This document shows, piece after piece, positions 1-64,000 of a DNA stretch of 64,000 nucleotides. Made by a program: the position numbers and the translations under genes. Origin of the DNA: Candidatus Dormiibacterota bacterium (GTDB lineage: Bacteria; Acidobacteriota; Polarisedimenticolia; Gp22-AA2); assembly GCA_035635555.1 (NCBI GenBank), contig DASQAT010000004.1, positions 1-64,000 on the forward strand, in the 5' to 3' direction. Below the pieces are notes generated by a model. That model was given only the letters and a program-made list of their open reading frames with translations. It made no database searches and was not told the origin of the DNA. Numbering within the stretch: position 1 is the stretch's first letter; the number at the start of each line of letters is the position of its first letter.

Positions 1-5
1 CCGCC

Positions 6-740
6 ATGAAGAGACTCGCTCTTGGAATTGCCGCCGTTGTCTTTTCGACCGCCATCGTGTCCGCGGGCGCGCCCGCGAGCGGAGGGGTAGCGCCCTCCTG
101 GAACATGAACGCCACGATCATCGAGGCCTGCTCCTGCCCGATGTTCTGCCAGTGCTACTTCAACACTTCACCTTCCGGCGAGCACGGGAGTCATGGCGAG
201 GGAGGGCACTACTGCCGGTTCAACAACGCGTTCAAGGTCAACCGCGGGAGCTTCGGGAGCGTGAAGCTCGACAACGCCAAGTTCTGGGTGTCCGGGGATC
301 TGGGGGGCGATTTCTCCCAGGGGATGATGGACTGGGCGATCGTCACCTTCGACCGGGCGACCTCCAAGGAGCAGCGCGACGCCATCGCCACGATCCTCGG
401 TTCGGTCTACCCGGTGAAGTGGAACTCGCTGACCACGGCCGAGGGGGACATGACCTGGACGGCGGGCAAGGACGAGGCTCGCGCCCTCCTGGACGGCGGC
501 AAGACGGCGGAGGTGGCGCTCAAGCGCTTCGCCGGGATGACCGATGAGCCGGTGGTGATCAAGAACCTCAAGTACTGGGGCGTTCCGCGCAATGACGGCT
601 TCGTGATGATGCCGAACACGGTCGAGGCCTACCGGGTCGGCAACAAGCCGTTCGAGTACAAGGGCACGAACGGCTTCATGATCACCATCGACACCGCGTC
701 CAAAGACACGGCGCCGGCCGCCAAGAAGACCGGGAAGTAG
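6..740 (+). CDS. DUF1326-type exported protein
   Basis: This 244-residue protein of unknown function begins with a signal peptide (residues 1 to about 20, hydrophobic core then Ala-rich cleavage region). Immediately after it comes a Cys-rich block with Cys42, Cys44, Cys48 and Cys50 in the pattern CSCPMFCQC, and another Cys near 70. This pattern near the N-terminus is the hallmark of the DUF1326 family, whose role is unknown; the cysteines suggest metal or heme binding or redox chemistry (inference). The ATG lies only five bases from the window edge, so its ribosome-binding site is not visible. It ends next to the convergent ParB-fold gene, with no intergenic gap. Confidence 0.85.
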   Translation: MKRLALGIAAVVFSTAIVSAGAPASGGVAPSWNMNATIIEACSCPMFCQCYFNTSPSGEHGSHGEGGHYCRFNNAFKVNRGSFGSVKLDNAKFWVSGDLGGDFSQGMMDWAIVTFDRATSKEQRDAIATILGSVYPVKWNSLTTAEGDMTWTAGKDEARALLDGGKTAEVALKRFAGMTDEPVVIKNLKYWGVPRNDGFVMMPNTVEAYRVGNKPFEYKGTNGFMITIDTASKDTAPAAKKTGK

Positions 741-1703
741 TCAGGCCGGAGGCGGGGCGGCGAACACCGCCGAGCGGGCGATGTCCTCCTGCCGGATCTT
801 CCCGGCGTCGAAGGCCTGAAGCGCCGCGATGAGCCTGTCCATCGTCTGATCGAAGCCCGGCAGCGTCTTGCGGGCGCGGCCGAGGGGATTGCAGCGCGCC
901 AGGACGAAGTTCTTCACGAACGGGTGGTTGATCCCGCGCCGTTTCAGCCTGTCGACGATCTCCTTGAGACGGGCGTCTGCCGTCTCGACCCGCGCCGCCC
1001 GCTCCTGGCGCGTGCCGTAGGAGCTCTTCAGGGAGGACTTCAGGAACCGGTCGACCCTCCTCAGGATCGGAGAGAAGGCGCCGCCCGCGAAACGCGGGTG
1101 CTTCTCGTACAGGAGACCGAGCGTCAGGAAGTAGGGCTCTTCGAACTGGAAGGCGAATGCCTCCTCGTCGCGCTTCTCCCCCCGCTCGATCAGACCGCGG
1201 TACATCCGGATGACCTCGAGCGACTTTTCCTTGAGGTTGTGCGCCTTCTCCGTGTTGAGGGCCAGGATCTGGAAGGCGACCTGCGTCTCCGGGATGACGA
1301 TCGCAGGCACGAACGCGGCCTTCAGCTTCTCGAGGACGTGCCGCCGGTGGTTCCCGTTGGGCGTCCAGTACCCGCCGTCCGCGCGGACCGCGACGACCGG
1401 GTCGACGAAGCGATCGATCTTCTTGATCACCTTCAGCAGCCGCTCGGCGTGCGCCTTCGAGAGATCGCGCTGGTAGGGGGTCGGCTGGACCTTGTCGCGC
1501 GGCAGCAGGGCGAAGATCTGCCAGTGCCCGCCGACCGGCTCTCGGTAGACGGCCAGGGCGCTCCCTCCGTCCTTTTCGATCTGCCCGGCCAGCTGGATGA
1601 CCTCGGCCGGCGGTTCCTTGTCTTCCGGATGAACGGCGAACCCCAGGCGCTCCACGGTCTGCTCCTCCGCCCCCGGCCGGCCGGGAGAGCCGGCCGCGGA
1701 CAC
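741..1703 (-). CDS. ParB/sulfiredoxin-fold protein
   Basis: This is a 320-residue cytoplasmic protein. Residues about 60-140 look like a ParB N-terminal (ParB/sulfiredoxin fold) domain: a PYQRDLS segment, then an NGNHRRHVLEKL box equivalent to the G.RR motif of ParB, followed by a hydrophobic VPAIVIP strand. There is no recognisable helix-turn-helix partner domain and no parA next to it, so chromosome partition is unlikely. The C-terminal half is charged, helical and unrecognised. The start is GTG at 1703; a shorter start is possible because the first 18 residues are low-complexity. Function unknown; nucleic-acid or nucleotide binding is an inference from the fold. Confidence 0.7.
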   Translation of the reverse strand: MSAAGSPGRPGAEEQTVERLGFAVHPEDKEPPAEVIQLAGQIEKDGGSALAVYREPVGGHWQIFALLPRDKVQPTPYQRDLSKAHAERLLKVIKKIDRFVDPVVAVRADGGYWTPNGNHRRHVLEKLKAAFVPAIVIPETQVAFQILALNTEKAHNLKEKSLEVIRMYRGLIERGEKRDEEAFAFQFEEPYFLTLGLLYEKHPRFAGGAFSPILRRVDRFLKSSLKSSYGTRQERAARVETADARLKEIVDRLKRRGINHPFVKNFVLARCNPLGRARKTLPGFDQTMDRLIAALQAFDAGKIRQEDIARSAVFAAPPPA

Positions 1704-1767
1704 CGCGAACCTTACCGCGAAGCCCCGCGGACGGGCAAGTGAACCTCCTCCGGGTTAGAATGTTTCC

Positions 1768-2085
1768 ATGAGAAGACTCCTGACTGTTGTGGGCCCCGCG
1801 CTTCTGGTCGTCGCGCTGTTCATCCCGACGGTCGCGGCGGGCGAGCGCGGCCGCTTTCCAGGTTTCGTGTACACCTCCCCGGAGGCCATCCAGGATGCGC
1901 AGGCGGCCCTGGTGGCGCTCAAGTATCTCGAGGAGAAGGGACACAAGGCCGGAGAGTGGGACGAGCCGACGCGCGCGGCCACCCGAAGCTTCCAGCGCGA
2001 TCACTTCCTGCGACCGGACGGGCGGCTCGACAGGGACACCATGGCCCTGCTCATGAGCCACAGACCCCGGACCAGGGAGCGCTGA
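1768..2085 (+). CDS. Small exported peptidoglycan-binding-domain protein
   Basis: This 105-residue protein has a signal peptide (residues 1-24, ending in an AxA-like site). The rest is a single peptidoglycan_binding_1-like repeat (about 36-100): an Ala-rich helix, a GHKAGEWDEPTRAATRSFQR segment matching the G..dG..G..T..A...FQ pattern, and a final D..T...L helix. It probably sits in the periplasm attached to cell wall. A TAGAAT box at 1756-1761 ends only six bases before the ATG, so the transcript may be leaderless. It is convergent with the pilin gene; the stop codons abut. Confidence 0.75.
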   Translation: MRRLLTVVGPALLVVALFIPTVAAGERGRFPGFVYTSPEAIQDAQAALVALKYLEEKGHKAGEWDEPTRAATRSFQRDHFLRPDGRLDRDTMALLMSHRPRTRER

Positions 2086-2553
2086 CTACTGCTGCGCGCC
2101 CCCGGGCCACTGGTAGAACGAGTTGTTGGTGAAGATGATGTCGCAGTTGAAGTTGGCCGTGGCGCCGCCCGGACTCGTGCCGGAGACTCCGTCGGCCCCG
2201 TAGCTGGTGATCGTGTAGACGGTGCCGGCGGAGTTCGTATCGATGTGCCAGGAGTTGCTCCAGCCGTCCCCGGGCGGGACCGTCTTCAAGTAAAGCGAGA
2301 CGTAGCCGCTGAGGACCTGGGCGTTCGCGTCGGTGAGACTCTTGGGATAGGTGTTGTTGTCCACGGCGTAGGACTCGAGGGCGTTCCCGATCGTCTTGAT
2401 GTCGGCGAGGGTCCGGCTCTGCTTGGCCTTGTTCATCGCGTTCCGGAGATTGGGGATGGCGATGGCGGCGATGAGCCCGATGATCGCCACGACGATCAGG
2501 AGCTCGATGAGGGTGAAGCCGGAGTCATTTTTCGACTGGCTCGATCGATCCAT
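2086..2553 (-). CDS. Type IV pilin / type II secretion major pseudopilin-like protein
   Basis: This is a 155-residue prepilin. A short positively charged leader ends in Gly12, followed by the class III cleavage/methylation signature FTLIELL and a continuous hydrophobic helix (13-35) ending in AIPNLRNAMNKAK. The next segment (AxQSRTLADIKTIGNALESYAVDNNTYP, split here) resembles GspG/PilE pseudopilins. The C-terminal domain is Gly/Ser/Asn-rich with one visible Cys and no pair for a disulfide. No other secretion or pilus assembly gene is nearby, so it must use a system encoded elsewhere. Prepilin peptidase would be required for maturation. Confidence 0.88.
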   Translation of the reverse strand: MDRSSQSKNDSGFTLIELLIVVAIIGLIAAIAIPNLRNAMNKAKQSRTLADIKTIGNALESYAVDNNTYPKSLTDANAQVLSGYVSLYLKTVPPGDGWSNSWHIDTNSAGTVYTITSYGADGVSGTSPGGATANFNCDIIFTNNSFYQWPGGAQQ

Positions 2554-2599
2554 CCCGCGGACACCTCCGCAAAAGGGCAGTCAGTCTAGCACGCGCCGG

Positions 2600-2665
2600 T
2601 TCCCGATCGCCCGCGCGATGGTGTTAATACGCACGGCCGCGCCCCGGCGTCTAGACGATCGGGAA
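2600..2665. repeat. 10-bp inverted repeat in the pilin upstream region
   Basis: TTCCCGATCG (2600-2609) and CGATCGGGAA (2656-2665) are perfect inverted repeats separated by 46 bp, in the 130-bp gap between the pilin start and the end of the dehydratase gene. No T-tract follows on either strand, so a simple intrinsic terminator is not supported. It may be a protein-binding site or a factor-dependent stop. Confidence 0.4.
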
Positions 2666-2683
2666 GCCCGGCGGCGCCGGGGC

Positions 2684-3670
2684 TCAATCCTGGCCCGGAA
2701 GTCCCAGGAGCAGGGTCGGGTCGACGTTGCCGCCGCTCAAGACCAGGACCGTCGGGACGTCGTAGGTCCGGGCCGCCCCGGACATCAGGGCGGCGACCCC
2801 GACGGCACCGCTCCATTCGACCAGGAGGTGCTCCGTCCTGAGAAGAAACGCCGCGGCCTCCTTGATCGCTTCGTCCGGGACCGTCACGACGTCCGACACG
2901 AAGGCGCGGCAGACGGCGAAGGTCAGGTCGCCCGGGCGTGAGGGGAGCAGGCCGTCGGCGATGGAGCGCACGCCCCGGAGGGTCTCCGGCGCCCCGGCCC
3001 GCAGCGACGTCGACATCTTGGCCGCTCCCTGGGGCTCCACTCCGATCACCCGGATGCCGGAGCGGTGATAGGCGCAGGCGAGGGCCACTCCGGACACGAG
3101 CCCCCCTCCGCCGACCGGTACCAGGACGGTGCCGACATCAGGCATCTGCTCCAGGATCTCCACGCCGCAGGTCGACTGCCCGGCGATGATCCAGGGATGA
3201 TCGAACGGGGGCACCATCGTCAGACCGCGCTCCTTCTCGAGCGCCTCGGCCCGCTCCTTGCGCTCGATCGACGTCGTCCCGACCCGGTGCACCTCGGCCC
3301 CGAGCGACCGCACCCGCTCGAGCTTCAGGAGGGGTGCGGTCTCCGGCATCACCACGACCGCCTTCGTCCCCGCCCGGCGCGCGGCGAGCGCCACGGCGAT
3401 CCCGTGGTTCCCCGAGGAGTACGTCAGGACGCCCCGTTCGCGACCGGCGGGCGACAGGCGCGCGATGAAGTTGGTCGCGCCGCGCATCTTGAATGCCCCG
3501 CCCGACTGCAGACTCTCGCACTTGTAGGCCACCTTGTGTCCAAAGCGCTCCGACAGTTCCTCGGACACGAGCAACGGCGTCACACGCGCGTTCTTCGCCA
3601 CGCGCGGCCTCGCCTCGCGCAGGTCCTGGGGTCCCAGGCCTTCCTTCTGGAAATCCACCTCGTCCGTCAT
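2684..3670 (-). CDS. PLP-dependent threonine/serine dehydratase
   Basis: This 328-residue fold-type II PLP enzyme belongs to the serine/threonine dehydratase and serine racemase family, which deaminates Thr to 2-oxobutanoate or Ser to pyruvate. Lys61 in SGGAFKMRGA is the expected Schiff-base lysine; a glycine-rich phosphate-binding loop (PVGGGGLVSG) lies near residue 170 and the SSGNHG motif near 87. There is no C-terminal ACT regulatory domain, so it resembles the catabolic or racemase-like forms rather than biosynthetic IlvA. I chose the ATG at 3670, with a GGAG upstream, over an upstream in-frame start that would add 21 low-complexity residues. Confidence 0.88.
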   Translation of the reverse strand: MTDEVDFQKEGLGPQDLREARPRVAKNARVTPLLVSEELSERFGHKVAYKCESLQSGGAFKMRGATNFIARLSPAGRERGVLTYSSGNHGIAVALAARRAGTKAVVVMPETAPLLKLERVRSLGAEVHRVGTTSIERKERAEALEKERGLTMVPPFDHPWIIAGQSTCGVEILEQMPDVGTVLVPVGGGGLVSGVALACAYHRSGIRVIGVEPQGAAKMSTSLRAGAPETLRGVRSIADGLLPSRPGDLTFAVCRAFVSDVVTVPDEAIKEAAAFLLRTEHLLVEWSGAVGVAALMSGAARTYDVPTVLVLSGGNVDPTLLLGLPGQD

Positions 3671-3816
3671 GCCGGAGTCTCCGCCGCGGAACGGGAAGTC
3701 CGTATCTTCCCCCAACGCCCCCCGCCGCGGCAACCCGGACGCCCCCTGAATCGAAGATCGCCCTACGCCGGCGGCCGCGCGGACCTTATAATGTCGGGCA
3801 GGGCGAAGGGAGACGC

Positions 3817-4938
3817 ATGTTTGCCAAGGAAGGACTCGAAGGGGTCGTCGCGGCGCGCACGGGGCTGAGTCTCATCGACGGCGAGAAGGGACGTCTCGGC
3901 TACCGCGGCTACTCCATCCACGACCTGGCCGAGAGCTCGACGTTCGAAGAGGTCGTGCATCTCCTGTGGTACGGCGAGCTGCCGACCCGCGCCCAGCTCG
4001 AGCAGACGCGCAAGGACCTGTCCTCGCAGCGCGCCCTTCACCCGGACGCCCTCGATCTCTTGAAGACCTTCGCCAGGGACGCCTCGCCGATGGACATGAT
4101 GCGCACGGTGGTGTCGGTCCTGGCGATCCACGACCCGGACGTGCACGACTCGACCCGCGAGGCGAACCTTCGAAAGGGGATCCGCCTGACGGCGCAGATG
4201 CCGACCCTCGTCACGGCCCATGACAGGCTGCGCAAGGGGAAGGACCCCATCCCACCCGACCCGGGTCTCGGTCACGCGGCGAATTACCTGGCGATGCTGC
4301 ACGGCACCAGGCCGGAGCCCCTCGCCACGCGCGCCCTGGACGTCGCCATGATTCTGCAGATGGACCATGGCCTCAACGCCTCGACCTTCGCCGCGCGCGT
4401 CACCGCCGGAACGCTGGCCGACCTGCACGCCGCGGTCACCTCGGCCGTCGGCACGCTCAAGGGGCCGCTGCACGGCGGGGCCAACCACGACGTGATGGTC
4501 ATGCTGCGCACCATAGGCGAGGTGGAGAAGGCGGCCGAGTTCGTGCGCATGGAGCTCCTGCAGAAGAAGAAGATCCCCGGCTTCGGACACCGGGTCTACC
4601 GCACCATCGACCCGCGCGCCCTGCACCTGCGCTCGCTCTCCGAGAAGCTCGGCAAGGCGGTGGGACAGGAGAAGTGGTTCCAGATGTCGGCGGTCATCGA
4701 GAAGACCTGCAAGGAGCTGAAGAATCTCAACCCGAACGTCGACTTCTACGCCGCGTCGGTCTACTTCATGCTCGGGTTCGAGATGGATCTGTTCACGCCC
4801 ATCTTCGCCTGCAGCCGCGCCCCCGGCTGGATCGCCCACGTCATCGAGCAGCACACCGACAACCGGCTCATCCGGCCGCTCGAGGAGTACATCGGCCCGC
4901 CGGAGCGGCCGTACGTGCCATTGGACAAGCGCGTTTGA
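3817..4938 (+). CDS. gltA: Citrate synthase (short, dimeric type)
   Basis: This 373-residue enzyme would condense oxaloacetate with acetyl-CoA (or propionyl-CoA for a methylcitrate synthase). The length matches the short Gram-positive/archaeal class. Visible active-site blocks are MDHGLNASTFAAR, GPLHGGANHDVM and the family signature PGFGHRVYRTIDPRA. The C-terminus (RPLEEYIGPPERPYVPLDKR) also fits the family. The ATG at 3817 follows a GGGAGA purine stretch. A perfect TATAAT at 3787-3792 may be its -10 box, though no convincing -35 is visible. Distinguishing citrate from 2-methylcitrate synthase is not possible here; no prp genes are nearby, which favours the former. Confidence 0.92.
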   Translation: MFAKEGLEGVVAARTGLSLIDGEKGRLGYRGYSIHDLAESSTFEEVVHLLWYGELPTRAQLEQTRKDLSSQRALHPDALDLLKTFARDASPMDMMRTVVSVLAIHDPDVHDSTREANLRKGIRLTAQMPTLVTAHDRLRKGKDPIPPDPGLGHAANYLAMLHGTRPEPLATRALDVAMILQMDHGLNASTFAARVTAGTLADLHAAVTSAVGTLKGPLHGGANHDVMVMLRTIGEVEKAAEFVRMELLQKKKIPGFGHRVYRTIDPRALHLRSLSEKLGKAVGQEKWFQMSAVIEKTCKELKNLNPNVDFYAASVYFMLGFEMDLFTPIFACSRAPGWIAHVIEQHTDNRLIRPLEEYIGPPERPYVPLDKRV

Positions 4939-5002
4939 AGCTCGAGCCCTTGAACCCCCCGGGTCGATGTGAGAGGATCGAGACCTGCCGCGGAGGACGA
5001 GC

Positions 5003-5392
5003 ATGCCGGCGCCGGCCGACTACAAGAACAAGTTCCTGAAGAAGCCGCCGAAGCGTCTGGCGGTCATCGACCAGAACTCCTGCTCCGGCTGCGCCAACTC
5101 TCCCGCCTGCGTGGCCTTCTGCGAGACGGTGACGGTCAAGGACGCGGTGGTGGACGCCATCCGGTACGTGTCGAGCCCGGATGCGCCGAACAATCTTGCG
5201 ATCATCGAGTATGACAAGTGCATCGGCTGCGCCCTGTGCGCGGAAGTCTGTCCGTGGGAGGCGATCACCATGTACAACTTCGAAGAGGCCTGGGACGTGG
5301 CGCCCGAGGTGACGCTGGTGCCGTACAGCGAGGAGATCGACGTCAACCGCAGTCCGGAGGGGAACGAAGCCGCCGCAGCCCCTGCCACCTAG
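5003..5392 (+). CDS. Ferredoxin with two [4Fe-4S] sites
   Basis: This is a 129-residue cytoplasmic electron carrier. Two cluster motifs are visible: a non-standard CxxCx5CxxxC block near residues 28-41 (CSGCANSPACVAFC) and a classical CxxCxxCxxxCP block near 73-84 (CIGCALCAEVCP), separated by about 35 residues. The C-terminal tail is acidic and Ala-rich. It lies downstream of citrate synthase with a 64-bp gap and upstream of the MocA-like transferase, possibly one transcript. No dedicated oxidoreductase partner is encoded next to it. The longer first spacing may bind a cluster with altered potential (inference). Confidence 0.88.
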   Translation: MPAPADYKNKFLKKPPKRLAVIDQNSCSGCANSPACVAFCETVTVKDAVVDAIRYVSSPDAPNNLAIIEYDKCIGCALCAEVCPWEAITMYNFEEAWDVAPEVTLVPYSEEIDVNRSPEGNEAAAAPAT

Positions 5393-5461
5393 GAGAATCG
5401 ATCGAGGCCGGTCGCGCCCGCCAGAATCCGCGACCGGTCCTGTACCCGGAGGGACGTCCCG

Positions 5462-6097
5462 ATGGACGTGGTCGCACTTCTTCTCGCCGCCGGCGAGTCG
5501 GAGCGCATGGGGACCCCGAAGGCGCTCCTGGAATGGCGCGGTCAACCCCTCCTGTCGCATCAGATCCAGCAGGTCCAGAAGAGCCGTGTGAACGAGTGCT
5601 TCGTCGTCCTGGGCAAGGGGGCGGAGCTCCTGCTGCCGCTGGTGCGCTCGCCGATGCGGCCCGGCTGGAAGGCCCGCCCCGTTTACAACCCGCTCTACCG
5701 CGAGGGGAAGTCCGCCTCGATCCAGGCCGGCCTGGCGGCCGTGGCCACGCCGCCCGACGGGATCCTCGTGGCCTCGGTCGATCAGCCGCTGGACGTGGAA
5801 CTCCTGAACGCGCTCCTGAGCACCGCCGAGACCGAGTGGGAGAAGTGCGACGCGGCGGGAAGGCGCAGCATCATCGTGCCGGCCTTCCACGGGCGCCCCG
5901 GCCACCCGCCGCTGTTCCGGGGCTCGCTGTTCGCCGAGCTGATGGGGATCAGCGAGGAGACGCACGGGCTGAAGGCGGTCGTGCGCAGGACCCCGGCGCG
6001 CGTCATGCATCTTCCCTGGGACGATTCCGGGATCCTGCTCAACCTGAACACTCCGCTGGACCTGCCGTCTATCGCGGCGCGGCGGGAGCTGCGCTGA
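5462..6097 (+). CDS. MocA/MobA-like nucleotidyltransferase
   Basis: This 211-residue single-domain NTP transferase carries the N-terminal signature LLAAGESERMGTPKALL (residues 6-22), the Rossmann-like nucleotide-binding loop of molybdenum-cofactor cytidylyl/guanylyltransferases and related sugar-nucleotide enzymes. An SVDQPLD segment supplies the expected metal-binding Asp, and a later GRPGHPPLF block matches the MocA subgroup, which activates molybdopterin with CTP. No molybdoenzyme or other Mo-cofactor gene is adjacent. The assignment to MocA rather than another pyrophosphorylase is probable, not certain. Confidence 0.75.
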   Translation: MDVVALLLAAGESERMGTPKALLEWRGQPLLSHQIQQVQKSRVNECFVVLGKGAELLLPLVRSPMRPGWKARPVYNPLYREGKSASIQAGLAAVATPPDGILVASVDQPLDVELLNALLSTAETEWEKCDAAGRRSIIVPAFHGRPGHPPLFRGSLFAELMGISEETHGLKAVVRRTPARVMHLPWDDSGILLNLNTPLDLPSIAARRELR

Positions 6098-6190
6098 CGG
6101 GACGGAGCCGCACTCCCACGGAATCGCAGTCCACGGCTGATTTCCCTCGATCTCCACCCGGCTCGCCGTATACTTCCGGGCTCCATCCTT

Positions 6191-9100
6191 ATGAATACGG
6201 ATCAACGCCGGATCGCCCGTCTCCTGCCGATCGCCCTGGCTCTCTGCCTCGCCCTGTCCGCCTCCGCCGGCGGCGGGACGGCCTTCGGGGCCGGAGGTCC
6301 CGGGGCGCGGGTGGCGGTCCGCTCCGGCGACCCCGCCCCCGTGGCGATCGGCGTAGGTGCCCGGTTCGACAGTATCGCCATGACGCCGGACGCCCTCCTG
6401 TTCATCGACGCGGCCGGCAGCGCCCTGTTCGAGAAGCGCGCCGGCGAGCTGCGCATCCTGGCGCACGCCGGCGACGCGGGCGCCTCGGGGAGAACGATCG
6501 CCTCGCTCCGGGCCGTCTCGGCGGGGGCCGATGGGACGATCGCGTTCCTGGCGCTCCTCCCCGATCGACGCGAGGCGATCTTCCGGATCGGACCCGGCGG
6601 CGGGCTGCCCGAGGAGGTGGTGGCGGCCCAGGACGTCCTGGAGCTGCGGGACGGCCCTGCGACCGTCGGATTCATGGACCCTCCGGTGGTGGATTCCGGC
6701 GGGGCGGTCATCGCGTCGATCCGTTTCCTCGAGGTACCGGGGGCGATCGTCAGGTTTCCGGTCGGCGCCGCCCCGCAGATCGTCATCGAGACCGGCGACC
6801 CGCTCGGGGGGGGTGAGTTCGTGGCCCCCTTCGCGGCCCCGGCGGTGAACGCCTCGGGCCGCATCGCGTTCACGGCGTCGCTCCTCACGGGGGAGGGGGT
6901 CGTGTGCACGGTGGCCCCGGGAGAGACGCCGATCCTCCTGTCCCTCTTCGCTTCCCCGTCCGGATCGCTGTCGCCGGTCCTGACGACGAATCCGCCGGCG
7001 ATCAACGATACCGGACTGGTCGCCTTTCTTCTGGTCGATCGCGGAACGGTCCGGGTCTACAGCACCGGGGGGGGCTTCTCGTTCCTGGTCGCGGGCCCCG
7101 GCTCGTTGGCGCCGGGGGGCGGAAGATTCACGGAGATCACCGAGTTCCACCCCGCGATCGACGCGGCCGGCCGGGTGCTGTTCGGGGGCGTGCGTTCGAA
7201 CGGAAGGAAGGGGTTCTACCTGTCCAACGGCATCCCCTCGATACTGGTCGAGCAGGGAATGCCGGCGGGCCCGTCGGGGACCTTCACCGGGCTCGAGTCC
7301 GAGCCGGCCTCCGGCGCCGCCGCGGCACGCGGGATGGACGGGATCCTCCACGTCGCGGCCTCGGCCACCGCCGCCGCGGGGATCTTCTCGGTCGGAGGCG
7401 GGGTCACGGCGCTCGAGGTGGGGAGCGACGATCCCATTCCCGGGCCGCGGTTCGTGTCGTTCCTCGATCAGCGGGTCCCGCTCGGAGGGGGCGGACCGTC
7501 GCTCGCGCCCGGGGGCCTGATGATCTTCGACGCGCGGGTCACCACCGGACGGCGCGGCCTGTTCGCGCGCGATCGTTCGGGGACGATCCGCCTCCTGGCC
7601 ATGGACGGGGACGCGGCGGAGGATGGCGGCCGCTTCGTGGGCGACCGGTTCGCCTACGCTTCGATCAACGACGGCGGAACCTTCGCCTTCCTCGGCGAGG
7701 CGTTCGATCCGTCCCGTCCCCCGGCAATGTCCCTGTTCTACGGCTCGATCGACGGTGGTCCGGTGCGGCGGATCGTCGACACGGAGCTCCTCCCGCCGGG
7801 GGCCGCGCTGGCGGTCGCACCGGGGTCCGGGGATCGCGTCAAGGGGGCCCCGTCGCGTCTGAACCTCCTCGGGCAGATCGCCGTGCCGGTGGCGCAACCG
7901 GACGGCACGTCGATCCTGATGGGATACGACGGCACGGCGCTGTTCCGGATCGCGGGGCCGGGGGACCCGGTCCCGGGCGGAGGAACCATCACGACCGCCT
8001 TCACCGGCTCGCTGTTCACAGGAAAGCCGGTGCCGCCGGTGCTCGACGACGGAGGCCGCCTTCTCTTCGGGGCCCAGATCGCATCGGGCGAGTCGGCGCT
8101 CTACGCAGAGAACCTGACGCCGTCGGGCGGCGGCGTCCCGGAGCGGGTGCTGGGGTCGGGGGACGAGGTCGAGGGAGGCAGGCTGAGCCCGTTCGAGCTG
8201 CAGGCGTTCGACTCGGATCAGGCGGGGAGGATCGCCTTCCAGGCGATCTACAGCGAGGAGTTCGATTTCGCGGACTTCGTCACCGGTCCGGGCCCCGCCG
8301 CGCGCCTCGCCGCGCGCTTCGACCCGATCCTCGATCGCGGATTCGTCCTGTCTGTCCTGCCGCTGCTCGCTGTCCTCGATCAGGGGAGAGTGGGGTACGG
8401 GATCGAGCTGTTCGACGGATCCGAGATGATCGTCGTCTCCGATCCAGGCTCGGGCTCCGACCCGGACGTCCTGGCGGAGACCTCCGGACCGTCGCCGGAT
8501 GGCGGTGCCTATCTTTCGTTCCGCTCCGCCCTTCGCGACCCCGGTCGTCTCGCCACCGACGGACGCGGCACGATCGCCCTGGCCGCGTCGACGACCGCCG
8601 GACCGGAGGAGATCGTCCTGTTCGGCGCGTCGAACGCCGCCCCGGCCGCTGAAGCCGGCCCCGATCTCATCGCCGAGTGCGCGGGCCCGGAAGGCGCCGG
8701 GGTCACGCTGGACGGCAGCGCTTCGTCCGACCCGGACGGTGACGCGCTCTCGTACCGTTGGACCGGGGCGTTCGGTGAGGCCACCGGTCCCCGGCCGAAG
8801 GTGACGCTCCCCCTGGGCGCGTCGATCGTCACCCTGGTCGTCGACGACGGGCAGGTCTCGAGCGCGCCGGACACGGTCCGGGTCGAGGTGCGCGACACCC
8901 TGCCGCCGTCGATCACGATCGCCGCGACGCCCTCGATCCTCTGGCCGCCCGACGGGCGTCTCGCCGACGTTGCGGTCGCAGTCCAGGTCTCCGACCGCTG
9001 CGATCCGGTCCCCGCCGTCGTCCTGAGCGGGGTCGCAAGCAGCGAGCCCGGGACCGGCCGCCCCGGGCCCTGGATGTCGGGCGCGGGCACAGGGACCGAC

Positions 9101-9244
9101 GATCGCGCGGTTTCCCTGCGCGCCGAACGCGCCGGCGCCGGGCCCGGCCGCACCTACACGCTCACCTACAGCGCGACCGATGCGTCCGGCAACTCGGCCG
9201 CCGCCGTCACGACCGTGTCCGTCCCGCACGATCAGCGCCGCTAG
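6191..9244 (+). CDS. Large exported repeat protein with PKD-like and LWPP C-terminal domains
   Basis: This is a 1017-residue exported protein of unknown function. A signal peptide (about 1-32) is followed by roughly 780 residues of degenerate repeats, each with a GDP.PGGG.F turn, an N..G.IAF strand and a G.(A/G)(L/I)(Y/F) strand, a pattern typical of beta-propeller-like surface proteins. Residues about 815-900 form a PKD/Ig-like domain (DGSASSDPDGDALSYRW). Residues about 905-1017 form a module with LWPPDG, RAERAGAGPGRTYTLTYSA and TDASGN, closely matching the C-terminus of the protein at 27219-32873. No anchor or sorting signal is obvious. A TATACT box at 6169-6174 may be its -10. Confidence 0.75.
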   Translation: MNTDQRRIARLLPIALALCLALSASAGGGTAFGAGGPGARVAVRSGDPAPVAIGVGARFDSIAMTPDALLFIDAAGSALFEKRAGELRILAHAGDAGASGRTIASLRAVSAGADGTIAFLALLPDRREAIFRIGPGGGLPEEVVAAQDVLELRDGPATVGFMDPPVVDSGGAVIASIRFLEVPGAIVRFPVGAAPQIVIETGDPLGGGEFVAPFAAPAVNASGRIAFTASLLTGEGVVCTVAPGETPILLSLFASPSGSLSPVLTTNPPAINDTGLVAFLLVDRGTVRVYSTGGGFSFLVAGPGSLAPGGGRFTEITEFHPAIDAAGRVLFGGVRSNGRKGFYLSNGIPSILVEQGMPAGPSGTFTGLESEPASGAAAARGMDGILHVAASATAAAGIFSVGGGVTALEVGSDDPIPGPRFVSFLDQRVPLGGGGPSLAPGGLMIFDARVTTGRRGLFARDRSGTIRLLAMDGDAAEDGGRFVGDRFAYASINDGGTFAFLGEAFDPSRPPAMSLFYGSIDGGPVRRIVDTELLPPGAALAVAPGSGDRVKGAPSRLNLLGQIAVPVAQPDGTSILMGYDGTALFRIAGPGDPVPGGGTITTAFTGSLFTGKPVPPVLDDGGRLLFGAQIASGESALYAENLTPSGGGVPERVLGSGDEVEGGRLSPFELQAFDSDQAGRIAFQAIYSEEFDFADFVTGPGPAARLAARFDPILDRGFVLSVLPLLAVLDQGRVGYGIELFDGSEMIVVSDPGSGSDPDVLAETSGPSPDGGAYLSFRSALRDPGRLATDGRGTIALAASTTAGPEEIVLFGASNAAPAAEAGPDLIAECAGPEGAGVTLDGSASSDPDGDALSYRWTGAFGEATGPRPKVTLPLGASIVTLVVDDGQVSSAPDTVRVEVRDTLPPSITIAATPSILWPPDGRLADVAVAVQVSDRCDPVPAVVLSGVASSEPGTGRPGPWMSGAGTGTDDRAVSLRAERAGAGPGRTYTLTYSATDASGNSAAAVTTVSVPHDQRR

Positions 9245-9331
9245 AACCCGTTCGCGTGGCATCCAGACCCCGGGAGGACCAGGACCGGCCTCCCTATTGC
9301 CTCGCTGGGCCGGAATGGTCAGAATCCCCCC

Positions 9332-10735
9332 GTGCCAGCCAGCGAAAAGAAATTCGACCTGTTCGTGATCGGCACCGGCCCCGCCGGCCAGCGCGCCGCG
9401 GTGCAGGCCGCCAAGCTCGGGAAGTCGGTGGGGATCTGCGAGCGGCGCGAGGTCGTCGGCGGCGTCTGCATCAACACCGGCACGATCCCCTCGAAGACCC
9501 TTCGGGAGGCCGTCCTCTACCTGACCGGCTTCCAGATGCGCGGGCTGTACGGCGCCTCCTACGCGGTCAAGGAGCGGATCACCATGGAGGACCTCCTGTA
9601 CCGGTGCGAGCACGTCATCAAGAAGGAGGTCGACGTGATCCGCGACCAGATACGGCGCAACGGCATCGTGCTGATCGGGGGGGCCGCCCGCTTTCTCGAT
9701 CCGCACACGCTCGAAGTCGCTGGGTCAGGGGGGGTGGTGCGGGTCACGGCGGACAAGGTGCTGATCGCCACGGGGACCACCGCCGCGCGGCCGCAGGGCG
9801 TGCCGATCGACGGACAATCGATCCTCACGTCCGAGGATATTCTCGGTCTGAAGGAGGTGCCTCGCACGCTGACCGTCGTCGGCGCAGGTGTCGTGGGCGC
9901 GGAGTACGCCTCGATCTTCGCCGCCCTGCGGGTGGAGGTGACGCTCGTCGACAAGCGCCCGCGTCTCCTGGAGTTCGTGGACTCTGAGATCGTCGAGTCG
10001 CTGACCTACCAGATGCGCAACATGGACTGTACGTTCCGGCTCAACGAGGAGGTCGCCTCGGTTCGCCTCGAAGGGCCGCGTCGCGCGGTGACCGTGCTGA
10101 AGTCGGGGAAGCTCATCGTCTCCGACGTGATCCTCTACTCGGTCGGCCGCATCGGCGCCACGGCGGAACTGAACCTGGAGGCCGCGGGGCTCGCGGCCGA
10201 CGAGCGGGGGCGCCTCAAGGTCAACGAGGTCTTCCAGACCTCCCGGCCGCACATCTACGCCGCGGGGGACGTCATCGGCTTCCCGGCGCTGGCGTCGACG
10301 TCCATGGAGCAGGGACGCCTGGCCGCGTGCCACGCCTTCGGCATCGCGAGCCGGTCGCTGCCACACCTCTTTCCGTACGGCATTTACTCGGTGCCGGAAA
10401 TCTCCATGGTCGGCCAGAACGAGGAGGAGCTGACGGCCGCGGGGGTCGCGTACGAGGTCGGCGTGTCCCGCTACCGCGAGATCGCGCGCGGCGCCATCCT
10501 CGGGGACGACTCCGGGCTCCTCAAGATCCTGTTCCATCGCGACACCCGCAGGATTCTCGGCGTCCATATCATCGGCACCAACGCCACCGAGCTCGTGCAC
10601 ATCGGACAGGCGGTGCTGGCCCACGACGGCACGATCGATTACTTCGTCAACGCCGTGTTCAACTACCCGACCTTCGCCGAGTGCTACAAGGTCGCCGCCC
10701 TCGACGGCTACAACAAGGTCGGACCTCCCCGATGA
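9332..10735 (+). CDS. sthA: Soluble pyridine nucleotide transhydrogenase
   Basis: This 467-residue FAD flavoprotein should interconvert NADPH and NADH. It has the FAD dinucleotide-binding motif GTGPAGQRAA near residue 14 and a second NAD(P)-binding GAGVVGAEYA near 185. The segment GGVCINTGTIPSKT near 46 resembles the redox-disulfide site of lipoamide dehydrogenases but has Thr-Gly-Thr where the second Cys would be, which is diagnostic of SthA-type transhydrogenases. The C-terminal dimerisation domain contains HIIGTNATELVHIGQ. The start is GTG at 9332. The stop overlaps the ATG of the peptidase by four bases (ATGA), so the two are translationally coupled. Confidence 0.9.
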   Translation: MPASEKKFDLFVIGTGPAGQRAAVQAAKLGKSVGICERREVVGGVCINTGTIPSKTLREAVLYLTGFQMRGLYGASYAVKERITMEDLLYRCEHVIKKEVDVIRDQIRRNGIVLIGGAARFLDPHTLEVAGSGGVVRVTADKVLIATGTTAARPQGVPIDGQSILTSEDILGLKEVPRTLTVVGAGVVGAEYASIFAALRVEVTLVDKRPRLLEFVDSEIVESLTYQMRNMDCTFRLNEEVASVRLEGPRRAVTVLKSGKLIVSDVILYSVGRIGATAELNLEAAGLAADERGRLKVNEVFQTSRPHIYAAGDVIGFPALASTSMEQGRLAACHAFGIASRSLPHLFPYGIYSVPEISMVGQNEEELTAAGVAYEVGVSRYREIARGAILGDDSGLLKILFHRDTRRILGVHIIGTNATELVHIGQAVLAHDGTIDYFVNAVFNYPTFAECYKVAALDGYNKVGPPR

Positions 10736-13014
10736 GACCGCGCCTCCTCCTCGCTCTCGGTCTTCTGGCGGCGGGCGCCGCCGTCGCGGCGCGGGCCCGG
10801 TCCATCGCCGGGACGCGGGAGCCCGAGCGGCCCCCCCTCGGGTACAGCGCGCCCGCCTGGGACGAGGAGAGGGGGATCGAGGAGCGCTTCGCCTCGCTTC
10901 TCGACCGGAAGCGATTGTCGGCCACGCACGAGAGGCTGACCCGCGAGCCGCATCACGCCGGCACCGCCGGGGCGCGCCGCGTCGCCCTTTATATCAAGCA
11001 GGAGGCGGAGAAGGCCGGCTTCGCCGCCGAGATCGTTCCGTACCTCTTCTACAACTCGCACCCTGGACCGGGCTCGATCGAGATGACCGCGCCGGTGCAG
11101 GCGCGCCTGTCGCTCATTGAGGACCACATCCCCGGCGATCCGTTCACCGAGAACGCCGCCGAGCACCCGGCGTTCTGTGCCTACAGCGGCTCGGGGGACG
11201 TCGAGGCCGAAGTGGTCTACGCCGGACAGGGGACGGTGAGCGAGTTCCAGGCGCTCGCGGAGCGCGGCGTCTCGCTCGAAGGGCGCGTCGCCCTGATGCG
11301 CTATTTCGGGGAGGGGGAGGGGCGCAAGGTCCTGCGCGCCCAGGAGCATGGTGCCGTGGCGGCGATCCTGTACGCGGATCCGCAGGAGGACGGCTTCGTC
11401 CAGGGGCCGGTCTACCCGCAGGGACCCTGGCGTCCCCCCGGCTCGATCATGCGCCGCACGCTTGTCGACACGCCCTACGAAGGGGATCCGCTCAGCCCCG
11501 GCTGGGCCGCCGTCCCGGGTGCAAAGCGGCTCGATCCGGGACGGGTGGCCGGGCTGCCGAAGATCCCGGTGCTGCCGATCTCGTACCGTGACGCGGCGCT
11601 CATCCTGTCGCATCTGGAGGGGCCGGAGGCCCCGGGGCCGATGCAGGGGGGGCTGCGACGGCGGATGTCGGAACGTCCCGTCACGGTCCCGGAGGGACTC
11701 GCGCTGGTCGAGGCCTACCGGCTCGGTCCGGGGCCCGCGCGGATCAAGATGTCGGTTCGCATGACCGCCGCCACCGACACGATCAGGAACGTCCTCGTGC
11801 GCATCCCCGGAAAGGAAGAACCGGACTCGTGGGTGATCCTCGGGAACCACCACGACGCCTGGATCTATGGCGCCGGCGACCCCTCGAGCGGCACCGCGGC
11901 GCTCCTCGAGACGCTGCGCGCCTTCGGGCGGATGAAGACGCTCGGCTGGCAGCCGCGCCGCACGATCCTGGTCGCCTTCTGGGACGCCGAGGAGATGAAC
12001 CTGGGCGGCTCGGGAGAGTGGACCGAGGACAATGCCGAGGTCCTGCGGCGCAAGGCGTGCGCCGTCATCAACATGGATTCTGCCGTCTTCAACGGCGGGC
12101 GTCCCCTCTACGCCGGCGCCAGCCCGGCGCTGCACCGACTGTTCAGGGAGGTCGCGGCCGCAGTTCCCGGCCCCGGCGGCAGGGAAAGCCTGTTCGACGC
12201 CTGGGTGCAGAAGCAGAACGAGACCCGGGCCCTCGGATCGGTCGACGCCTTCGTGATCGGCGGCGATTCCTCCCGTCCTCTCACCGAGCCGCGCATCGAC
12301 GACGAGCCGCTGGGGGACGATCAGACGCCGTTCGTCGAGTATCTCGCCATTCCCGGAAGCGACATGTACTACGGCGCCGACTACGGCATGTACCATTCGT
12401 TGTACGAGAACCGCCACTGGATGACCACGATCGTCGACCCGGAGTTCCGGCTGCATCGGGTCATGGCGGAGTTCCAGGGACGGCTGGGATTGCGGCTGGC
12501 GATGGCTCCGGTCCTTCCCCTCGACCCCGCGGCGACGGCGGCCGCCTGGGACCGGGCGTTCGCGGATCTGCAGGCGAGGGCCGGCGAGCTCCACGCCTCG
12601 CCGAAACTGCTGCGCCCCGTCACGCGCGCCCTCAAGCGCTTCGGCGAGGCGGCGCGGGTCTTCGCCAAGGAGCGCGACCAGCGGCTCGCCGAGGACTCCT
12701 GGCCGCTCCGTCCGATCCCGGAACGGCTCCCTTCGATCAGCCGCGAGATCTCCGAGGCGGAGAAGGCGTTCTGGAACGAGGGCGGCCTGCCCGGCTTCCC
12801 GTGGTATCGCGGTCTGTGGGTCGCGCCGACACGCGCCGTTCCCGGACTCACGGACGCGCGCCTCCCCGGTCTGCGCTGGCCCCTCGAGCTCGACGAGGAG
12901 GGGACCCTCATGAACCAGGTCAACCTCTACACGCAGGCCCTCGACGAGGCGACCTCGCACCTGCACCGGGCGGAAGGGCTCCTGTCGGTCGTGGCGCGGC
13001 CCGCGGAGCCCTGA
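10732..13014 (+). CDS. M28-family glutamate carboxypeptidase-like exopeptidase
   Basis: This is a 760-residue exported zinc exopeptidase related to glutamate carboxypeptidase II. A signal peptide (1-21) precedes an N-terminal region, a protease-associated (PA) insert at about 130-290 (GRVALMRYFGEGEG...AAILYADP), and an M28 catalytic domain. That domain contains the zinc-binding GNHHDAWIYGAGDPSSGTA near 370 and the catalytic Glu in WDAEEMNLGGS near 420. The final ~150 residues are helical, like a transferrin-receptor dimerisation domain. It probably acts in the periplasm on peptides with acidic C-termini. It is coupled to sthA by a 4-bp overlap, without an obvious functional link. Confidence 0.88.
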   Translation: MRPRLLLALGLLAAGAAVAARARSIAGTREPERPPLGYSAPAWDEERGIEERFASLLDRKRLSATHERLTREPHHAGTAGARRVALYIKQEAEKAGFAAEIVPYLFYNSHPGPGSIEMTAPVQARLSLIEDHIPGDPFTENAAEHPAFCAYSGSGDVEAEVVYAGQGTVSEFQALAERGVSLEGRVALMRYFGEGEGRKVLRAQEHGAVAAILYADPQEDGFVQGPVYPQGPWRPPGSIMRRTLVDTPYEGDPLSPGWAAVPGAKRLDPGRVAGLPKIPVLPISYRDAALILSHLEGPEAPGPMQGGLRRRMSERPVTVPEGLALVEAYRLGPGPARIKMSVRMTAATDTIRNVLVRIPGKEEPDSWVILGNHHDAWIYGAGDPSSGTAALLETLRAFGRMKTLGWQPRRTILVAFWDAEEMNLGGSGEWTEDNAEVLRRKACAVINMDSAVFNGGRPLYAGASPALHRLFREVAAAVPGPGGRESLFDAWVQKQNETRALGSVDAFVIGGDSSRPLTEPRIDDEPLGDDQTPFVEYLAIPGSDMYYGADYGMYHSLYENRHWMTTIVDPEFRLHRVMAEFQGRLGLRLAMAPVLPLDPAATAAAWDRAFADLQARAGELHASPKLLRPVTRALKRFGEAARVFAKERDQRLAEDSWPLRPIPERLPSISREISEAEKAFWNEGGLPGFPWYRGLWVAPTRAVPGLTDARLPGLRWPLELDEEGTLMNQVNLYTQALDEATSHLHRAEGLLSVVARPAEP

Positions 13015-13031
13015 TTCCTCTTCAGCCGGTC

Positions 13032-13307
13032 TCAGCCCCCCGCCACCGCCGGGATGATGATGACCTCGTCGCCGTCGGTGACCGGGGTGGTGGAGCCGTC
13101 GAGCAGCCGGACGTCGCTGTCGTTGACGTAGATGTTGACGAAACGTCGGATCTCGCCGCGCGGACCGCGCAGCTTGCCGCGCAGACCCTCGTAGCGCGTC
13201 TCGAGCCCTTCGAGAATGTCGCCTAGAGTCTCCCCTTCGAGCAGGACCGATTCCGCGCCTTCCGTCTGTCGGCGAAGCACCGAGGGAATTCTGACCTGGA
13301 CAGGCAT
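13032..13307 (-). CDS. ThiS/MoaD-family ubiquitin-like sulfur carrier
   Basis: This 91-residue beta-grasp protein ends in Gly-Gly (AVAGG), the tail that E1-like enzymes adenylate and convert to a thiocarboxylate. Internal features match the family: VRIPSVLR near the start, GETLGDILEGLE, FVNIYVNDSDVR and a DGDEVIIIPA strand before the tail. It is the last gene of the SAM-riboswitch operon, 26 bp after the threonine-synthase homologue. With the E1-like protein and cysteine desulfurase of the same operon it would form a protein-thiocarboxylate relay. The acceptor pathway is inferred from context (homocysteine synthesis); a role in molybdopterin or thiamine is less likely because no genes of those pathways are nearby. 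Confidence 0.9.
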   Translation of the reverse strand: MPVQVRIPSVLRRQTEGAESVLLEGETLGDILEGLETRYEGLRGKLRGPRGEIRRFVNIYVNDSDVRLLDGSTTPVTDGDEVIIIPAVAGG

Positions 13308-13333
13308 GGCGCCTCCCGTTGGGGCCGGCCGCG

Positions 13334-14680
13334 CTAAGCGAGCGGCCGACCGGATGAAGGGGGCGCCGCGGTGGCGGGGCGCCCGGATGAAGTGGAAAGG
13401 GACGGCCCCGGGGGCGGGGCGTCGCTCGCCTTGGAGAGCGCGGCCTCGACGGCCGCGTCGGACAGGACGCGCTCGAACGCGTCGAGCCGCGGCTCGATGA
13501 TCGGATGGGCCGCGGCGGTCGACACGAGCGCGTCGGTGGTCTTGAGCCCGTTGCCGGTGATCACCAGGACGATCGGCTCGTGGCGCGGAATGCGGCCGGA
13601 AGCGATGAGCTTCCGCGCCGCGGCCACGGTGACGCCGCCGGCGGTCTCGGCGAAAATCCCCTCGGTCTCGGCCAGGAGCCTGATGCCGTCCACGAGCTCG
13701 GCGTCGGTCACGTCCTCCGCGAAGCCGCCGCTCCGGCGGATGGCGCGCGCGGCGTAGTAGCCGTCGGCCGGGTTGCCGATGGCGAGGCTCCTGGCGATCG
13801 TCCTGGCCTTGACGGGACGGATCTCGCCGCTGCCGTCCTTGACCGCGGCCACGATCGGATTGCAGCCGCGTGGCTGGGCGCCGTGCAGCCGCGTCGTCCC
13901 TTCGTCGATGAGACCGAGGCGGGTCAGCTCGTCGAAACCCTTGCCGATCTTGGTGAGCAGCGATCCGCCCGCCATGCAGCACACCACGTGGGCCGGCCGC
14001 TTCCAGCCGAGCTGTTCGGCGATCTCGAACCCCACGGTCTTGGAGCCTTCGCCGTAGAACGGGCGCAGGTTGACGTTGACGAATCCCCAGCCGAAGCGGT
14101 CGGCAATCTGGCTGCACAGTCGGTTGACCTGGTCGTAGTCCCCGGCGACACCGACGAGGCGCACGCCGTAGACGGTCGTGCCGAGGATCTTGGCGGCCTC
14201 GAGATCCTCGGGAACGAGGATGCAGGTGTCGAACCCGTGGCGCACCCCCTGCGCGGCGACGGAGTTCGCCAGGTTGCCGGTGGACGCGCACCCCACGGTG
14301 GTCATGCCGAACTCGCGCGCCTTCGTGAGGGCGACCGACACGACCCGGTCCTTGAACGACAGGGTGGGGAAGTTCACCGCGTCGTTCTTGACGTACAGCT
14401 CGTCGACGCCGAGGCGGCCGGCCAGTCTCGCGGCGCTCACCAGGGGGGTGTACCCGACCTCCTGTCCCAGGATCCGGTCGCCGTCGATCGGCAGCAGCTC
14501 GCGGTAACGCCACATCGATCGGGCGCGCGTGGCGACCGTCTCCCGCCCGAAGGTCCGGCGCAGCCGGTCGTAGTCGTAGGCGACCTCCAGCGGCCCGAAG
14601 CACTCCTCGCAGATGGAGCGCGGCGCCGTCTCGTACTCGGTCGCGCACTCCCGGCAGGTCAACCCGCTCACGTAGCTCAT
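13334..14680 (-). CDS. Threonine synthase homologue, possibly an O-phosphohomoserine sulfur transferase
   Basis: This is a 448-residue fold-type II PLP enzyme. The N-terminus is a zinc-ribbon-like segment with Cys9/Cys12 and Cys24/Cys27, as in many threonine synthases. Lys110 in NFPTLSFKDRVV is the PLP lysine; classical enzymes usually read NPTGSFKDRG here, so the substrate loop differs. ASTGNLANS and GGSLLTKIGKG supply cofactor-phosphate contacts. By annotation rules it would convert O-phosphohomoserine to threonine. The operon (E1-like, desulfurase, ThiS-like carrier) under a SAM-I riboswitch suggests instead beta/gamma-replacement with carrier-bound sulfur to give homocysteine (inference). 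The C-terminal ~30 residues are Pro/Ser-rich and probably disordered. The start overlaps the upstream gene by 4 bp. Confidence 0.85.
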   Translation of the reverse strand: MSYVSGLTCRECATEYETAPRSICEECFGPLEVAYDYDRLRRTFGRETVATRARSMWRYRELLPIDGDRILGQEVGYTPLVSAARLAGRLGVDELYVKNDAVNFPTLSFKDRVVSVALTKAREFGMTTVGCASTGNLANSVAAQGVRHGFDTCILVPEDLEAAKILGTTVYGVRLVGVAGDYDQVNRLCSQIADRFGWGFVNVNLRPFYGEGSKTVGFEIAEQLGWKRPAHVVCCMAGGSLLTKIGKGFDELTRLGLIDEGTTRLHGAQPRGCNPIVAAVKDGSGEIRPVKARTIARSLAIGNPADGYYAARAIRRSGGFAEDVTDAELVDGIRLLAETEGIFAETAGGVTVAAARKLIASGRIPRHEPIVLVITGNGLKTTDALVSTAAAHPIIEPRLDAFERVLSDAAVEAALSKASDAPPPGPSLSTSSGRPATAAPPSSGRPLA

Positions 14681-15843
14681 GACGCCCCCGCGATCTCGTC
14701 GACGGCGGCGGCCGCGCGGCGCATGTCCTCGGGGGTCGTCAGGATCCCCGCGCTCAGCCGCACAGTCCCCTGCGGGAAGGTCCCGAGGTGCTTGTGCGCG
14801 TAGGGGGCGCAGTGCAGCCCCGGGCGCACCGCGATGTCGAACCGCTCGTCCAGGATGGCGCCGACCTCCGAGGGGGCGAACCCGGGCACATTGATCCCCA
14901 CCAGCCCCACGCGACGCTCGCCTCCTCGTTCGGCGATGAGGCGGTCGGCGCCGTACCACTCCAGGCTGCCGCGGCTCTGGAGAGACGTCACGAACGTGCC
15001 GAGGAGCGCGCGCTCGTGCGCCAGGACCGACTCGACGCCGCGCTCCAGGAGCAGGCGCACCCCCTCGCGCAGCCCGGCGATGCCGAAGACGTTGGGCGTG
15101 CCCCCTTCCAGGCGGTGCGGGAACTCCTCCGGCTGGACGGGCCGCGTCGAATCTCCGCCGGTGCCCCCCTCGCGCCACGGACGCACCTCGGCCCTCTCGC
15201 CGACGGCGAGGCCGCCGGTCCCGGTCGGACCGAGGAGCCCCTTGTGCCCCGTGAACGCCAGGAGATCCACGGCGTCCCGCTCCATGTCGATCGGCACGAC
15301 GCCGGCGCTCTGCGCCGCGTCGACCAGGAGCAGGAGGTCGCGCTCGCGCGCCATCCGGCCGATGGCGCCGACCGGCTGGATCGTGCCTGTGACGTTCGAC
15401 ACGTGCGTCAGCGCCAGGAGGCGCGTGTTCTTGCGGATGGCGCGTCTCACCTCGTCCGGGTCGATGAGATGATCGGAGGTGGCCTCCAGCCGCGTGAGGG
15501 TGATGACCCCGTCCTTCTCGAGCTGGTTCAGCGGCCGCGACACCGAGTTGTGCTCCAGGACCGACGTGATCGCGTGATCCCCCGCGCGCAGGATCCCCTT
15601 GATCGCCATGTTCAGCCCGTCGGTGGCGTTGTGGCCGAAGACGATGCGCTCCGGGTGCTTGAAGCCGAGGAGCCGGGCCAAAAGACGCCGCGTGTCGTTG
15701 ATCATTCCTTCCGCCTCGGCCGCGAGGCGATGGCCGCCGCGCCCCGGATTGGCGCCGCTCTGGCGGACGAACGCCTCCATCCCCCGATACACCTGCTCGG
15801 GTTTGGGATACGACGTGGCGGCGTTGTCGAGGTAGATCGCCAT
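14677..15843 (-). CDS. Cysteine desulfurase-family aminotransferase class V
   Basis: This 388-residue PLP enzyme should release sulfur from cysteine as a persulfide. Visible are the N-terminal YLDNAATSYPKP, the His-containing EHNS of the active site, the PLP lysine in FTGHKGLLGPTGTGG near residue 205, and the catalytic cysteine in VRPGLHCAPYAHK near 345. The RPGLHCAP form places it in the SufS-like or 'cysteine desulfurase family protein' group. It lies between the E1-like gene (8-bp gap) and the threonine-synthase homologue (4-bp overlap), so it is the likely sulfur donor for the ThiS-like carrier encoded at the end of the operon. Confidence 0.9.
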   Translation of the reverse strand: MAIYLDNAATSYPKPEQVYRGMEAFVRQSGANPGRGGHRLAAEAEGMINDTRRLLARLLGFKHPERIVFGHNATDGLNMAIKGILRAGDHAITSVLEHNSVSRPLNQLEKDGVITLTRLEATSDHLIDPDEVRRAIRKNTRLLALTHVSNVTGTIQPVGAIGRMARERDLLLLVDAAQSAGVVPIDMERDAVDLLAFTGHKGLLGPTGTGGLAVGERAEVRPWREGGTGGDSTRPVQPEEFPHRLEGGTPNVFGIAGLREGVRLLLERGVESVLAHERALLGTFVTSLQSRGSLEWYGADRLIAERGGERRVGLVGINVPGFAPSEVGAILDERFDIAVRPGLHCAPYAHKHLGTFPQGTVRLSAGILTTPEDMRRAAAAVDEIAGAS

Positions 15844-15851
15844 GATTCCCC

Positions 15852-16904
15852 TCAGGTCCCCACGTACCGCGCGTAGATCGACTTGGCGAGCGCCGGGTCC
15901 TTGGTCCCGGAGATGATGGCGCGGCCGTCGGCGAACACGGTCAGGCGGTACTGGTCGATGTCGGCGCGCACCAGGAAGCGGTTCTTCTCGATCGCACCGA
16001 TCGGACCGAGACGCTTCGCCACCTGGTCGAGGTCGAGCGTGATCCCGTCGCGGCGCCGGATCTGCACCGCGTTCCGGCCGCAGAGCGTGGCCGTGTCGGA
16101 ACCGGAGGCCCCCTCGAGATAGGGGAACTCGCGTCGCACGCAGCAGGGGCAGTCCGTCTCGCGCGGCGGCAGGTCGACGAGGCTCTGCCGTCCCTCCCAG
16201 ACGTCGAGGACCGCCATCTTCCGGGTCACGCGCTCGCGCCTGCCGCTCAGGATCTTGAGCGCCTCGGCCGCCTGCAGGGACGCGACCAGCCCGACGATCG
16301 GCCCCAGCACTCCGGCCGTGTCGCAGGTGGGGGACAGGCCGGGCGGGGGAGCGCTCTCGAACACGCAGCGCAGGCAGGCGGTCTCGCCCGGCAGGATCGG
16401 GAAGGTCAGACCGTACGATCCCACGCAGGCCCCGTAGATCCAGGGTGTGCCTGTCTTGACGGCGAAGTCGTTGAGCAGGAACCGGGCGTCGAAGTTGTCG
16501 GTCGCGTCGAGGATCAGATCGAAGCCGCCGAGGAGCCTGTCGATCGTCGAGGCGTTCAGGTCCTCGACGATCCCCTCGACCTGCACCAGCGAGTTGGCGG
16601 CGCGCAGCTTGTTCACCGCCGCCACCGCCTTGGGCAGGACGGCGCGGGCGTCCTCCTCGTCGAACAGGATCTGACGTTGCAGGTTGGATTCCTCGACGAA
16701 GTCCCGATCGATGATCCGCAGCCGCCCCACCCCCGCCCGGGCCAGGAGGGAGGCCTGCACCGTGCCCAGAGCACCGCAGCCGACCAGGACCGCCTTCGCG
16801 GACATCAGCCGCGCCTGGCCCTCGTGGCCTATCTCCTCGAACAGGACCTGACGGGAGTAGCGGGCCGGGATCAAGGGCTGCCCGGCCGTATCCTTCGTGG
16901 TCAA
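15852..16904 (-). CDS. ThiF/MoeB/HesA-like E1 adenylyltransferase
   Basis: This 350-residue enzyme should adenylate the C-terminal Gly of a ubiquitin-like carrier. RYSRQVLFEEIG opens the family fold; GCGALGTVQASLLARAGVG is the ATP-binding loop; RDFVEESNLQRQILF and the DATDNFDARFLLND Asp follow. Zinc cysteines are visible as CLRC and CPCC. The C-terminal ~80 residues hold TLCGRNAVQ and no rhodanese domain. The start is TTG at 16904, chosen because AAGGAG sits six bases upstream and the next in-frame start at 16931 lies inside the riboswitch terminator T-tract. It is the first gene of the operon, so its translation begins just past the attenuator. Confidence 0.9.
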   Translation of the reverse strand: MTTKDTAGQPLIPARYSRQVLFEEIGHEGQARLMSAKAVLVGCGALGTVQASLLARAGVGRLRIIDRDFVEESNLQRQILFDEEDARAVLPKAVAAVNKLRAANSLVQVEGIVEDLNASTIDRLLGGFDLILDATDNFDARFLLNDFAVKTGTPWIYGACVGSYGLTFPILPGETACLRCVFESAPPPGLSPTCDTAGVLGPIVGLVASLQAAEALKILSGRRERVTRKMAVLDVWEGRQSLVDLPPRETDCPCCVRREFPYLEGASGSDTATLCGRNAVQIRRRDGITLDLDQVAKRLGPIGAIEKNRFLVRADIDQYRLTVFADGRAIISGTKDPALAKSIYARYVGT

Positions 16905-16923
16905 CTCCGGCTCCTTCCGTCCC

Positions 16924-16962
16924 AAAAACAAAAAACCTCTTCGAGACGACGTCGAAGAGGTT
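16924..16962 (-). terminator. Intrinsic terminator (expression platform of the SAM riboswitch)
   Basis: On the minus strand an 11-bp perfect stem (AACCTCTTCGA with TCGAAGAGGTT, arms 16952-16962 and 16934-16944) with a 7-nt loop is followed by TTTTGTTTTT. It lies about 20 nt after the riboswitch aptamer and about 20 nt before the E1-like start codon. A pairing of GAGAC in the aptamer's 3' flank with GTCTC in the terminator is a plausible antiterminator (inference). Confidence 0.93.
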
Positions 16963-16982
16963 CGGGTGAACGACTCCTTCGC

Positions 16983-17110
16983 CTTCCGTCTCTCATCTGC
17001 CGGGGCTCGAAGACCCCGCAGGAGTTGGCACCGGCCATCCCGAACGGTCCGGGATCGGTTGCCGTGGGATCATCGGGCCTGTCCCTCCCCCACTCTCGAT
17101 AAGATGGAAG
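16983..17110 (-). ncRNA. SAM-I (S-box) riboswitch aptamer
   Basis: Read on the minus strand, the conserved S-box blocks occur in order and spacing: CTTATCGAGAG, GGGGGAGGGACAGGCCCGAT with a GATGA kink-turn partner, CCCACGGCAACC, a P3 stem ATCCCG/CGGGAT, CCGGTGCCAACTCCTGC, a P4 stem GGGG/CCCC with a UCUUCGA-type loop, and GCAGATGAGAG closing P1. P1 extends to CTTCC/GGAAG at the two ends. GGCC in P2 can pair with GGCC after P3, the known pseudoknot. With the terminator just downstream it should switch transcription off when S-adenosylmethionine is abundant. It controls the E1-like, desulfurase, ThrC-like and ThiS-like genes. Confidence 0.96.
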
Positions 17111-17164
17111 ATCTCTGATTGTGATTTTAGATCGCGGGTCCCTCCGGCAAATGATGACCCAGGA

Positions 17165-17193
17165 AAATTACCACGGGGTTTGAGACCTGTCAA
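17165..17193 (-). promoter_or_regulatory. Promoter of the SAM-riboswitch operon
   Basis: On the minus strand there is a perfect -35 TTGACA (17193-17188), a 17-nt spacer, then TAATTT (17170-17165) as a weaker -10. The predicted start near 17158 gives about 48 nt before the riboswitch aptamer. Confidence 0.65.
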
Positions 17194-17281
17194 CCTGTGT
17201 CGCGCGCCGCGGAACATGGCGCCCCGGTCCTGTTGCGCAATGTGAATCACAGGTCCTTCGAGGAACGACCCGGGGACCGCC

Positions 17282-17311
17282 TTGCCGACCGGTCGGTAAG
17301 TAGGGTATAGT
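17282..17311 (+). promoter_or_regulatory. Distal leuA-operon promoter with palindrome CCGACCGGTCGG
   Basis: TTGCCG (17282-17287), an 18-nt spacer and TATAGT (17306-17311). A perfect 12-bp palindrome, CCGACCGGTCGG (17285-17296), overlaps the -35 box and spacer, so it could be a repressor operator. The gap 16905-17474 is fully occupied by these divergent control elements. Confidence 0.55.
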
Positions 17312-17415
17312 ACGCCGCACGTCTCGCATAGGAGGGCGTGAAGTGAAGCCGGAAACGCCCCGGATCGTTCCGTTGCATGATGCGGCACTCGAAGGATCGA
17401 ACGGACCGAATCCGG

Positions 17416-17444
17416 TTGACAGGCTGCATTCCTCCCCGTATATG
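17416..17444 (+). promoter_or_regulatory. Proximal leuA-operon promoter
   Basis: A perfect TTGACA (17416-17421), a 17-nt spacer and TATATG (17439-17444). Transcription would begin near 17451, about 24 nt before the GTG at 17475, which has a GAGGGAG ribosome-binding site. This placement is the main reason for preferring 17475 over the in-frame upstream GTG at 17343. Confidence 0.7.
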
Positions 17445-17474
17445 AACAGACACCTCGCAGTCGAGGGAGACACC

Positions 17475-19150
<1,676 letters not shown>

Positions 19151-19151
<1 letters not shown>

Positions 19152-19209
19152 CGCAGGCCGGTCCGGCCTGATGTTCACGTCGGACCGTCGTCCCTGCGCT
19201 TTGTTTTTA
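19151..19209 (+). terminator. Intrinsic terminator after leuA
   Basis: Outer arms GCGCAGG (19151-19157) and CCTGCGC (19193-19199) enclose inner arms CGGTCCG and CGGACCG, followed directly by TTTGTTTTT. It would end or attenuate transcription between leuA and the downstream leuD/leuB genes, so part of the operon may need read-through or a separate promoter. Confidence 0.75.
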
Positions 19210-19260
19210 GAGGGACCGTGAAGGAACTGGAAGAGCAGTCGAGCGCTGTCCGGCTCCGTG

Positions 19261-19328
19261 GTTCTTTCTGCCGCCGGAGGGGGAGGTCATCATGGGCGTG
19301 TCCCACGCTGACCGCCGGCGGCAGGAAC
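19261..19328 (+). promoter_or_regulatory. Hairpin in the leader of the leuD-like gene
   Basis: CTGCCGCCGG (19268-19277) pairs perfectly with CCGGCGGCAG (19315-19324), extended by GTTC/GAAC after a 3-nt bulge. The loop contains a GGGGGAGG stretch and the ATG at 19292, so the structure could mask a ribosome-binding site. It follows the leuA terminator, suggesting post-terminator control of leuD-leuB (inference). Confidence 0.45.
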
Positions 19329-19354
19329 AACCACGGGGGAGGGAATCCACGACC

Positions 19355-19732
19355 ATGAGAGGCAGGGCGCACGTCTACGCGGGGGCGCGCATCAGCGCCG
19401 ACGACATCATTCCCCTGCGGCACCAGAACGGGGGTGCCGAGGAGGACCTCGGCGCCGGCATCGCAGCGGTCGTGGCGGTCTCGTTCTCGCGCCTGTTCTT
19501 CAGGAATGCCCTCAACAACGGCTTCATCGTCGTGGAGTGTCCCGAGGCGGTGAGGCAGGCGGCGGTCGGAGATCTCCTGGAGGTCGATCTGCGGGACGCG
19601 GCGGTGAGGAACCTGACGAAGGGGGAATCCTACCGCTTCGTGCCGCCCACGCCGTTCGCGATGGAGATCCTCGAGGCCGGCGGTCTCCTGCCGTACGTCC
19701 TGAGACAGACGACGGGGGCCTCGAGTGCCTGA
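19355..19732 (+). CDS. leuD: Internally shortened LeuD-like protein (3-isopropylmalate dehydratase small subunit)
   Basis: This 125-residue protein matches LeuD at both ends: an N-terminal [19 protein letters not shown], then [24 protein letters not shown] and VECPEAVR, and a C-terminal [12 protein letters not shown]. The middle of the family (about 40 residues, including the GxNFGxGSSREHA signature of the aconitase swivel) is absent; the sequence jumps from [10 protein letters not shown] to [11 protein letters not shown]. Such a product may be inactive. The large subunit gene leuC is also missing here. Another start at ATG 19292 would add 21 residues unlike LeuD. It overlaps leuB by 8 bp, so it may survive as a coupling cistron, or be an assembly deletion. 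Confidence 0.7.
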
Positions 19733-20825
19733 GGCGAAGCGCTCGCGCGTTGTCCTCCTGCCGGGCGACGGCATCGGCCGCGAGGTCGTCGCCGAGGCCG
19801 TCCGCGTGCTGGAGATGGTGGCGCGGCAGGCGGGCGTGGTCCTCGAGATGGAGGAGCACCCCGTGGGGGGTGCCGCGTACGACAGCGTCTCGGAGCCGCT
19901 GCCGCAAAAGACCTTCGAGGCGGCCCGCGCCGCGGATGCGGTCCTGCTCGGGGCCGTGGGCACGCCGAGGCATGACGGACTGCCGCGACACCTTCGCCCG
20001 GAGCAGGCGCTCCTGGGGCTGCGTCAGGGGCTCGGGGTCTACGCGAACCTGCGGCCCGTGAGACTCCACCCGGCCCTCCTGCAGGCGTCCCCCCTGCGGC
20101 CGGACGTCGTGGGGGGCACGGATCTGCTGATCGTGCGCGAGCTGACAGGGGGGCTCTACTTCGGTTCGCCGCGCGGTGTTTCCGGTGAGGGGGATGAACG
20201 CCTGGCCACGAACACCATGGCCTACACCGTGGCGGAGATCCGGCGCATTGCACGGGTGGCGTTCGAGGCGGCGCGCGGCAGGAGAAGGAAGGTGACGTCG
20301 GTGGACAAGGCGAACATCCTGGAGGTCTCGCAGCTCTGGCGCGAGGTGGTGAGCGACACCGCCCGGGAGTACCCGGACGTCCTCCTCGAGCACCTGTACG
20401 TCGACAACGCGGCCATGCAGCTTTTGGCCCGCCCCAGGGACTTCGACGTCGTCCTCACCGAGAACACGTTCGGCGACATCCTCAGCGACGAGGCGGCCAT
20501 GCTGGCCGGCGGGATCGGGATGCTGCCGTCCGCCAGCCTGGGAGAAGGGCCCGGTCTGTACGAGCCGGTGCACGGGTCGGCGCCGGAGATCGCCGGTCGC
20601 GGCATCGCCAACCCGCTGGCGGCGATCCTCTCGGCGGCCATGCTGCTGCGCCACTCGCTCGGCCTGCCGCGCGAGGCCGCGCGCGTCGAGGAGGCGGTCG
20701 GAAGGGTCCTGGACGACGGGGCGCGCACGGCCGATCTGGCGCGACCGGGACAGAAGTCGATCGGCACGCGCGACATGGGGGACGTGGTGTGCGGCGCCCT
20801 CGAGCGCGGCAGGCGGGCCTCGTGA
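19725..20825 (+). CDS. leuB: 3-isopropylmalate dehydrogenase
   Basis: This is a 366-residue NAD-dependent dehydrogenase of the isocitrate/isopropylmalate family, the third step of leucine synthesis. [10 protein letters not shown] opens the nucleotide fold; [15 protein letters not shown] carries the substrate-binding arginines; [25 protein letters not shown] and the metal-binding DNAAMQL / [13 protein letters not shown] blocks follow, then [18 protein letters not shown] start at 19725, overlapping the leuD-like gene by 8 bp. Length and motifs are complete, unlike its upstream neighbour. Confidence 0.93.
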
Positions 20826-20842
20826 GCCGGGGGAAGGGGACG

Positions 20843-22654
20843 GTGGCGCCGACGCAGGACACGATCGGAATGAAGACGGCCTCGGCAACGGCGGCGCCCG
20901 CCCCCGGGCCCGAGATCGAAATGCGCGGGGCGAAGATCCTGATCGAGAGCCTGCTGCGCGAAGGCGTGAGCACGATCTTCGGCTACCCGGGCGGGGCGAT
21001 CCTGCACGTCTACGACGAGCTGGCGCACGCGCGCGACCGGCTGAGCCACGTGCTGGTGCGCCACGAGCAGGGGGCCGTGCACGCCGCCGAGGGGTATGCC
21101 CGCTCGACCGGGAAGGTCGGCGTCGTCATGGTCACCTCCGGTCCCGGGGCGACCAACTGCGTGACCGGCCTGACGAACGCGCTGATGGACTCGACGCCGA
21201 TCGTCTGCATCACGGGGCAGGTGGCGACCCACCTGATCGGCAACGACGCATTCCAGGAGGCGGACGTGGTCGGCATCACGCGCCCGTGCACCAAGTACAA
21301 CTACCTGGTGAAGGACGTGCGCGATCTGGCGCGCGTGGTGAAGGAGGCGTTCCACATCGCGCGCAGCGGGCGGCCGGGGCCGGTCGTCATCGATCTGCCG
21401 AAGGACGTCACTGCGGCGCGGACGAAGTTCGCGTACCCCGACAGGGTCGATCTCCCGTCGTACCGGCCGGCCGGCGACGGCGACATCGCCCGGGTCCGCG
21501 AGGCGGTCGCGCTGATGGTGAAGGCCGAGCGGCCGATCCTCTACGTCGGGGGGGGCGTGGTCAACGCCGACGCCGCCGACGAGCTCCGTCTCCTGGCGGA
21601 GGCGCTCAACCTGCCGGTCACGCCGACCCTGATGGGGCTCGGCGGGTTCCCGGGCGGCCACCCGCTCTGCCTCGGCATGCTCGGCATGCACGGCACCTAC
21701 GCCGCCAACATGGGCGTCTCCAACGCCGACCTGCTCATCGCCATCGGGAGTCGTTTCGATGATCGCGTCACCGGCCGCCTCAAGGATTTTGCGCCAGGGG
21801 CGAAGGTGATCCACGTCGACGTCGATCCGTCCTCCATCAACAAGAACCGCGTCGTCGAAGTCGGCATCGTCGGCGACGCGCGCCGGGTGCTGCGGCAGAT
21901 GCTCGACGTGCTGGCGCGCGAGGTGCGTCTCGAGGGGCCGCCGCCCCGCGCGGAGTGGTGGCCGCAATTGCGCGAGTGGTCCGCCGCCCACCCGTACCGC
22001 TACAAGAAACGCCGCGGTGTGATCATGCCGCAGGCGGTCATCGAGGAGCTCAGCCGGCTCACCGACGGAGAGGCAATCGTGGCTTCCGACGTCGGCCAGC
22101 ACCAGATGTGGGTGGCCCAATACTACGGCTTCAAGAGGTCCCGTCAGTGGCTGAACTCGGGAGGCCTGGGGACGATGGGCTACGGATTCCCGGCGGCCAT
22201 CGGGGCGGCCAAGGCGCACCCCGGAAGGACGGTGATCTGCGTCACCGGCGACGGCTCCTTCCAGATGTGCATCCAGGAGATGGCGACCGCCATCCAGGAG
22301 AAGGTCGACGTCAAGGTGGTCATCATCAACAACAACTACCTCGGGATGGTGCGCCAGTGGCAGGAGCTGTTCTACTCCCGCACCTACAGCGAGGTCGGGC
22401 TGGAATGGCTGCCGGACTTCGTGAAGCTGGCGGAGGCCTATCACGCGAAGGGTCTCAGGGCCACGAGGCCGGAGGAGATGCGTCAGGTCCTGGAGACGGG
22501 GCTCGGGATGCCGGGTCTGGTCGTGATGGACATGATCGTGTCGCAGGAGGAGGGGGTCTACCCGATGGTGCCGGCCGGCGCGTCCCTGCAGGAGATGGTC
22601 CTGGAGCCCGCGGAAGACGGCTCGGAGGAACCGGAGCCGAGGGACCTGGCATGA
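20843..22654 (+). CDS. ilvB: Acetolactate synthase large (catalytic) subunit
   Basis: This is a ThDP-, FAD- and Mg-dependent enzyme of about 603 residues for valine/isoleucine synthesis. Motifs: [15 protein letters not shown] near the N-terminus, the catalytic Glu in [27 protein letters not shown], and the ThDP motif [17 protein letters not shown]...[15 protein letters not shown]. The start is uncertain: GTG at 20843 follows GGGGAAGGGGA; GTG 20822 or ATG 20870 are possible, differing only in a disordered leader. It ends in a 4-bp ATGA overlap with ilvN. Confidence 0.93.
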
Positions 22655-23211
22655 ACGGCGACGGAACGCGCCATATCCTGTCGATCCTGGTCGAGAACCG
22701 CTTCGGCGAGCTCTGCCGTGTCGTCGGCCTGTTCTCGGGGCGCGGCTACAACATCGACTCGCTGTGCGTGGCGCCGACGTCCGACCCCGCGTACTCGCGG
22801 ATCATCCTGACGACGAACGGCAACGACGTGATCATGGAGCAGATCCTCAAGCAGATCGGAAAGCTCGTCCGGGTGCTCGAGGTCATCGATCTGAACGAGG
22901 TGAACCACGTCGAGCGCGAGATGGCGCTCCTGATCGTGAGCACGCGCACGCCGTCCGAGCGCCAGGAAGTGCTGAATCTCGCGGGAGTGTTCCGCGCCAA
23001 GGTGATCGACATCTCGACCGACGCCATCACCATCGAGACCACCGGCAGCCAGGACAAGGTCGACGCGCTCCTGGGGCTCCTGCAGCCGCTCGGCATCAGG
23101 GACATCGTGCGGACGGGGCCGGTGGCGATCCCGCGGATCAGCGCCGCGCGGGAGTCGGAGGTGGACCGGGGAGAGGCGGCCGACGTGCCCGAGGCGGAGA
23201 GCGCAGTCTAA
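22651..23211 (+). CDS. ilvN: Acetolactate synthase small (regulatory) subunit
   Basis: This 186-residue protein has an N-terminal ACT domain ([31 protein letters not shown]) that binds valine in characterised family members, and a C-terminal ALS_ss_C domain (about 85-160) with [17 protein letters not shown] and [15 protein letters not shown]. It activates and confers feedback inhibition on the catalytic subunit. Its ATG overlaps the ilvB stop by four bases, ensuring stoichiometric synthesis. The last ~20 residues are acidic and variable. Confidence 0.93.
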
Positions 23212-23225
23212 TCAGAGGAGTCGAC

Positions 23226-24257
23226 GTGGCGGAAGGAAAGCTGAACATCTTCTACGAGAAGGACGCGGAGCCCGGGCGCCTGAGGGGGAAGAGGATCGCC
23301 GTCCTGGGATACGGCAGCCAGGGGCACGCGCACGCCCTCAACCTGAAGGAAGGCGGTCACACCGTCGCCGTCGGCCTGAAGCCGGGCAGCGCCTCGCGCG
23401 CCAAGGCCGAGGGGGCGGGTCTCTCCGTGATGGACACCGCCGAGGCGGCGCTCTGGGGCGACATCGTCATGATGCTCGTCCCGGACGAGCTGGCTCCGGA
23501 GACGTACGAGAAGGAGGTCGCGCAGGGGCTGCGCGCCGGCAAGCACTTCGCCGTCGCCCACGGCTTTTCGATCCACTTCAGGAAGATCGTCCCGCCGAAG
23601 GACGTGAACGTCTTCATGGTGGCGCCGAAAGCGCCCGGGCATCTCGTGCGGCACGAGTTCACCAAGGGGGCCGGGGTGCCGATGCTCATGGCGGCGCACC
23701 AGGATCCCTCCGGGGACACGCGGGCGGTGGCCCTGGCCTACGCCTGCGCCATCGGCGGCGGCCGGGCCGGCGTCATCGAGACGACCTTCAAGGACGAGAC
23801 CGAGACCGATCTGTTCGGCGAGCAGGCGGTCCTGTGCGGCGGGCTGTCGGCTCTGATCACCGCCGGCTTCGAGACGCTGGTCGAGGCGGGTTACCCGCCG
23901 GAGATGGCCTACTTCGAGTGCCTGCACGAGATGAAGCTGATCGTCGACCTGATCTACGAGGGCGGCATCACGAACATGCGCTACTCGGTGAGCAACACCG
24001 CGGAGTACGGCGACCTGACGCGCGGACCGCGCATCGTGACCGACGAGACACGCAGGGTGATGCGCGAGCTCCTCGCCGGCGTCCAGTCGGGGGCATTCGC
24101 CGACGAGTGGATGGCGGAGCACAAGGCCGGCAAGCCGAACTTCAAGCGGCTCGAGGCGGCCGGCAGGGAGCACCTCATCGAGAGGGTGGGGGAGAGGCTG
24201 CGCGGCATGATGCCCTGGCTGGGGAAGAACCGTCTGGTCGACAGGAGCAGGAACTGA
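23226..24257 (+). CDS. ilvC: Ketol-acid reductoisomerase (class I)
   Basis: This 343-residue enzyme carries out the isomerisation and NADPH reduction of acetolactate. [15 protein letters not shown] near residue 24 is the nucleotide loop; [27 protein letters not shown] and the metal-binding [17 protein letters not shown] follow, then [18 protein letters not shown]. The short C-terminus identifies class I. GTG start at 23226 with GAGGAG five bases upstream. The stop and the next gene's ATG share one base (TGATG). Confidence 0.94.
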
Positions 24258-25240
24258 TGGGCGACGAGGCGTCGGTGCTCGAGAAAGCGGAGGGTCTTCT
24301 CCCGGGGCGGCTGCACGCCGGCCGCGAGGCGCACGCTCCGTGGGTGTGGGTGAACGGCGATTTCGTGCGCACGGAGGAGCTCCGGCTCCACTATTTCAGC
24401 CACGCCCTGCACTACGGCAGCGGCGTGTTCGAGGGAATCCGCTGCTACGAAACGTCCGCCGGGCCCGCCGTCTTCCGCCTGCGCGATCACATGGAGCGCC
24501 TGCTGGCCTCGGCGCGGGTGTACGGCCTGAACCTCGCGCACACGGCGGCCGATCTGGGCGCGGCGGCCCTGGAGACCGTGCGCCGCAACGGCGCGACCAA
24601 CGCCTACATCCGGCCGCTGGTGTACTTCGGCGAGGGGCCGATCCATCTGACGCCGAGCAGCCGCTGCCCGACCGAGGTGTTCATCGCCCTCCGCTCGCTG
24701 GGGACGTACCTGGGCGAGGAGGGGCAGGTGCTCGGGGTGAAGGTGATCCTGTCGTCCTGGAGGAAGTTCGATCGCTCCATGCTGCCGCCCACGGTCAAGG
24801 GGTGCGGCCATTACACGAACTCGATCCTGGCGGCGCAGGAGGCCGCCGCGAAGGGCGCCGCCGAGGCGATCCTCCTGAACGCCGACGGCAGCGTGGCGGA
24901 GGCGACGGGAGAGAACGTGTTCTTCGTCAAGAACGGATTGCTCACGACCAACGGCGACGCCTCGAACATCCTGCCGGGGATCACGCGCGACACGGTCCTC
25001 AGGCTGGCCACCGACCTGGACATGCCCGCCGTCGTCCGGCCGTTCCGGCCGGAGGATCTCCTGGGGGCCGACGAGGTCTTCCTCACCGGCACCGCCGCCG
25101 AGGTGACGCCGGTCGCGGCGATCGACGGCCGGCCCGTTCCCTGCTCGGGGGAGGGGGTCACCGCGCGGCTGCAGAAGGCCTACTTCGACACCGTGCGCGG
25201 GCTCGGCGCCCGATCCGCGCAGTGGCTCTCCCATGCCTGA
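24257..25240 (+). CDS. ilvE: Branched-chain amino-acid aminotransferase
   Basis: This 327-residue class IV PLP aminotransferase performs the final step of Val, Leu and Ile synthesis. Visible are [18 protein letters not shown] near residue 45, the PLP lysine in [11 protein letters not shown] near 180, [20 protein letters not shown], and the C-terminal [12 protein letters not shown] phosphate-binding turn. It carries about 25 extra N-terminal residues before the domain. It starts with ATG 24257 fused to the ilvC stop and overlaps cimA by 8 bp. Confidence 0.93.
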
Positions 25241-26993
25241 GATCCTGAAGCCGATCCCGGCCGCAGTGCCGGAGTACGACGACGGCGGGGGGGATGCCCC
25301 GGCCCGGGGAGAGGTCGAGATCTACGACACCACTCTGCGGGACGGCGCGCAGTCGGAGGAGATCTCCTACTCGGTCGACGACAAGCTGAAGATCCTGCGC
25401 GCCCTCGACCGCCTGGGGGTGCGCTTCGTGGAGGGCGGCTGGCCGGGCGCCAATCCCAAGGACCTGGAGTTCTTCGAGAGAGCGGGGCGCGAGGTGCTCG
25501 CGAACACGCGGCTGTGCGCCTTCGGATCCACGCGCCGTGCGCGCGGCCGGGTCGGAGAGGACGCCGGGCTGCGGACGGTCCTGTCGGCCGGGACGGCCTG
25601 GGTCACGATCTTCGGAAAGTCGTGGGACCACCACGTGCGCGAGGCCCTGCGCACGACGCTCGAGGAGAACCTGGCGATGATCTCCGACAGCGTGCTCTTC
25701 CTGAAGGAGGCCGGGCGGCGGGTCATCTACGACGCCGAGCACTTCTTCGACGGCTACCGGGCCAACCCGGAATACGCCCTGCTCACCCTCCTGGCGGCCG
25801 CCGAGTCCGGCGCCGATCGGATCGTCCTGTGCGACACCAACGGCGGGGCGCTTCCGGACCAGGTGCGCGCCGCGTTCATCGTGGCGCGCTCGCGGCTGGG
25901 GTCGAAGCCGCTCGGGATCCACGCGCACAACGACGGTGAGCTGGCGGTGTCCAACAGCCTCGCGGCCGTCGCGGCCGGCGCCGCGCACGTGCAGGGTACG
26001 ATCAACGGCTACGGGGAGCGCTGCGGCAACGCCAACCTCTGCTCGGTGATCCCGAACCTCGAGCTGAAGCTGGGGCTGCGCTGCCTGCCGGCCGGGTCGC
26101 TCCCTCGCCTGACCGCGACTTCGCGCTGCGTCGGGGAGGTGGCGAACCGCACTCCGAACGGTCACCAGCCGTTCGTCGGGCGCAGCGCCTTCGCGCACAA
26201 GGCCGGCATCCACGTCAGCGCCATCGAGAGGACGAGCCGCGCGTACGAGCACATCGATCCGGCGCGGGTCGGCAACGAGACGCGCGTCCTGGTCTCCGAC
26301 CAGATGGGGGCGAGCAACGTCCTCAACCGGGCGCGCGCACTCGGGATCGATCTCTCCGGCCATCCTGAGACCATGCGTCTCCTTGTCGAGCGCGTCAAGG
26401 AGCTGGAGTACACGGGCTACCAGTTCGAGAACGCCGAAGGGTCGTTCACCCTGCTCGTCCTGGAGGCGCTGGAGAGGCGGCCGCGCTTCTTCACCCTGGT
26501 GGACTACCGGGTGCTCCTGACGGCCGCGGGCTCCCCCGAGGCGACGGTGCGCGTGCGCGTGGGCGACGGGGAGAACCACGCCGTCAGCCTGGGCGTCGGA
26601 CCGGCGCACGCCCTCGACCTGGCGCTCCGCCACGCCCTCGCCGGCGCCTTCCCGGAGATCGGGGAGCTGAAGCTCGTCGACTTCAAGGTGCGCATCCTGG
26701 ACGGCCACGACGGGACCGCCGCCCGCACCCGCGTGCACATCGAGATGGGAGACGCGGAGAGGACCTGGAGCACGACCGGAGTCGACCCGGACATCATCGC
26801 GGCGACGATCCACGCTCTCGTCGAGGGGTACGAGTACGGTCTGCTGCTGCGGCGCACGGCCGGCGTCCTGTCCACAGGCGCCCCGAGCGTCGCCGCCTCA
26901 GGCAACGTCACGCTGCAGCCGCGCGGTGAAGGCCGGCTGCCGATCGTCATTCTCAACGAGATCGATCCGGGTCGTTCGGAGATCGGAGCCTGA
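25233..26993 (+). CDS. cimA: (R)-citramalate synthase
   Basis: This is a 586-residue LeuA-family enzyme. The barrel contains [18 protein letters not shown] near residue 30, [24 protein letters not shown], the metal site [12 protein letters not shown] and [10 protein letters not shown]. This 'GAQ' and 'NGG' set is typical of citramalate synthase rather than isopropylmalate synthase. The C-terminal LeuA allosteric domain (about 425-545) includes [25 protein letters not shown]. It would make citramalate from pyruvate and acetyl-CoA, giving 2-oxobutanoate for isoleucine without threonine. LeuB and the missing LeuCD would serve both leucine and this route. Confidence 0.9.
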
Positions 26994-27150
26994 CGGCCAT
27001 GGAACCTCGGACCCCGAGACGACGTTCACTATCACGCCGACCGGCATCTCCTCTGCGCCAGCGGTCAGTACGGCGAACGCTCGAAGGCTGATCCCTCTCC
27101 CCGCAGTTCCCCCGCAGGACTGACGCGCCCGGTCGGCGCCTCCTTGCCTT

Positions 27151-27166
27151 CCGACCGGCCGGTCGG
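27151..27166. promoter_or_regulatory. 16-bp palindrome CCGACCGGCCGGTCGG
   Basis: A perfect palindrome in the 225-bp gap between cimA and the large propeller protein, 17 bp upstream of a TTGACG-N18-TATGTG promoter-like pair (27183-27212). It resembles the CCGACCGGTCGG palindrome in the distal leuA promoter with an extra GGCC centre, so a shared regulator is conceivable. Otherwise the gap shows no gene. Confidence 0.35.
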
Positions 27167-27218
27167 GTCGGAGCGCGGGGTCTTGACGACGACGGGCCGG
27201 CGGTCGTATGTGGGGAAG

Positions 27219-30200
27219 ATGGGACATCGCCCGCGGGCCTTCCTGTGGGCCTCGATCGCCCTGGTCGTGGCGGTCCTGGCCGGCGGGGCCATGCCCCGCG
27301 GCAGGCGCTCGCCTGTCGATGCCCCGGGTCTCATCGGATATCTGTACGTGAACGAGGGGACCGCCGACCGGAACGACCCGGAGGCGGACAACGTCGTCGC
27401 GGGGTTCGCCGCCTTCGCCGACGGGGCGCTGGCTCTGCTTCCCTCATCCCCCTGGTCCACAGGAGGGAAAGGGACATCGGGACCGGTGTTCCTGGCGGCC
27501 CCGCGCATCGGCATCGGTCCGGACGCCCGGCATCTGTTCGTGGCCAACTGGGGGAGCCACAGCCTCGCCGTCTTCGACATCACCGACGACGGCTCGCTGC
27601 GGGCCATCGAGGGCTCGCCGTTCGACAGCAGGGGCCTGCATCCGGAAGGGCTCGCGCTGTCACCCGACGGCCGCTTCCTGTTCGTGGGGCACTCGGGCGA
27701 TCATTCGATCGTGTCGTTCGTCCTCGACGGGGGCGGGCGCCCGGAGCCCGCCTCCACGTTCGCGATCGATACGGAGCCGGACGGACTGGCGACGACACCC
27801 GACGGGCGGTTCCTCCTGGCGAGCCTGCCGTCCCTGGGACGGATCGCGGTGCTGCGGGTCGCCGCGGACGGCGGCCTGTCGCACGTCCCCGGCTCTCCGT
27901 TCGACGCCGACGCCGGCGCCGCGGACGGCATCGTCCTGGGCCGCGGCGGGGCCCTGGCCTATGTCGCCGATGCCAGGTCGTTCCGTACCGAGCTCAGTCT
28001 CTACTCGCTCGATCCGCGCGGGGTCCTGCGCTCCGTTCCGGGCTCCCCCTTCGGCAGGCCGGGTCCCGCGGCGAACATCCTTCACCTCATCCCCGGCGGC
28101 GCCGTCCTCGCCGCCGCGCTGCCGGACATCGACCGCGTCGCCGGCTTCGCCATCGGCGCCGACGGGCGACCGTCGCCCGCGCCGGGCTCACCGTTCAGGG
28201 GCGGTCCGCTCGGCACGGCGCCGACCGGAATGGCGACCGATCCGCTCGGTCGCTACCTGTACGTCGCCGACGCCACGAGCGACGCGATCTCCGTGCTGCG
28301 CCCGGATTCCCAGGGCCGTCTGCTGCTGGCGGCGGACGGCGTGCGCACCGGAGTTCACGGCCTGCCGCTCTCCGGTCTGGCGTTCGCGGCCGCGGGGGAC
28401 GAGGACGGTGACGGGATCGAGGCGGTGATCGACAACTGCCGGGCGATCGCCAACGCCTCGCAGTCGGACGCCGACGGCGACGGCCGGGGCGACGCCTGCG
28501 ACGATTGTCCGCTGGTCCAGGACGCCGCGCAGCGCGACGCCGACGGCGACGGCGCGGGGGACGCGTGCGACGACGATCGGGACGGCGACACGATTCCGGA
28601 CGCGAGCGACGTGTGCCCGGACCGGGCGGACCCCGATCAGGCCGACACCGATCGGGACGGCGTCGGCGACGCCTGCGACAATTGTCCCTCGTCGCCCAAC
28701 CCCGGCCAGGAGGACGCGGACGCCGATCTCGAGGGAGATGTCTGCGCCCGCCCGTTCACCCGGATCGGCTGGCTGTACGTCCTGACCAACGCCGCGGACA
28801 ACTCGCTGGCCGCCTGGGAGGTCGACACGCTCGGGCGCCTGCGCCGGCTGCCCGGTTCCCCCTTTCCCACGGGTGGCCGGGGGCCGCTGGCCTCGACCCT
28901 GTTCGCGCCCCAGCGCCTCGCCGTGCTGCGCGGCGCGCCGTCCATCCTGTTCGCCTCCAACGAGGGGAGCCACGACCTGAGCGCCTTCCGCATCCAGCCG
29001 GACGGCCGGCCCGAGCTCGTCCCCGGCTTCCCGCGCGCGACCGGCGGCCTCTTTCCGGCGGCCCTGGCGATCCACCCGGGCGGTCCCTACCTCGCCGCGG
29101 CGAATCTCTCCCAGATCAGCCTGTTCCTCGTGAAGCGCTCGACCGTCGACCTGACTCCCGTGCCCGGTTCGCCCATCCCCGTGACCGGCTCCGTGGGGGG
29201 ACTGGCCTTCCCGGCGGACGGCAGGATCCTCGAGGTCGCGCTCACCGACCTGGGTTCGGCGCGGGCGATCCGGTTCAAGGCGCCGTTCCCCGTGGTGAAC
29301 GGCTCCGCCGCCGGCATCAGCGGCGCTTCGACCGCGGGCCTCGCGTTCAACGCCGCGGGGACTCGCGTCTACATCGGAGGGGCCACCGCGGGCCCGTCCA
29401 TCGCCGGGGGGTTCAGCATCGATTTGAACGGCAGGGCGACAGCGCTCCCTCGCTCGCCGCAGGGGGGCGGGGGGATCAACTCCAACGTCGTCCTGGTCTC
29501 GCCCCGCGACCGTTTCCTGTACGTCTCGAACCAGGGAAGCGACACGATTGCCGGGTTCCGGCTGGAGGCCTCCGGAGCCATGGCGCCGCTGCCGGCGACA
29601 CCCTTCGCCAACGCCCCCTTCGGGGCCGTTCCCGTCGGCCTGGCGACCGACACGCTCGGCCGCCTCCTGTTCGCGGCCGACGCGGGGGACGACGCCGTCA
29701 CCGTGCTGAGGATCGAGAAGGACGGGTCCCTCCTGCCCGTCGGGAGGGCCGAGAAGACCGGCGCCATCGGCGGCCGGCCGCTCGGCGGGATCGCGTTCGT
29801 GCCGTCGGGGGACGAGGACGGAGACGGCGTCGATTCGCTGGTCGACAACTGCCCGGCGGCGGCCAATCCGGGACAGTCGGACGCGGACCTCGACGGCGCG
29901 GGGGACGCCTGCGACGACTGTCCGGGGCTCCGGAACCCCGGTCAGGAGGACTCGGACGGCGACGGTGTCGGCGACGCCTGCGATCCCGATCCCGACGGCG
30001 ATGGTCTCCTCGCGCCCGAGGACAGCTGTCCGCTCGATGCCGACCCGCAGGACGTCGACCGTGACGCCGACGGCACCGGCGACCTGTGCGATCCATGTCC
30101 TGACGATCCGAAGAACGACGAGGATCAGGACGGGAGCTGCGCGGGGGTCGATAACTGTCCGGCGAAACCGAACCCGCGTCAGGAGGACGCGGACGGTGAC

Positions 30201-32873
30201 GGGCGCGGCGACGCCTGCGACAATTGCCTGACGATCTACAACCCGGATCAGGCGGACATCGACCGCGATGACGAAGGGGACGCCTGCGAGAAAGGGTTCC
30301 AGCAGGAGTCGTACCTGTACGTGAACGGCATGTCCCCCTTGAACAGGATCGCCGGATTCGAGACCAAGACGACCGGCACGCTCATGCCCGTTCCGGGCTC
30401 TCCCTTCCTCACGCTGGGATCGGGGCGCCAGGACAATCCCGCTCCGTCGGGGGCTCCGGGCCTGGCCATCGACGGTCGCGGCACGCGGTTGTTCGCCCTC
30501 AATCCGCTCTCCCGCTCGGTCTCGGTGCTCGAGCTGTCCGGCTCCGGAACGCTCGAGCTCGGGATCGGATCCCCCTACGTGGTGCCGCTCACCAATCCGC
30601 TCGGTATCGCGACCGACCGGGCCGGACGCACGCTTTACGTCAGCGGCCTGGCGCTTGCGGAGGCCGGGGAGAGTCCGCAGGGGGCCCTCGCCGTGATGGG
30701 CGTGTCGCGCTCGGGACGCCTCACGGCCATGACCGGGGTGGTGCTCCCGATGACGGGGGAGCCGGACGGCCTGGCCCTTTCACCCGACGGCTCTCTCCTC
30801 GCAGTCGCCGTCCCCGATGCCGGCGAGGTCGCCCTGTTCGAGGTGCGCGAGCCGGGGGTTCTGGATCCGCTGCCAGGCTGGCCTGCCGCCGTTCCCGGGA
30901 TCGATCGCCCGGGGCCGCTGGCGTTTCAGCGGCGCGCGGCGGTGCCGGGAGCGGCCCCCCTCGAGAGGCCGTGGCTCCTGGCCGTCGGTCAGGCGCCCCC
31001 CTGGCCGGCCGCGATCTCCGTCGTGACCGCGGACGCGGACGGGCCGGTGCCGGTCACGTTCTTCGACCTTGGGGTCCCAGGAGGGACGCTCGACATCGCG
31101 CCCGACCAGGAGAAGGATCGCCTGTTCGTGTCGCTCCCCGGCGCGAACGCCGTGGGAGCCGTGGACGGCGCGTTCGCCGGCCCCGCGCGGTACGCCCCCG
31201 GTTCCCCTTTCCCGCTGCCCCAGACCGCGGCGATTCCGTCCGGCCTGGCCCTCGGTCCGCGGGGACAAAGACTGCACGTCGTGGCGCGCGGATCGAACAC
31301 CGTCACGACCCTGGGTGTCGACGAGGACGGCCGGATCCATCCCCCCGTCGTCCCTCCGATGGCGACCCTGATTCAGGCGGCGAACCCTTCGGCGGGGGTC
31401 GCCCTGCTGCCGGCCCTCGATCTGGACGGGGACGGGATTCCGCCACCGCTCGACGATTGTCCGGGAGTAGCGGACCCCGCCCAGGAGGACTCGGACGACG
31501 ACGGGGCCGGTGACGCCTGCCAGCCGACCGTGTCGCTCGGGAGCGTCGTTCCGGCGCTCGCAAGCCCGGCGGGAGATCTCCGCACCCTTCCGGTCCTGGC
31601 GGCCGGGGCGCGGATTTCCGATCCCGACGCCCAGACGCTGCGGGGCCGCGCGATCGTGTGGGTGAGAGAGGCGACGACCGTCACCCTGAAGGACGCCGCC
31701 ACCTCCGGGATCTTGAGCGATTCCATCGACTGCGGCGCCGGCCTCGAATTGGAGGGCCGGCCGGGCGAAGGGCTGGCGTTCCTGGATGACTCGGCGGGGA
31801 CGCCGATCCTCGTGGACGAAGACTCGACTCTGGCCTGCGACGACCGACTGCAGGACTACGAGATCGCGGCCGGCGCGTGCGACGCCGAGGGGGCGCCGTT
31901 CGGTCCGAGTCTGTCGCTGCAGGGGATGGCGCTTCCGGCGCCCGTCTGCGCGCGTGCCGTCGCGGACCCGGCGCGGCGCTTCCATCTGCGTCTCGAGACG
32001 ATCGCCCCCGGCGGCGCCACCCTCACGGCCGAACGGATGGCGGCCACGATCAAGGTCGCCTACGTCGGTTCGAAACTGCCGGGTTCCGTCCCGCTGGACG
32101 CCTTGCCGCCGCTCGCGGGGGAGGAGTCGAGGCCCATGGTCCTGACCCTGTCGGCGACGGACGGCGACACGCCGGAGGTCTTCGGCCGTGCGGATTTCGC
32201 ATGGCGCGGAGAGCAGTCCCTGGTGTTCGGGCATGCGCCGCTCGCCTCCCGCCCCCCGGACGCGCTCGTCGAATGCGCGTCGCCCGCGGGTGCGGAGGTC
32301 GTCCTCGACGGCGCCGGCTCGTCCGATCCCGACGGCGATGCGCTCGAGCACCTGTTCATCCTGGAGGATGACGAGTCTTCCCCCTCGGTCCTCGCCGCGG
32401 GGGAGAGGACGACCGTCACGCTCCCTCGCGGTCGCCACTCGATCGCGCACCGCGTGCGCGACCCGGCCGGTCTGGTGTCGAGCGCCCTGTTCGGCGTGAA
32501 CGTGGTCGACACCACGCCGCCCATCGCGACAGCGGTGCCCCGGCCGGCGCTCCTGTGGCCGCCGGACCACAGCCTGGTCCCGGTGCACGTGGACCTCGTC
32601 GCCTCGGACGCCTGCTCGGCGCTCGTCGACGTGCGCCTCCTGGGGGTGCGCAGAAGCGAGCCCGACGATGCGCCGGGGAGCGGCGACGGCAGGACCACCG
32701 GGGACGTCGCCGGAGTCGAACCGGGCGACGACCGCGACGTCCTGCTGCGCGCCGAGAGGTCGAGCACGGGCGCGGGGCGCACCTACACGCTGACGTACCG
32801 TCTCACCGACGCGGCGGGGAACACACGGACGCTGGAGGTCCCGGTCGTTGTTCCGCGGACCCTGGCGAAGTAG
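27219..32873 (+). CDS. Giant exported protein: three beta-propeller + TSP3 units, PKD-like and LWPP domains
   Basis: This is an 1884-residue exported protein. After a signal peptide (1-27) the chain is a triplicate: propeller-like region about 40-390, TSP3 repeats about 393-509; propeller 515-860, TSP3 864-1025; propeller 1030-1395, TSP3 1399-1435. Each propeller starts with a (Y/W)LYV strand and holds lactonase-like blades with FxVAxxxSxxxxVF and PGSPF turns. The TSP3 parts repeat DxDGDGxGDxCDxC, which bind calcium in known proteins. Residues about 1440-1670 are unrecognised, 1677-1770 PKD-like, and 1777-1884 share the LWPPDH / GRTYTLTY module with the protein at 6191-9244. Extracellular role unknown; adhesion or surface structure is an inference. 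Confidence 0.85.
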   Translation: MGHRPRAFLWASIALVVAVLAGGAMPRGRRSPVDAPGLIGYLYVNEGTADRNDPEADNVVAGFAAFADGALALLPSSPWSTGGKGTSGPVFLAAPRIGIGPDARHLFVANWGSHSLAVFDITDDGSLRAIEGSPFDSRGLHPEGLALSPDGRFLFVGHSGDHSIVSFVLDGGGRPEPASTFAIDTEPDGLATTPDGRFLLASLPSLGRIAVLRVAADGGLSHVPGSPFDADAGAADGIVLGRGGALAYVADARSFRTELSLYSLDPRGVLRSVPGSPFGRPGPAANILHLIPGGAVLAAALPDIDRVAGFAIGADGRPSPAPGSPFRGGPLGTAPTGMATDPLGRYLYVADATSDAISVLRPDSQGRLLLAADGVRTGVHGLPLSGLAFAAAGDEDGDGIEAVIDNCRAIANASQSDADGDGRGDACDDCPLVQDAAQRDADGDGAGDACDDDRDGDTIPDASDVCPDRADPDQADTDRDGVGDACDNCPSSPNPGQEDADADLEGDVCARPFTRIGWLYVLTNAADNSLAAWEVDTLGRLRRLPGSPFPTGGRGPLASTLFAPQRLAVLRGAPSILFASNEGSHDLSAFRIQPDGRPELVPGFPRATGGLFPAALAIHPGGPYLAAANLSQISLFLVKRSTVDLTPVPGSPIPVTGSVGGLAFPADGRILEVALTDLGSARAIRFKAPFPVVNGSAAGISGASTAGLAFNAAGTRVYIGGATAGPSIAGGFSIDLNGRATALPRSPQGGGGINSNVVLVSPRDRFLYVSNQGSDTIAGFRLEASGAMAPLPATPFANAPFGAVPVGLATDTLGRLLFAADAGDDAVTVLRIEKDGSLLPVGRAEKTGAIGGRPLGGIAFVPSGDEDGDGVDSLVDNCPAAANPGQSDADLDGAGDACDDCPGLRNPGQEDSDGDGVGDACDPDPDGDGLLAPEDSCPLDADPQDVDRDADGTGDLCDPCPDDPKNDEDQDGSCAGVDNCPAKPNPRQEDADGDGRGDACDNCLTIYNPDQADIDRDDEGDACEKGFQQESYLYVNGMSPLNRIAGFETKTTGTLMPVPGSPFLTLGSGRQDNPAPSGAPGLAIDGRGTRLFALNPLSRSVSVLELSGSGTLELGIGSPYVVPLTNPLGIATDRAGRTLYVSGLALAEAGESPQGALAVMGVSRSGRLTAMTGVVLPMTGEPDGLALSPDGSLLAVAVPDAGEVALFEVREPGVLDPLPGWPAAVPGIDRPGPLAFQRRAAVPGAAPLERPWLLAVGQAPPWPAAISVVTADADGPVPVTFFDLGVPGGTLDIAPDQEKDRLFVSLPGANAVGAVDGAFAGPARYAPGSPFPLPQTAAIPSGLALGPRGQRLHVVARGSNTVTTLGVDEDGRIHPPVVPPMATLIQAANPSAGVALLPALDLDGDGIPPPLDDCPGVADPAQEDSDDDGAGDACQPTVSLGSVVPALASPAGDLRTLPVLAAGARISDPDAQTLRGRAIVWVREATTVTLKDAATSGILSDSIDCGAGLELEGRPGEGLAFLDDSAGTPILVDEDSTLACDDRLQDYEIAAGACDAEGAPFGPSLSLQGMALPAPVCARAVADPARRFHLRLETIAPGGATLTAERMAATIKVAYVGSKLPGSVPLDALPPLAGEESRPMVLTLSATDGDTPEVFGRADFAWRGEQSLVFGHAPLASRPPDALVECASPAGAEVVLDGAGSSDPDGDALEHLFILEDDESSPSVLAAGERTTVTLPRGRHSIAHRVRDPAGLVSSALFGVNVVDTTPPIATAVPRPALLWPPDHSLVPVHVDLVASDACSALVDVRLLGVRRSEPDDAPGSGDGRTTGDVAGVEPGDDRDVLLRAERSSTGAGRTYTLTYRLTDAAGNTRTLEVPVVVPRTLAK

Positions 32874-32933
32874 AGGATCGCGCCGGCGGGCTGCGCCGCG
32901 CGTCTATAATCGGCTGAGCCCACGAGGTGACTC

Positions 32934-33251
32934 ATGACGAAGGTCCCCGGCTGGTACAAGGATCAGAAGAAGAAATACCCCGAGGTGTTTCGGTCGTATG
33001 AATCCCTGGGAGACGCCTGCCGCAAGGCCGGCCCGATCGACGACAAGACGGCGGCCCTGGTCAAGCTGGCGATCGCCGTCGGCACGCGCCACGAGGGGGC
33101 GGTGCATTCCCATACACGGCGCTCCATCGAGGCGGGTGCTTCGATCGACGAGTGCCGGCACGTCGTCCTGCTGTCCCTGACGACGATCGGCTTCCCGGCG
33201 ATGATGGCGGCGCTCTCGTGGGTCGAGGACGTGGCGAAGGACGCGTCGTAG
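32934..33251 (+). CDS. Carboxymuconolactone decarboxylase/AhpD-like protein
   Basis: This 105-residue all-helical protein has a central block KLAIAVGTRHEGAVHSHTRRSIEAG matching the CMD/AhpD fold (alkylhydroperoxidase-like or gamma-carboxymuconolactone decarboxylase). The CxxC redox pair of AhpD is absent (the site reads EGAVHSH), so a thiol peroxidase role is unlikely; a lone Cys is present later. A TATAAT box sits at 32905-32910, about 24 nt before the ATG. Convergent with the S9 peptidase gene, 8 bp apart. Substrate unknown. Confidence 0.8.
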   Translation: MTKVPGWYKDQKKKYPEVFRSYESLGDACRKAGPIDDKTAALVKLAIAVGTRHEGAVHSHTRRSIEAGASIDECRHVVLLSLTTIGFPAMMAALSWVEDVAKDAS

Positions 33252-33259
33252 CGTCCCCT

Positions 33260-35323
<2,064 letters not shown>

Positions 35324-35369
35324 CGCGGGCCTCCAGCAGATGTGTCGATCGTCGCCTCGGGGCGGCGCT

Positions 35370-35398
35370 GTTCTATCTCCGGCCGCGCGGCCTGTCAA
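35370..35398 (-). promoter_or_regulatory. Promoter of the S9 peptidase gene
   Basis: Minus-strand TTGACA (35398-35393), a 17-nt spacer and TAGAAC (35375-35370). Predicted start near 35363, about 40 nt before the ATG. It is divergent from the promoter at 35433-35462 in the same 237-bp gap, which holds nothing else recognisable. Confidence 0.7.
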
Positions 35399-35432
35399 GC
35401 GCACGCGGGTCCCATCTCCATAGCACCGCCGT

Positions 35433-35462
35433 TTGACACCCCGAGGAAGCGGCCGTTAGAAT
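35433..35462 (+). promoter_or_regulatory. Promoter of the four-helix membrane protein gene
   Basis: TTGACA (35433-35438), an 18-nt spacer and TAGAAT (35457-35462). Predicted start near 35469, about 92 nt upstream of the ATG at 35561. Confidence 0.72.
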
Positions 35463-35560
35463 CCATCCCAGGCAGTCCGTCTCGCTCTCGGGCACCAGCG
35501 TGAAGCGGCAGGGGCGTGCCCCCCGGCAGGATCGGCGGGGGATTTCCGTGGAGGAGACCG

Positions 35561-35980
35561 ATGTCCGTCAACTCGAAGCGGATTCTGATCGGCGCGCTCG
35601 TCGGTGGCGTGGTGTGGAATGCCTGGAGCATGGTGGTGAAAGGGATCCTGCTCGCCAGCCGCTACGAGAAGGCGACCGCCGCGGGGTCGTTCCAGGCCAC
35701 CCCACGCCTGCCGTTCATGCCTCTCTGGATCGTCACGCTCTTCGTCCTCGCGTGGATCATCGCTTCGCTGTATGCCGCCGTGAGGGTGACCTGGGGCCCC
35801 GGCCCGGTGACCGCGCTCAAGCTCGGCGTCATGGCCGGTTTCGCCATCGGGGTTCCGGGCAATCTCGGGACCGCCTCCTGGGCGACCTTCGGCCGGATCT
35901 TCCCGTTCTGCTGGGCGCTGGACCTGGGAATCGGATCCGTGTTCGCAGCCCTCATCGCCGGCTGGCTGTATCGCGATTGA
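35561..35980 (+). CDS. Small integral membrane protein
   Basis: This is a 139-residue protein of unknown function with about four membrane segments: residues 8-28, 53-73, 85-105 and 110-136. Loops are short; Gly-rich helices (GALVGGVVWN, GVMAGFAIGVPGNLG) suggest tight packing. ATG 35561 has a GAGGAG ribosome-binding site five bases upstream. The last 29 bases overlap the convergent NDH-2 gene, so the two transcripts are antisense at their ends. No family recognised. Confidence 0.72.
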   Translation: MSVNSKRILIGALVGGVVWNAWSMVVKGILLASRYEKATAAGSFQATPRLPFMPLWIVTLFVLAWIIASLYAAVRVTWGPGPVTALKLGVMAGFAIGVPGNLGTASWATFGRIFPFCWALDLGIGSVFAALIAGWLYRD

Positions 35981-37238
35981 GGAGGGGGCCGGTCTCGCCG
36001 GTGATGAGGCGGGCGCCGCTCTCGTAGCGCACGTACAGCCACGTCCACTCCAGCATCACGACCAGCCGGTTGCGGAAGCCGATCAGGAAGGAGATGTGGA
36101 TCAGGAGCCAGGCCAGCCAGGCCACGAAGCCCGACAGGAGGATCCGGCCGAATTGCGCCACCGCCGCCGCCCGGCCGATGGTCGCCAGGGAGCCCTTGTC
36201 GCGGTAACGGAACGCTTCGAGCGGACGGCCGCCGAGCGCGCGCAGGATGTTGCGCGCCGCGTGACGCCCCATCTGGATGGCGGCGGGGGCCACTCCCGGG
36301 ACCGGTCGGCCGTCCTGCTGCAGCGACGCCAGGTCGCCGATCACGAAGACCTCGGGATGGCCCGGCAGCGTCAGGTCCGCCTTGACCGCGACGCGCCCGG
36401 CGCGATCGAGCGGAACGCCGAGCGATCGCGCGATCGGTGACGCGGCCACGCCCGCGGCCCACAGGACGTTGCGCGAATCGATCCGTCTCCCGCCGAGCGT
36501 CACGCCGGTCGCGTCGATCGCGGTGACGGGCGACCCCGTGACGACTTCCGAGCCGAGGCGCTCGAGGGCCCTCTTGGCCTTCTCCGACAGGCGCGCGTCG
36601 AACGTCCCCAGGATGCGCGGTCCCGCTTCGACCAGGACGACCCGGGCCGACCCCGGGTCGATGCTGCGGAAGTCCCGGCGCAGGATGTGCCGTCCGATCT
36701 CGGCCACGGCCCCGGCCATCTCCACGCCGGTCGGGCCGCCCCCGACCACGACGAAGGTCAGCCAGCCGCGGCGTCTTGCGGGGTCGGTCTCGCGCTCGGC
36801 TGCTTCGAAGGCGAGCAGGATCCGTCTGCGGATCGCGAGCGCGTCCTCGATCGTCTTCAGCCCCGGTGCGAACGGCGCCCAGTCGTCGTGCCCGAAGTAG
36901 GAGTGGGCCGCCCCGGTGGCCACGATCAGGAAGTCGTACGGCACCTCGCCGTCCGCCAGGAGAACCTTGCGCGCCTCGACGTCGATGGCGGTCGCTTCGC
37001 CGAGGATGACCGTGGCGTTCTTCTGGCGCCGCAGGATCCGCCGGATCGGCATGGCGATGTCGCTCGGGTTCAGCGCCGCCGTGGCGACCTGGTAGAGCAG
37101 CGGCTGGAACAGATGGTGGTTGCGGCGATCGACGACCGTCAGGCGCACCGGGGCGCGCCGGAGCGCCCGGGCGGCGTAGAGGCCGCCGAAGCCGCCGCCG
37201 AGGACGACGACGCGGGCGGGTGTCTCCGGGGCGGTCAT
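35952..37238 (-). CDS. ndh: Type II NADH:quinone oxidoreductase
   Basis: This is a 428-residue membrane-associated flavoprotein that transfers electrons from NADH to quinone without pumping protons. VVVLGGGFGGLYAARAL near residue 10 is the FAD loop; VVVGGGPTGVEMAGAVAEI near 165 is the NADH loop; FVIGDLASL near 300 contacts FAD; PAAIQMGRHAARNI lies in the quinone region. Two hydrophobic stretches near 360-405 form the membrane anchor. Complete length for the family. No complex I genes are in the window. Confidence 0.92.
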   Translation of the reverse strand: MTAPETPARVVVLGGGFGGLYAARALRRAPVRLTVVDRRNHHLFQPLLYQVATAALNPSDIAMPIRRILRRQKNATVILGEATAIDVEARKVLLADGEVPYDFLIVATGAAHSYFGHDDWAPFAPGLKTIEDALAIRRRILLAFEAAERETDPARRRGWLTFVVVGGGPTGVEMAGAVAEIGRHILRRDFRSIDPGSARVVLVEAGPRILGTFDARLSEKAKRALERLGSEVVTGSPVTAIDATGVTLGGRRIDSRNVLWAAGVAASPIARSLGVPLDRAGRVAVKADLTLPGHPEVFVIGDLASLQQDGRPVPGVAPAAIQMGRHAARNILRALGGRPLEAFRYRDKGSLATIGRAAAVAQFGRILLSGFVAWLAWLLIHISFLIGFRNRLVVMLEWTWLYVRYESGARLITGETGPLLNRDTASRR

Positions 37239-37306
37239 GTCTCGGACACGCTCCTAGGGTGAGCGCCGCGGACGAATCTCAGAGCCGCGGTCATGCCCCC
37301 ACGGCC

Positions 37307-37663
37307 CTACTTGCTGAACACGAACTTGTTCGGCGATCCCTCCAGCACCGAACCCTTGCCCGGCCGCCAGAGGGCGTGCTTCTCGATCTCCTTCGCGAGT
37401 GCCAGGTCCCTCTCGGTGATGCCGCCCGAGGCGTGCGTCTTCAGCTTGACCCAGACCTTCCCCCAGGTGACCTCGAGGTCCGGATGGTGGTAGGCCGCCT
37501 CGCTGAGAAAGCCGATGGCGTTGACCAGCATCAGCGTGGTCGGCCAGCCGTCCGTGCTGTACTTGCGGCGCAGCCAGCCGTCCTCCAGCTTCCAGCCGGG
37601 AAGCTCCTTCTCCAGACGAATCGTGATCTCCTGGTCCGGGATGACCGGAAGCTTTTCAGGCAT
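37307..37663 (-). CDS. Pterin-4a-carbinolamine dehydratase-like protein
   Basis: This 118-residue protein has the PCD/DCoH core: AAYHHPDLEVTWGKVWVKL and THASGGITERDLALAKEIE, giving the conserved HHP and later His/Thr of the dehydratase site. A C-terminal tail of about 20 residues (GKGSVLEGSPNKF) is not part of the usual domain. It lies 21 bp downstream of the Fae-like gene, so the two are probably co-transcribed. No aromatic hydroxylase is adjacent, so classic phenylalanine hydroxylase recycling is not supported here; a link to a C1-carrying pterin is an inference from the neighbour. Confidence 0.88.
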   Translation of the reverse strand: MPEKLPVIPDQEITIRLEKELPGWKLEDGWLRRKYSTDGWPTTLMLVNAIGFLSEAAYHHPDLEVTWGKVWVKLKTHASGGITERDLALAKEIEKHALWRPGKGSVLEGSPNKFVFSK

Positions 37664-37684
37664 TCGACACCTCCCGTCGCCGAG

Positions 37685-38239
37685 CTAGTCGAGAATCCAC
37701 TTCTTCTTCTCGCGGTTGAAGTACATGTGGCGCGGCATCGAGCGATCTTCCTTGAGGAGGTCCTGCACGGAAGGCTTTCCCCGGAGCGCCTTCTGGATCG
37801 CCTCTTTCATGGCGGAGCGGTTGTTGCGGTAGAGCTCGTTGAAGTCGGCATCCTTCATGTCCGACAGGCGCGGGTCGACCCACACCAGGGAGATGATGCA
37901 CAGGCTCTCGGCCTTGTTCTTCGGGATGATTCCGGCCTCCACGGCGTCGAGCACGCCGTCGGCGATGCCGGCCTGGACGGGGCCGCCGTAGACCATCACG
38001 TCCGCCATCTTCTTCAGCTGCACCTTGGGCACCATGATGGTCGCCGGCTTCACCATCTTACCGCCGTCCACCAGGCAGAAGAAGCGCGAGAAGCCGGCGC
38101 TCTGTCCCATGATCGTCGCGAACGCCTGGCCGACCGGACCATCCATCTCGCCGATCACGATCTCCGGCTCGGTCCACAGCCAGTCCTGGCTGCCTTCCCC
38201 CATCGCCTCTCCGAAGCGGATCCTGATCCGATCAGGCAT
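37685..38239 (-). CDS. Formaldehyde-activating enzyme (Fae)-like protein
   Basis: This 184-residue protein matches Fae over most of its length: GEMDGPVGQAFA near residue 30, KPATIMVPKVQLKKM, GGPVQAGIADGVLDAVEAGIIPKNKAE and ISLVWVDP...DFNELYRNNRSAMKEAI. Fae condenses formaldehyde with tetrahydromethanopterin. However, the N-terminal GEA...VIG segment, where characterised Fae has a catalytic His (VAHID), reads SQDWLWTEPEIVIG with no His, and the C-terminal ~35 residues are unusual. It is therefore a divergent paralogue whose activity is doubtful. A GGAGGAAG ribosome-binding site precedes the ATG. Confidence 0.85.
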   Translation of the reverse strand: MPDRIRIRFGEAMGEGSQDWLWTEPEIVIGEMDGPVGQAFATIMGQSAGFSRFFCLVDGGKMVKPATIMVPKVQLKKMADVMVYGGPVQAGIADGVLDAVEAGIIPKNKAESLCIISLVWVDPRLSDMKDADFNELYRNNRSAMKEAIQKALRGKPSVQDLLKEDRSMPRHMYFNREKKKWILD

Positions 38240-38392
38240 GACTCTTCCTCCGTGTGGATCGTCCGAGAACGCGGCTCCCGTGGAAAAACGGCGCCGATCC
38301 TACCCCAGGCTGCGCGTCACTGTCACTCTCGGCGACCACGTCGCGAAACGCGGAACGCGCGCCGGGACGGACCGCGCGTATGATCGGCGTCC

Positions 38393-39415
38393 ATGGACCG
38401 TCGTCACGTCCGTCTCGGGTTCGCGGGGTTCGGGAACGTCGGCCGCGCCCTGGCGCGTCTCCTTCTGGAGCGGCGCGACGAGATCGGCAGGCGGCACCAT
38501 CTGACGTTCGAGACGACGCTCCTCGCGAGCGGCCGCCGCGGTGCTTGGGTCGAGCCCGGGGGGATCGATCTCGAAGCGGCGCTGCGCGACGGCTGGTCGT
38601 CGCCCGGCCGGCTGCCGGACGCGCTGCGCGATGCTCCCGTCGATCTTCTGTTCGAGACGACGCCTTTGGAGCCGAGGACCGGCGAGCCCGCCTTGTCGCA
38701 CGTGCGCACGGCGCTCGAACAGGGGATGTCGGTCGTCACGGCCAACAAGGGACCGGTCGCCCTGGCGGCGCGCGACCTCTTCGCGATCGCGCGGCGCACG
38801 GGCGCGGGGTTCCGCTTCGAGTCGGCCGTGGCGGATTGCCTGCCGGTGTTCAATCTGGTCGAGGCGGCGGTGCCGGTGGGACGGATCGTGCGCTGCCGGG
38901 GTGTTCTCAACTCGACCAGCAACCACGTGCTGCAGGCCGTGAGCCTGGGCCGGCCGGCCGACGATGCCGTCGCCGAGATGCGGCGTCTGGGTCTCGCCGA
39001 GGCCGATCCGTCGCACGATCTGGAGGGCTGGGACCAGGCCGTGAAGATCGTCATCCTGGCGAACGTCCTGATGGGTCGAAACCTGAAGCCGCCGGACGTC
39101 GAGCGCACCCCCCTGGCCTCGGTCGACCCGGCCTGGCTGCGCGGCGAGACCCGGGCCGGCCGGACGGTGCGACTGATCGCGGAGGCGGCGCTCGATGGAC
39201 CGGCGCGCGTGCGCGCGGAGGGGATGTCGCCGGGGGATTTTCTGGCGTCGCTCCCGGGCGTGTCTCTGGGCCTGACGCTCGACACCGAGCTGGCCGGGAC
39301 GATCAACGTGTCGATCGTGGAGCCGCACGTCGAGCAGACCGCCTACGGCATGCTGGCCGACCTGGTCGCCATCCGTCAGGGACGACGGCTCGTCCCGACG
39401 CCGCTTCTGTCCTAG
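38393..39415 (+). CDS. hom: Homoserine dehydrogenase
   Basis: This 340-residue monofunctional enzyme reduces aspartate semialdehyde to homoserine, the branch point to threonine and methionine. GFAGFGNVGRALARLL is the nucleotide loop; TANKGPVA, GVLNSTSNHVL and EADPSHDLEGWDQAVKIVILA are the expected substrate and catalytic blocks, with the Lys of D...K. No C-terminal ACT domain, so no direct threonine feedback. A TATGAT box lies 20 bp upstream of the ATG. It could supply homoserine to the sulfur-relay operon at 13-17 kb (inference). Homoserine kinase is not in the window. Confidence 0.88.
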   Translation: MDRRHVRLGFAGFGNVGRALARLLLERRDEIGRRHHLTFETTLLASGRRGAWVEPGGIDLEAALRDGWSSPGRLPDALRDAPVDLLFETTPLEPRTGEPALSHVRTALEQGMSVVTANKGPVALAARDLFAIARRTGAGFRFESAVADCLPVFNLVEAAVPVGRIVRCRGVLNSTSNHVLQAVSLGRPADDAVAEMRRLGLAEADPSHDLEGWDQAVKIVILANVLMGRNLKPPDVERTPLASVDPAWLRGETRAGRTVRLIAEAALDGPARVRAEGMSPGDFLASLPGVSLGLTLDTELAGTINVSIVEPHVEQTAYGMLADLVAIRQGRRLVPTPLLS

Positions 39416-39418
39416 GGA

Positions 39419-41128
39419 TCAGTCACCCTCCGCGCGGTACACCTCCCGGCCGTCGAACAGCGTGAGGAGGACCTTCGCCTTGTGGATGTCGAGCGGCGGC
39501 GCCTGGAAGATGTCGGGCTTGAGGACGACCAGGTCGGCCAGCTTCCCTTCCTTGATCGATCCCTTGACGTCCTCCTCGAACGACGCGTAGGCGCCGTTGA
39601 TCGTGTACGCGGCGATCGCCTGCTCGAGGGTCACGCGCTCCCGCGGGATCCACCCTCCCTCGGGCCGGCCGTCCGTGTCCTGGCGCAGCACCGCGTTGTG
39701 CAGGCCGATCATCACGTCCATCGTCACCACCGGCCAGTCGCTGCCGAACGCCAGCCGGCCTCCGCTCAGGGCGATGCTGTTCCAGGCGAAGGCGCGCCCG
39801 ACCCGCTCGGGGCCGACGTTGACGGCCCACACGTTGAGGAGGTTCGGCTCCGGGTAGGCGTGGTACGGCTGCATGCTGGCGATGACCCCGAGCGAGCCGA
39901 AGCGCGGGATGTCGGAGGCGTCGATCGTCTCGATGTGCTCCAGGCGGTGGCGCCGCTTCAGCCCGGGGTGCTCGCGCTCCGCCGCCTCGATGGCGTCGAG
40001 CGACAGGCGCACGGCGGCGTCGCCGATGGCGTGGATGTAGATCTGGAAGCCGGCGGCGTCCACCCGCCGCACCATCGCCTGCAGCTGGCGCGCGTCGTAA
40101 CGGGGCGTCCCCCGGAGCGCCTTGTCGTTGGAGTAGGGAGCGAGCATCGCGGCGGTGTTCGACTCGATGACTCCGTCGGCGAAGAATTTCACGGTGCCGG
40201 CGCGCACGAAGTGATCGTGGTGGGCCCGCTGCGCCGCCAGGATCCGCGCGACGAGGGAATCGGTCAATTGGACCGGATTCTCGGGCATCGGGAACGCGGT
40301 GGAGGTGCGCACCGTGAGGTGGCCGTCCTTCTGCATCTCGGCGTACAGATCGATCTCGTCCTGGCCGCCGCTGCAGTTCTGGACGCTCGTGATTCCGAAG
40401 CTGTTGGCCAGCCTCATCCCCTTCAGGAGCGCCGCGATCTTCCTGTCGTGCGACGGCTTCGGGAGGACGCGCTCCATGAGCCCCATGGCCCCCTCCTTCA
40501 AGGCCCCGGTCGGCTCGCCGGTCTTCCGGTCCTTGACGATCTCCCCCTGGCTCGGGGGCGGCTGCGGCGTGCGGGCCGTGATCTCGGCCGCCCGCAGGGC
40601 CGCGCTGTTGCACCATCCCGAGTGGCCGTCGTAGGAATACAGGAAGACCGGCCGGCGCGTCTCGGCCGCGTCGAGATCCTTGCGACCCGGCAGGCGCTCC
40701 GGGAACGTCGAGTACAGCCACCCGGATCCCAGGATCCAGGGTTCGTCGGGATGGTCGGCCGCGTAGCGCCGCACGCGCCCCTGGATCTCGTCCAGGGTCA
40801 CGGCACCGGTCAGGTCCACCTGGTCCAGGCCGAGCGAGCCGTCCAGGAAATGCGAGTGGGAGTCGTTGAACCCCGGGAGGACGACGCCGCCGCGCGCGTC
40901 GTACTCGCGGGTCGACGGCCCCTTGAGGGCCCGGACATCCTTCTCGGTACCGACCCTGACGATGCGATCGCCGCGCACCGCCACCGCCTCGGCCCAGGGC
41001 CGCTCCGGCTCGACCGTGTAGACCCGGCCGCCGACGATCAGCAGGTCGGCCGGCGGCTCGGGCGGGGCCGCCGTGCAGCCCGCGGCGAGACACGCCAGGG
41101 CGAGCGGGACGAAGGCGCGTGCTATCAT
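39419..41128 (-). CDS. Amidohydrolase-family lipoprotein (YtcJ-like)
   Basis: This is a 569-residue metal-dependent hydrolase. A lipoprotein signal peptide ends in the lipobox LAAGC (Cys18). The beta-sandwich (ADLLIVGGRVYTVEP) is followed by the barrel with the metal ligands DSHSHF near 97, IHAIGDAAV, HRLEHIETID and FGSDWPV. LADLVVLKPD and C-terminal strands complete the composite domain. The family is predicted to hydrolyse amides or related bonds; the substrate is unknown. The ATG at 41128 is 21 bp from the divergent corA start, so the two share a control region. Confidence 0.88.
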   Translation of the reverse strand: MIARAFVPLALACLAAGCTAAPPEPPADLLIVGGRVYTVEPERPWAEAVAVRGDRIVRVGTEKDVRALKGPSTREYDARGGVVLPGFNDSHSHFLDGSLGLDQVDLTGAVTLDEIQGRVRRYAADHPDEPWILGSGWLYSTFPERLPGRKDLDAAETRRPVFLYSYDGHSGWCNSAALRAAEITARTPQPPPSQGEIVKDRKTGEPTGALKEGAMGLMERVLPKPSHDRKIAALLKGMRLANSFGITSVQNCSGGQDEIDLYAEMQKDGHLTVRTSTAFPMPENPVQLTDSLVARILAAQRAHHDHFVRAGTVKFFADGVIESNTAAMLAPYSNDKALRGTPRYDARQLQAMVRRVDAAGFQIYIHAIGDAAVRLSLDAIEAAEREHPGLKRRHRLEHIETIDASDIPRFGSLGVIASMQPYHAYPEPNLLNVWAVNVGPERVGRAFAWNSIALSGGRLAFGSDWPVVTMDVMIGLHNAVLRQDTDGRPEGGWIPRERVTLEQAIAAYTINGAYASFEEDVKGSIKEGKLADLVVLKPDIFQAPPLDIHKAKVLLTLFDGREVYRAEGD

Positions 41129-41149
41129 CCGCCGCGGCGGAGGTGCGGA

Positions 41150-42133
41150 CTGCTCTCCATCGTCGCCTGCCATCCCGACGGACGGATCGAAGAGGGAATC
41201 GCGAAGGATCGGCTGCCCGCCCTCCTCGCCGCCACGGGCACGACGCTCTGGATCGACCTCAGCGGGCCGGGCAAGGACGACTCGGACGTTCTGACCTCGG
41301 TGTTCCGGTTTCATCCTCTGACCCTCGAAGACTGCGAATCGCGGCGCCACAACCCGAAGATCGACGACTACGGCTCCTATCTCTTCATCCTGACGCACGG
41401 TGTTCATCCCGAAAGCTCGGCGCGCGAGTTCCGCACCCGGCAGCTGTCGATCTTCCTGGGACCTAACTACCTCGTCACCTACCACGGCGAGAAGTCCAGA
41501 AGCGTCGAGGCGGCCCTCGACGGCGTCCGCAAGAACCCGCTCCTCATGGCCCACGGGCCGGGGATGATCCTCTACCGGACGCTCGATCATCAAGTTGATT
41601 TGTACCTGCCCCTGATGGAGAACTTCCAGAAGCGGATCGAGGAGATCGAGAAGGCCTGCTTCGAGGCCACGACCTCGGCCATCCTGCAGGATGTCTTTGG
41701 CCTGCGCAAGGCGCTGGTCCGTCTGCGCCGCTTCTCCGGTCACCAGCGCGAGACCCTCCTGCGTCTCAGCCGGCGCGAGTTCTCGTTGATCGACGAGCGC
41801 AGCGCCATCTACCTGCGCGACGTCTACGACCATCTGGTCCGGATCACCGACCTGGCCGACTCGTACCGCGAGCTGGTCGCGGGTGCTTTGGAGGCCCACC
41901 TGTCGATCGTCTCGAACCGGACCAACGAGATCATGCGGGCCCTCACGGTCATCACCACGCTGTTCATGCCGCTGACCCTGATCACCGGCATCTACGGCAT
42001 GAACTTCCAGGACATGCCGGAGCTCCGCTGGAAGCACGGTTCACTCTTCGCCTACGGCCTGATGGCCGCGGTCGCCGGACTGATGTACTACCTGTTCCGC
42101 CGGCGCGGAATCTTTCGCGGCCCGGGTCGCTGA
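41150..42133 (+). CDS. corA: CorA-type divalent metal transporter, apparent CTG start
   Basis: This 327-residue channel imports Mg2+ (or Co2+/Ni2+). A long cytoplasmic alpha/beta funnel (LTLEDCESRRHNPKIDDYG near 55) and coiled helices lead to two C-terminal transmembrane helices. The loop between them carries the diagnostic YGMNF motif near 289. No ATG, GTG or TTG fits the N-terminus in frame; CTG at 41150 lies six bases after GGAGG and gives LSIVACHPDGR, so a rare CTG start is proposed. The end overlaps the convergent small gene by 46 bp. Confidence 0.9.
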   Translation: MLSIVACHPDGRIEEGIAKDRLPALLAATGTTLWIDLSGPGKDDSDVLTSVFRFHPLTLEDCESRRHNPKIDDYGSYLFILTHGVHPESSAREFRTRQLSIFLGPNYLVTYHGEKSRSVEAALDGVRKNPLLMAHGPGMILYRTLDHQVDLYLPLMENFQKRIEEIEKACFEATTSAILQDVFGLRKALVRLRRFSGHQRETLLRLSRREFSLIDERSAIYLRDVYDHLVRITDLADSYRELVAGALEAHLSIVSNRTNEIMRALTVITTLFMPLTLITGIYGMNFQDMPELRWKHGSLFAYGLMAAVAGLMYYLFRRRGIFRGPGR

Positions 42134-42387
42134 GGGCGCCCCGCGATCGCGGCCTTCCGCTCCGACAGTGAGCGCTCCACGACCCGGCTGCCGAGGCGGT
42201 GCGACGCCTCCTTGCGGTCGATGCGTCCGGTCGCGAGCTCGTGCAGGACGACCGCCTTGTAGATCTCGAGCAGCCCGCGCCGCAACGCCTTGCCCAGGAT
42301 CTCCACCTCGTCCGCCTTCAGACGATCGCACACGTAGGACAGCTCCTCGCCGATCGGCCTGCGGTAGGTCTCTTCGAGGCTCTTCAT
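42088..42387 (-). CDS. Small hypothetical protein
   Basis: This 99-residue highly charged protein, mostly helical (EETYRRPIGEELSYVCDRLK, ILGKALRRGLLEIYKAVV, HELATGRIDRKEASHRLG), ends in a basic Arg/Pro tail. No family recognised; the basic tail hints at nucleic-acid binding. ATG 42387 follows GAGGGACGG. It overlaps the 3' end of corA on the other strand, so part of the tail could be spurious. Confidence 0.55.
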   Translation of the reverse strand: MKSLEETYRRPIGEELSYVCDRLKADEVEILGKALRRGLLEIYKAVVLHELATGRIDRKEASHRLGSRVVERSLSERKAAIAGRPQRPGPRKIPRRRNR

Positions 42388-42485
42388 CCGTCCCTCGTCG
42401 CCGTCGCGCCTTGTCCACGGCGTCGGCGCATCTTCGCACACGGGGCCGTCCTGCGCCAGACCTGCCGGCCCCTGGGGGCCCCGGT

Positions 42486-42604
42486 GTGCGAGGCGGGCCG
42501 CAGCGCGGCGCGGCTCATGCTCACACGCGCGGGTAAGCCGGCGCCCAACCGCGGCGCATGGCACGGTTCGAAATCGCCGTGCCGCGTTGCGGCCCGCCTC
42601 GCAC
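42486..42604. repeat. Long inverted repeat (about 29-bp stem) in a gene-free stretch
   Basis: GTGCGAGGCGGGCCGCA (42486-42502) pairs perfectly with TGCGGCCCGCCTCGCAC (42588-42604), and the stem continues inward for about 12 more pairs including two G-U. The loop of about 60 nt has its own hairpin GGCACGG/CCGTGCC around TTCGAA. This is the only structure I see in the gap 42388-42716. It may be a structured RNA, a REP-like or miniature transposon repeat. The TTCGAA resembles a tRNA T-loop but no tRNA can be folded. Confidence 0.6.
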
Positions 42605-42716
42605 GGGGGACGCCTGAGGCCGCCGGCAGATTGGCGACAGTCAAGGCGCTGCATCAGCGCCCCTCGATCGCAGACTGGCCGCTGACACAGGTCCCGCTTC
42701 GGGTGGACAATAGGCC

Positions 42717-44354
42717 ATGAGGCGCCCGGCCATGATCGTCCGACGGCTCCAGCTCCTGAGTCTGGCCTTCGTGACTCTTCTGCTCTCCTTCGGTTCCATC
42801 GGCGCGCCGCGCGCCGGTGAACCGGCCGTCTCCACGCCCCCGCCGGCCACGACTCCTTTGCGCGAATACGTGAGGGTGGTCCAGAGGCCCTACCTCCGGG
42901 TCGGACTGACGGTGACCGTGGTCGAGCGGCAGGGGAAGCCCGTTCGCGGCCTGTCACGGGACGACTTCCGCGTGCTGGAGGACGGCGAGGAGATGGAGCT
43001 GGCCGATTTCGGCCCGGAGGGGACGCGACGCGACCGGCCGCTGTCGGTCGCCGTGCTCCTCGATCTGTCCTACAGCATGGGGAGCCAGGTGAAGAAGGTG
43101 CGCGAGGCGGCGCAGGCGCTCCTGGCGACGCTGCGGCCGGGGGACGAGATCATGGTCGCCAAGTTCAACGACGATCTGACCGTCCTGCAGAATTTCACCG
43201 GCGACCCGGGCGATCCGGAAAAGACCCTGAAGCGGGTCGGCACCGCCTTCGGGGGCACGGCGATCTTCCGATCCATCGAGACGACGCTGCGCGACCTGCG
43301 CTCCCGCGCGGGGCGCAAGGTGATCCTGGTCGTGAGCGACGGCCTGGACAACGACATCGAGCGCGGCGGCTCGGTCTTCCAGTCGCTCTACCTGCAGGAC
43401 CTGATCCGGCTGTGCTTCAGGACCGGGACGACGGTCTACGGCGTCCGTCCGGGGATGAGCACGACTTCCTGGCTGCCGTTCGAAGGATTCGTCGAAGAGA
43501 CGGGCGGCCGCCTTCTCTACACCGGGGGGGATCTCGAGACGCTCTTCGCCCGCCTGGGCGAGGAGTTCCAGAGCCAGTACTACGTGGGGTACGACGTCGA
43601 CCCGCAGCAGGCCGGGAAGAGACGCAGACGAATCAGGGTCGAGGTGCTGCGACCCGATCTCACCGTCACGACGGTGCGTGGATTCACGGCAGCGCGCGAC
43701 AATTTCGAGGCGTTGCGTCGCGATCTTCTCGATGACGGGGCCCAGGTGCGCGCCGACGCGGTGTACGAGCTGTCGTTCCTTCCCTCCGAGCGCTCGCTGC
43801 CGGTCCTGCTCAAGGCGGCGGCCGACCCGGATGAGAGGGTGCGGGACCTCGTGGCCCGGGGGCTCGGGCGGCTGGGCGACGAAGGGGGGATGCCGGCGCT
43901 CGTGGATCTCATGGGGGATCCCCTCCCCCCGGTCCGGGCTGCGGCGGTCGATTCCCTCGTCCTGTTCGCCGGCCGGGCGACGCCGCTCCTCCTCGGGGAG
44001 GTCGTGAGGCTGACGGCAGCGGAGCCGGCCGGCCTGCGGCTGGAGAGCCTTCTCGCCGCCCTGGGGCGCGTCGGTGACGAGCGGGCGCTCGTGCCGGTGT
44101 CGACAGCGCTCCGCGACGGCGGGTCGGCCGCCCGCGTCGCGGCGGCGCGGGCCCTCGGAGACCTGGGGCTGAGCGGGGGGATCACGCCGCTGCGCGCCGT
44201 CCTGTCCGACCCCGTTCCCGAGGTGCGCGAGGCGGCGGCACGCGCAATCGTGACCATCGCCGGGCCCGCGGCCCGCGGGGTGATCGAGGACTACATCGCG
44301 CGGGAGACGGACCCCCGCCTCAGGGAGCTGGCGCGCGACCTCCTGCGGCGCTGA
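42717..44354 (+). CDS. VWFA-related Acidobacterial-type protein with C-terminal HEAT repeats
   Basis: This is a 545-residue exported protein. A signal peptide (about 6-32) is followed by a beta-rich segment (LTVTVVERQGKPVRGLSRDDFRV, split here) typical of VWFA-related Acidobacterial domain proteins. The von Willebrand A domain (about 105-300) has the MIDAS motif DLSYS, SDGLDND and a QYYVGYD end. Residues about 345-545 are HEAT-like repeats (VRDLVARGLGRLGDEGGMPALVDLM and similar). It probably binds protein partners through a metal ion in the periplasm. The paralogue-rich family is characteristic of Acidobacteriota, supporting the taxonomic guess. ATG 42717; an alternative ATG at 42732 is possible. 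Confidence 0.88.
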   Translation: MRRPAMIVRRLQLLSLAFVTLLLSFGSIGAPRAGEPAVSTPPPATTPLREYVRVVQRPYLRVGLTVTVVERQGKPVRGLSRDDFRVLEDGEEMELADFGPEGTRRDRPLSVAVLLDLSYSMGSQVKKVREAAQALLATLRPGDEIMVAKFNDDLTVLQNFTGDPGDPEKTLKRVGTAFGGTAIFRSIETTLRDLRSRAGRKVILVVSDGLDNDIERGGSVFQSLYLQDLIRLCFRTGTTVYGVRPGMSTTSWLPFEGFVEETGGRLLYTGGDLETLFARLGEEFQSQYYVGYDVDPQQAGKRRRRIRVEVLRPDLTVTTVRGFTAARDNFEALRRDLLDDGAQVRADAVYELSFLPSERSLPVLLKAAADPDERVRDLVARGLGRLGDEGGMPALVDLMGDPLPPVRAAAVDSLVLFAGRATPLLLGEVVRLTAAEPAGLRLESLLAALGRVGDERALVPVSTALRDGGSAARVAAARALGDLGLSGGITPLRAVLSDPVPEVREAAARAIVTIAGPAARGVIEDYIARETDPRLRELARDLLRR

Positions 44355-44378
44355 CGTGACGCGCGCCTTGGGATAGAA
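44350..44378 (+). promoter_or_regulatory. Promoter of the P5C dehydrogenase gene
   Basis: CTGACG (44350-44355), a 17-nt spacer and TAGAAT (44373-44378); the -35 box overlaps the end of the previous gene. Predicted start near 44385, about 24 nt before the ATG, with AGGAGGTGA as ribosome-binding site. Confidence 0.65.
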
Positions 44379-44408
44379 TGCGGATCTTCCAGCAGGAGGT
44401 GAGCGACG

Positions 44409-45995
44409 ATGGCTGATACCCGTTCGGCCGCCCCCAAGGTGACCTACGCGACCCTGGCGGCGGGCCAGACTCCCGAGTTCAACAAGGCGTACGACGAGGC
44501 GGTCGAAAGGGTCAAGGGGGCTCTGGGGAAGACGCACGGCCTCCTCATCGGCGGCCGGGAAATCCCGGCCAAGGAAACGTTCGCCGACACGAGTCCGAGC
44601 GACACCCGTATCGTGCTCGGCCGTTTCGCGAGCGGCTCCCGCGCCGACGCCCAGGCGGCGATCGCCTCCGCGCGCAAGGCGTACGAGACCGTCTGGCGCG
44701 ACCTCCCCTGGCGAGAGCGGGTCGCCTTCATCCGCAAGACCGCGTCGATCATCGAGAAGCGCCGCTACGACATCGCCGCTCTCATGAGCTTGGAGGTGGG
44801 CAAGAACCGCCTGGAGGCGATGGGGGACGGCCAGGAGACGGCCGACCTGATGAACTACTACTGCGACCAGCTGGAAAGACACCAGGGGTTCGAAGAGCCT
44901 ATGGACCGGCTGTCCGACAAGGAGGACAACCGGGACGTCCTGCGCCCGTTCGGAGTCTGGGTCATCATCTCCCCCTTCAATTTCCCGATGGCGCTCTCGG
45001 GAGGGCCCTCATCGGGGGCGCTCCTGGGAGGGAACACGGTCGTCTTCAAGCCGGCGACCGACACGCCGATGACCGGCTACGCCCTGGCGGAATGCTACCG
45101 CGAAGCCGGACTGCCGGAGGGAGTCTTCAACTACGTGACGGGTCCGGGGTCGAGCGTCGGAGACGAGCTGGTGACGAACGCGGGCGCCGACGGCATCCTG
45201 TTCACGGGCTCGCGCGAAGTCGGCTTCGACATCTTCAGGAAATTCTCGCGCTCCTATCCGAAGCCGTGCATCGCCGAGATGGGCGGCAAGAATCCTGCGA
45301 TCATCGCCGCCAGCGCCGATCTCGAGGCGGCGACGGACGGTGTCCTGAAATCCGCCTTCGGTCTGCAGGGACAGAAGTGCAGCGCCTGCTCGCGCATCTA
45401 CGTGCACAAGTCCGTGGCCCGGCCGTTCGCCGACCTCCTGGTCGAGAAGACGAACCGGATCGCCATCGGAGATCCGGTCAGGAAGGAGAACTGGCTCGGT
45501 CCGGTCATCAACAAGGCGGCCCACGACAAGTACGCCCGGTTCGTCGAGATCGGCAGAAAGGACGGAAAGATCCTGGCGGGTGGCGAGCTGCTGCGCGGCG
45601 AGCCGTACGACCACGGATTCTTCGTGAAGCCGACCCTCATCGGCGGGCTGCCGAAGGAGCACCGGCTGATGCACGACGAGATGTTCCTGCCGATCACCTG
45701 CCTGTGGGAGTTCGACACGTTCGAGGAGGCGATCGAGCTTGCGAACCGGACCGAGTATGGTCTCACCGCGGGTCTGTTCAGCCGGGACGAAACGGAGATC
45801 AAGAAGTTCTTCGATCGGATCGAAGCGGGGGTCGTCTACGTCAACCGGCGCGCCGGCGCCACGACCGGCGCCTGGCCCGGGATCAACCCCTTCGGAGGCT
45901 GGAAGGGGAGCGGTTCGTCGGGCAAGTCCTCCGGCGGACCTTACTACGCCGCCCAGTTCATGCGGGAGCAGAGCCGCACGCTGATCAAGGGGTAG
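44409..45995 (+). CDS. pruA: L-glutamate gamma-semialdehyde (P5C) dehydrogenase-like aldehyde dehydrogenase
   Basis: This is a 528-residue NAD-dependent aldehyde dehydrogenase. PFNFPMALSGG near residue 195 and VFKPATDTPMTG bind cofactor; FTGSREVGF, the general-base Glu in EMGGKNPAII near 292, and the nucleophilic Cys in GLQGQKCSACSR near 325 are all present. Size and the NPFGGWKGSGSSGKSSGGPYY ending (split here) fit the monofunctional RocA/PruA group that oxidises proline-derived glutamate semialdehyde. No proline dehydrogenase is adjacent. Strong AGGAGGTGA ribosome-binding site. A related succinate- or other semialdehyde dehydrogenase cannot be fully excluded. Confidence 0.87.
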   Translation: MADTRSAAPKVTYATLAAGQTPEFNKAYDEAVERVKGALGKTHGLLIGGREIPAKETFADTSPSDTRIVLGRFASGSRADAQAAIASARKAYETVWRDLPWRERVAFIRKTASIIEKRRYDIAALMSLEVGKNRLEAMGDGQETADLMNYYCDQLERHQGFEEPMDRLSDKEDNRDVLRPFGVWVIISPFNFPMALSGGPSSGALLGGNTVVFKPATDTPMTGYALAECYREAGLPEGVFNYVTGPGSSVGDELVTNAGADGILFTGSREVGFDIFRKFSRSYPKPCIAEMGGKNPAIIAASADLEAATDGVLKSAFGLQGQKCSACSRIYVHKSVARPFADLLVEKTNRIAIGDPVRKENWLGPVINKAAHDKYARFVEIGRKDGKILAGGELLRGEPYDHGFFVKPTLIGGLPKEHRLMHDEMFLPITCLWEFDTFEEAIELANRTEYGLTAGLFSRDETEIKKFFDRIEAGVVYVNRRAGATTGAWPGINPFGGWKGSGSSGKSSGGPYYAAQFMREQSRTLIKG

Positions 45996-46014
45996 GCCCT
46001 CGAGGGGGCCGGTC

Positions 46015-46569
46015 ATGCAGGTGCTTACGGTCGGCGACTCGAGGCTCGTCCTGGTCCAGGGGGACATCACCCTGCAGGACACCGACGCGATCGTGAACGC
46101 CGCCAACACATCCCTTCTGGGCGGCGGAGGCGTCGACGGCGCGATCCACCGGGCGGGCGGCCCGCAGATCCTCGAAGAGTGCCGCTCGATCGTGGCCAGG
46201 CAGGGGGGCTGCCCCACGGGACAGGCGGTCGTCACCGGGGGCGGCCGGCTGAAGGCGCGCTTCGTCATCCATGCCGTGGGGCCGGTGTGGCGGGGGGGCG
46301 GCCACGGCGAGGACGCGGCGCTCCGCAGCGCCTACGCCGCCAGCCTGGCCCAGGCCCTCGCCGTCGGCGCGGAGTCCGTTTCCTTCCCCTGCATCAGCAC
46401 CGGGATCTACGGATTCCCCGTCGAGCGGGCCGCCCGCATCGCCTGCGACGCTGTGGCGGCTTTCGTGACCGAGCACGGCCGTCCGCGCGAGGTGCGGTTC
46501 GTCGTCTTCAGCGCTCGGGACTACGCGGTCTACGCCCCTTTGATTGACGGCACCCCCTCCGGATCCTGA
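46015..46569 (+). CDS. Macrodomain protein (O-acetyl-ADP-ribose deacetylase-like)
   Basis: This 184-residue protein is a single MacroD-type macrodomain. GDITLQDTDAIVNAANTSLLGGGGVDGAIHRAGG (split: GDITLQ, IVNAANTS, GGGGVDGAI) contains the ADP-ribose-binding Asn and the catalytic Asp of MacroD/YmdB enzymes. CISTGIYGFPVERAA forms the second loop, and VIHAVGPVW is conserved. It would hydrolyse O-acetyl-ADP-ribose or mono-ADP-ribosyl esters. It follows the aldehyde dehydrogenase by 19 bp, in the same direction. Confidence 0.92.
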   Translation: MQVLTVGDSRLVLVQGDITLQDTDAIVNAANTSLLGGGGVDGAIHRAGGPQILEECRSIVARQGGCPTGQAVVTGGGRLKARFVIHAVGPVWRGGGHGEDAALRSAYAASLAQALAVGAESVSFPCISTGIYGFPVERAARIACDAVAAFVTEHGRPREVRFVVFSARDYAVYAPLIDGTPSGS

Positions 46570-46656
46570 GTCGCGACGGGGCCCGGGTCGCCCCCACGTG
46601 GCTTCGGGTCGTCACCACCCGTCCGTTCGCTTATCCTGCTCACATCAACGCGCGGA

Positions 46657-47388
46657 ATGCGTCCAATGAAGATGCAGGGGGCCAGCGGAGAGCCGGGGAA
46701 CGTGAATCCACCGGATGAGGCTCGACTCATCGGCGAGGCGCAGCGGGGGAGTGCTGTGGCATTCGAGGACCTGGTGCGCCGTTACGACTCGGGCGTGCTC
46801 CGGCTGGCGCTCAGGATCGTGCGGTCCGAGGAGGAGGCGCGTGAGATCTACCAGGAGGCGTTTCTCAGGACGTTCAGCACGATCGGCGAGTTCCGGGGCG
46901 AGTGCTCCTTCGGGACCTGGCTCTACAGGATCGTCACGAACCTGTGCCTGGACCACACGCGCCGGCACCGGGCCGGACGGCGGAACGCTCCGCTTCTCCC
47001 GCTCGACGGCGAGCGCGGGGACCGCTGGACCGTCGAGGCGGCCCGGCTTCTGGTCGACCGGCGGCCGGGGAGCGATCCTGAGAGGGTCCTCGAATCGGGC
47101 GAAGTGCGCCGCCGCGTCGTCGAGGCGCTCGCGCTCCTGCCGGAGCGCGAGCGGCTGGTGTTCGAGCTGCGGCACGACCAGGGGCTGCGCCTGGCCGCGA
47201 TCGCGGAGATCCTGGAGACCTCCGACCAGACGATCCGGAACTGCCTGTACCGGGCGCACCAGCGACTGCGCGCGGCGCTCGCCGACCTCAGAGAGATCGC
47301 GGCCGATGGGGCGTCCGGCCGGGCCCCATCTCGCGACAGAACCGTCCGACTCGGGGGCCGACCCGAGAGGGCGAATGGGGTGGAATGA
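46657..47388 (+). CDS. ECF-type RNA polymerase sigma factor
   Basis: This is a 243-residue sigma-70 family factor with only regions 2 and 4. Region 2 (about 30-95) includes FEDLVRRYDSGVLRLALRI, EIYQEAFLRTF and the FGTWLYRIVTNLCLDHTRR core/-10 recognition helix. Region 4 (about 150-205) includes LPERERLVFELRH and a helix-turn-helix. The linker is long. It starts a four-gene set whose members all overlap by 4 bp; the next gene is its probable anti-sigma. ATG 46657 or 46666 are both possible. Confidence 0.92.
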   Translation: MRPMKMQGASGEPGNVNPPDEARLIGEAQRGSAVAFEDLVRRYDSGVLRLALRIVRSEEEAREIYQEAFLRTFSTIGEFRGECSFGTWLYRIVTNLCLDHTRRHRAGRRNAPLLPLDGERGDRWTVEAARLLVDRRPGSDPERVLESGEVRRRVVEALALLPERERLVFELRHDQGLRLAAIAEILETSDQTIRNCLYRAHQRLRAALADLREIAADGASGRAPSRDRTVRLGGRPERANGVE

Positions 47389-48311
47389 TGCTCTGTGAAA
47401 AGAACCGCGAATCCATCGTGATGATGATCCACGACGAGCTGGAGGAGGCGGAGCGCCGCGACCTGGAGACGCATCTTCATGACTGCCCGACCTGCGCGGC
47501 CGTGCTGGAGGAGGAGCGGCGGCTGATGGAGCTCGTCGCCCGCTCGTCGGAAGGGGAGCCCGCCCCGGATCTTCTGCGACGATGTCGCGAGGACCTGCAC
47601 CGGGCCCTGGGCGGAGCGACGACCGCGGGGAGTCGTTCCGGGACCGCCGCGGCGCTCCGAGGCTGGAGAGTGCGGCTGTCGCCCGCGTGGGCCACGGCTC
47701 TGCTCGCGGCAGGCTTCGCCTTCGGCCGCGTCTTTCCCGGATCGGGGCTCTCGTCGCTGGGGGCCCGCCCGGAGACGGCCCTGGAGGCGGGGACCACGAT
47801 CGCCAACGTCGATTTCCACGAGACCGATCCGCTCTCCGACCGGATCAGCCTGACCTACGACACGCTGCGACGTACGTCCCTCTCGGGGACAGCGGGCGAC
47901 CCGCGGATCCGCCGGGTGCTGGTCGACACGGTGCGCGACAGCCGGAATGCCGGGCTGCGGCTGGAAGCCCTCGACGTTCTGCGCGGTCACGTCGACGATC
48001 GCGAGGTGCGCGCCGCCCTCGTGCGCGCGGTGCGCGACGACGACAACGCCGGCGCCCGGCTCAAGGCCCTCGAGGCCCTGAGGGGGCGCGCGGCCGACGA
48101 CCCCGAAGTACGCGGCGCCATCATCGATGCGCTCGTGAAGGACACGAATCCTGGAGTGCGCGTGCGGGCCGTCGACGCGCTCCAGGGGACGCGAGGCCCC
48201 GAGACGCTGGCGGTGCTGAAACGGCTGGCCGACCAGGATCCCAACGAGTACGTGCGCCTGCGCTCGGCCGCCCTGGTCAGCGAGATGCTGCCGCAGGAGC
48301 GCGCGCGATGA
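47385..48311 (+). CDS. Membrane anti-sigma factor with zinc-finger head and HEAT-repeat tail
   Basis: This is a 308-residue protein. The N-terminal ~45 residues form a zf-HC2/ZAS-type domain with Cys4 and HLHDCPTC (H-x3-C-x2-C), which sequesters ECF sigma factors. A transmembrane segment lies near 97-115 (PAWATALLAAGFAFG). The periplasmic part (about 165-305) is a run of HEAT-like repeats (RVLVDTVRDSRNAGLRLEAL, ALVRAVRDDDNAGARLKALE, AIIDALVKDTNPGVRVRAVD), an uncommon sensor domain. ATGA overlaps link it to the sigma gene and to the DUF4097 gene. Confidence 0.85.
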   Translation: MMLCEKNRESIVMMIHDELEEAERRDLETHLHDCPTCAAVLEEERRLMELVARSSEGEPAPDLLRRCREDLHRALGGATTAGSRSGTAAALRGWRVRLSPAWATALLAAGFAFGRVFPGSGLSSLGARPETALEAGTTIANVDFHETDPLSDRISLTYDTLRRTSLSGTAGDPRIRRVLVDTVRDSRNAGLRLEALDVLRGHVDDREVRAALVRAVRDDDNAGARLKALEALRGRAADDPEVRGAIIDALVKDTNPGVRVRAVDALQGTRGPETLAVLKRLADQDPNEYVRLRSAALVSEMLPQERAR

Positions 48312-49528
48312 GCCGGCGTCCCGTTCTCCGCTCCTGGGTGATCGCCGTGCTCTGCGCCTGCGCCGTGGCCGCCTCGCTCCGCGCCCAGGAGGCGCGCTAT
48401 TACGCAGAGGGGCGCTTCCTGGTGCACGAGATCGCGGGGGTGGTGCGCGAGCCGGCGACCCGCATCCGCATCGAGACCGACCTCGGATCGGTGACCGTGC
48501 GGGCCGGCTCCGGCCCCGTAGTCCGCTACCGCATCCACGTGCGCACCCGGGGAGGAGACGACGCCGCGGCGCGGCGCCTCCTCGACGGGATGCAGATGAG
48601 CGCCTCGATGATCGGCGGCGTGCTCCTGTTCCGGGGCCAGGCCTCCGCTGCGGGGGCGGCGCGCGATCTGTCGGCCGATTTCGAGATCGAAGTGCCGGCG
48701 AAGACCGAGGAGATCGAGGTCGTGACCGGTGCAGGGGACGTCGCGGCGAGCGGGCTCGCGGGCCGGGCGACCCTCGCCACGCGCGGCGGCAACATCACGG
48801 TCGACCGTCTGGGCGGGACGCTCAAGGCCGAGACGCGCGGCGGGAACATCGACGTCGGCACCGTCGGGGCGGCGGCCCGGCTGATCACGGCCGGGGGGAA
48901 CGTGCGCCTGGAGTCGGCGGCCGGAGAAGTGGTGGCGCAGACGTCCGGCGGCGACGTCGTGATCAGGAGCGTCTCCGACCAGGTGCGCGCCGAGACCGGC
49001 GGCGGGAACGTGCTCGTCGAGTCGGCCGATGGCGACGTGTCGGCGCAGACATCGGGAGGGAGCATCAGCGTCGGACGCTCGAAGGGCGAGGTGACGGCCG
49101 CGACCGGCGGCGGCAGCATCCGGATCACCTCGGCGGGGGGCGGTGTGCGCTGCGAGAGCGGAGCGGGTCCCATCTTCCTCAAGGGGATCGGGGGACCGAT
49201 CCGGGCGGTCACCTCGGCGGGGAGCATCCAGGCCGAGCTTCTCGGGACGGCCCGCTCGCTGTTCGATTCAGACCTGCAGACGTGGCAGGGGGACGTCACG
49301 CTGGAGGTGCCCGAGACCCTGCCGTTGACCATCCGCGCCGTCGTCGACAATTCGAAGGGGAACCGAATCAAGAGCGCCTTCCCGCTGCGCGTCTACCGTG
49401 AGGCGGAGGACGCCGGCCGGCCGGTCGAGATCGGCGAAGGCTCCATCGCCGGTGGGGGCTCGCTCATCAAGATCCGGACCCTCGACGGCCACATCGCTAT
49501 CCAGAAGACCAAGATAACCGAACCATGA
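48308..49528 (+). CDS. Exported DUF4097-type beta-helix adhesin-like protein
   Basis: This 406-residue exported protein has a signal peptide (1-26). The mature chain is an array of short repeats, GNI(D/T)V, GDVVI, GGSIxV, in the TxGGxIxVxxxxGxVxAxTxGG pattern of DUF4097 proteins, which fold as right-handed or beta-solenoid-like sheets. Function is unknown; family members often sit in sigma/anti-sigma operons, as here. The start ATG 48308 overlaps the anti-sigma stop by 4 bp, and the stop overlaps the PDZ gene likewise. Confidence 0.85.
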   Translation: MSRRPVLRSWVIAVLCACAVAASLRAQEARYYAEGRFLVHEIAGVVREPATRIRIETDLGSVTVRAGSGPVVRYRIHVRTRGGDDAAARRLLDGMQMSASMIGGVLLFRGQASAAGAARDLSADFEIEVPAKTEEIEVVTGAGDVAASGLAGRATLATRGGNITVDRLGGTLKAETRGGNIDVGTVGAAARLITAGGNVRLESAAGEVVAQTSGGDVVIRSVSDQVRAETGGGNVLVESADGDVSAQTSGGSISVGRSKGEVTAATGGGSIRITSAGGGVRCESGAGPIFLKGIGGPIRAVTSAGSIQAELLGTARSLFDSDLQTWQGDVTLEVPETLPLTIRAVVDNSKGNRIKSAFPLRVYREAEDAGRPVEIGEGSIAGGGSLIKIRTLDGHIAIQKTKITEP

Positions 49529-50589
49529 ACCGGGAGGTCACGTCCATGTCGAGAACGCCCGTCGTCCTGGCAACGCTGCTCCTGCTCGCCGCCGCCCCGG
49601 CCTCGGCCGCGCGGCCGGCGCCGCCGCCGTCCCCGGCCTCCGGAGAGACGCCGTCCACTCCGCGGCCGGCGCCCCGCGCCCCCCGCGACCACATGATCTT
49701 CATGTCGTCGGAGGGCTCGTGGCTCGGCGTCAGCATCGCCGACATCACTTCCGAAAGGGCAAAGGAGCTGGGCATGAAGGAGGAGACCGGTGCCGAGGTC
49801 ACCTCCGTGATGCCGGGCAGCCCCGCCGAGGAGGCTGGTCTTCAGAAGAAAGACGTGATCCTCGAGTACCAGGGGACGCGCATCGAGGGCGCCATGCAGC
49901 TCACGCGCATGGTGCGCGAGACTCCGCCCGGCCGCACCGTGACGGTCAAGACGCTGCGCGATGGGGAGACGCGGGTGGTGAAGGTCAAGGTCGCCGAGCA
50001 CGACGGTGAGGAGCACGGGGGGATGTTCCACAGGCGGATCGAGATCCCGCCTATCGAGATGCCCGACATCGACCTGCCGGACATACCGTTCCTCGGGAGC
50101 GTCCCGTCCTCCTCGCGCCTGGGGGTCTCCGTCGAGAACCTCGGCGATCAGCTCGGCGAGTACTTCGGCGTGAAAAGCGGAGACGGGGTGCTGGTGCGCT
50201 CGGTCAAGAAGGGGAGCCCCGCGGAGAGCGCAGGGCTGCGCGCCGGGGACGTGATCGTGAAAGTGGACGGCGAGAGAATCTCCGACGCCGCCGATCTGCG
50301 GAGCCTCCTGCGCGGCCACCGCGGCAAGGCCTTCCCGATCAGCATCGTGCGCGACCGCCGTGAGCAGAACGTCACCGTCACGCTGCCCAAGCCGGAGGAG
50401 CCTCCCGAGGAGGAGCAGGAGGAGTCGCGCTCCAGGGATCCGCAGAGGGAGCGCCACCAGAAGCAGGCCGACCTCGCCGCCCTCATCCAGGAGCGCGTCC
50501 GCAGCAGGATGGATCAGGCCAGGGCCAGGCTGGAGGCGGCGCAGGCCGAGTTGGAAGCCCGGTCAGGCGCGGCGGACGACGATATCTAG
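49525..50589 (+). CDS. Exported protein with two PDZ domains
   Basis: This 354-residue protein has a signal peptide (about 8-30) and a Pro-rich linker. PDZ domain 1 (about 65-155) contains WLGVSIADI and GSPAEEAGLQKKDVILEYQG. PDZ domain 2 (about 190-290) contains RLGVSVENL and GSPAESAGLRAGDVIVKVDG. No trypsin-like protease domain is present, so it is not a complete DegP; it may present substrates to a protease. The C-terminus is a charged coiled-coil-like helix. Last gene of the sigma operon, suggesting an envelope-stress or surface-protein quality role (inference). Confidence 0.88.
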   Translation: MNREVTSMSRTPVVLATLLLLAAAPASAARPAPPPSPASGETPSTPRPAPRAPRDHMIFMSSEGSWLGVSIADITSERAKELGMKEETGAEVTSVMPGSPAEEAGLQKKDVILEYQGTRIEGAMQLTRMVRETPPGRTVTVKTLRDGETRVVKVKVAEHDGEEHGGMFHRRIEIPPIEMPDIDLPDIPFLGSVPSSSRLGVSVENLGDQLGEYFGVKSGDGVLVRSVKKGSPAESAGLRAGDVIVKVDGERISDAADLRSLLRGHRGKAFPISIVRDRREQNVTVTLPKPEEPPEEEQEESRSRDPQRERHQKQADLAALIQERVRSRMDQARARLEAAQAELEARSGAADDDI

Positions 50590-50672
50590 AACTCAGGCTC
50601 CCGTCCTCCGGCGGGGGCCGCGGACTTCGCCCGGGCCGTTCCTCCCACCTCAAAGCGCTGTCAGTCGGCACG

Positions 50673-50700
50673 GCCCGGCGCCCCGCAGGGGGCGCCGGGC
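50673..50700. repeat. GC-rich perfect hairpin in a 320-bp gap
   Basis: GCCCGGCGCCCC (50673-50684) and GGGGCGCCGGGC (50689-50700) form a 12-bp stem with a GCAG loop. No T-tract follows, so a canonical intrinsic terminator is not shown; it may still stop transcription of the sigma operon. The rest of the gap 50590-50909 holds no gene I can support. Confidence 0.5.
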
Positions 50701-50909
50701 TCCCCCCCGGGGGCCTGTGTCGGCCCTTGCCACCCGGCCCCGGTATCCCGTAACCTTCGGAAAATGGCCGACGACTCACGCGGCGCGCGTCATCCGCGAG
50801 CTGGGCCTGGGACGTACGCCACCGGATCTCGGGTGGGACGTGCTCTGTACCTGGTCGCGGCGACGGTGCCGCTGTGCCTCCTGGGGATCCATCTCATGCG
50901 CCGACACTC

Positions 50910-51416
50910 CTACTGCACGTCGATGGCCACGATGAGCCAGGTCCGGTCCTTCATCTCCATGCCGTGATGCGGCTCCGTTCCCTTCCCCTCATAGCGATAC
51001 CAGGCGCCGGGCTTCATCGTCCCCCGCTGCGGGTCGATGGCGGGAAATTCCGACAGGCGCAAGCCCTTCGCGACCAGCGGGGCGGCGTCGATGAAGTAGA
51101 CGATGTCCTCGTCTGTGTCCTCGGGCTTCGTGCTGTAGTGCGCCATCACCGGTCCGCCGGTGTTGAGGCACATCTCGCCGGTCTTGGAGGCGAAGTCGAT
51201 CGCCATCGCCGGCTTGAGCGCCAGGATGCGGGCGACGGCCATGACCTCGGCCTGCGCCACCGCGGGCAGCTTCTGGATGGCATCGCACGCCGGTTCTCGA
51301 CCCTTGTCCGGAGTCGTTTCGCCGGGCGCGCCGGCCGCGGTCGCCAGGATCGCCAGGGAGGTGACCGCGATCGCGCGCCATCCCCGACCCGGTGTGAATG
51401 TTCCGTTCAGTCGCAT
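50910..51416 (-). CDS. Exported protein of unknown function
   Basis: This is a 168-residue protein with a signal peptide (about 1-32). The mature part is a compact alpha/beta sequence with three cysteines (near 44, 82 and possibly none paired), strands around MAIDFASKTG, VMAHYSTKPED, IVYFIDAAPLV and WYRYEGKGTEPHHGMEMKD, and a C-terminal LIVAIDVQ strand. No family is recognised. A GAAGGAGACG purine run precedes ATG 51416. It lies in a minus-strand group with the next two genes but has its own leader. Confidence 0.65.
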   Translation of the reverse strand: MRLNGTFTPGRGWRAIAVTSLAILATAAGAPGETTPDKGREPACDAIQKLPAVAQAEVMAVARILALKPAMAIDFASKTGEMCLNTGGPVMAHYSTKPEDTDEDIVYFIDAAPLVAKGLRLSEFPAIDPQRGTMKPGAWYRYEGKGTEPHHGMEMKDRTWLIVAIDVQ

Positions 51417-51483
51417 GGAGTCGTCTCCTTCGCATGGGACGTTCGGTCCCGAGGGTAACACTTCCACGTGGACCGGGGGCCGC

Positions 51484-52188
51484 TCAGATGAACACCGCCG
51501 CGGCGACCGACAGGAGTGACAGGGCGCGCGTCCGGTCGAGAAGGCGCAGCCGATCCGCGAACGCCGCGGTGCCCGCCCCGGGTGACGCGAGGAGATCGAG
51601 GTAGACGACGGCGGGCCGCAGGCCGGCGCTCTTCTTCGCGAGCCTGCCGAATCGATCCGGGCCGTCCCTGCGCGCCCTGAGGCGTCGGGCGCGTGCCGCG
51701 CGCGCCAGCCGCGGGGCGTCGGCGGAGAGGATTGCATCCAGGGCCTCCCCGGAGGCGTCGCTCCACGCCTCGCGCACCCGCCCCGCGATCCCGAGGTGCT
51801 GCACGAGCAGGCCGTCCGTCGGGCGCTCCGGCAGGTTCATCGACCAGGAGGACAGGGGGATGAGATCGCGGAACATCCCGGTGTCCGCGGCGATGACGGC
51901 GCCGCCCTCCAAAAGCGCGAGGATCGTCGCCTCCACGACGATCCCGGCGCCTCCCCGGTGCGGGGACAGGGACGCCGACAGCTCGGTGGCCTGAAGCGCG
52001 GCGTCGGAGTCGGCCGGAAGGAACGGCTCGTGCAGGGCGCGAGCCGGCAGGAGCTCCGGGCGCCAGAGAGAGGGCGGAACGATCACGCGTGCATGCCGCT
52101 GGCGCTCGACGATCCAGTCGATCGCAGGCCGGGTCGCGGGACGGTCCGGGTTGAACAGGAGGACGCGGACGCTCGGCCCCGGTGGCAT
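51484..52188 (-). CDS. Hypothetical protein
   Basis: This 234-residue protein has third-position GC as high as in the surrounding genes. The first ~120 residues look like an alternating alpha/beta fold (VRVLLFNPDRP, HARVIVPPSLW, GIVVEATILALLEGGAVIAADTGMF split here). A highly Arg/Ala-rich helix follows at about 155-185. No catalytic motif or membrane segment is convincing, although the last 12 residues are hydrophobic. No family recognised. Confidence 0.55.
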   Translation of the reverse strand: MPPGPSVRVLLFNPDRPATRPAIDWIVERQRHARVIVPPSLWRPELLPARALHEPFLPADSDAALQATELSASLSPHRGGAGIVVEATILALLEGGAVIAADTGMFRDLIPLSSWSMNLPERPTDGLLVQHLGIAGRVREAWSDASGEALDAILSADAPRLARAARARRLRARRDGPDRFGRLAKKSAGLRPAVVYLDLLASPGAGTAAFADRLRLLDRTRALSLLSVAAAVFI

Positions 52189-52245
52189 CGAGGCCCAATC
52201 CTACACGAGCGGCGGGTGGAGCGGGGCCGGGCGCCTTTCGATCCG

Positions 52246-53049
52246 CTAGAACTTCACTCCGACGCCGATGTACGGCCCCTTGTAGGTGTTGTTGACCGAG
52301 CCGAAGTCCTTGTCGGTGACGTCGAAGCGGAACTGGCGGTACCCGGCGAAGAACCCGAGGACGTGGGCCACGTACATCTCGGCCTGCACGCGGGCGTCGA
52401 TGATGTCCACGTGCGTCCCCGACACGGTCGCCTGCACGCCGTTCAGCTCCGCCTTGATGTGGAAACCGGGCAGCGGCTTGATCGTGACGTAGGCCGCCAG
52501 GGTCGGGTAGGGGACGCTCTGGTCCAGCGAGGCCTGGCCGCTCACGGAGCCCTTGAGGTCCATCTTGATCTTGGCCTGGTTCACGCCCAGACCGAGCCCC
52601 ACGTCCACCAGCTTCAGGTCGGCGATGCTGAACAGGAACTTGCCCTGGAGGAGCTTCACGTCGAGGTCGCTCTTCAAGTTCTGGCCGGCGGTGTAGAGCT
52701 TGTCGTCGAACACGAACGACTGACCGAGAGTCGTGTCTCCCGACCTGGACGAGTCGAAATAATCGAACACCAGCCGCGTCTTGCTCCAGCGGAACCAGAC
52801 CCGCCCCATGACCGTGTTGTCGGTCTTGTCGAGGCCGAGAGTGTCGTGGAAGTCGAAGGTCGTGCCGTTCAGGATCGAGCCGTCGATCGAGGCGCCGCCG
52901 TCCTGGCTCTGGTGCCAGTACGAGCCCTCGGCGCCGATCCAGTCTCCCAGCGCGAGGGCGGGACTCGGTGCGGCGCACAGCAGAACGAGCGCCAGCGGCA
53001 GCGAGACCAGGGCGTTCGACAGCGGCCTGCAAATCCTGCGCGATTTCAT
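52246..53049 (-). CDS. Outer-membrane beta-barrel protein
   Basis: This 267-residue protein has a signal peptide (1-34) followed by alternating polar/hydrophobic strands rich in aromatics and glycine (GDWIGAEGSYWHQ, VWFRWSKTRLVFDYF, LGFFAGYRQFRFDV) ending in GPYIGVGVKF. The terminal Phe in a strand is the usual BAM recognition signal of Gram-negative porin-like proteins. About ten strands can be drawn. The substrate is unknown; no transport or assembly genes are adjacent. Confidence 0.8.
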   Translation of the reverse strand: MKSRRICRPLSNALVSLPLALVLLCAAPSPALALGDWIGAEGSYWHQSQDGGASIDGSILNGTTFDFHDTLGLDKTDNTVMGRVWFRWSKTRLVFDYFDSSRSGDTTLGQSFVFDDKLYTAGQNLKSDLDVKLLQGKFLFSIADLKLVDVGLGLGVNQAKIKMDLKGSVSGQASLDQSVPYPTLAAYVTIKPLPGFHIKAELNGVQATVSGTHVDIIDARVQAEMYVAHVLGFFAGYRQFRFDVTDKDFGSVNNTYKGPYIGVGVKF

Positions 53050-53165
53050 GAATCCCCCTCCTCCCCGGGCGACCGGACGAGCGATGCATAACCTAGTGCC
53101 CGCCTCGCCACAGGGCAAGTCGCGGGGCTCCGACCGGGCCGCGGACGCGGGGTCCCGACGGTCGG

Positions 53166-53194
53166 TTGACACCCCATCGGGGGGGTCCTAGAAT
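53166..53194 (+). promoter_or_regulatory. Near-consensus promoter giving a predicted leaderless transcript
   Basis: TTGACA (53166-53171), a 17-nt spacer and TAGAAT (53189-53194). Transcription should start about 6-7 nt later, at or next to the ATG at 53201; there is no room for a ribosome-binding site. The spacer contains CCCC-AT-CGGGG, a small inverted repeat. Confidence 0.75.
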
Positions 53195-53200
53195 CGAAGC

Positions 53201-54487
53201 ATGGCGCGCGACGGCGACCATCCCGACGATCTCGTTTACGACTGGAACCTCTCCGACCTCCCGGCAAGACCGTCCCTTCCGATCGGTCTCGACGACGAGA
53301 CGCTGCGCGACGGTCTGCAGGGACCGAGCGTCACCGATCCGCCGATCGAGATGAAGGGCAGGATCCTGCGCGCCATGGACGCGCTCGGCATCGACACGGC
53401 CGACGTCGGCCTGCCGGGCGCGGGCCCGAAGGCGGTCGCCGACTCGACCGCGCTGTGCCGGCAGATCGTGGAGGAGAAGCTGTCCATCCGTCCGAACTGC
53501 GCGGCGCGCACGATGGCGCGTGACATCGAGCCGATCGCGCGGATTGCCTCGTCCACGGGTCTCCCGGTGGAGGCCTGCCTGTTCATCGGCTCATCGGCGA
53601 TCAGGCAGTACGCGGAGGACTGGTCGATCGATCTGCTTCAGCAGCGCACGGAGGAGTCGGTCAGGTTCGCCGTCAGGGAAGGGCTTCCGGTGATGTACGT
53701 CACCGAGGACACCTGTCGCGCGCATCCCGACACGCTGCGGCGCCTGTACAGGACCGCCATCGACTGCGGGGCGCGGCGTCTGTGCGTGACCGACACGGTG
53801 GGTCACGCGACGCCCCACGGGGCCGTGCAGGTGGTCCGCTTCGTGGCGCGGATCGTCGAGGAGAGCGGTGCCCACGTCGGCATCGACTGGCACGGCCACC
53901 GCGATCGCGGCCTGGGACTCGCCAACACGCTCGCCGCGATAGCCGCGGGCGCCACGCGGGTGCACGGATGCGCGCTGGGCATCGGCGAGCGGGCGGGGAA
54001 CACCCCGATGGACCTGATCCTGGTGAACCTGAAGCTGCTCGGTTGGATCGACCGCGACCTGACGGGTCTGGGCGAGTACTGCCGCCTGGTCTCCGAAGGG
54101 TGCCGGGTGCCGATCCCCTCCAACTATCCCGTGGTCGGCCCGGACGCCTTCGAGACCGGCACCGGCGTGCACGCCGCGGCGGTCATCAAGGCGCTGCGCA
54201 AGAACGATCCGTGGCTGGCCGACCGCGTCTACTCCGGCGTCCCGGCCTCCGATTTCGGCTTCCGCCAGACGATCCGCATCGGTCCGATGAGCGGCCGGTC
54301 GAACGTCATCTTCTGGATGGAGCAGCACGGCCTGGAGCCGAAGGACGAAGTGGTCGATCGAATCTTCGCCGCCGCGAAGAACAGCGACCGGCTCCTCGAA
54401 GAGGATGAGATCCGGGAGCTGGCCGGCCCGCCGAAGGCCTCCGCCGCGGGCCGTCCCCGCAGTTCCGGCACGCGTCGCCGCGGCTAG
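53201..54487 (+). CDS. LeuA/homocitrate-synthase-family (DRE-TIM) acyltransferase, substrate unknown
   Basis: This is a 428-residue enzyme. DDETLRDGLQGPSV near residue 30 is the DRE-type metal site; the barrel continues with DVGLPGAGPKAV, CVTDTVGHATP, the metal-binding HGHRDRGLGLAN near 228 and [12 protein letters not shown]. Unlike leuA and cimA in this window, it has no C-terminal LeuA allosteric domain; instead residues 285-400 form a homocitrate-synthase-like helical lid (GTGVHAAAVIKAL). It may make isopropylmalate, homocitrate or another acyl-CoA condensation product. The gene stands alone behind a strong, apparently leaderless promoter. Confidence 0.8.
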   Translation: MARDGDHPDDLVYDWNLSDLPARPSLPIGLDDETLRDGLQGPSVTDPPIEMKGRILRAMDALGIDTADVGLPGAGPKAVADSTALCRQIVEEKLSIRPNCAARTMARDIEPIARIASSTGLPVEACLFIGSSAIRQYAEDWSIDLLQQRTEESVRFAVREGLPVMYVTEDTCRAHPDTLRRLYRTAIDCGARRLCVTDTVGHATPHGAVQVVRFVARIVEESGAHVGIDWHGHRDRGLGLANTLAAIAAGATRVHGCALGIGERAGNTPMDLILVNLKLLGWIDRDLTGLGEYCRLVSEGCRVPIPSNYPVVGPDAFETGTGVHAAAVIKALRKNDPWLADRVYSGVPASDFGFRQTIRIGPMSGRSNVIFWMEQHGLEPKDEVVDRIFAAAKNSDRLLEEDEIRELAGPPKASAAGRPRSSGTRRRG

Positions 54488-54502
54488 CAGCCGCGGCCGG
54501 TC

Positions 54503-55420
54503 TCATTCCAGAGGCTCGACCGAGACGCGGTTGCGGCCCTCTTCCTTCGCGCGGTACAGGGCCTTGTCGGCGCGCCCGATCAGAGTCTGGACGTCGTCCC
54601 CGTGCGCCGGGAACAGCGCGACCCCGATGCTGATGGTCACGGCGACCTCCACCCCCGCGTAGGTGATCCGCTCGTGCTCGATGGTCCGGCGTATCCGCTC
54701 GGCGGCCTGCCGCGCTTCCAGCCCGGTCCGCTCGGAGAGGTAGGCGATGAACTCCTCGCCGCCGTAGCGCGCCGACACGTCGTCGTCGCGGAGGGACTCG
54801 CGGATCAGGCGCCCGACTTCCGCCAGCACGTGGCTCCCCACCAGGTGGCCGTGGGTGTCGTTGACCGACTTGAAGTGATCGAGGTCCATCATCAGGACCG
54901 CCATCGGGAGACCATAGCGCCGACAGCGCTTCAGGTCCATCTCCAGAGCCAAGTCGAGCGATTCCTTGGTGAGAAGACCGGTGAGCCGATCGTAGGTGAT
55001 GCGGTTCCGGACCTCCTCGTGATAGCGGACTTCGATCTCGTCGAGCAGCACGAACTTGAGGAGGGTGCCGCCGACCTGGATCTTGTCCCCCTCCTTCAGC
55101 TCGATGTGCTCGGCGGGACGGTTGTTGACCAGGGTGCCGTTGGTGCTGCCGAGGTCGTGCAGGACGTAGCGCCCGAACTTCCTCCCCTCATCCCACTCGT
55201 GCTCGATGCTGGCGTGCTCGCGCGAGGCGAGATCGTCCAGGACCCGGATGTCCACCTCGGGTCCGCGCCCCACGAGCGTGCGCCGGCGGCGCAGCCGGAA
55301 ATCGCGGCCGATCTGGGCGCCGCGCAGGACGACGAGCGAGGCGTGGGTCTTCTTGAAGCGGCCACTGTCGAGGATGGCCTTGTCGATGGCCATCGTGCGG
55401 TCATGCGGTCGGTCCGGCAC
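54503..55420 (-). CDS. FHA-GGDEF protein (diguanylate cyclase), copy 2
   Basis: This is a 305-residue cytoplasmic protein. Residues about 25-120 form a forkhead-associated domain (LVGRGPEVDIRV, SREHASIE, DLGSTNGTLVNN), which binds phosphothreonine. Residues about 140-300 form a GGDEF domain with active site GGEEF near 225 and an intact inhibitory RxxD (RDDD) five residues before it. It should make cyclic di-GMP from two GTP. GTG start at 55420 matches the leader PHDRTMAID of its neighbour, from which it differs mainly in side chains. Gap to the upstream copy is 10 bp. Confidence 0.92.
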   Translation of the reverse strand: MPDRPHDRTMAIDKAILDSGRFKKTHASLVVLRGAQIGRDFRLRRRRTLVGRGPEVDIRVLDDLASREHASIEHEWDEGRKFGRYVLHDLGSTNGTLVNNRPAEHIELKEGDKIQVGGTLLKFVLLDEIEVRYHEEVRNRITYDRLTGLLTKESLDLALEMDLKRCRRYGLPMAVLMMDLDHFKSVNDTHGHLVGSHVLAEVGRLIRESLRDDDVSARYGGEEFIAYLSERTGLEARQAAERIRRTIEHERITYAGVEVAVTISIGVALFPAHGDDVQTLIGRADKALYRAKEEGRNRVSVEPLE

Positions 55421-55430
55421 GGTTCTCGCC

Positions 55431-56348
55431 TCAGTCCTCCGTCTCGACGCAGGTGCGGTTGCGGCCGCCCTCCTTGGCCCTGTAGAGGGCCAGGTCGGCG
55501 CGGCGGACCAGGGAGACGATATCCCGGCCGTGCGCGGGACAGGCCGCGATGCCGATGCTGATGGTGATCCTGAGAGTTGCGCCGTCCAGCGTGAAGGGAT
55601 GCTCCTCGATGGCGCCGCGGACGCGTTCCGCCGCCAGCGTCGCCCCCGGGAGGGCGGTCTCGGACAGGTAGGCGAGGAACTCTTCCCCGCCGTAACGCGC
55701 CGCGACGTCGGCTGAACGGATCGACTCGCGGATCAGCCGGCCGACCTCGGCCAGGACGTGGCTGCCCATGAGGTGTCCGTGCGTGGCGTTCACCGACTTG
55801 AAGCGGTCGAGGTCCATCATCAGCACGGTCAGGGGCAGCCCGTACCGGAGGCAGCGCTTCAGCTCCATCTCGAGCGCCAGATAGAGCGATTCCTTGGTCA
55901 AAAGACCGGTGAGCTGGTCGTAGGAGATGCGGTTGCGGACCTCCTCGTGGAATTTCGCCTCGATGTCGTCGAGAAGGACGAACTTCAGGACGGTGTCGCC
56001 GATCTGGATCTTGTCCCCTTCCCGCAGGTCGGCGCTCTCCACGCGGGTCGAGTTGACGAAGGTGTGGTTCGTGCTGCCGAGGTCGACGATCCGGTACGTG
56101 GTCACCTGCGTCGCAGGGTCCCAGAGGCACTCGACGCGGGCATGCTCGCGCGATGCGAGGTCGTCGGCCAGCCGGATCTCCGCCCCGAATCCCCGACCGA
56201 CGATCATCCGGCCGCGGCGCACGCGGAAGTTGCGTCCGAACTCGGCGCCCTGGAGGACGACCAGCGCGGCGTGCTCCTTGCGGAATCGTCCCGCGTCGAG
56301 GGACGATCTGTCGATCGCCATGGTGCGATCGTGCGGTTTCTGGGACAT
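55431..56348 (-). CDS. FHA-GGDEF protein (diguanylate cyclase), copy 1
   Basis: This 305-residue protein has the same architecture and length as the downstream gene, so they are a tandem duplication. The FHA domain contains IVGRGFGAEIRL, SREHARVE and DLGSTNHTFVNS; the GGDEF domain contains GGEEF and the inhibitory-site residues RSAD. The FHA loop differs (NHTF rather than NGTL), so phosphopeptide preference may differ. ATG 56348 is preferred over an upstream start because GGAGAAGG lies just upstream and the N-termini then align. Confidence 0.92.
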   Translation of the reverse strand: MSQKPHDRTMAIDRSSLDAGRFRKEHAALVVLQGAEFGRNFRVRRGRMIVGRGFGAEIRLADDLASREHARVECLWDPATQVTTYRIVDLGSTNHTFVNSTRVESADLREGDKIQIGDTVLKFVLLDDIEAKFHEEVRNRISYDQLTGLLTKESLYLALEMELKRCLRYGLPLTVLMMDLDRFKSVNATHGHLMGSHVLAEVGRLIRESIRSADVAARYGGEEFLAYLSETALPGATLAAERVRGAIEEHPFTLDGATLRITISIGIAACPAHGRDIVSLVRRADLALYRAKEGGRNRTCVETED

Positions 56349-56471
56349 CCTTCTCCGGCGGCTGACGCCGGGTCGCCCGCCGGTTACGATTCTGCAACGG
56401 GTCTTCGGCGTCTCCGATTCCAATCTAGGCCGGAGAGGCGGGATGTCCAACGGCCACCGCCCGGGCGCGGC

Positions 56472-57896
56472 TCACAGCTTGAGGAAGCACCACTCTTTCG
56501 TGTACGGCACGCTTCCCATCTGCACGCCGCGCTTCGCGGTGACCATCACGTTGTCGGAGTGGTTGTAGCCGAACCCCTGCTCGGGGACGTACAGGCCCGG
56601 CTCGTTGCTGAACATCATGCCGGTCTCCAGCATCGTGTGGTCCCCCAGCGCGATGTACGGCGGCTGGTGTCCCTCCGACCCCTCCCCGTGCGCCGGCCGG
56701 TGGTAGACGTACTTCGCCATGCCGTTCTTGACCTGGTGGTCGTGCACCAGCTTGGCGACGTAGGAGCCGGTCACGCCGGCGGCCGAGGCGTCCGCCTGGA
56801 TCCGGCAGCACTCGGTGTGCACCTCCCAGACCTTCTCCCGCGGCGAGTCCCACGGGGCGATCTGCAGGGCGCGGTACAACTCCCCCCCGCATCCCCCGAT
56901 CTTGACGTCGCCCGAGACCTGCAGGGAATCCCCCTTCTTGATGCGATTGTGGTGGAACTGGTTCGGATGCGGGTAGGCGGTGCCGACCCCCGTGCGGACG
57001 CCGATCTCGACGCCGATGCCGACGGCCGTGTGCGGCTTCCCGTCGCGCTTGATGTCCTTCAGGATCAGGTCGACGCCGTACTGGGTTGCGGCCGTCTGCA
57101 CGTCGAAGTCCGTGACGTCGGTGCCGTGCGCCAGGATGTAATCGCGGGCGAAGGCGTGGATCCGGCTGAAGTAGTTCATGGCGCGCTGCGTCAGCGCGAT
57201 CTCCTCATCCGTCTTGACCATCCGCAGTCGTTCGCACATCTCGCCGGCCTTCTTGATGACCGTCGATGGCAGGACGTCGGCGACCGAGTCCAGGAGATCG
57301 GCGGTGATCGGGAAATCGACGCCGATCACCCTTCCGCCCCAGCCGCGCTTGCGGAGTCCTTTGAGCATCCAGCGTGTGAGGTCGACCGTCGCCCCCATCT
57401 GCACCCTCCCCTGATCGGGGAACGCTCCCTCGCCGTGCTTGAAATCGAAATAGGTCTCCCGGTCCTTGATCCACCAGGAACCGACCAGGTCCCGATCGAG
57501 ACTCGGGTGGAACCAGGTCGGTTCCTGCCCGTTCGCGGGGATGAAGACGTGGAACGGCCGCTCGGTCGATGTGTGCCACAGACCGGTGAAATAGATGATG
57601 TTCCAGCGGTCGCGCAGGAGGGCCCCGTCGATCCCCTCCTCGTGAAGACGCGCCTGCAGCCGGGCGATGGCACGCCTGTGCCAGGTTTCGTCGAGGCGGT
57701 CGAAGGTGGCCGGCTGCGGGTGGTCGGGATCCGTCAGGATCAGGGCCGCCGATCCGGACATCGATGCCGGAGACGGCTTCTCCGGGCCGGTCGCGGGGGC
57801 GGCCGGCGGCGTCGCCGGCTTCACACCCGCTCCGACCATGCCGCCCGCGACCGCCGCCATGGATCCCACCACGAATTCCCGACGCGTCCTGCGCAT
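56472..57896 (-). CDS. Tat-exported M24 (creatinase/Xaa-Pro peptidase fold) protein
   Basis: This 474-residue protein begins with a twin-arginine signal (RRTRREFVVGSMAAVAGG). The N-terminal domain (about 60-215) and pita-bread C-terminal domain (about 220-470) fit creatinase/prolidase proteins: ETYFDFKHGEGAF, RMVKTDEEIALTQ, HRPAHGEGSEGH, FSNEPGLYVPEQGFGYNHSDNV. Several metal ligands of true aminopeptidases appear changed: the first Asp pair reads SGDVKIGGCGGELYRAL, and the final Glu region reads YNHSDN. It may therefore act without the usual two metal ions, as creatinase does. Substrate unknown. Confidence 0.82.
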   Translation of the reverse strand: MRRTRREFVVGSMAAVAGGMVGAGVKPATPPAAPATGPEKPSPASMSGSAALILTDPDHPQPATFDRLDETWHRRAIARLQARLHEEGIDGALLRDRWNIIYFTGLWHTSTERPFHVFIPANGQEPTWFHPSLDRDLVGSWWIKDRETYFDFKHGEGAFPDQGRVQMGATVDLTRWMLKGLRKRGWGGRVIGVDFPITADLLDSVADVLPSTVIKKAGEMCERLRMVKTDEEIALTQRAMNYFSRIHAFARDYILAHGTDVTDFDVQTAATQYGVDLILKDIKRDGKPHTAVGIGVEIGVRTGVGTAYPHPNQFHHNRIKKGDSLQVSGDVKIGGCGGELYRALQIAPWDSPREKVWEVHTECCRIQADASAAGVTGSYVAKLVHDHQVKNGMAKYVYHRPAHGEGSEGHQPPYIALGDHTMLETGMMFSNEPGLYVPEQGFGYNHSDNVMVTAKRGVQMGSVPYTKEWCFLKL

Positions 57897-58004
57897 GACC
57901 GCTCCCTGGCCCGATCGCATTCCGGGCGACACGTGCCTCGTTTTTCAGAAGTGAGGCGGATGATAGTCGAAGGGGCGGCGCGCTACAACGGGGAGGACGA
58001 ACTC

Positions 58005-59240
58005 CTAGACGGTCGGGGAGACGCCGCCACGAAAACGGCGGATATGCGCGGGAAGATTCAGACCGCCCGGGCGCGGCGCCGTGGAGGACAGGTTGCGGGA
58101 CAGCGTGCGGTAGGCGTTCTCGACTTCGGCCACGGTGGCGCGGCGTTCAGTCTCGCAATCGAGCGGGGCCAGCGCCGGCGAGTCGGAGCGCAGGGTGCGG
58201 CGCAACCGCATGTAGGAGCCGAGGATCTCGTCCTGCGGCGCGCCGGGACGGAGGTCGAGGGCACGGTAGGCCTCCGCCCCCGGGACCCAGGGGCCGGGGA
58301 AGGGGCGAACCGACGCCGCCCGACGGGCAAGGACCGACTCGGCGACGGCGCGCAGCATCTCGGCGGTGCGGGTACGCGGGTACTCCGCGAGGTACGCCTT
58401 CCGTCCCTTGACGCACTGCACCAGCGTCGTGTCGTACGGGATGGCGCCGGCGAAGCGCACCGGGATGCGGATGAACCTCTCCGACACCCACTCCATCGAT
58501 TCCCCCAGGACCTCGTCCTCGTGGCTGCGCACCTGGTTCATCACGAGGTGCGGGACGAAGGCCTCGACGTGGCTCGAGAGGGCCTGAGCGGCCATCGAGT
58601 CCACGCGTGCGATCTCCTCGAGGATCTCGGACGGGCGGCCGTCGTCCGCCTGGTCCCGGTGCTCCAGGACCAGGTCGATGATCGACTGGTACCCCAGCGT
58701 GCGGCCGAGATGGTGGAGGCGCCTGAGGAACGCCGCCTTGAGGAAGCGATAGCAGTTTTCCACGGACGTCGGCTCGGGCAGGATGACGAGGAGACCTCGG
58801 TCGGCAAGGGAGAACAGGTCGAGCACGTTCAGCGACGTGCCGGCCCCCAGATCGAGCAGCACCACATCGGCGGGGAGGGACATCAGCACGCGCAGGAGAC
58901 GGGTCTTCTGGAAGTGCTTCAGGCTCTCGATATCCAGGCTGTTGCGCGCGCCGCTGACGAGCGACAGGCGCGGCACGCCGGTCTCGGAGACGACCGTCTC
59001 GATCGACTCGAAGCGCCTCTTGACGAAGTCGCTCAGGGCCAGCGCGGGGGGGGCGAGGCCGAGCACGGTGTGCAGGTTCGGCGCCCCCAGGTCCCCGTCG
59101 ACGAGGATCACCCGGCGTCCCATCTGGGACAGGTGGATGCCGAGGCTCGCCGCGACCAGGGACTTCCCCGTGCCGCCCTTGCCGCCGCCGACCGCCCAAA
59201 TCTGGGGGCGGCGCTGATGTGTGCGCGAGAGAGTGTTCAT
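58005..59240 (-). CDS. MinD/ParA-type ATPase with a C-terminal J-like helical domain
   Basis: This 411-residue protein has a deviant Walker A, VGGGKGGTGKSLVAASLG near residue 17, then LVDGDLGAPNLHTVLG, a Walker B-like VVLLDLGAG and a C-terminal ATPase part to about 310, as in FlhG/MinD proteins. Residues about 340-395 (AYRALDLRPGAPQDEILGSY, VAEVENAYRTLSR) resemble the helical frame of a J domain but lack the HPD motif. MinD relatives position division, flagellar or secretion machinery; no partner gene is adjacent. It also has a basic, Arg-rich C-terminus. Confidence 0.85.
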   Translation of the reverse strand: MNTLSRTHQRRPQIWAVGGGKGGTGKSLVAASLGIHLSQMGRRVILVDGDLGAPNLHTVLGLAPPALALSDFVKRRFESIETVVSETGVPRLSLVSGARNSLDIESLKHFQKTRLLRVLMSLPADVVLLDLGAGTSLNVLDLFSLADRGLLVILPEPTSVENCYRFLKAAFLRRLHHLGRTLGYQSIIDLVLEHRDQADDGRPSEILEEIARVDSMAAQALSSHVEAFVPHLVMNQVRSHEDEVLGESMEWVSERFIRIPVRFAGAIPYDTTLVQCVKGRKAYLAEYPRTRTAEMLRAVAESVLARRAASVRPFPGPWVPGAEAYRALDLRPGAPQDEILGSYMRLRRTLRSDSPALAPLDCETERRATVAEVENAYRTLSRNLSSTAPRPGGLNLPAHIRRFRGGVSPTV

Positions 59241-59331
59241 TTTTCATTTCAAGTACGCCGAGTTCGGTCGTCGCGCAACTGACGGTATCGTGACGCTCCG
59301 TCAGGGGGGCGCCGCGAAGAGGGGCAGGGGC

Positions 59332-59361
59332 TTGCCAGGCATGCCCCGAGTGGGGTAGAAG
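59332..59361 (+). promoter_or_regulatory. Promoter of the barrel-protein/kinase group
   Basis: TTGCCA (59332-59337), an 18-nt spacer and TAGAAG (59356-59361), about 30 bp before the ATG at 59392. Confidence 0.55.
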
Positions 59362-59391
59362 CGCGTTTTCACCCGACCTCGGAGGCCCCGG

Positions 59392-60210
59392 ATGCGCGAT
59401 CACCGTTTCGTCATCATCCCCCTCCTTCTCCTCCTGCTGCCGATCGCCTCCGGGAGGGCGCTGGCCCAAGCCCCGCCCTACGCTGCGCCCGGCGCGCCGC
59501 CGAAGAGGGGCGTCGGCGACCGCAACGAGCGGCGGCTGTTCCAGCGCTTCGTGGAGGACGCGGCGGTCTCCACGGGCGGATGGGTCGAGATGCAGTACAC
59601 CTACGACAACCTGGCCGACGGCAGCCGCCATTTCCTGGGACCCAACGTGGCCTTCAAGATCGTCAATGACGTCGAGGGGGGTGTGCGCTTCGGCTGGGTG
59701 GACGTCAATCCGGACACGGGGTCGAACCAGTCGGGTCTCTCCGACGTCGATCTCTACGCCAAGTACCGCTTCCCGGGCGGCCGGTCCCGGACGGCGGTGG
59801 GGGCGCTCGTGAAACTGCCATCGGCGGACGAGACCAAGGGGCTCGGCACGGGCCGGAAGGACGTCGAGATGTTCGCCGCCTGGCGGGCCGACCTGGAGGC
59901 CGTGTCGATCACCGCCAACGCCGGCATCCGCTTCAACGGAGATCCGCCGGCGCCGCTCCCGTCGACCGACAACTCCTTCCTGCTCGGCGGAGCGATCCTC
60001 CTGCCAGCCTCGCCCCGCCTGACCTTCGTGATCGAGGCCACCTTCGAGACCGAGAGGATCGAGGGGGCCTCCGACGACGCCCGCCTCACCCTGGGCTTCC
60101 AGGCGCGCAACCGCAAGGGGCACGGCGGTTTCCGCGGCGGGGTGGCCGTGCCCCTGTCCGACGGCGCCCCCGACTACCAGGTGATCGCCGGCGCCTTCCT
60201 GACATACTGA
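59392..60210 (+). CDS. Exported outer-membrane barrel-like protein
   Basis: This 272-residue protein has a signal peptide (1-25). After a Pro-rich start the chain is amphipathic beta strands with Gly/aromatic pattern (GGWVEMQYTYDN, GGVRFGWVDVN, SDVDLYAKYRF, LTFVIEATFETE), resembling MetA-pathway or transporter-like barrels that are often annotated as unknown outer-membrane proteins. It ends in AGAFLTY. Located 48 bp upstream of the histidine kinase gene and on the same strand; a joint transcript is possible. Confidence 0.75.
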   Translation: MRDHRFVIIPLLLLLLPIASGRALAQAPPYAAPGAPPKRGVGDRNERRLFQRFVEDAAVSTGGWVEMQYTYDNLADGSRHFLGPNVAFKIVNDVEGGVRFGWVDVNPDTGSNQSGLSDVDLYAKYRFPGGRSRTAVGALVKLPSADETKGLGTGRKDVEMFAAWRADLEAVSITANAGIRFNGDPPAPLPSTDNSFLLGGAILLPASPRLTFVIEATFETERIEGASDDARLTLGFQARNRKGHGGFRGGVAVPLSDGAPDYQVIAGAFLTY

Positions 60211-60258
60211 GACGGCCCGCCCGGCGGGCGGTCTGCGGCGAGCCCCTGTGCTAGGATC

Positions 60259-61779
60259 ATGGGCCCGGCCGCGCTCCAGAGGACCGCCATGACCAACCCC
60301 CTGCAGAGACTGACGATCGGAACCAGGCTCCTCCTCATCGTCCTGGTGATGATGCTCCTGACCCTGACCAGCTCGTTCCTTCTCTACTCGCATTTCGAGG
60401 TGGCGCTCCTCGACGAGATCCAGGGGCAGACCGAGTCGCTCTCCAAGGCCCTGCAGATCAGCGTCCAGCAGCTCACGTCCAAGGGGATGAGCGACGACAA
60501 GCTGCTGAACGACTACGTGCAGCGCCTGTCGAGCAAGGGCGTCAAGGAGATCTCGATCCTGAGCAACGAGAAGCAGGTCGTGGCGTCGTCGAACCTGTCG
60601 AAGATCGGCAAGACTCTCGGTCCGGTGCGTCTCCCGCGCCACGGCGACAGCGTGATCATCACCGGCACGCTGGCGGACGACGATGCCGATTTCGAGGGGA
60701 AGAAACCGTATACCCTGGACATCCCGATCATCGTGGACAACGAGAAACGGGGGTACGTCCGCCTGCACCTCCTCCTGGACGACTTCCAGCAGATCATCCA
60801 CGAGGCGCTCAGCCGGAGGCTGCTCGCGACGGCGCTGGTCTTCCTGCTCGGTCTGGCGGGGGTCGTGGCCCTGTCGTACGGCGTGACCCGCTCGCTCGAC
60901 CAGCTGGCGAAGGCGGCGGGCCGCGTGGCGGAGGGAGACCTCTCGGGCCGCATCCAGTCGCGGCGGCAGGACGAGGTCGGGAGGCTGATCGCGACCTTCA
61001 ACACGATGGTCGAGAAGCTCGGGGAGCAGCGCGCCCTCGAGGCGCGCCTGCGGCGCGCCGAGCGCGCCTCGGCCGTCGCCAAGCTGGCCGCCGCGGTGGC
61101 GCACGAGATCCGAAACCCGCTCAACCTCATCAGCCTGAGCGTCGACCACCTCGGGATCGAGTTCCCGCCGCCCGACCCGGGACGGGCGGAGGAGCACGCG
61201 CGGATCATCGCGTCGGTAAGGGACGAGCTCCTGCGCCTCAACCACATGGTCGGCGATTTCCTGAGCTACGGACGGCCGCCGCGGCTGGCGCTGCGCAGCT
61301 GCCGCGTCGACGAGACGCTGGACGAGGTGCTGTCGCTGGTGCAGGCGAAGGCGCGCGACCAGAGGATCGAAATCGTCAGGCGCGTCCCGGCCGACCTCCC
61401 CGCGCTGCAGGCGGACCCGGAGGGCCTGCGGACCTGCTTTCTCAACGTGGTGATCAACGCCCTGCAGGCGACCCCTCCGGGGGGGTGCCTGACGACCGAG
61501 GCGAAGGCCTCGCAGAACGGTTCGGGTGGGGGAATCGTCTCGATCGCGTTCAGCGACACAGGCTGCGGCATCACCCAGCCGGATCTCGAGCGCATCTTCG
61601 AGCCGTACTTCTCGACGCGCGAGGCCGGGGTGGGGCTGGGACTCGCGATCACCCAGAGGATCGTCCAGGACCACGGCGGCGAGATCCGGGTGGACAGCGC
61701 CCCGGGCAGGGGGACGACCTTCCGGATCGACCTGCCGTTGCGCGGACCCGACGAGGCGGCCTCATGGGATGCCGCCTGA
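60259..61779 (+). CDS. Sensor histidine kinase
   Basis: This is a 506-residue membrane kinase. Transmembrane helix 1 (about 22-45), an extracytoplasmic sensor (about 46-190), transmembrane helix 2 (about 192-212), then a HAMP linker (DQLAKAAGRVAEGDLSGR). The dimerisation helix contains the phospho-acceptor in AVAHEIRNPLNL near 285. The ATPase domain has the N box (NVVINALQAT), G1 (DTGCGI) and G2 (GVGLGLAI). It probably phosphorylates the NtrC-type regulator encoded 28 bp downstream. The start may be ATG 60259 or 60289. Confidence 0.92.
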   Translation: MGPAALQRTAMTNPLQRLTIGTRLLLIVLVMMLLTLTSSFLLYSHFEVALLDEIQGQTESLSKALQISVQQLTSKGMSDDKLLNDYVQRLSSKGVKEISILSNEKQVVASSNLSKIGKTLGPVRLPRHGDSVIITGTLADDDADFEGKKPYTLDIPIIVDNEKRGYVRLHLLLDDFQQIIHEALSRRLLATALVFLLGLAGVVALSYGVTRSLDQLAKAAGRVAEGDLSGRIQSRRQDEVGRLIATFNTMVEKLGEQRALEARLRRAERASAVAKLAAAVAHEIRNPLNLISLSVDHLGIEFPPPDPGRAEEHARIIASVRDELLRLNHMVGDFLSYGRPPRLALRSCRVDETLDEVLSLVQAKARDQRIEIVRRVPADLPALQADPEGLRTCFLNVVINALQATPPGGCLTTEAKASQNGSGGGIVSIAFSDTGCGITQPDLERIFEPYFSTREAGVGLGLAITQRIVQDHGGEIRVDSAPGRGTTFRIDLPLRGPDEAASWDAA

Positions 61780-61807
61780 TGGCGGGCGAAGGCGTGAGGA
61801 TCTCCCT

Positions 61808-63280
61808 GTGATCGACACGCGGCGGGTCCTCGTGGTCGACGACGAGCGCAAGCAGCTCGACATCCTGAAGGCGATTCTCGGCCGCGAGGGGTTCGATGTC
61901 GACACCGCGGCGACCGCGGAGGCCGCCGTGGCGATCCTGCACGACGCGCCCCCGGCGGTCATCCTCACCGATCTCAAGCTCCCCGGGATGGACGGCATCG
62001 GTCTGCTCGAGGAGACTCTGCGGATGTCTCCGCAGACCGTCGTCATCATCGTGACGGCGCACGGGACCATCGACACGGCCGTGCGGGCGATGAAGAACGG
62101 GGCCTTCGACTACCTGACGAAGCCATTGGCCAGGGACGCGGTGGTCCTGGCGGTGCGCCGGGCCCTGGAGAAGGCCCGCCTGCTCAGCGAGAACCTGGCG
62201 CTCGTCGAGCAGCTCGTCGATCGCTTCTCGCTCCCCAACATCATCGGCGACCACGGCAAGATGCAGGACGTCTTCCGCATGGTCCGGAAGGTGGCGCCGA
62301 GCGCGTCGACCGTGCTCATCTACGGAGAGTCGGGCACCGGCAAGGAGCTGATCGCCCGCGCCATTCACTACAACTCCCCGCGCGCGGCGCGCCCCTTTCT
62401 CGCGATCAACTGTGCCGCCATCCCGGAACCGCTCCTGGAGAGCGAGCTGTTCGGCCACGAACGGGGGGCGTTCACGGGGGCCGTCGCGCGCAAGATCGGT
62501 CTGTTCGAGGAGGCCTCGTCGAGCACGCTGTTCCTCGACGAGGTCGGCGATCTCGGCATGACCATGCAGGCCAAGATCCTGCGCGCCCTGCAGGAAAAGG
62601 AGATCCGGCGCGTGGGCGGCAATGCCTCCATCCCCGTCGACGTGCGCATCGTGGCGGCCACCAACAAGAACCTCACACGCATGCTGCAGGAGGGGAAGTT
62701 CCGGGAGGATCTCTACTACCGTCTCAATGTCCTGACCATCCTGTTGCCACCCTTGAGGGAGCGCACCACCGACATCCCGCGGCTGGTCGACCATTTCATC
62801 GCCCGTCACGCAGGCAGTGCCGCCAAGACGATCCGGGGGATCGACGACCAGGCCCTGAACGTCCTGATGCAGTACCACTGGCCGGGAAACGTAAGGCAGC
62901 TCGAGTCGGCGATCGAGAGGGCGGTGCTCCTCTGCGAGAGGCCGGCGATCGGTCCGGAGGACCTGCCCCAGGAGATCCGTCACAGGCGCGACGAGGGGTC
63001 GCTCGGGATCGAGATTCCCGACGCGGGAATCTCCTTCGAGGTCCTCGAGAAGGAGCTCCTGGAGCAGGCGCTGCGGAAGGGACGCAGCGTCTCGGCGGCG
63101 GCACGCCTTCTCGGTCTCACGCGGCGCACGCTGCAGTACAGGCTCAAGAAATTCGGTCTCGCCTTCGGGTCGGCGGGGGACGAGCGCGAGCCGGAAGACG
63201 ACGAGTCCCCGCGGCCGGCGTCCCCGGACTCTCCAGGGGTGCCTGCACCAAATGGTGCAGCCGCCGCACCGGAACGTTAA
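61808..63280 (+). CDS. NtrC-family sigma-54-dependent response regulator
   Basis: This is a 490-residue activator. Receiver domain: VVDDERK, phospho-acceptor Asp in LTDLKLPGMDG near 54, Thr/Lys switch VTAHG and LTKPL. AAA+ domain (about 145-370): Walker A GESGTGKE, the sigma-54 contact loop GAFTGA, Walker B FLDEVGDL, and arginine finger region. The C-terminal Fis-type helix-turn-helix is SVSAAARLLGLTRRTLQYRLKK. GTG start at 61808. Paired with the upstream kinase. Its own 3' end carries the four half-sites described at 63238-63270, and a sigma-54 promoter follows. Confidence 0.94.
   Translation: MIDTRRVLVVDDERKQLDILKAILGREGFDVDTAATAEAAVAILHDAPPAVILTDLKLPGMDGIGLLEETLRMSPQTVVIIVTAHGTIDTAVRAMKNGAFDYLTKPLARDAVVLAVRRALEKARLLSENLALVEQLVDRFSLPNIIGDHGKMQDVFRMVRKVAPSASTVLIYGESGTGKELIARAIHYNSPRAARPFLAINCAAIPEPLLESELFGHERGAFTGAVARKIGLFEEASSSTLFLDEVGDLGMTMQAKILRALQEKEIRRVGGNASIPVDVRIVAATNKNLTRMLQEGKFREDLYYRLNVLTILLPPLRERTTDIPRLVDHFIARHAGSAAKTIRGIDDQALNVLMQYHWPGNVRQLESAIERAVLLCERPAIGPEDLPQEIRHRRDEGSLGIEIPDAGISFEVLEKELLEQALRKGRSVSAAARLLGLTRRTLQYRLKKFGLAFGSAGDEREPEDDESPRPASPDSPGVPAPNGAAAAPER
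63238..63270 (+). promoter_or_regulatory. Putative activator-binding site cluster (GGTGC/GCACC half-sites)
   Basis: Four alternating half-sites: GGTGC (63238), GCACC (63245), GGTGC (63254), GCACC (63266). The central pair forms CTGCACC-AAAT-GGTGCAG (63243-63260). This resembles the NtrC operator TGCACC-N5-GGTGCA with a spacer one base shorter. It lies in the 3' end of the regulator gene, about 140 bp upstream of the -24 box, a typical distance for an enhancer. Confidence 0.65.
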
Positions 63281-63391
63281 GAAATCCGCCCGCTCTGCTT
63301 CACGAATCGCTCCCGGCGGCATCCCCCTCGATCGCCACAACTGCTTGAACGAGAGCGACTTGGGCAATCAGCACGGCCGTCAGGTCGATCG

Positions 63392-63406
63392 TGGCACCGA
63401 GGTTGC
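63392..63406 (+). promoter_or_regulatory. Sigma-54 promoter
   Basis: TGGCAC-N5-TTGC at 63392-63406 matches the -24/-12 consensus exactly. Transcription should start near 63418, about 15 nt before the ATG at 63433, leaving a GTGAGGAGGTGTG ribosome-binding site. Confidence 0.9.
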
Positions 63407-63432
63407 TTAGGACCTGTGAGGAGGTGTGACAA

Positions 63433-63801
63433 ATGAAGAAACTGTTCGTACTGGCCCTGGCGGCGGTGTGCGTGCTCGGACTCGCGTCGCTGTCCATGGC
63501 GGCCGAGAAGGCGGTCTCGAAGAACGCGTCGCACAGGATGCTGGGCGAGGTCGTGAGCGTGGACGCGGCCGGCCATTCCTTCACGATCAAGGAAACTGTG
63601 AAGGGTGGTGAGGCGAAGGAGGTCACTTTCAACTTCGACGAGAAGGGGAAGGTGATGGTCGCGGGCAAGGCGGCCAAGCTGGAGGATCTGAAGGCCGGCG
63701 ACTCGGTGACGGTCCGCTACACCGAGAAGGATGGCAACAAGATCGCCCAGGAGCTGCACGTCGCGAAGCCGGCGGCCGCGAAGACCTCGAAATCGAAGTA
63801 A
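63433..63801 (+). CDS. Small exported protein under sigma-54 control
   Basis: This 122-residue protein has a signal peptide (1-23, ending in SMAA). The mature ~95 residues form a short beta-barrel-like sequence (MLGEVVSVDAAGHSFTIKE, VTFNFDEKGKVMVAG, LKAGDSVTVRYTEKDGNKIA), similar in layout to OB-fold or DUF5666-type domains. The tail is Lys/Ala-rich. No catalytic motif. AGGAGGT ribosome-binding site; strong intrinsic terminator downstream. As the only gene between a sigma-54 promoter and a terminator, it is probably the main local target of the NtrC-type regulator. Confidence 0.85.
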   Translation: MKKLFVLALAAVCVLGLASLSMAAEKAVSKNASHRMLGEVVSVDAAGHSFTIKETVKGGEAKEVTFNFDEKGKVMVAGKAAKLEDLKAGDSVTVRYTEKDGNKIAQELHVAKPAAAKTSKSK

Positions 63802-63825
63802 CGCCTCTCGAACAACCGACCCACC

Positions 63826-63858
63826 GAACGCGGCCTCCGGGCCGCGTTCTTTTTTTTT
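63826..63858 (+). terminator. Intrinsic terminator of the small exported protein gene
   Basis: GAACGCGGCC (63826-63835), loop TCCG, GGCCGCGTTC (63840-63849), followed by nine T (63850-63858). A strong rho-independent terminator. Confidence 0.95.
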
Positions 63859-63871
63859 GGCCCGGGGTCGG

Positions 63872-64000
63872 CTATCCGCCTGCGGCGTCGCGGATCAGGC
63901 GCGGGACCAGGTCCGCATCCTCCGGGGGAGGGGCCAGCCTGAGAAGGTGATCCTCGCGGCCCGACTCCTCATCGGCCGGGTTGTCCTCGGAGACGGCGAT
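63872..64000 (-). CDS. C-terminal fragment of a minus-strand protein, truncated by the window edge
   Basis: The last 42 codons of an open frame that continues past the window end, terminating in TAG at 63874-63872. The visible peptide includes SEDNPADEESGRED, LRLAPPPEDADL and ends VPRLIRDAAGG. It is acidic and Pro-rich, possibly a linker or tail. The EDNPAD string recalls response-regulator N-termini but its position at the C-terminus argues against that. Assignment to a gene is tentative. Confidence 0.5.
   Translation of the reverse strand: MAVSEDNPADEESGREDHLLRLAPPPEDADLVPRLIRDAAGG

Follow-up and report, generated by a model that had tools for sequence, protein, structure and literature searches.

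The window analysed here, a 64-kb stretch of Acidobacteriota DNA, carries a SAM-I (S-box) riboswitch on its minus strand ahead of genes that are not classically counted as methionine genes. Why should these genes be placed under the control of SAM? The preliminary description of the locus held that the riboswitch reassigns the physiology of the operon, and gave no destination. The claim holds: the genes agree with the MetM/MetO route known from the literature, so that the "non-classical" genes would be methionine genes of an already described kind. We consider it very likely that the operon is a MetM/MetO-type methionine operon under SAM-I transcription attenuation.

The SAM-I aptamer and its expression platform

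The RF00162 covariance model was run on the minus strand, as had been proposed earlier, and gave a significant match. The full-length model (positions 1-108) aligned to 17105-16990 at 83.6 bits (E = 2.8e-18 for the window), above the gathering score of 44.4 bits, and helices P1-P4 were all found; the riboswitch is complete, as the preliminary description had it. This aptamer is the sole Rfam match within the window, and RF00162 was found to match nowhere else in the 4.28-Mb genome. Inspection of the RF00162 alignment revealed a 4-bp pseudoknot between L2 (CAGG, 17081-17078) and J3/4 (CCUG, 17022-17019) on the minus strand. A pseudoknot had been described before, correctly as to its presence but with the wrong sequence (GGCC). 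The wording "unusually clean" was overstated, as the relatives score 48-89 bits and a score of 83.6 bits is ordinary among them. The element is like other RF00162 riboswitches in its full-length aptamer, pseudoknot and terminator platform; no structural difference was found, and only the target operon is non-classical.

To assess covariation, 26 SAM-I elements were aligned. Changes on both sides were seen at 28 of 35 pairs, and 94.4% of cells were paired, compared with 75% in shuffled and 38-47% in slid controls, a test that leans towards the model because the alignment was fitted to RF00162. From its sequence, the element at 17105-16990 would bind SAM.

The aptamer is followed by an intrinsic terminator (16924-16962, minus strand; hairpin -14.9 kcal/mol). 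Its 11-bp stem, formed by the arms AACCUCUUCGA/UCGAAGAGGUU at 16962-16934, runs into the T-tract TTTTTTGTTTTT, in agreement with the earlier account. An antiterminator is predicted at 16942-16992 on the same strand (GAGACGG...GUCUC, predicted fold -18.9 kcal/mol), which uses the last bases of the P1 3' strand. In the predicted folds terminator and antiterminator are mutually exclusive. Five relatives are predicted to form both folds as well, those of G006 and G014 from a different sequence. At low SAM, the 5' arm of the terminator would be taken up by pairing with the P1 3' edge and the linker, and the operon would be transcribed; at high SAM, P1 would be closed, the 11-bp terminator would form, and transcription would be halted ahead of the first gene. 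A candidate promoter, TTGACA - 17 nt - TAATTT with a weak -10 (17165-17193, minus strand), was read in the sequence; the consensus scan did not list it because the -10 is poor.

Operon genes and the proposed route to methionine

The four genes of the operon all lie on the minus strand. The first (15852-16904) encodes a ThiF/MoeB-family E1-like adenylyltransferase (PF00899, 248 bits), and its start is most likely the TTG at 16904-16902, behind AAGGAG. It is followed by a cysteine desulfurase of class-V aminotransferase fold (am_tr_V_EF2568; 14677-15843; TIGR01977, 427 bits, above its cut-off), a threonine-synthase homologue (P0003, referred to below as PALP; 13334-14680; PF00291, 230 bits) that is a candidate MetM-like homocysteine synthase, and a MetO-like sulfur carrier of the MoaD/ThiS/SAMP family (13032-13307; PF02597, 62.5 bits) with the C-terminus ...PAVAGG. 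The end of the carrier gene, at 13032, is 18 bases away from a convergent ORF, so the operon most likely stops there. On the plus strand, divergent from the operon, ORF reading indicates an apparent leuA, leuD, leuB, ilvB, ilvN, ilvC row at 17343-24257.

In the MetM/MetO system of Streptomyces, homocysteine is produced by a ThrC homologue, whose substrates are O-phosphohomoserine and a thiocarboxylated carrier; the carrier gene adjoins that of the ThrC homologue, and a SAM riboswitch precedes them (Hasebe et al., 2024, AEM 90:e01247-24; see PMC12172450). The same core is found here, with O-phosphohomoserine from ThrB, and on this ground we assigned the operon to the MetM/MetO type. The locus differs in its phylum and in having E1-like and cysteine desulfurase genes in the same operon ahead of PALP. 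The likeness drawn here is one of described route and gene context.

We infer that the operon enzymes form a thiocarboxylate and use it to make homocysteine. Judging from the protein families, the desulfurase would draw sulfur from cysteine, and the E1-like protein would adenylate the C-terminal Gly-Gly of the carrier, which would then receive the sulfur as a thiocarboxylate. By analogy with MetM/MetO, the ThrC homologue would exchange the phosphate of O-phosphohomoserine, supplied presumably by the homoserine kinase of the genome, for the carrier sulfur. The resulting homocysteine may be methylated by a MetH-like enzyme. Since the sulfur entry step sits under the SAM riboswitch, SAM would feed back on its own sulfur entry. 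MetH-like (methionine synthase-like) proteins are present; at one such locus (G000:C3:95010-98039) the B12 reactivation domain match is weak and is interrupted in this genus.

A protein thiocarboxylate is also the sulfur donor for homocysteine in the HcyS/HcyD/HcyF/MetY route of Wolinella, where MetY carries out the condensation with O-acetylhomoserine. Here a ThrC homologue would stand in for MetY, and MetX, the O-acetylhomoserine maker, was not found in this genome (no TIGR01392 match). Among 41 class-level genomes, those with a close MetM-like gene coincide exactly with those that have SAM-I over the cut-off, six in number, but these six represent only three genera, so that the co-occurrence is suggestive and not independent. 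A weak SAM match in G027 (34 bits, below the gathering score) was not counted as SAM-I. A convincing MetX is found in none of the six and in twelve of the other genomes. MetA was not found in 13 genomes tested, nor was a DUF39 homocysteine synthase found in any of the 41. The present genome is a 59-contig assembly, so a gene scored absent may merely be missing from the assembly. A plant-like cystathionine route from O-phosphohomoserine via PF01053 enzymes is possible, because the genome encodes four such enzymes, none above an equivalog cut-off, whose substrate is uncertain.

The MetM-like clade and its gene neighbourhoods

PALP could be read as an ordinary threonine synthase in a SAM-controlled operon, perhaps balancing O-phosphohomoserine between threonine and methionine. 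Its nearest solved structures are threonine synthases, and it scores 265.7 bits with the thrC equivalog TIGR00260 (cut-off 167.1), a model that fails to separate the MetM-like clade from ThrC. Furthermore, a cyanobacterial MetM relative was reported to have threonine synthase/deaminase activity in vitro (PMC12172450). We nevertheless regard this reading as quite improbable. An asd-thrB-thrC cluster is located elsewhere in the genome, each gene over an NCBIfam cut-off (thrB, for homoserine kinase, over an equivalog cut-off, which provides for O-phosphohomoserine supply), making a threonine role of PALP redundant, and a third ThrC-type protein is also encoded. SAM repression of threonine synthesis would, moreover, leave the carrier, E1 and desulfurase unexplained.

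The phylogeny also argues against an ordinary threonine synthase. In a tree of 90 sequences with mostly Clostridia in the outgroup, all 46 MetM-like sequences (relatives of PALP at roughly 51% identity or more, a sample biased because the scan relied on two peptide patterns from the query's own family) were split off from canonical ThrC by a branch with 100/100 support, so that PALP groups with carrier-linked and SAM-riboswitch-linked homologues. The clade spans Acidobacteriota, Verrucomicrobiota, Planctomycetota, Actinomycetota, one cyanobacterium, Chloroflexota, Nitrospinota, Rokuibacteriota and archaea. Among the clade-fixed changes is the active-site loop TGNL (Leu at position 137, STGNL) versus TGNT/TGNA elsewhere, in addition to other sites. 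An actinobacterial relative from Nonomuraea (51%) with a carrier and SAM-I falls inside the clade.

The assignment of PALP as MetM-like agrees with its neighbourhoods. A carrier gene lies directly 3' of PALP in nearly all clade loci, compared with 0 of 36 Clostridia ThrC loci. The carriers of the clade have GG at the C-terminus, some with short tails; residues beyond Gly-Gly occur in L068, L069, L070, L075, L076, L096, L101 and L103, and would need trimming before activation. In L069 the carrier and E1 genes are separated by a rhodanese-like ORF. In one Dehalococcoidales locus (L104, 2223-2462) no carrier gene was found adjoining the MetM-like gene, which has a NIL-domain protein after it and a PF01053 enzyme before it.

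Of the 36 bacterial loci in the clade, 27 have a SAM riboswitch upstream, which is SAM-I in 24 and SAM-II in 3. Neither SAM-I nor SAM-II was found ahead of ThrC in any of the 36 Clostridia loci, where the one strong match sits 5.7 kb downstream. L068, L069, L070, L080 and L101 showed no SAM riboswitch of any class before PALP, even at E up to 0.05, and none was found for the archaeal clade members. The riboswitch stands before the E1 gene, ~2.4 kb from PALP, in the window's own group and mostly within 0.5 kb of PALP in the others. In G014, from another family of the same class, it separates the E1 gene from PALP, standing immediately 5' of PALP; sat (identified by eye as ATP sulfurylase) comes next. 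A strong match to RF02514 (5' ureB sRNA) on a Verrucomicrobiota contig (L073, 1619-1911, minus strand) probably reflects similarity to the ureB coding sequence.

The three SAM-II (RF00521) loci belong to Acidobacteriota: L075 (5652-5725), L076 (2670-2743) and L078 (4931-5005 and 5075-5146). SAM-II stands ahead of PALP and carrier just where SAM-I does in other loci, whereas its fold and sequence are unrelated to those of SAM-I. The two SAM-II-like elements of L078 are arranged in tandem and score 36.3 and 28.2 bits, the second below the gathering score.

In the CysO/CysM/Mec system of Mycobacterium, a carrier thiocarboxylate and a PALP enzyme yield cysteine, and a JAMM protease is required. 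The parts list (carrier, E1, PALP) is the same in outline, and a comparable route here would make cysteine from O-phosphoserine or O-acetylserine. We give this reading very little chance of being right: PALP belongs to the ThrC subfamily and not to CysK/CysM (TIGR01136, 35.6 bits vs. a cut-off of 344), no JAMM-like protease was seen in the operon, the operon's own desulfurase consumes cysteine, and SAM riboswitches of two classes control the genes across phyla. Just as improbable is an operon for sulfur relay in general (to thiamine, molybdopterin and tRNA thiolation) that is controlled by SAM only since those pathways use SAM-dependent enzymes; the E1-like protein is indeed the genome's only PF00899 match over the cut-off beside four ThiS-family carriers, but what is conserved from phylum to phylum is a core of PALP and carrier, from which E1 or desulfurase is often absent, and the G014 riboswitch stands past the E1 gene.

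Proposed SAM control of sulfur entry in the MetM-like clade

Neither the RNA class nor the pathway is new. As far as our sources show, two things appear to be new: the presence of E1 and desulfurase genes within the same SAM-I operon, and, in some Acidobacteriota, the use of SAM-II instead of SAM-I ahead of the PALP and carrier genes. In the literature covered, which was partial, we found none that links SAM-II with Acidobacteria and methionine.

As the sole PF00899 E1 of a genome with four ThiS-family carriers, the E1 of the window may serve further carriers. SAM control of the operon could by this path extend to thiamine and molybdopterin synthesis. A broader proposal is plausible but falls somewhat short of probable, namely that a MetM/MetO module made self-contained by an E1 and a cysteine desulfurase of its own was put more than once under unrelated SAM switches (SAM-I for the majority of phyla and, among some Acidobacteriota, SAM-II, in one case in tandem), and that SAM gates several sulfur pathways here through an E1 shared with the thiamine and molybdopterin carriers.

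Because annotation reports a threonine synthase, MoeB/ThiF, a cysteine desulfurase and MoaD, such genomes seem to lack the capacity for methionine synthesis. Evidence from the riboswitches, the carriers and the clade nevertheless points to such synthesis in Acidobacteriota, Verrucomicrobiota, Planctomycetota, Actinomycetota and archaea (in archaea without the riboswitch). Two SAM riboswitch classes ahead of the same gene pair provide an independent, regulation-based argument for this function.

Follow-up and report, generated by a model that had tools for sequence, protein, structure and literature searches.

Tetrahydromethanopterin (H4MPT) is a tetrahydropterin, and the formaldehyde-activating enzyme Fae (EC 4.2.1.147, PF08714, TIGR03126) carries a His within a VAHID motif that we take, from published structure work, to be its catalytic residue. 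Homologues lacking this His are already known as Fae2 and Fae3 from excerpts of three papers (PMC5023235, PMC7356819 and PMC11748545), the last of which states that the functions of Fae groups 2–4 are unknown. According to the same excerpts, M. universalis keeps wild-type-like growth when fae2, fae3 or both are mutated (PMC5023235), an AM1 Δfae1 strain is not complemented by the fae3 gene from M. alcaliphilum (PMC11748545), and mutation of fae2 in M. aquaticum 22A leads to slower growth with methanol (PMC7356819). PCD-family proteins (PhhB, COG2154, PF01329) are established dehydratases of 4a-hydroxytetrahydropterins, as an excerpt of PMC9737128 has it. In Proteobacteria, an ‘archaeal-like’ H4MPT/methylofuran cluster holds orf22/mfnB, orf17, myfA, myfB, fhcABCD, mch and mtdB, with MfnB given as its Orf22 in an excerpt of PMC8141765. 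The word ‘dehydratase’ does not occur in the main text of the methylofuran paper, and in the literature searched we found no paper linking PCD to H4MPT; such a link may already be in print.

The window, by which we mean the whole 64,000-nucleotide stretch of DNA analysed, lies on contig C4 of the genome of a soil acidobacterium and encodes a Fae-like protein and a PCD-family protein, the second gene starting 21 bp downstream of the first with both on the minus strand (Table 1). The pair is flanked by genes for a homoserine dehydrogenase and an NDH2-like protein, and the main H4MPT cluster of the genome is elsewhere (C6). The Fae-like ORF belongs to Pfam Fae, with whole-length homology at 161.5 bits (cut-off 27), and the PCD ORF scores 84.8 bits against Pterin_4a (PF01329; cut-off 26). 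Across five same-genus genomes dN/dS is 0.05–0.12 for the Fae-like gene and 0.10–0.28 for the PCD gene, indicating purifying selection on both.

Table 1. Positions, within the window, of the Fae-like/PCD gene pair, its sequence features and its flanking genes.
Feature	Position	Strand	Basis
Fae-like protein, WTEPE clade, 184 aa	37685..38239	-	ORF, Pfam, NCBIfam, tree, alignment
PCD-family protein, H4MPT-linked PCD clade, 118 aa	37307..37663	-	ORF, Pfam, active-site motif
E24 codon, aligned with the canonical catalytic His; then P25, E26	38168..38170	-	alignment
H171 codon, sole His of the Fae-like protein	37727..37729	-	sequence, alignment
GGGAGGTG, Shine-Dalgarno-like, PCD start, within the 21-bp gap	37668..37675	-	kept in same-genus genomes
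GGAGGAA, Shine-Dalgarno-like, Fae-like gene	38245..38251	-	read from sequence
Homoserine dehydrogenase, divergent, upstream of pair	38393-39415	+	Pfam
NDH2-like oxidoreductase, downstream of pair	35952-37238	-	Pfam

We aligned 63 Fae-family sequences, 17 canonical and 46 His-less. The column of the VAHID His holds H in 17/17 canonical rows, E (30) or M (16) among the 46 others, and E in 9/9 rows of the clade to which the window protein belongs. By this alignment the catalytic His is absent from the Fae-like protein, as the first-pass annotation had proposed, with E24 in the VAHID column and no His at the catalytic position. The next two columns read P and then E in 46/46 His-less rows, so that HID has become [EM]-P-E in homologues from Acidobacteriota, Pseudomonadota and plasmids (EPE in the window protein). 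A further canonical stretch, F-I-H-W, has given way to W-x-x-P, with W and P each in 46/46 rows and the His retained in one of 46; the window protein has the form W-x-[DN]-P. Since both replacements are complete, and with the low dN/dS of the Fae-like gene alongside, the loss of the His is, on the alignment, an old and fixed replacement rather than decay. The remainder of the protein had been described as strongly conserved. This holds for the positions invariant in 63/63 rows (E11, G28, P64, K71, G85 and D97 in typed-reference numbering), all of which the Fae-like protein keeps, and fails for 19 more columns that are invariant across canonical Fae and altered in nearly all His-less proteins. 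The nearest solved structure is 1y5y/1y60 (E 1.4e-13); an AlphaFold model of the protein, built from 8 close sequences, has a mean pLDDT of 40.7.

The single His of the Fae-like protein, H171, was considered as a displaced catalytic residue and rejected, because the same C-terminal His is present in 63/63 aligned rows. What had been taken for a novel C-terminus proves to be a short and slightly longer tail, with 12–13 residues past the last His in the window type compared to 1–9 in canonical Fae and 0–12 in the other His-less proteins. The loss of the His also bears on annotation. TIGR03126 (one_C_fae) has its cut-off at 118.05 bits and gives the Fae-like protein 119.7, so that automatic annotation would label it simply Fae. 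That this equivalog admits a His-less protein by a margin of 1.7 bits is a risk for the annotation of formaldehyde metabolism, and databases probably hold mislabelled formaldehyde-activating enzymes.

In a maximum-likelihood tree, canonical Fae and the 46 His-less proteins fall on opposite sides of a 100/100 branch, and the Fae-like protein groups with the Fae2/Fae3 type. The suggestion that it is an undescribed kind of protein is not supported, given the published Fae2 and Fae3. Like the window protein, 16 AMPE and 21 AEPE rows lack the His. The AEPE clade (99/99) is, by inference, Fae3. One member of the AMPE group (64/85) is the sole Fae homologue that we found on the Methylobacterium aquaticum plasmid pMaq22A_1p, presumably the published fae2 (Maq22A_1p31155); on Azoarcus and Aquabacterium plasmids, AMPE genes directly follow fhc genes. 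The window protein differs in belonging to a separate W-[TA]-E-P-E clade (9 rows, 100/99), made up of eight proteins from Acidobacteriota (the window and seven other genomes) and one from a gammaproteobacterial MAG, and in that the window-type gene has a PCD gene 20–30 bp away in one family. A sister relation between the AEPE and WTEPE clades is unsure, since the tree program warns that the long branches of both meet there. Scans of viral contigs turned up no relative. Thus His-less Fae homologues are known, and the window clade and its operon with PCD appear to be new.

Elsewhere in the same genome, a profile search identified a canonical Fae on contig C6 (241 bits, VAHID present). Its gene has an Mpt_N (MtdB-type) dehydrogenase gene after it and a divergent 4HFCP_synth gene before it, and the same stretch carries ATP-grasp, HisA-like, GHMP kinase, CitG and RimK genes. 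Matches to Mch and FTR/FhcD are also present in the genome, as are methanofuran genes. C6 therefore carries a cluster similar to the ‘archaeal-like’ one, in which members of the PCD clade described below also occur, whereas the window pair lies on another contig. The search for the rest of the pathway, suggested in the first-pass annotation, thus recovered the pathway, as represented by the genes just named, together with a canonical Fae of its own. We rejected the idea that the Fae-like protein is the sole Fae of the genome; with the canonical Fae and pathway genes on C6, formaldehyde condensation has its own enzyme.

The window PCD matches the complete motif E-x3-HHP-x5-W-x9-H-x8-D, which we take to be the PCD active-site motif, and no second Pterin_4a match occurs in the genome. 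A profile search found no Biopterin_H (phenylalanine hydroxylase) in the genome, and a PCD serving phenylalanine hydroxylase was rejected for this reason: aromatic amino acid hydroxylation does not explain the sole PCD of a genome without the hydroxylase. Pterin_4a proteins are common, occurring in 273/396 Acidobacteriota genomes. In the PCD tree, a branch with 99/95 support divides the clade of the window PCD from 19 conventional PCDs, with three border sequences on the side of the clade. Clade members have a longer C-terminal tail (median 37 residues past the motif compared to 12). We then built a model from nine window-type PCDs, to which eight of the nine PCD-positive Acidobacteriota genomes contributed; the ninth (G022) did not. 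Among 369 Gammaproteobacteria, 47 genomes score 126–200 bits with this model and the next best 69; among 396 Acidobacteriota, nine score 196–234 bits, followed by 168, 117 and 112, with the remainder at or below 85.

The clade PCD tracks Fae. In Gammaproteobacteria it is present in 40/49 genomes with Fae compared to 7/320 others (Fisher p 1.6e-37, kinship ignored); put the other way, 40/47 genomes with the clade PCD encode Fae, all 40 scoring at least 162 bits for the PCD, and the seven Fae-less ones have the seven lowest scores. In Acidobacteriota, at 195 bits or more, it is present in 9/16 genomes with Fae and 0/380 others (1/380 at 168 bits), and three genomes without detected Fae, G318 included, carry a clade PCD at lower score. 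Its absence from 9/49 gammaproteobacterial and 7/16 acidobacterial Fae genomes means that it is not indispensable. Gammaproteobacterial genomes with a His-less Fae have it in 25/29 cases and those with canonical Fae only in 15/20, a division of the 29 and 20 genomes made by score, the sequences behind it being one His-less place per genome for the 29, plus L142, and one canonical place (L087). The clade PCD is thus not clearly tied preferentially to His-less Fae in Gammaproteobacteria. Its tracking of the pathway in canonical-only genomes argues that it belongs to the whole pathway instead of being reserved for the Fae-like protein. In two methanogen genomes used as controls, both with Fae and Mch, no Pterin_4a match was found, which would fit a role in aerobes better than an essential step of cofactor synthesis and would favour the processing of cofactor damaged by oxygen. 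As for the Fae-less genome G318, its clade-bordering PCD (168 bits; L139:1911-5473) has cupin and FAA-hydrolase genes nearby, reminiscent of gentisate-type ring cleavage.

We also inspected the genes surrounding clade PCDs. Some gene calls followed a home-made rule, and the evidence used here is limited to genes named by Pfam or by record annotation. The order DUF6513 – DUF447 – 4HFCP_synth (MfnB) – PCD is found in 3/6 gammaproteobacterial stretches (L057, L145 and L146). In the other three (L142–L144), selected for having an AEPE-type Fae no more than 6 kb from the PCD, no H4MPT synthesis genes were seen by eye beside the PCD. In G398 the order is PCD – PabB-like – ATP-grasp – hydantoinase-like, on a contig that also carries canonical fae, FolB, DUF447 and DUF6513 genes, and in G397 the PCD is beside DUF6513 and divergent from 4HFCP_synth. 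In G022, which did not contribute to the model, canonical fae is followed 1.6 kb later by PCD – DUF6513 – Mpt_N dehydrogenase. On plasmids of Azospirillum argentinense and Phyllobacterium zundukense, the annotated order PCD – fhcBADC adjoins genes for ribofuranosylaminobenzene-phosphate synthase, methylene-H4MPT dehydrogenase, mch and fae. H4MPT/methanofuran operons of three bacterial groups therefore contain clade PCDs (L053, L055, L057, L138, L145, L146, L147 and L149). In L142–L144 and on a Thiodictyon plasmid (L148) the PCD is outside any recognised H4MPT operon, and the same holds for the window, its Fae-like gene aside. The Thiodictyon PCD is also about 8 kb from a TIR-domain gene (L148:8986-18348).

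Within the family of the window's genome (8 genomes, its own included), six carry both genes side by side and two carry neither; one of these two is only 63% complete. The genes are 20–21 bp apart in the five same-genus genomes, and the other genus has a 30-bp gap. The survey for recurrence that the first-pass annotation had called for thus finds the pair maintained in its own family, and adjacency in 6/6 family genomes with either gene favours a shared function there. In two further Acidobacteriota, G119 and G223, both genes are present and non-adjacent, in G223 about 5 kb apart within one H4MPT-type cluster. A general Fae–PCD two-gene module was rejected, as in Gammaproteobacteria a His-less Fae lies within 6 kb of a clade PCD only in G400, G558 and G762.

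The first-pass annotation had suggested a pterin-related role, and the clade, co-occurrence and operons of the partner PCD point to one tied to H4MPT; the pterin repair that it proposed would be plausible. We give about an even chance to the reading in which the pair is an operon servicing H4MPT, in a bacterium with the H4MPT/methanofuran pathway of formaldehyde oxidation, with the PCD as a 4a-hydroxy-H4MPT dehydratase and the Fae-like protein as an accessory binder. Reduced H4MPT would react with oxygen to give 4a-hydroxy-H4MPT, which the PCD probably dehydrates, leaving a quinonoid dihydro form for recycling by a reductase. The Fae-like protein probably binds H4MPT or its C1 adduct without being the formaldehyde condenser, a step that the separate canonical Fae would perform, and could act in binding, C1 hand-over or hydrolysis. 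The operon of the window's family would in this way join two H4MPT-linked accessory genes. A bolder version, which we hold only tentatively and think rather improbable, makes the clade PCD a dedicated H4MPT repair enzyme of aerobes and the His-less Fae its partner, holding oxidised or C1-loaded H4MPT. Here the Fae-like protein may form or hold a carbinolamine that the PCD dehydrates, the addition and removal of water being split between two proteins.

Three other explanations were weighed against the servicing of H4MPT. The Fae-like protein may still be formaldehyde-activating, with E24 or E26 replacing the His and perhaps with another C1 donor or at low formaldehyde. Its score just over the TIGR03126 cut-off, its retained GPxQ-type and other invariant positions, and the slower growth on methanol of the M. 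aquaticum 22A fae2 mutant (excerpt of PMC7356819; presumably an AMPE protein) speak for this, and the mutant suggests that some His-less Fae may carry C1 flux. We nevertheless consider it unlikely for the window protein, given that F-I-H-W is lost along with the His, that the genome already has a canonical Fae and that, in the excerpts of PMC11748545 and PMC5023235, fae3 of M. alcaliphilum does not rescue AM1 Δfae1 and the M. universalis fae2 and fae3 mutants, single and double, grow like the wild type. Of similarly low probability is a role of the Fae-like protein in shuttling C1 units between tetrahydrofolate and H4MPT or in releasing them, or else in sensing formaldehyde or C1 pterins, with the PCD a mere pathway neighbour. 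Such roles are proposed in excerpts of PMC5023235 and PMC11748545, and both the lack of a clear PCD preference for His-less genomes in Gammaproteobacteria and the position of an AEPE-clade gene on a Methylobacterium plasmid are consistent with them. There, on pLVM1 of Methylobacterium sp. DM1 (L041:3403-8549), the His-less Fae gene follows genes for a glutamine amidotransferase, GlxC, a glutamate synthase-like protein and a type III glutamate-ammonia ligase, a set resembling the N-methylglutamate (methylamine) pathway type. A mere neighbour is harder to reconcile with two genes that stay together, 20–30 bp apart, in every family genome that has either.

Finally, the window PCD could be an ordinary one, serving tetrahydrobiopterin or molybdopterin side metabolism and next to a drifting Fae paralogue only by coincidence. 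Its complete motif, the frequency of PCD-family proteins in Acidobacteriota and the molybdenum-cofactor role of PCDs reported in an excerpt of PMC3223725 would all be in keeping with this. We regard it as very unlikely, since the genome lacks Biopterin_H, the clade of the window PCD is distinct from conventional PCDs and tracks Fae, and purifying selection acts on both genes.

A conserved operon with PCD, together with a PCD clade that tracks the H4MPT pathway in three bacterial groups, makes a concrete and cheap functional test possible. The servicing of H4MPT by the PCD could account for the way in which aerobes maintain a usable methanogen-type cofactor despite its sensitivity to oxygen and, if the partner version were true, the orphan Fae2/Fae3 proteins would gain a function.

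Some neighbours of His-less fae genes outside the window's family may be recorded here. The gammaproteobacterial member of the window clade lies between aminotransferase class III and arginase-family genes (L038:2896-9766), with ETF, aldehyde dehydrogenase and DAO-type oxidoreductase genes close by, possibly an amine degradation cluster. On a Thiodictyon plasmid (L039:8001-16531), about 7 kb that include recombinase genes separate a His-less fae from an antiviral gene of the viperin family. At four loci a globin gene adjoins AEPE-clade (Fae3-like) genes (L142:12560-13884, L143:9432-10578, L144:11028-12152 and L041:8001-9041). In the three Gammaproteobacteria the globin is of bacterial type and divergent from the AEPE gene (Bac_globin 117–120 bits), and on the Methylobacterium plasmid (L041) an annotated globin lies downstream of it.
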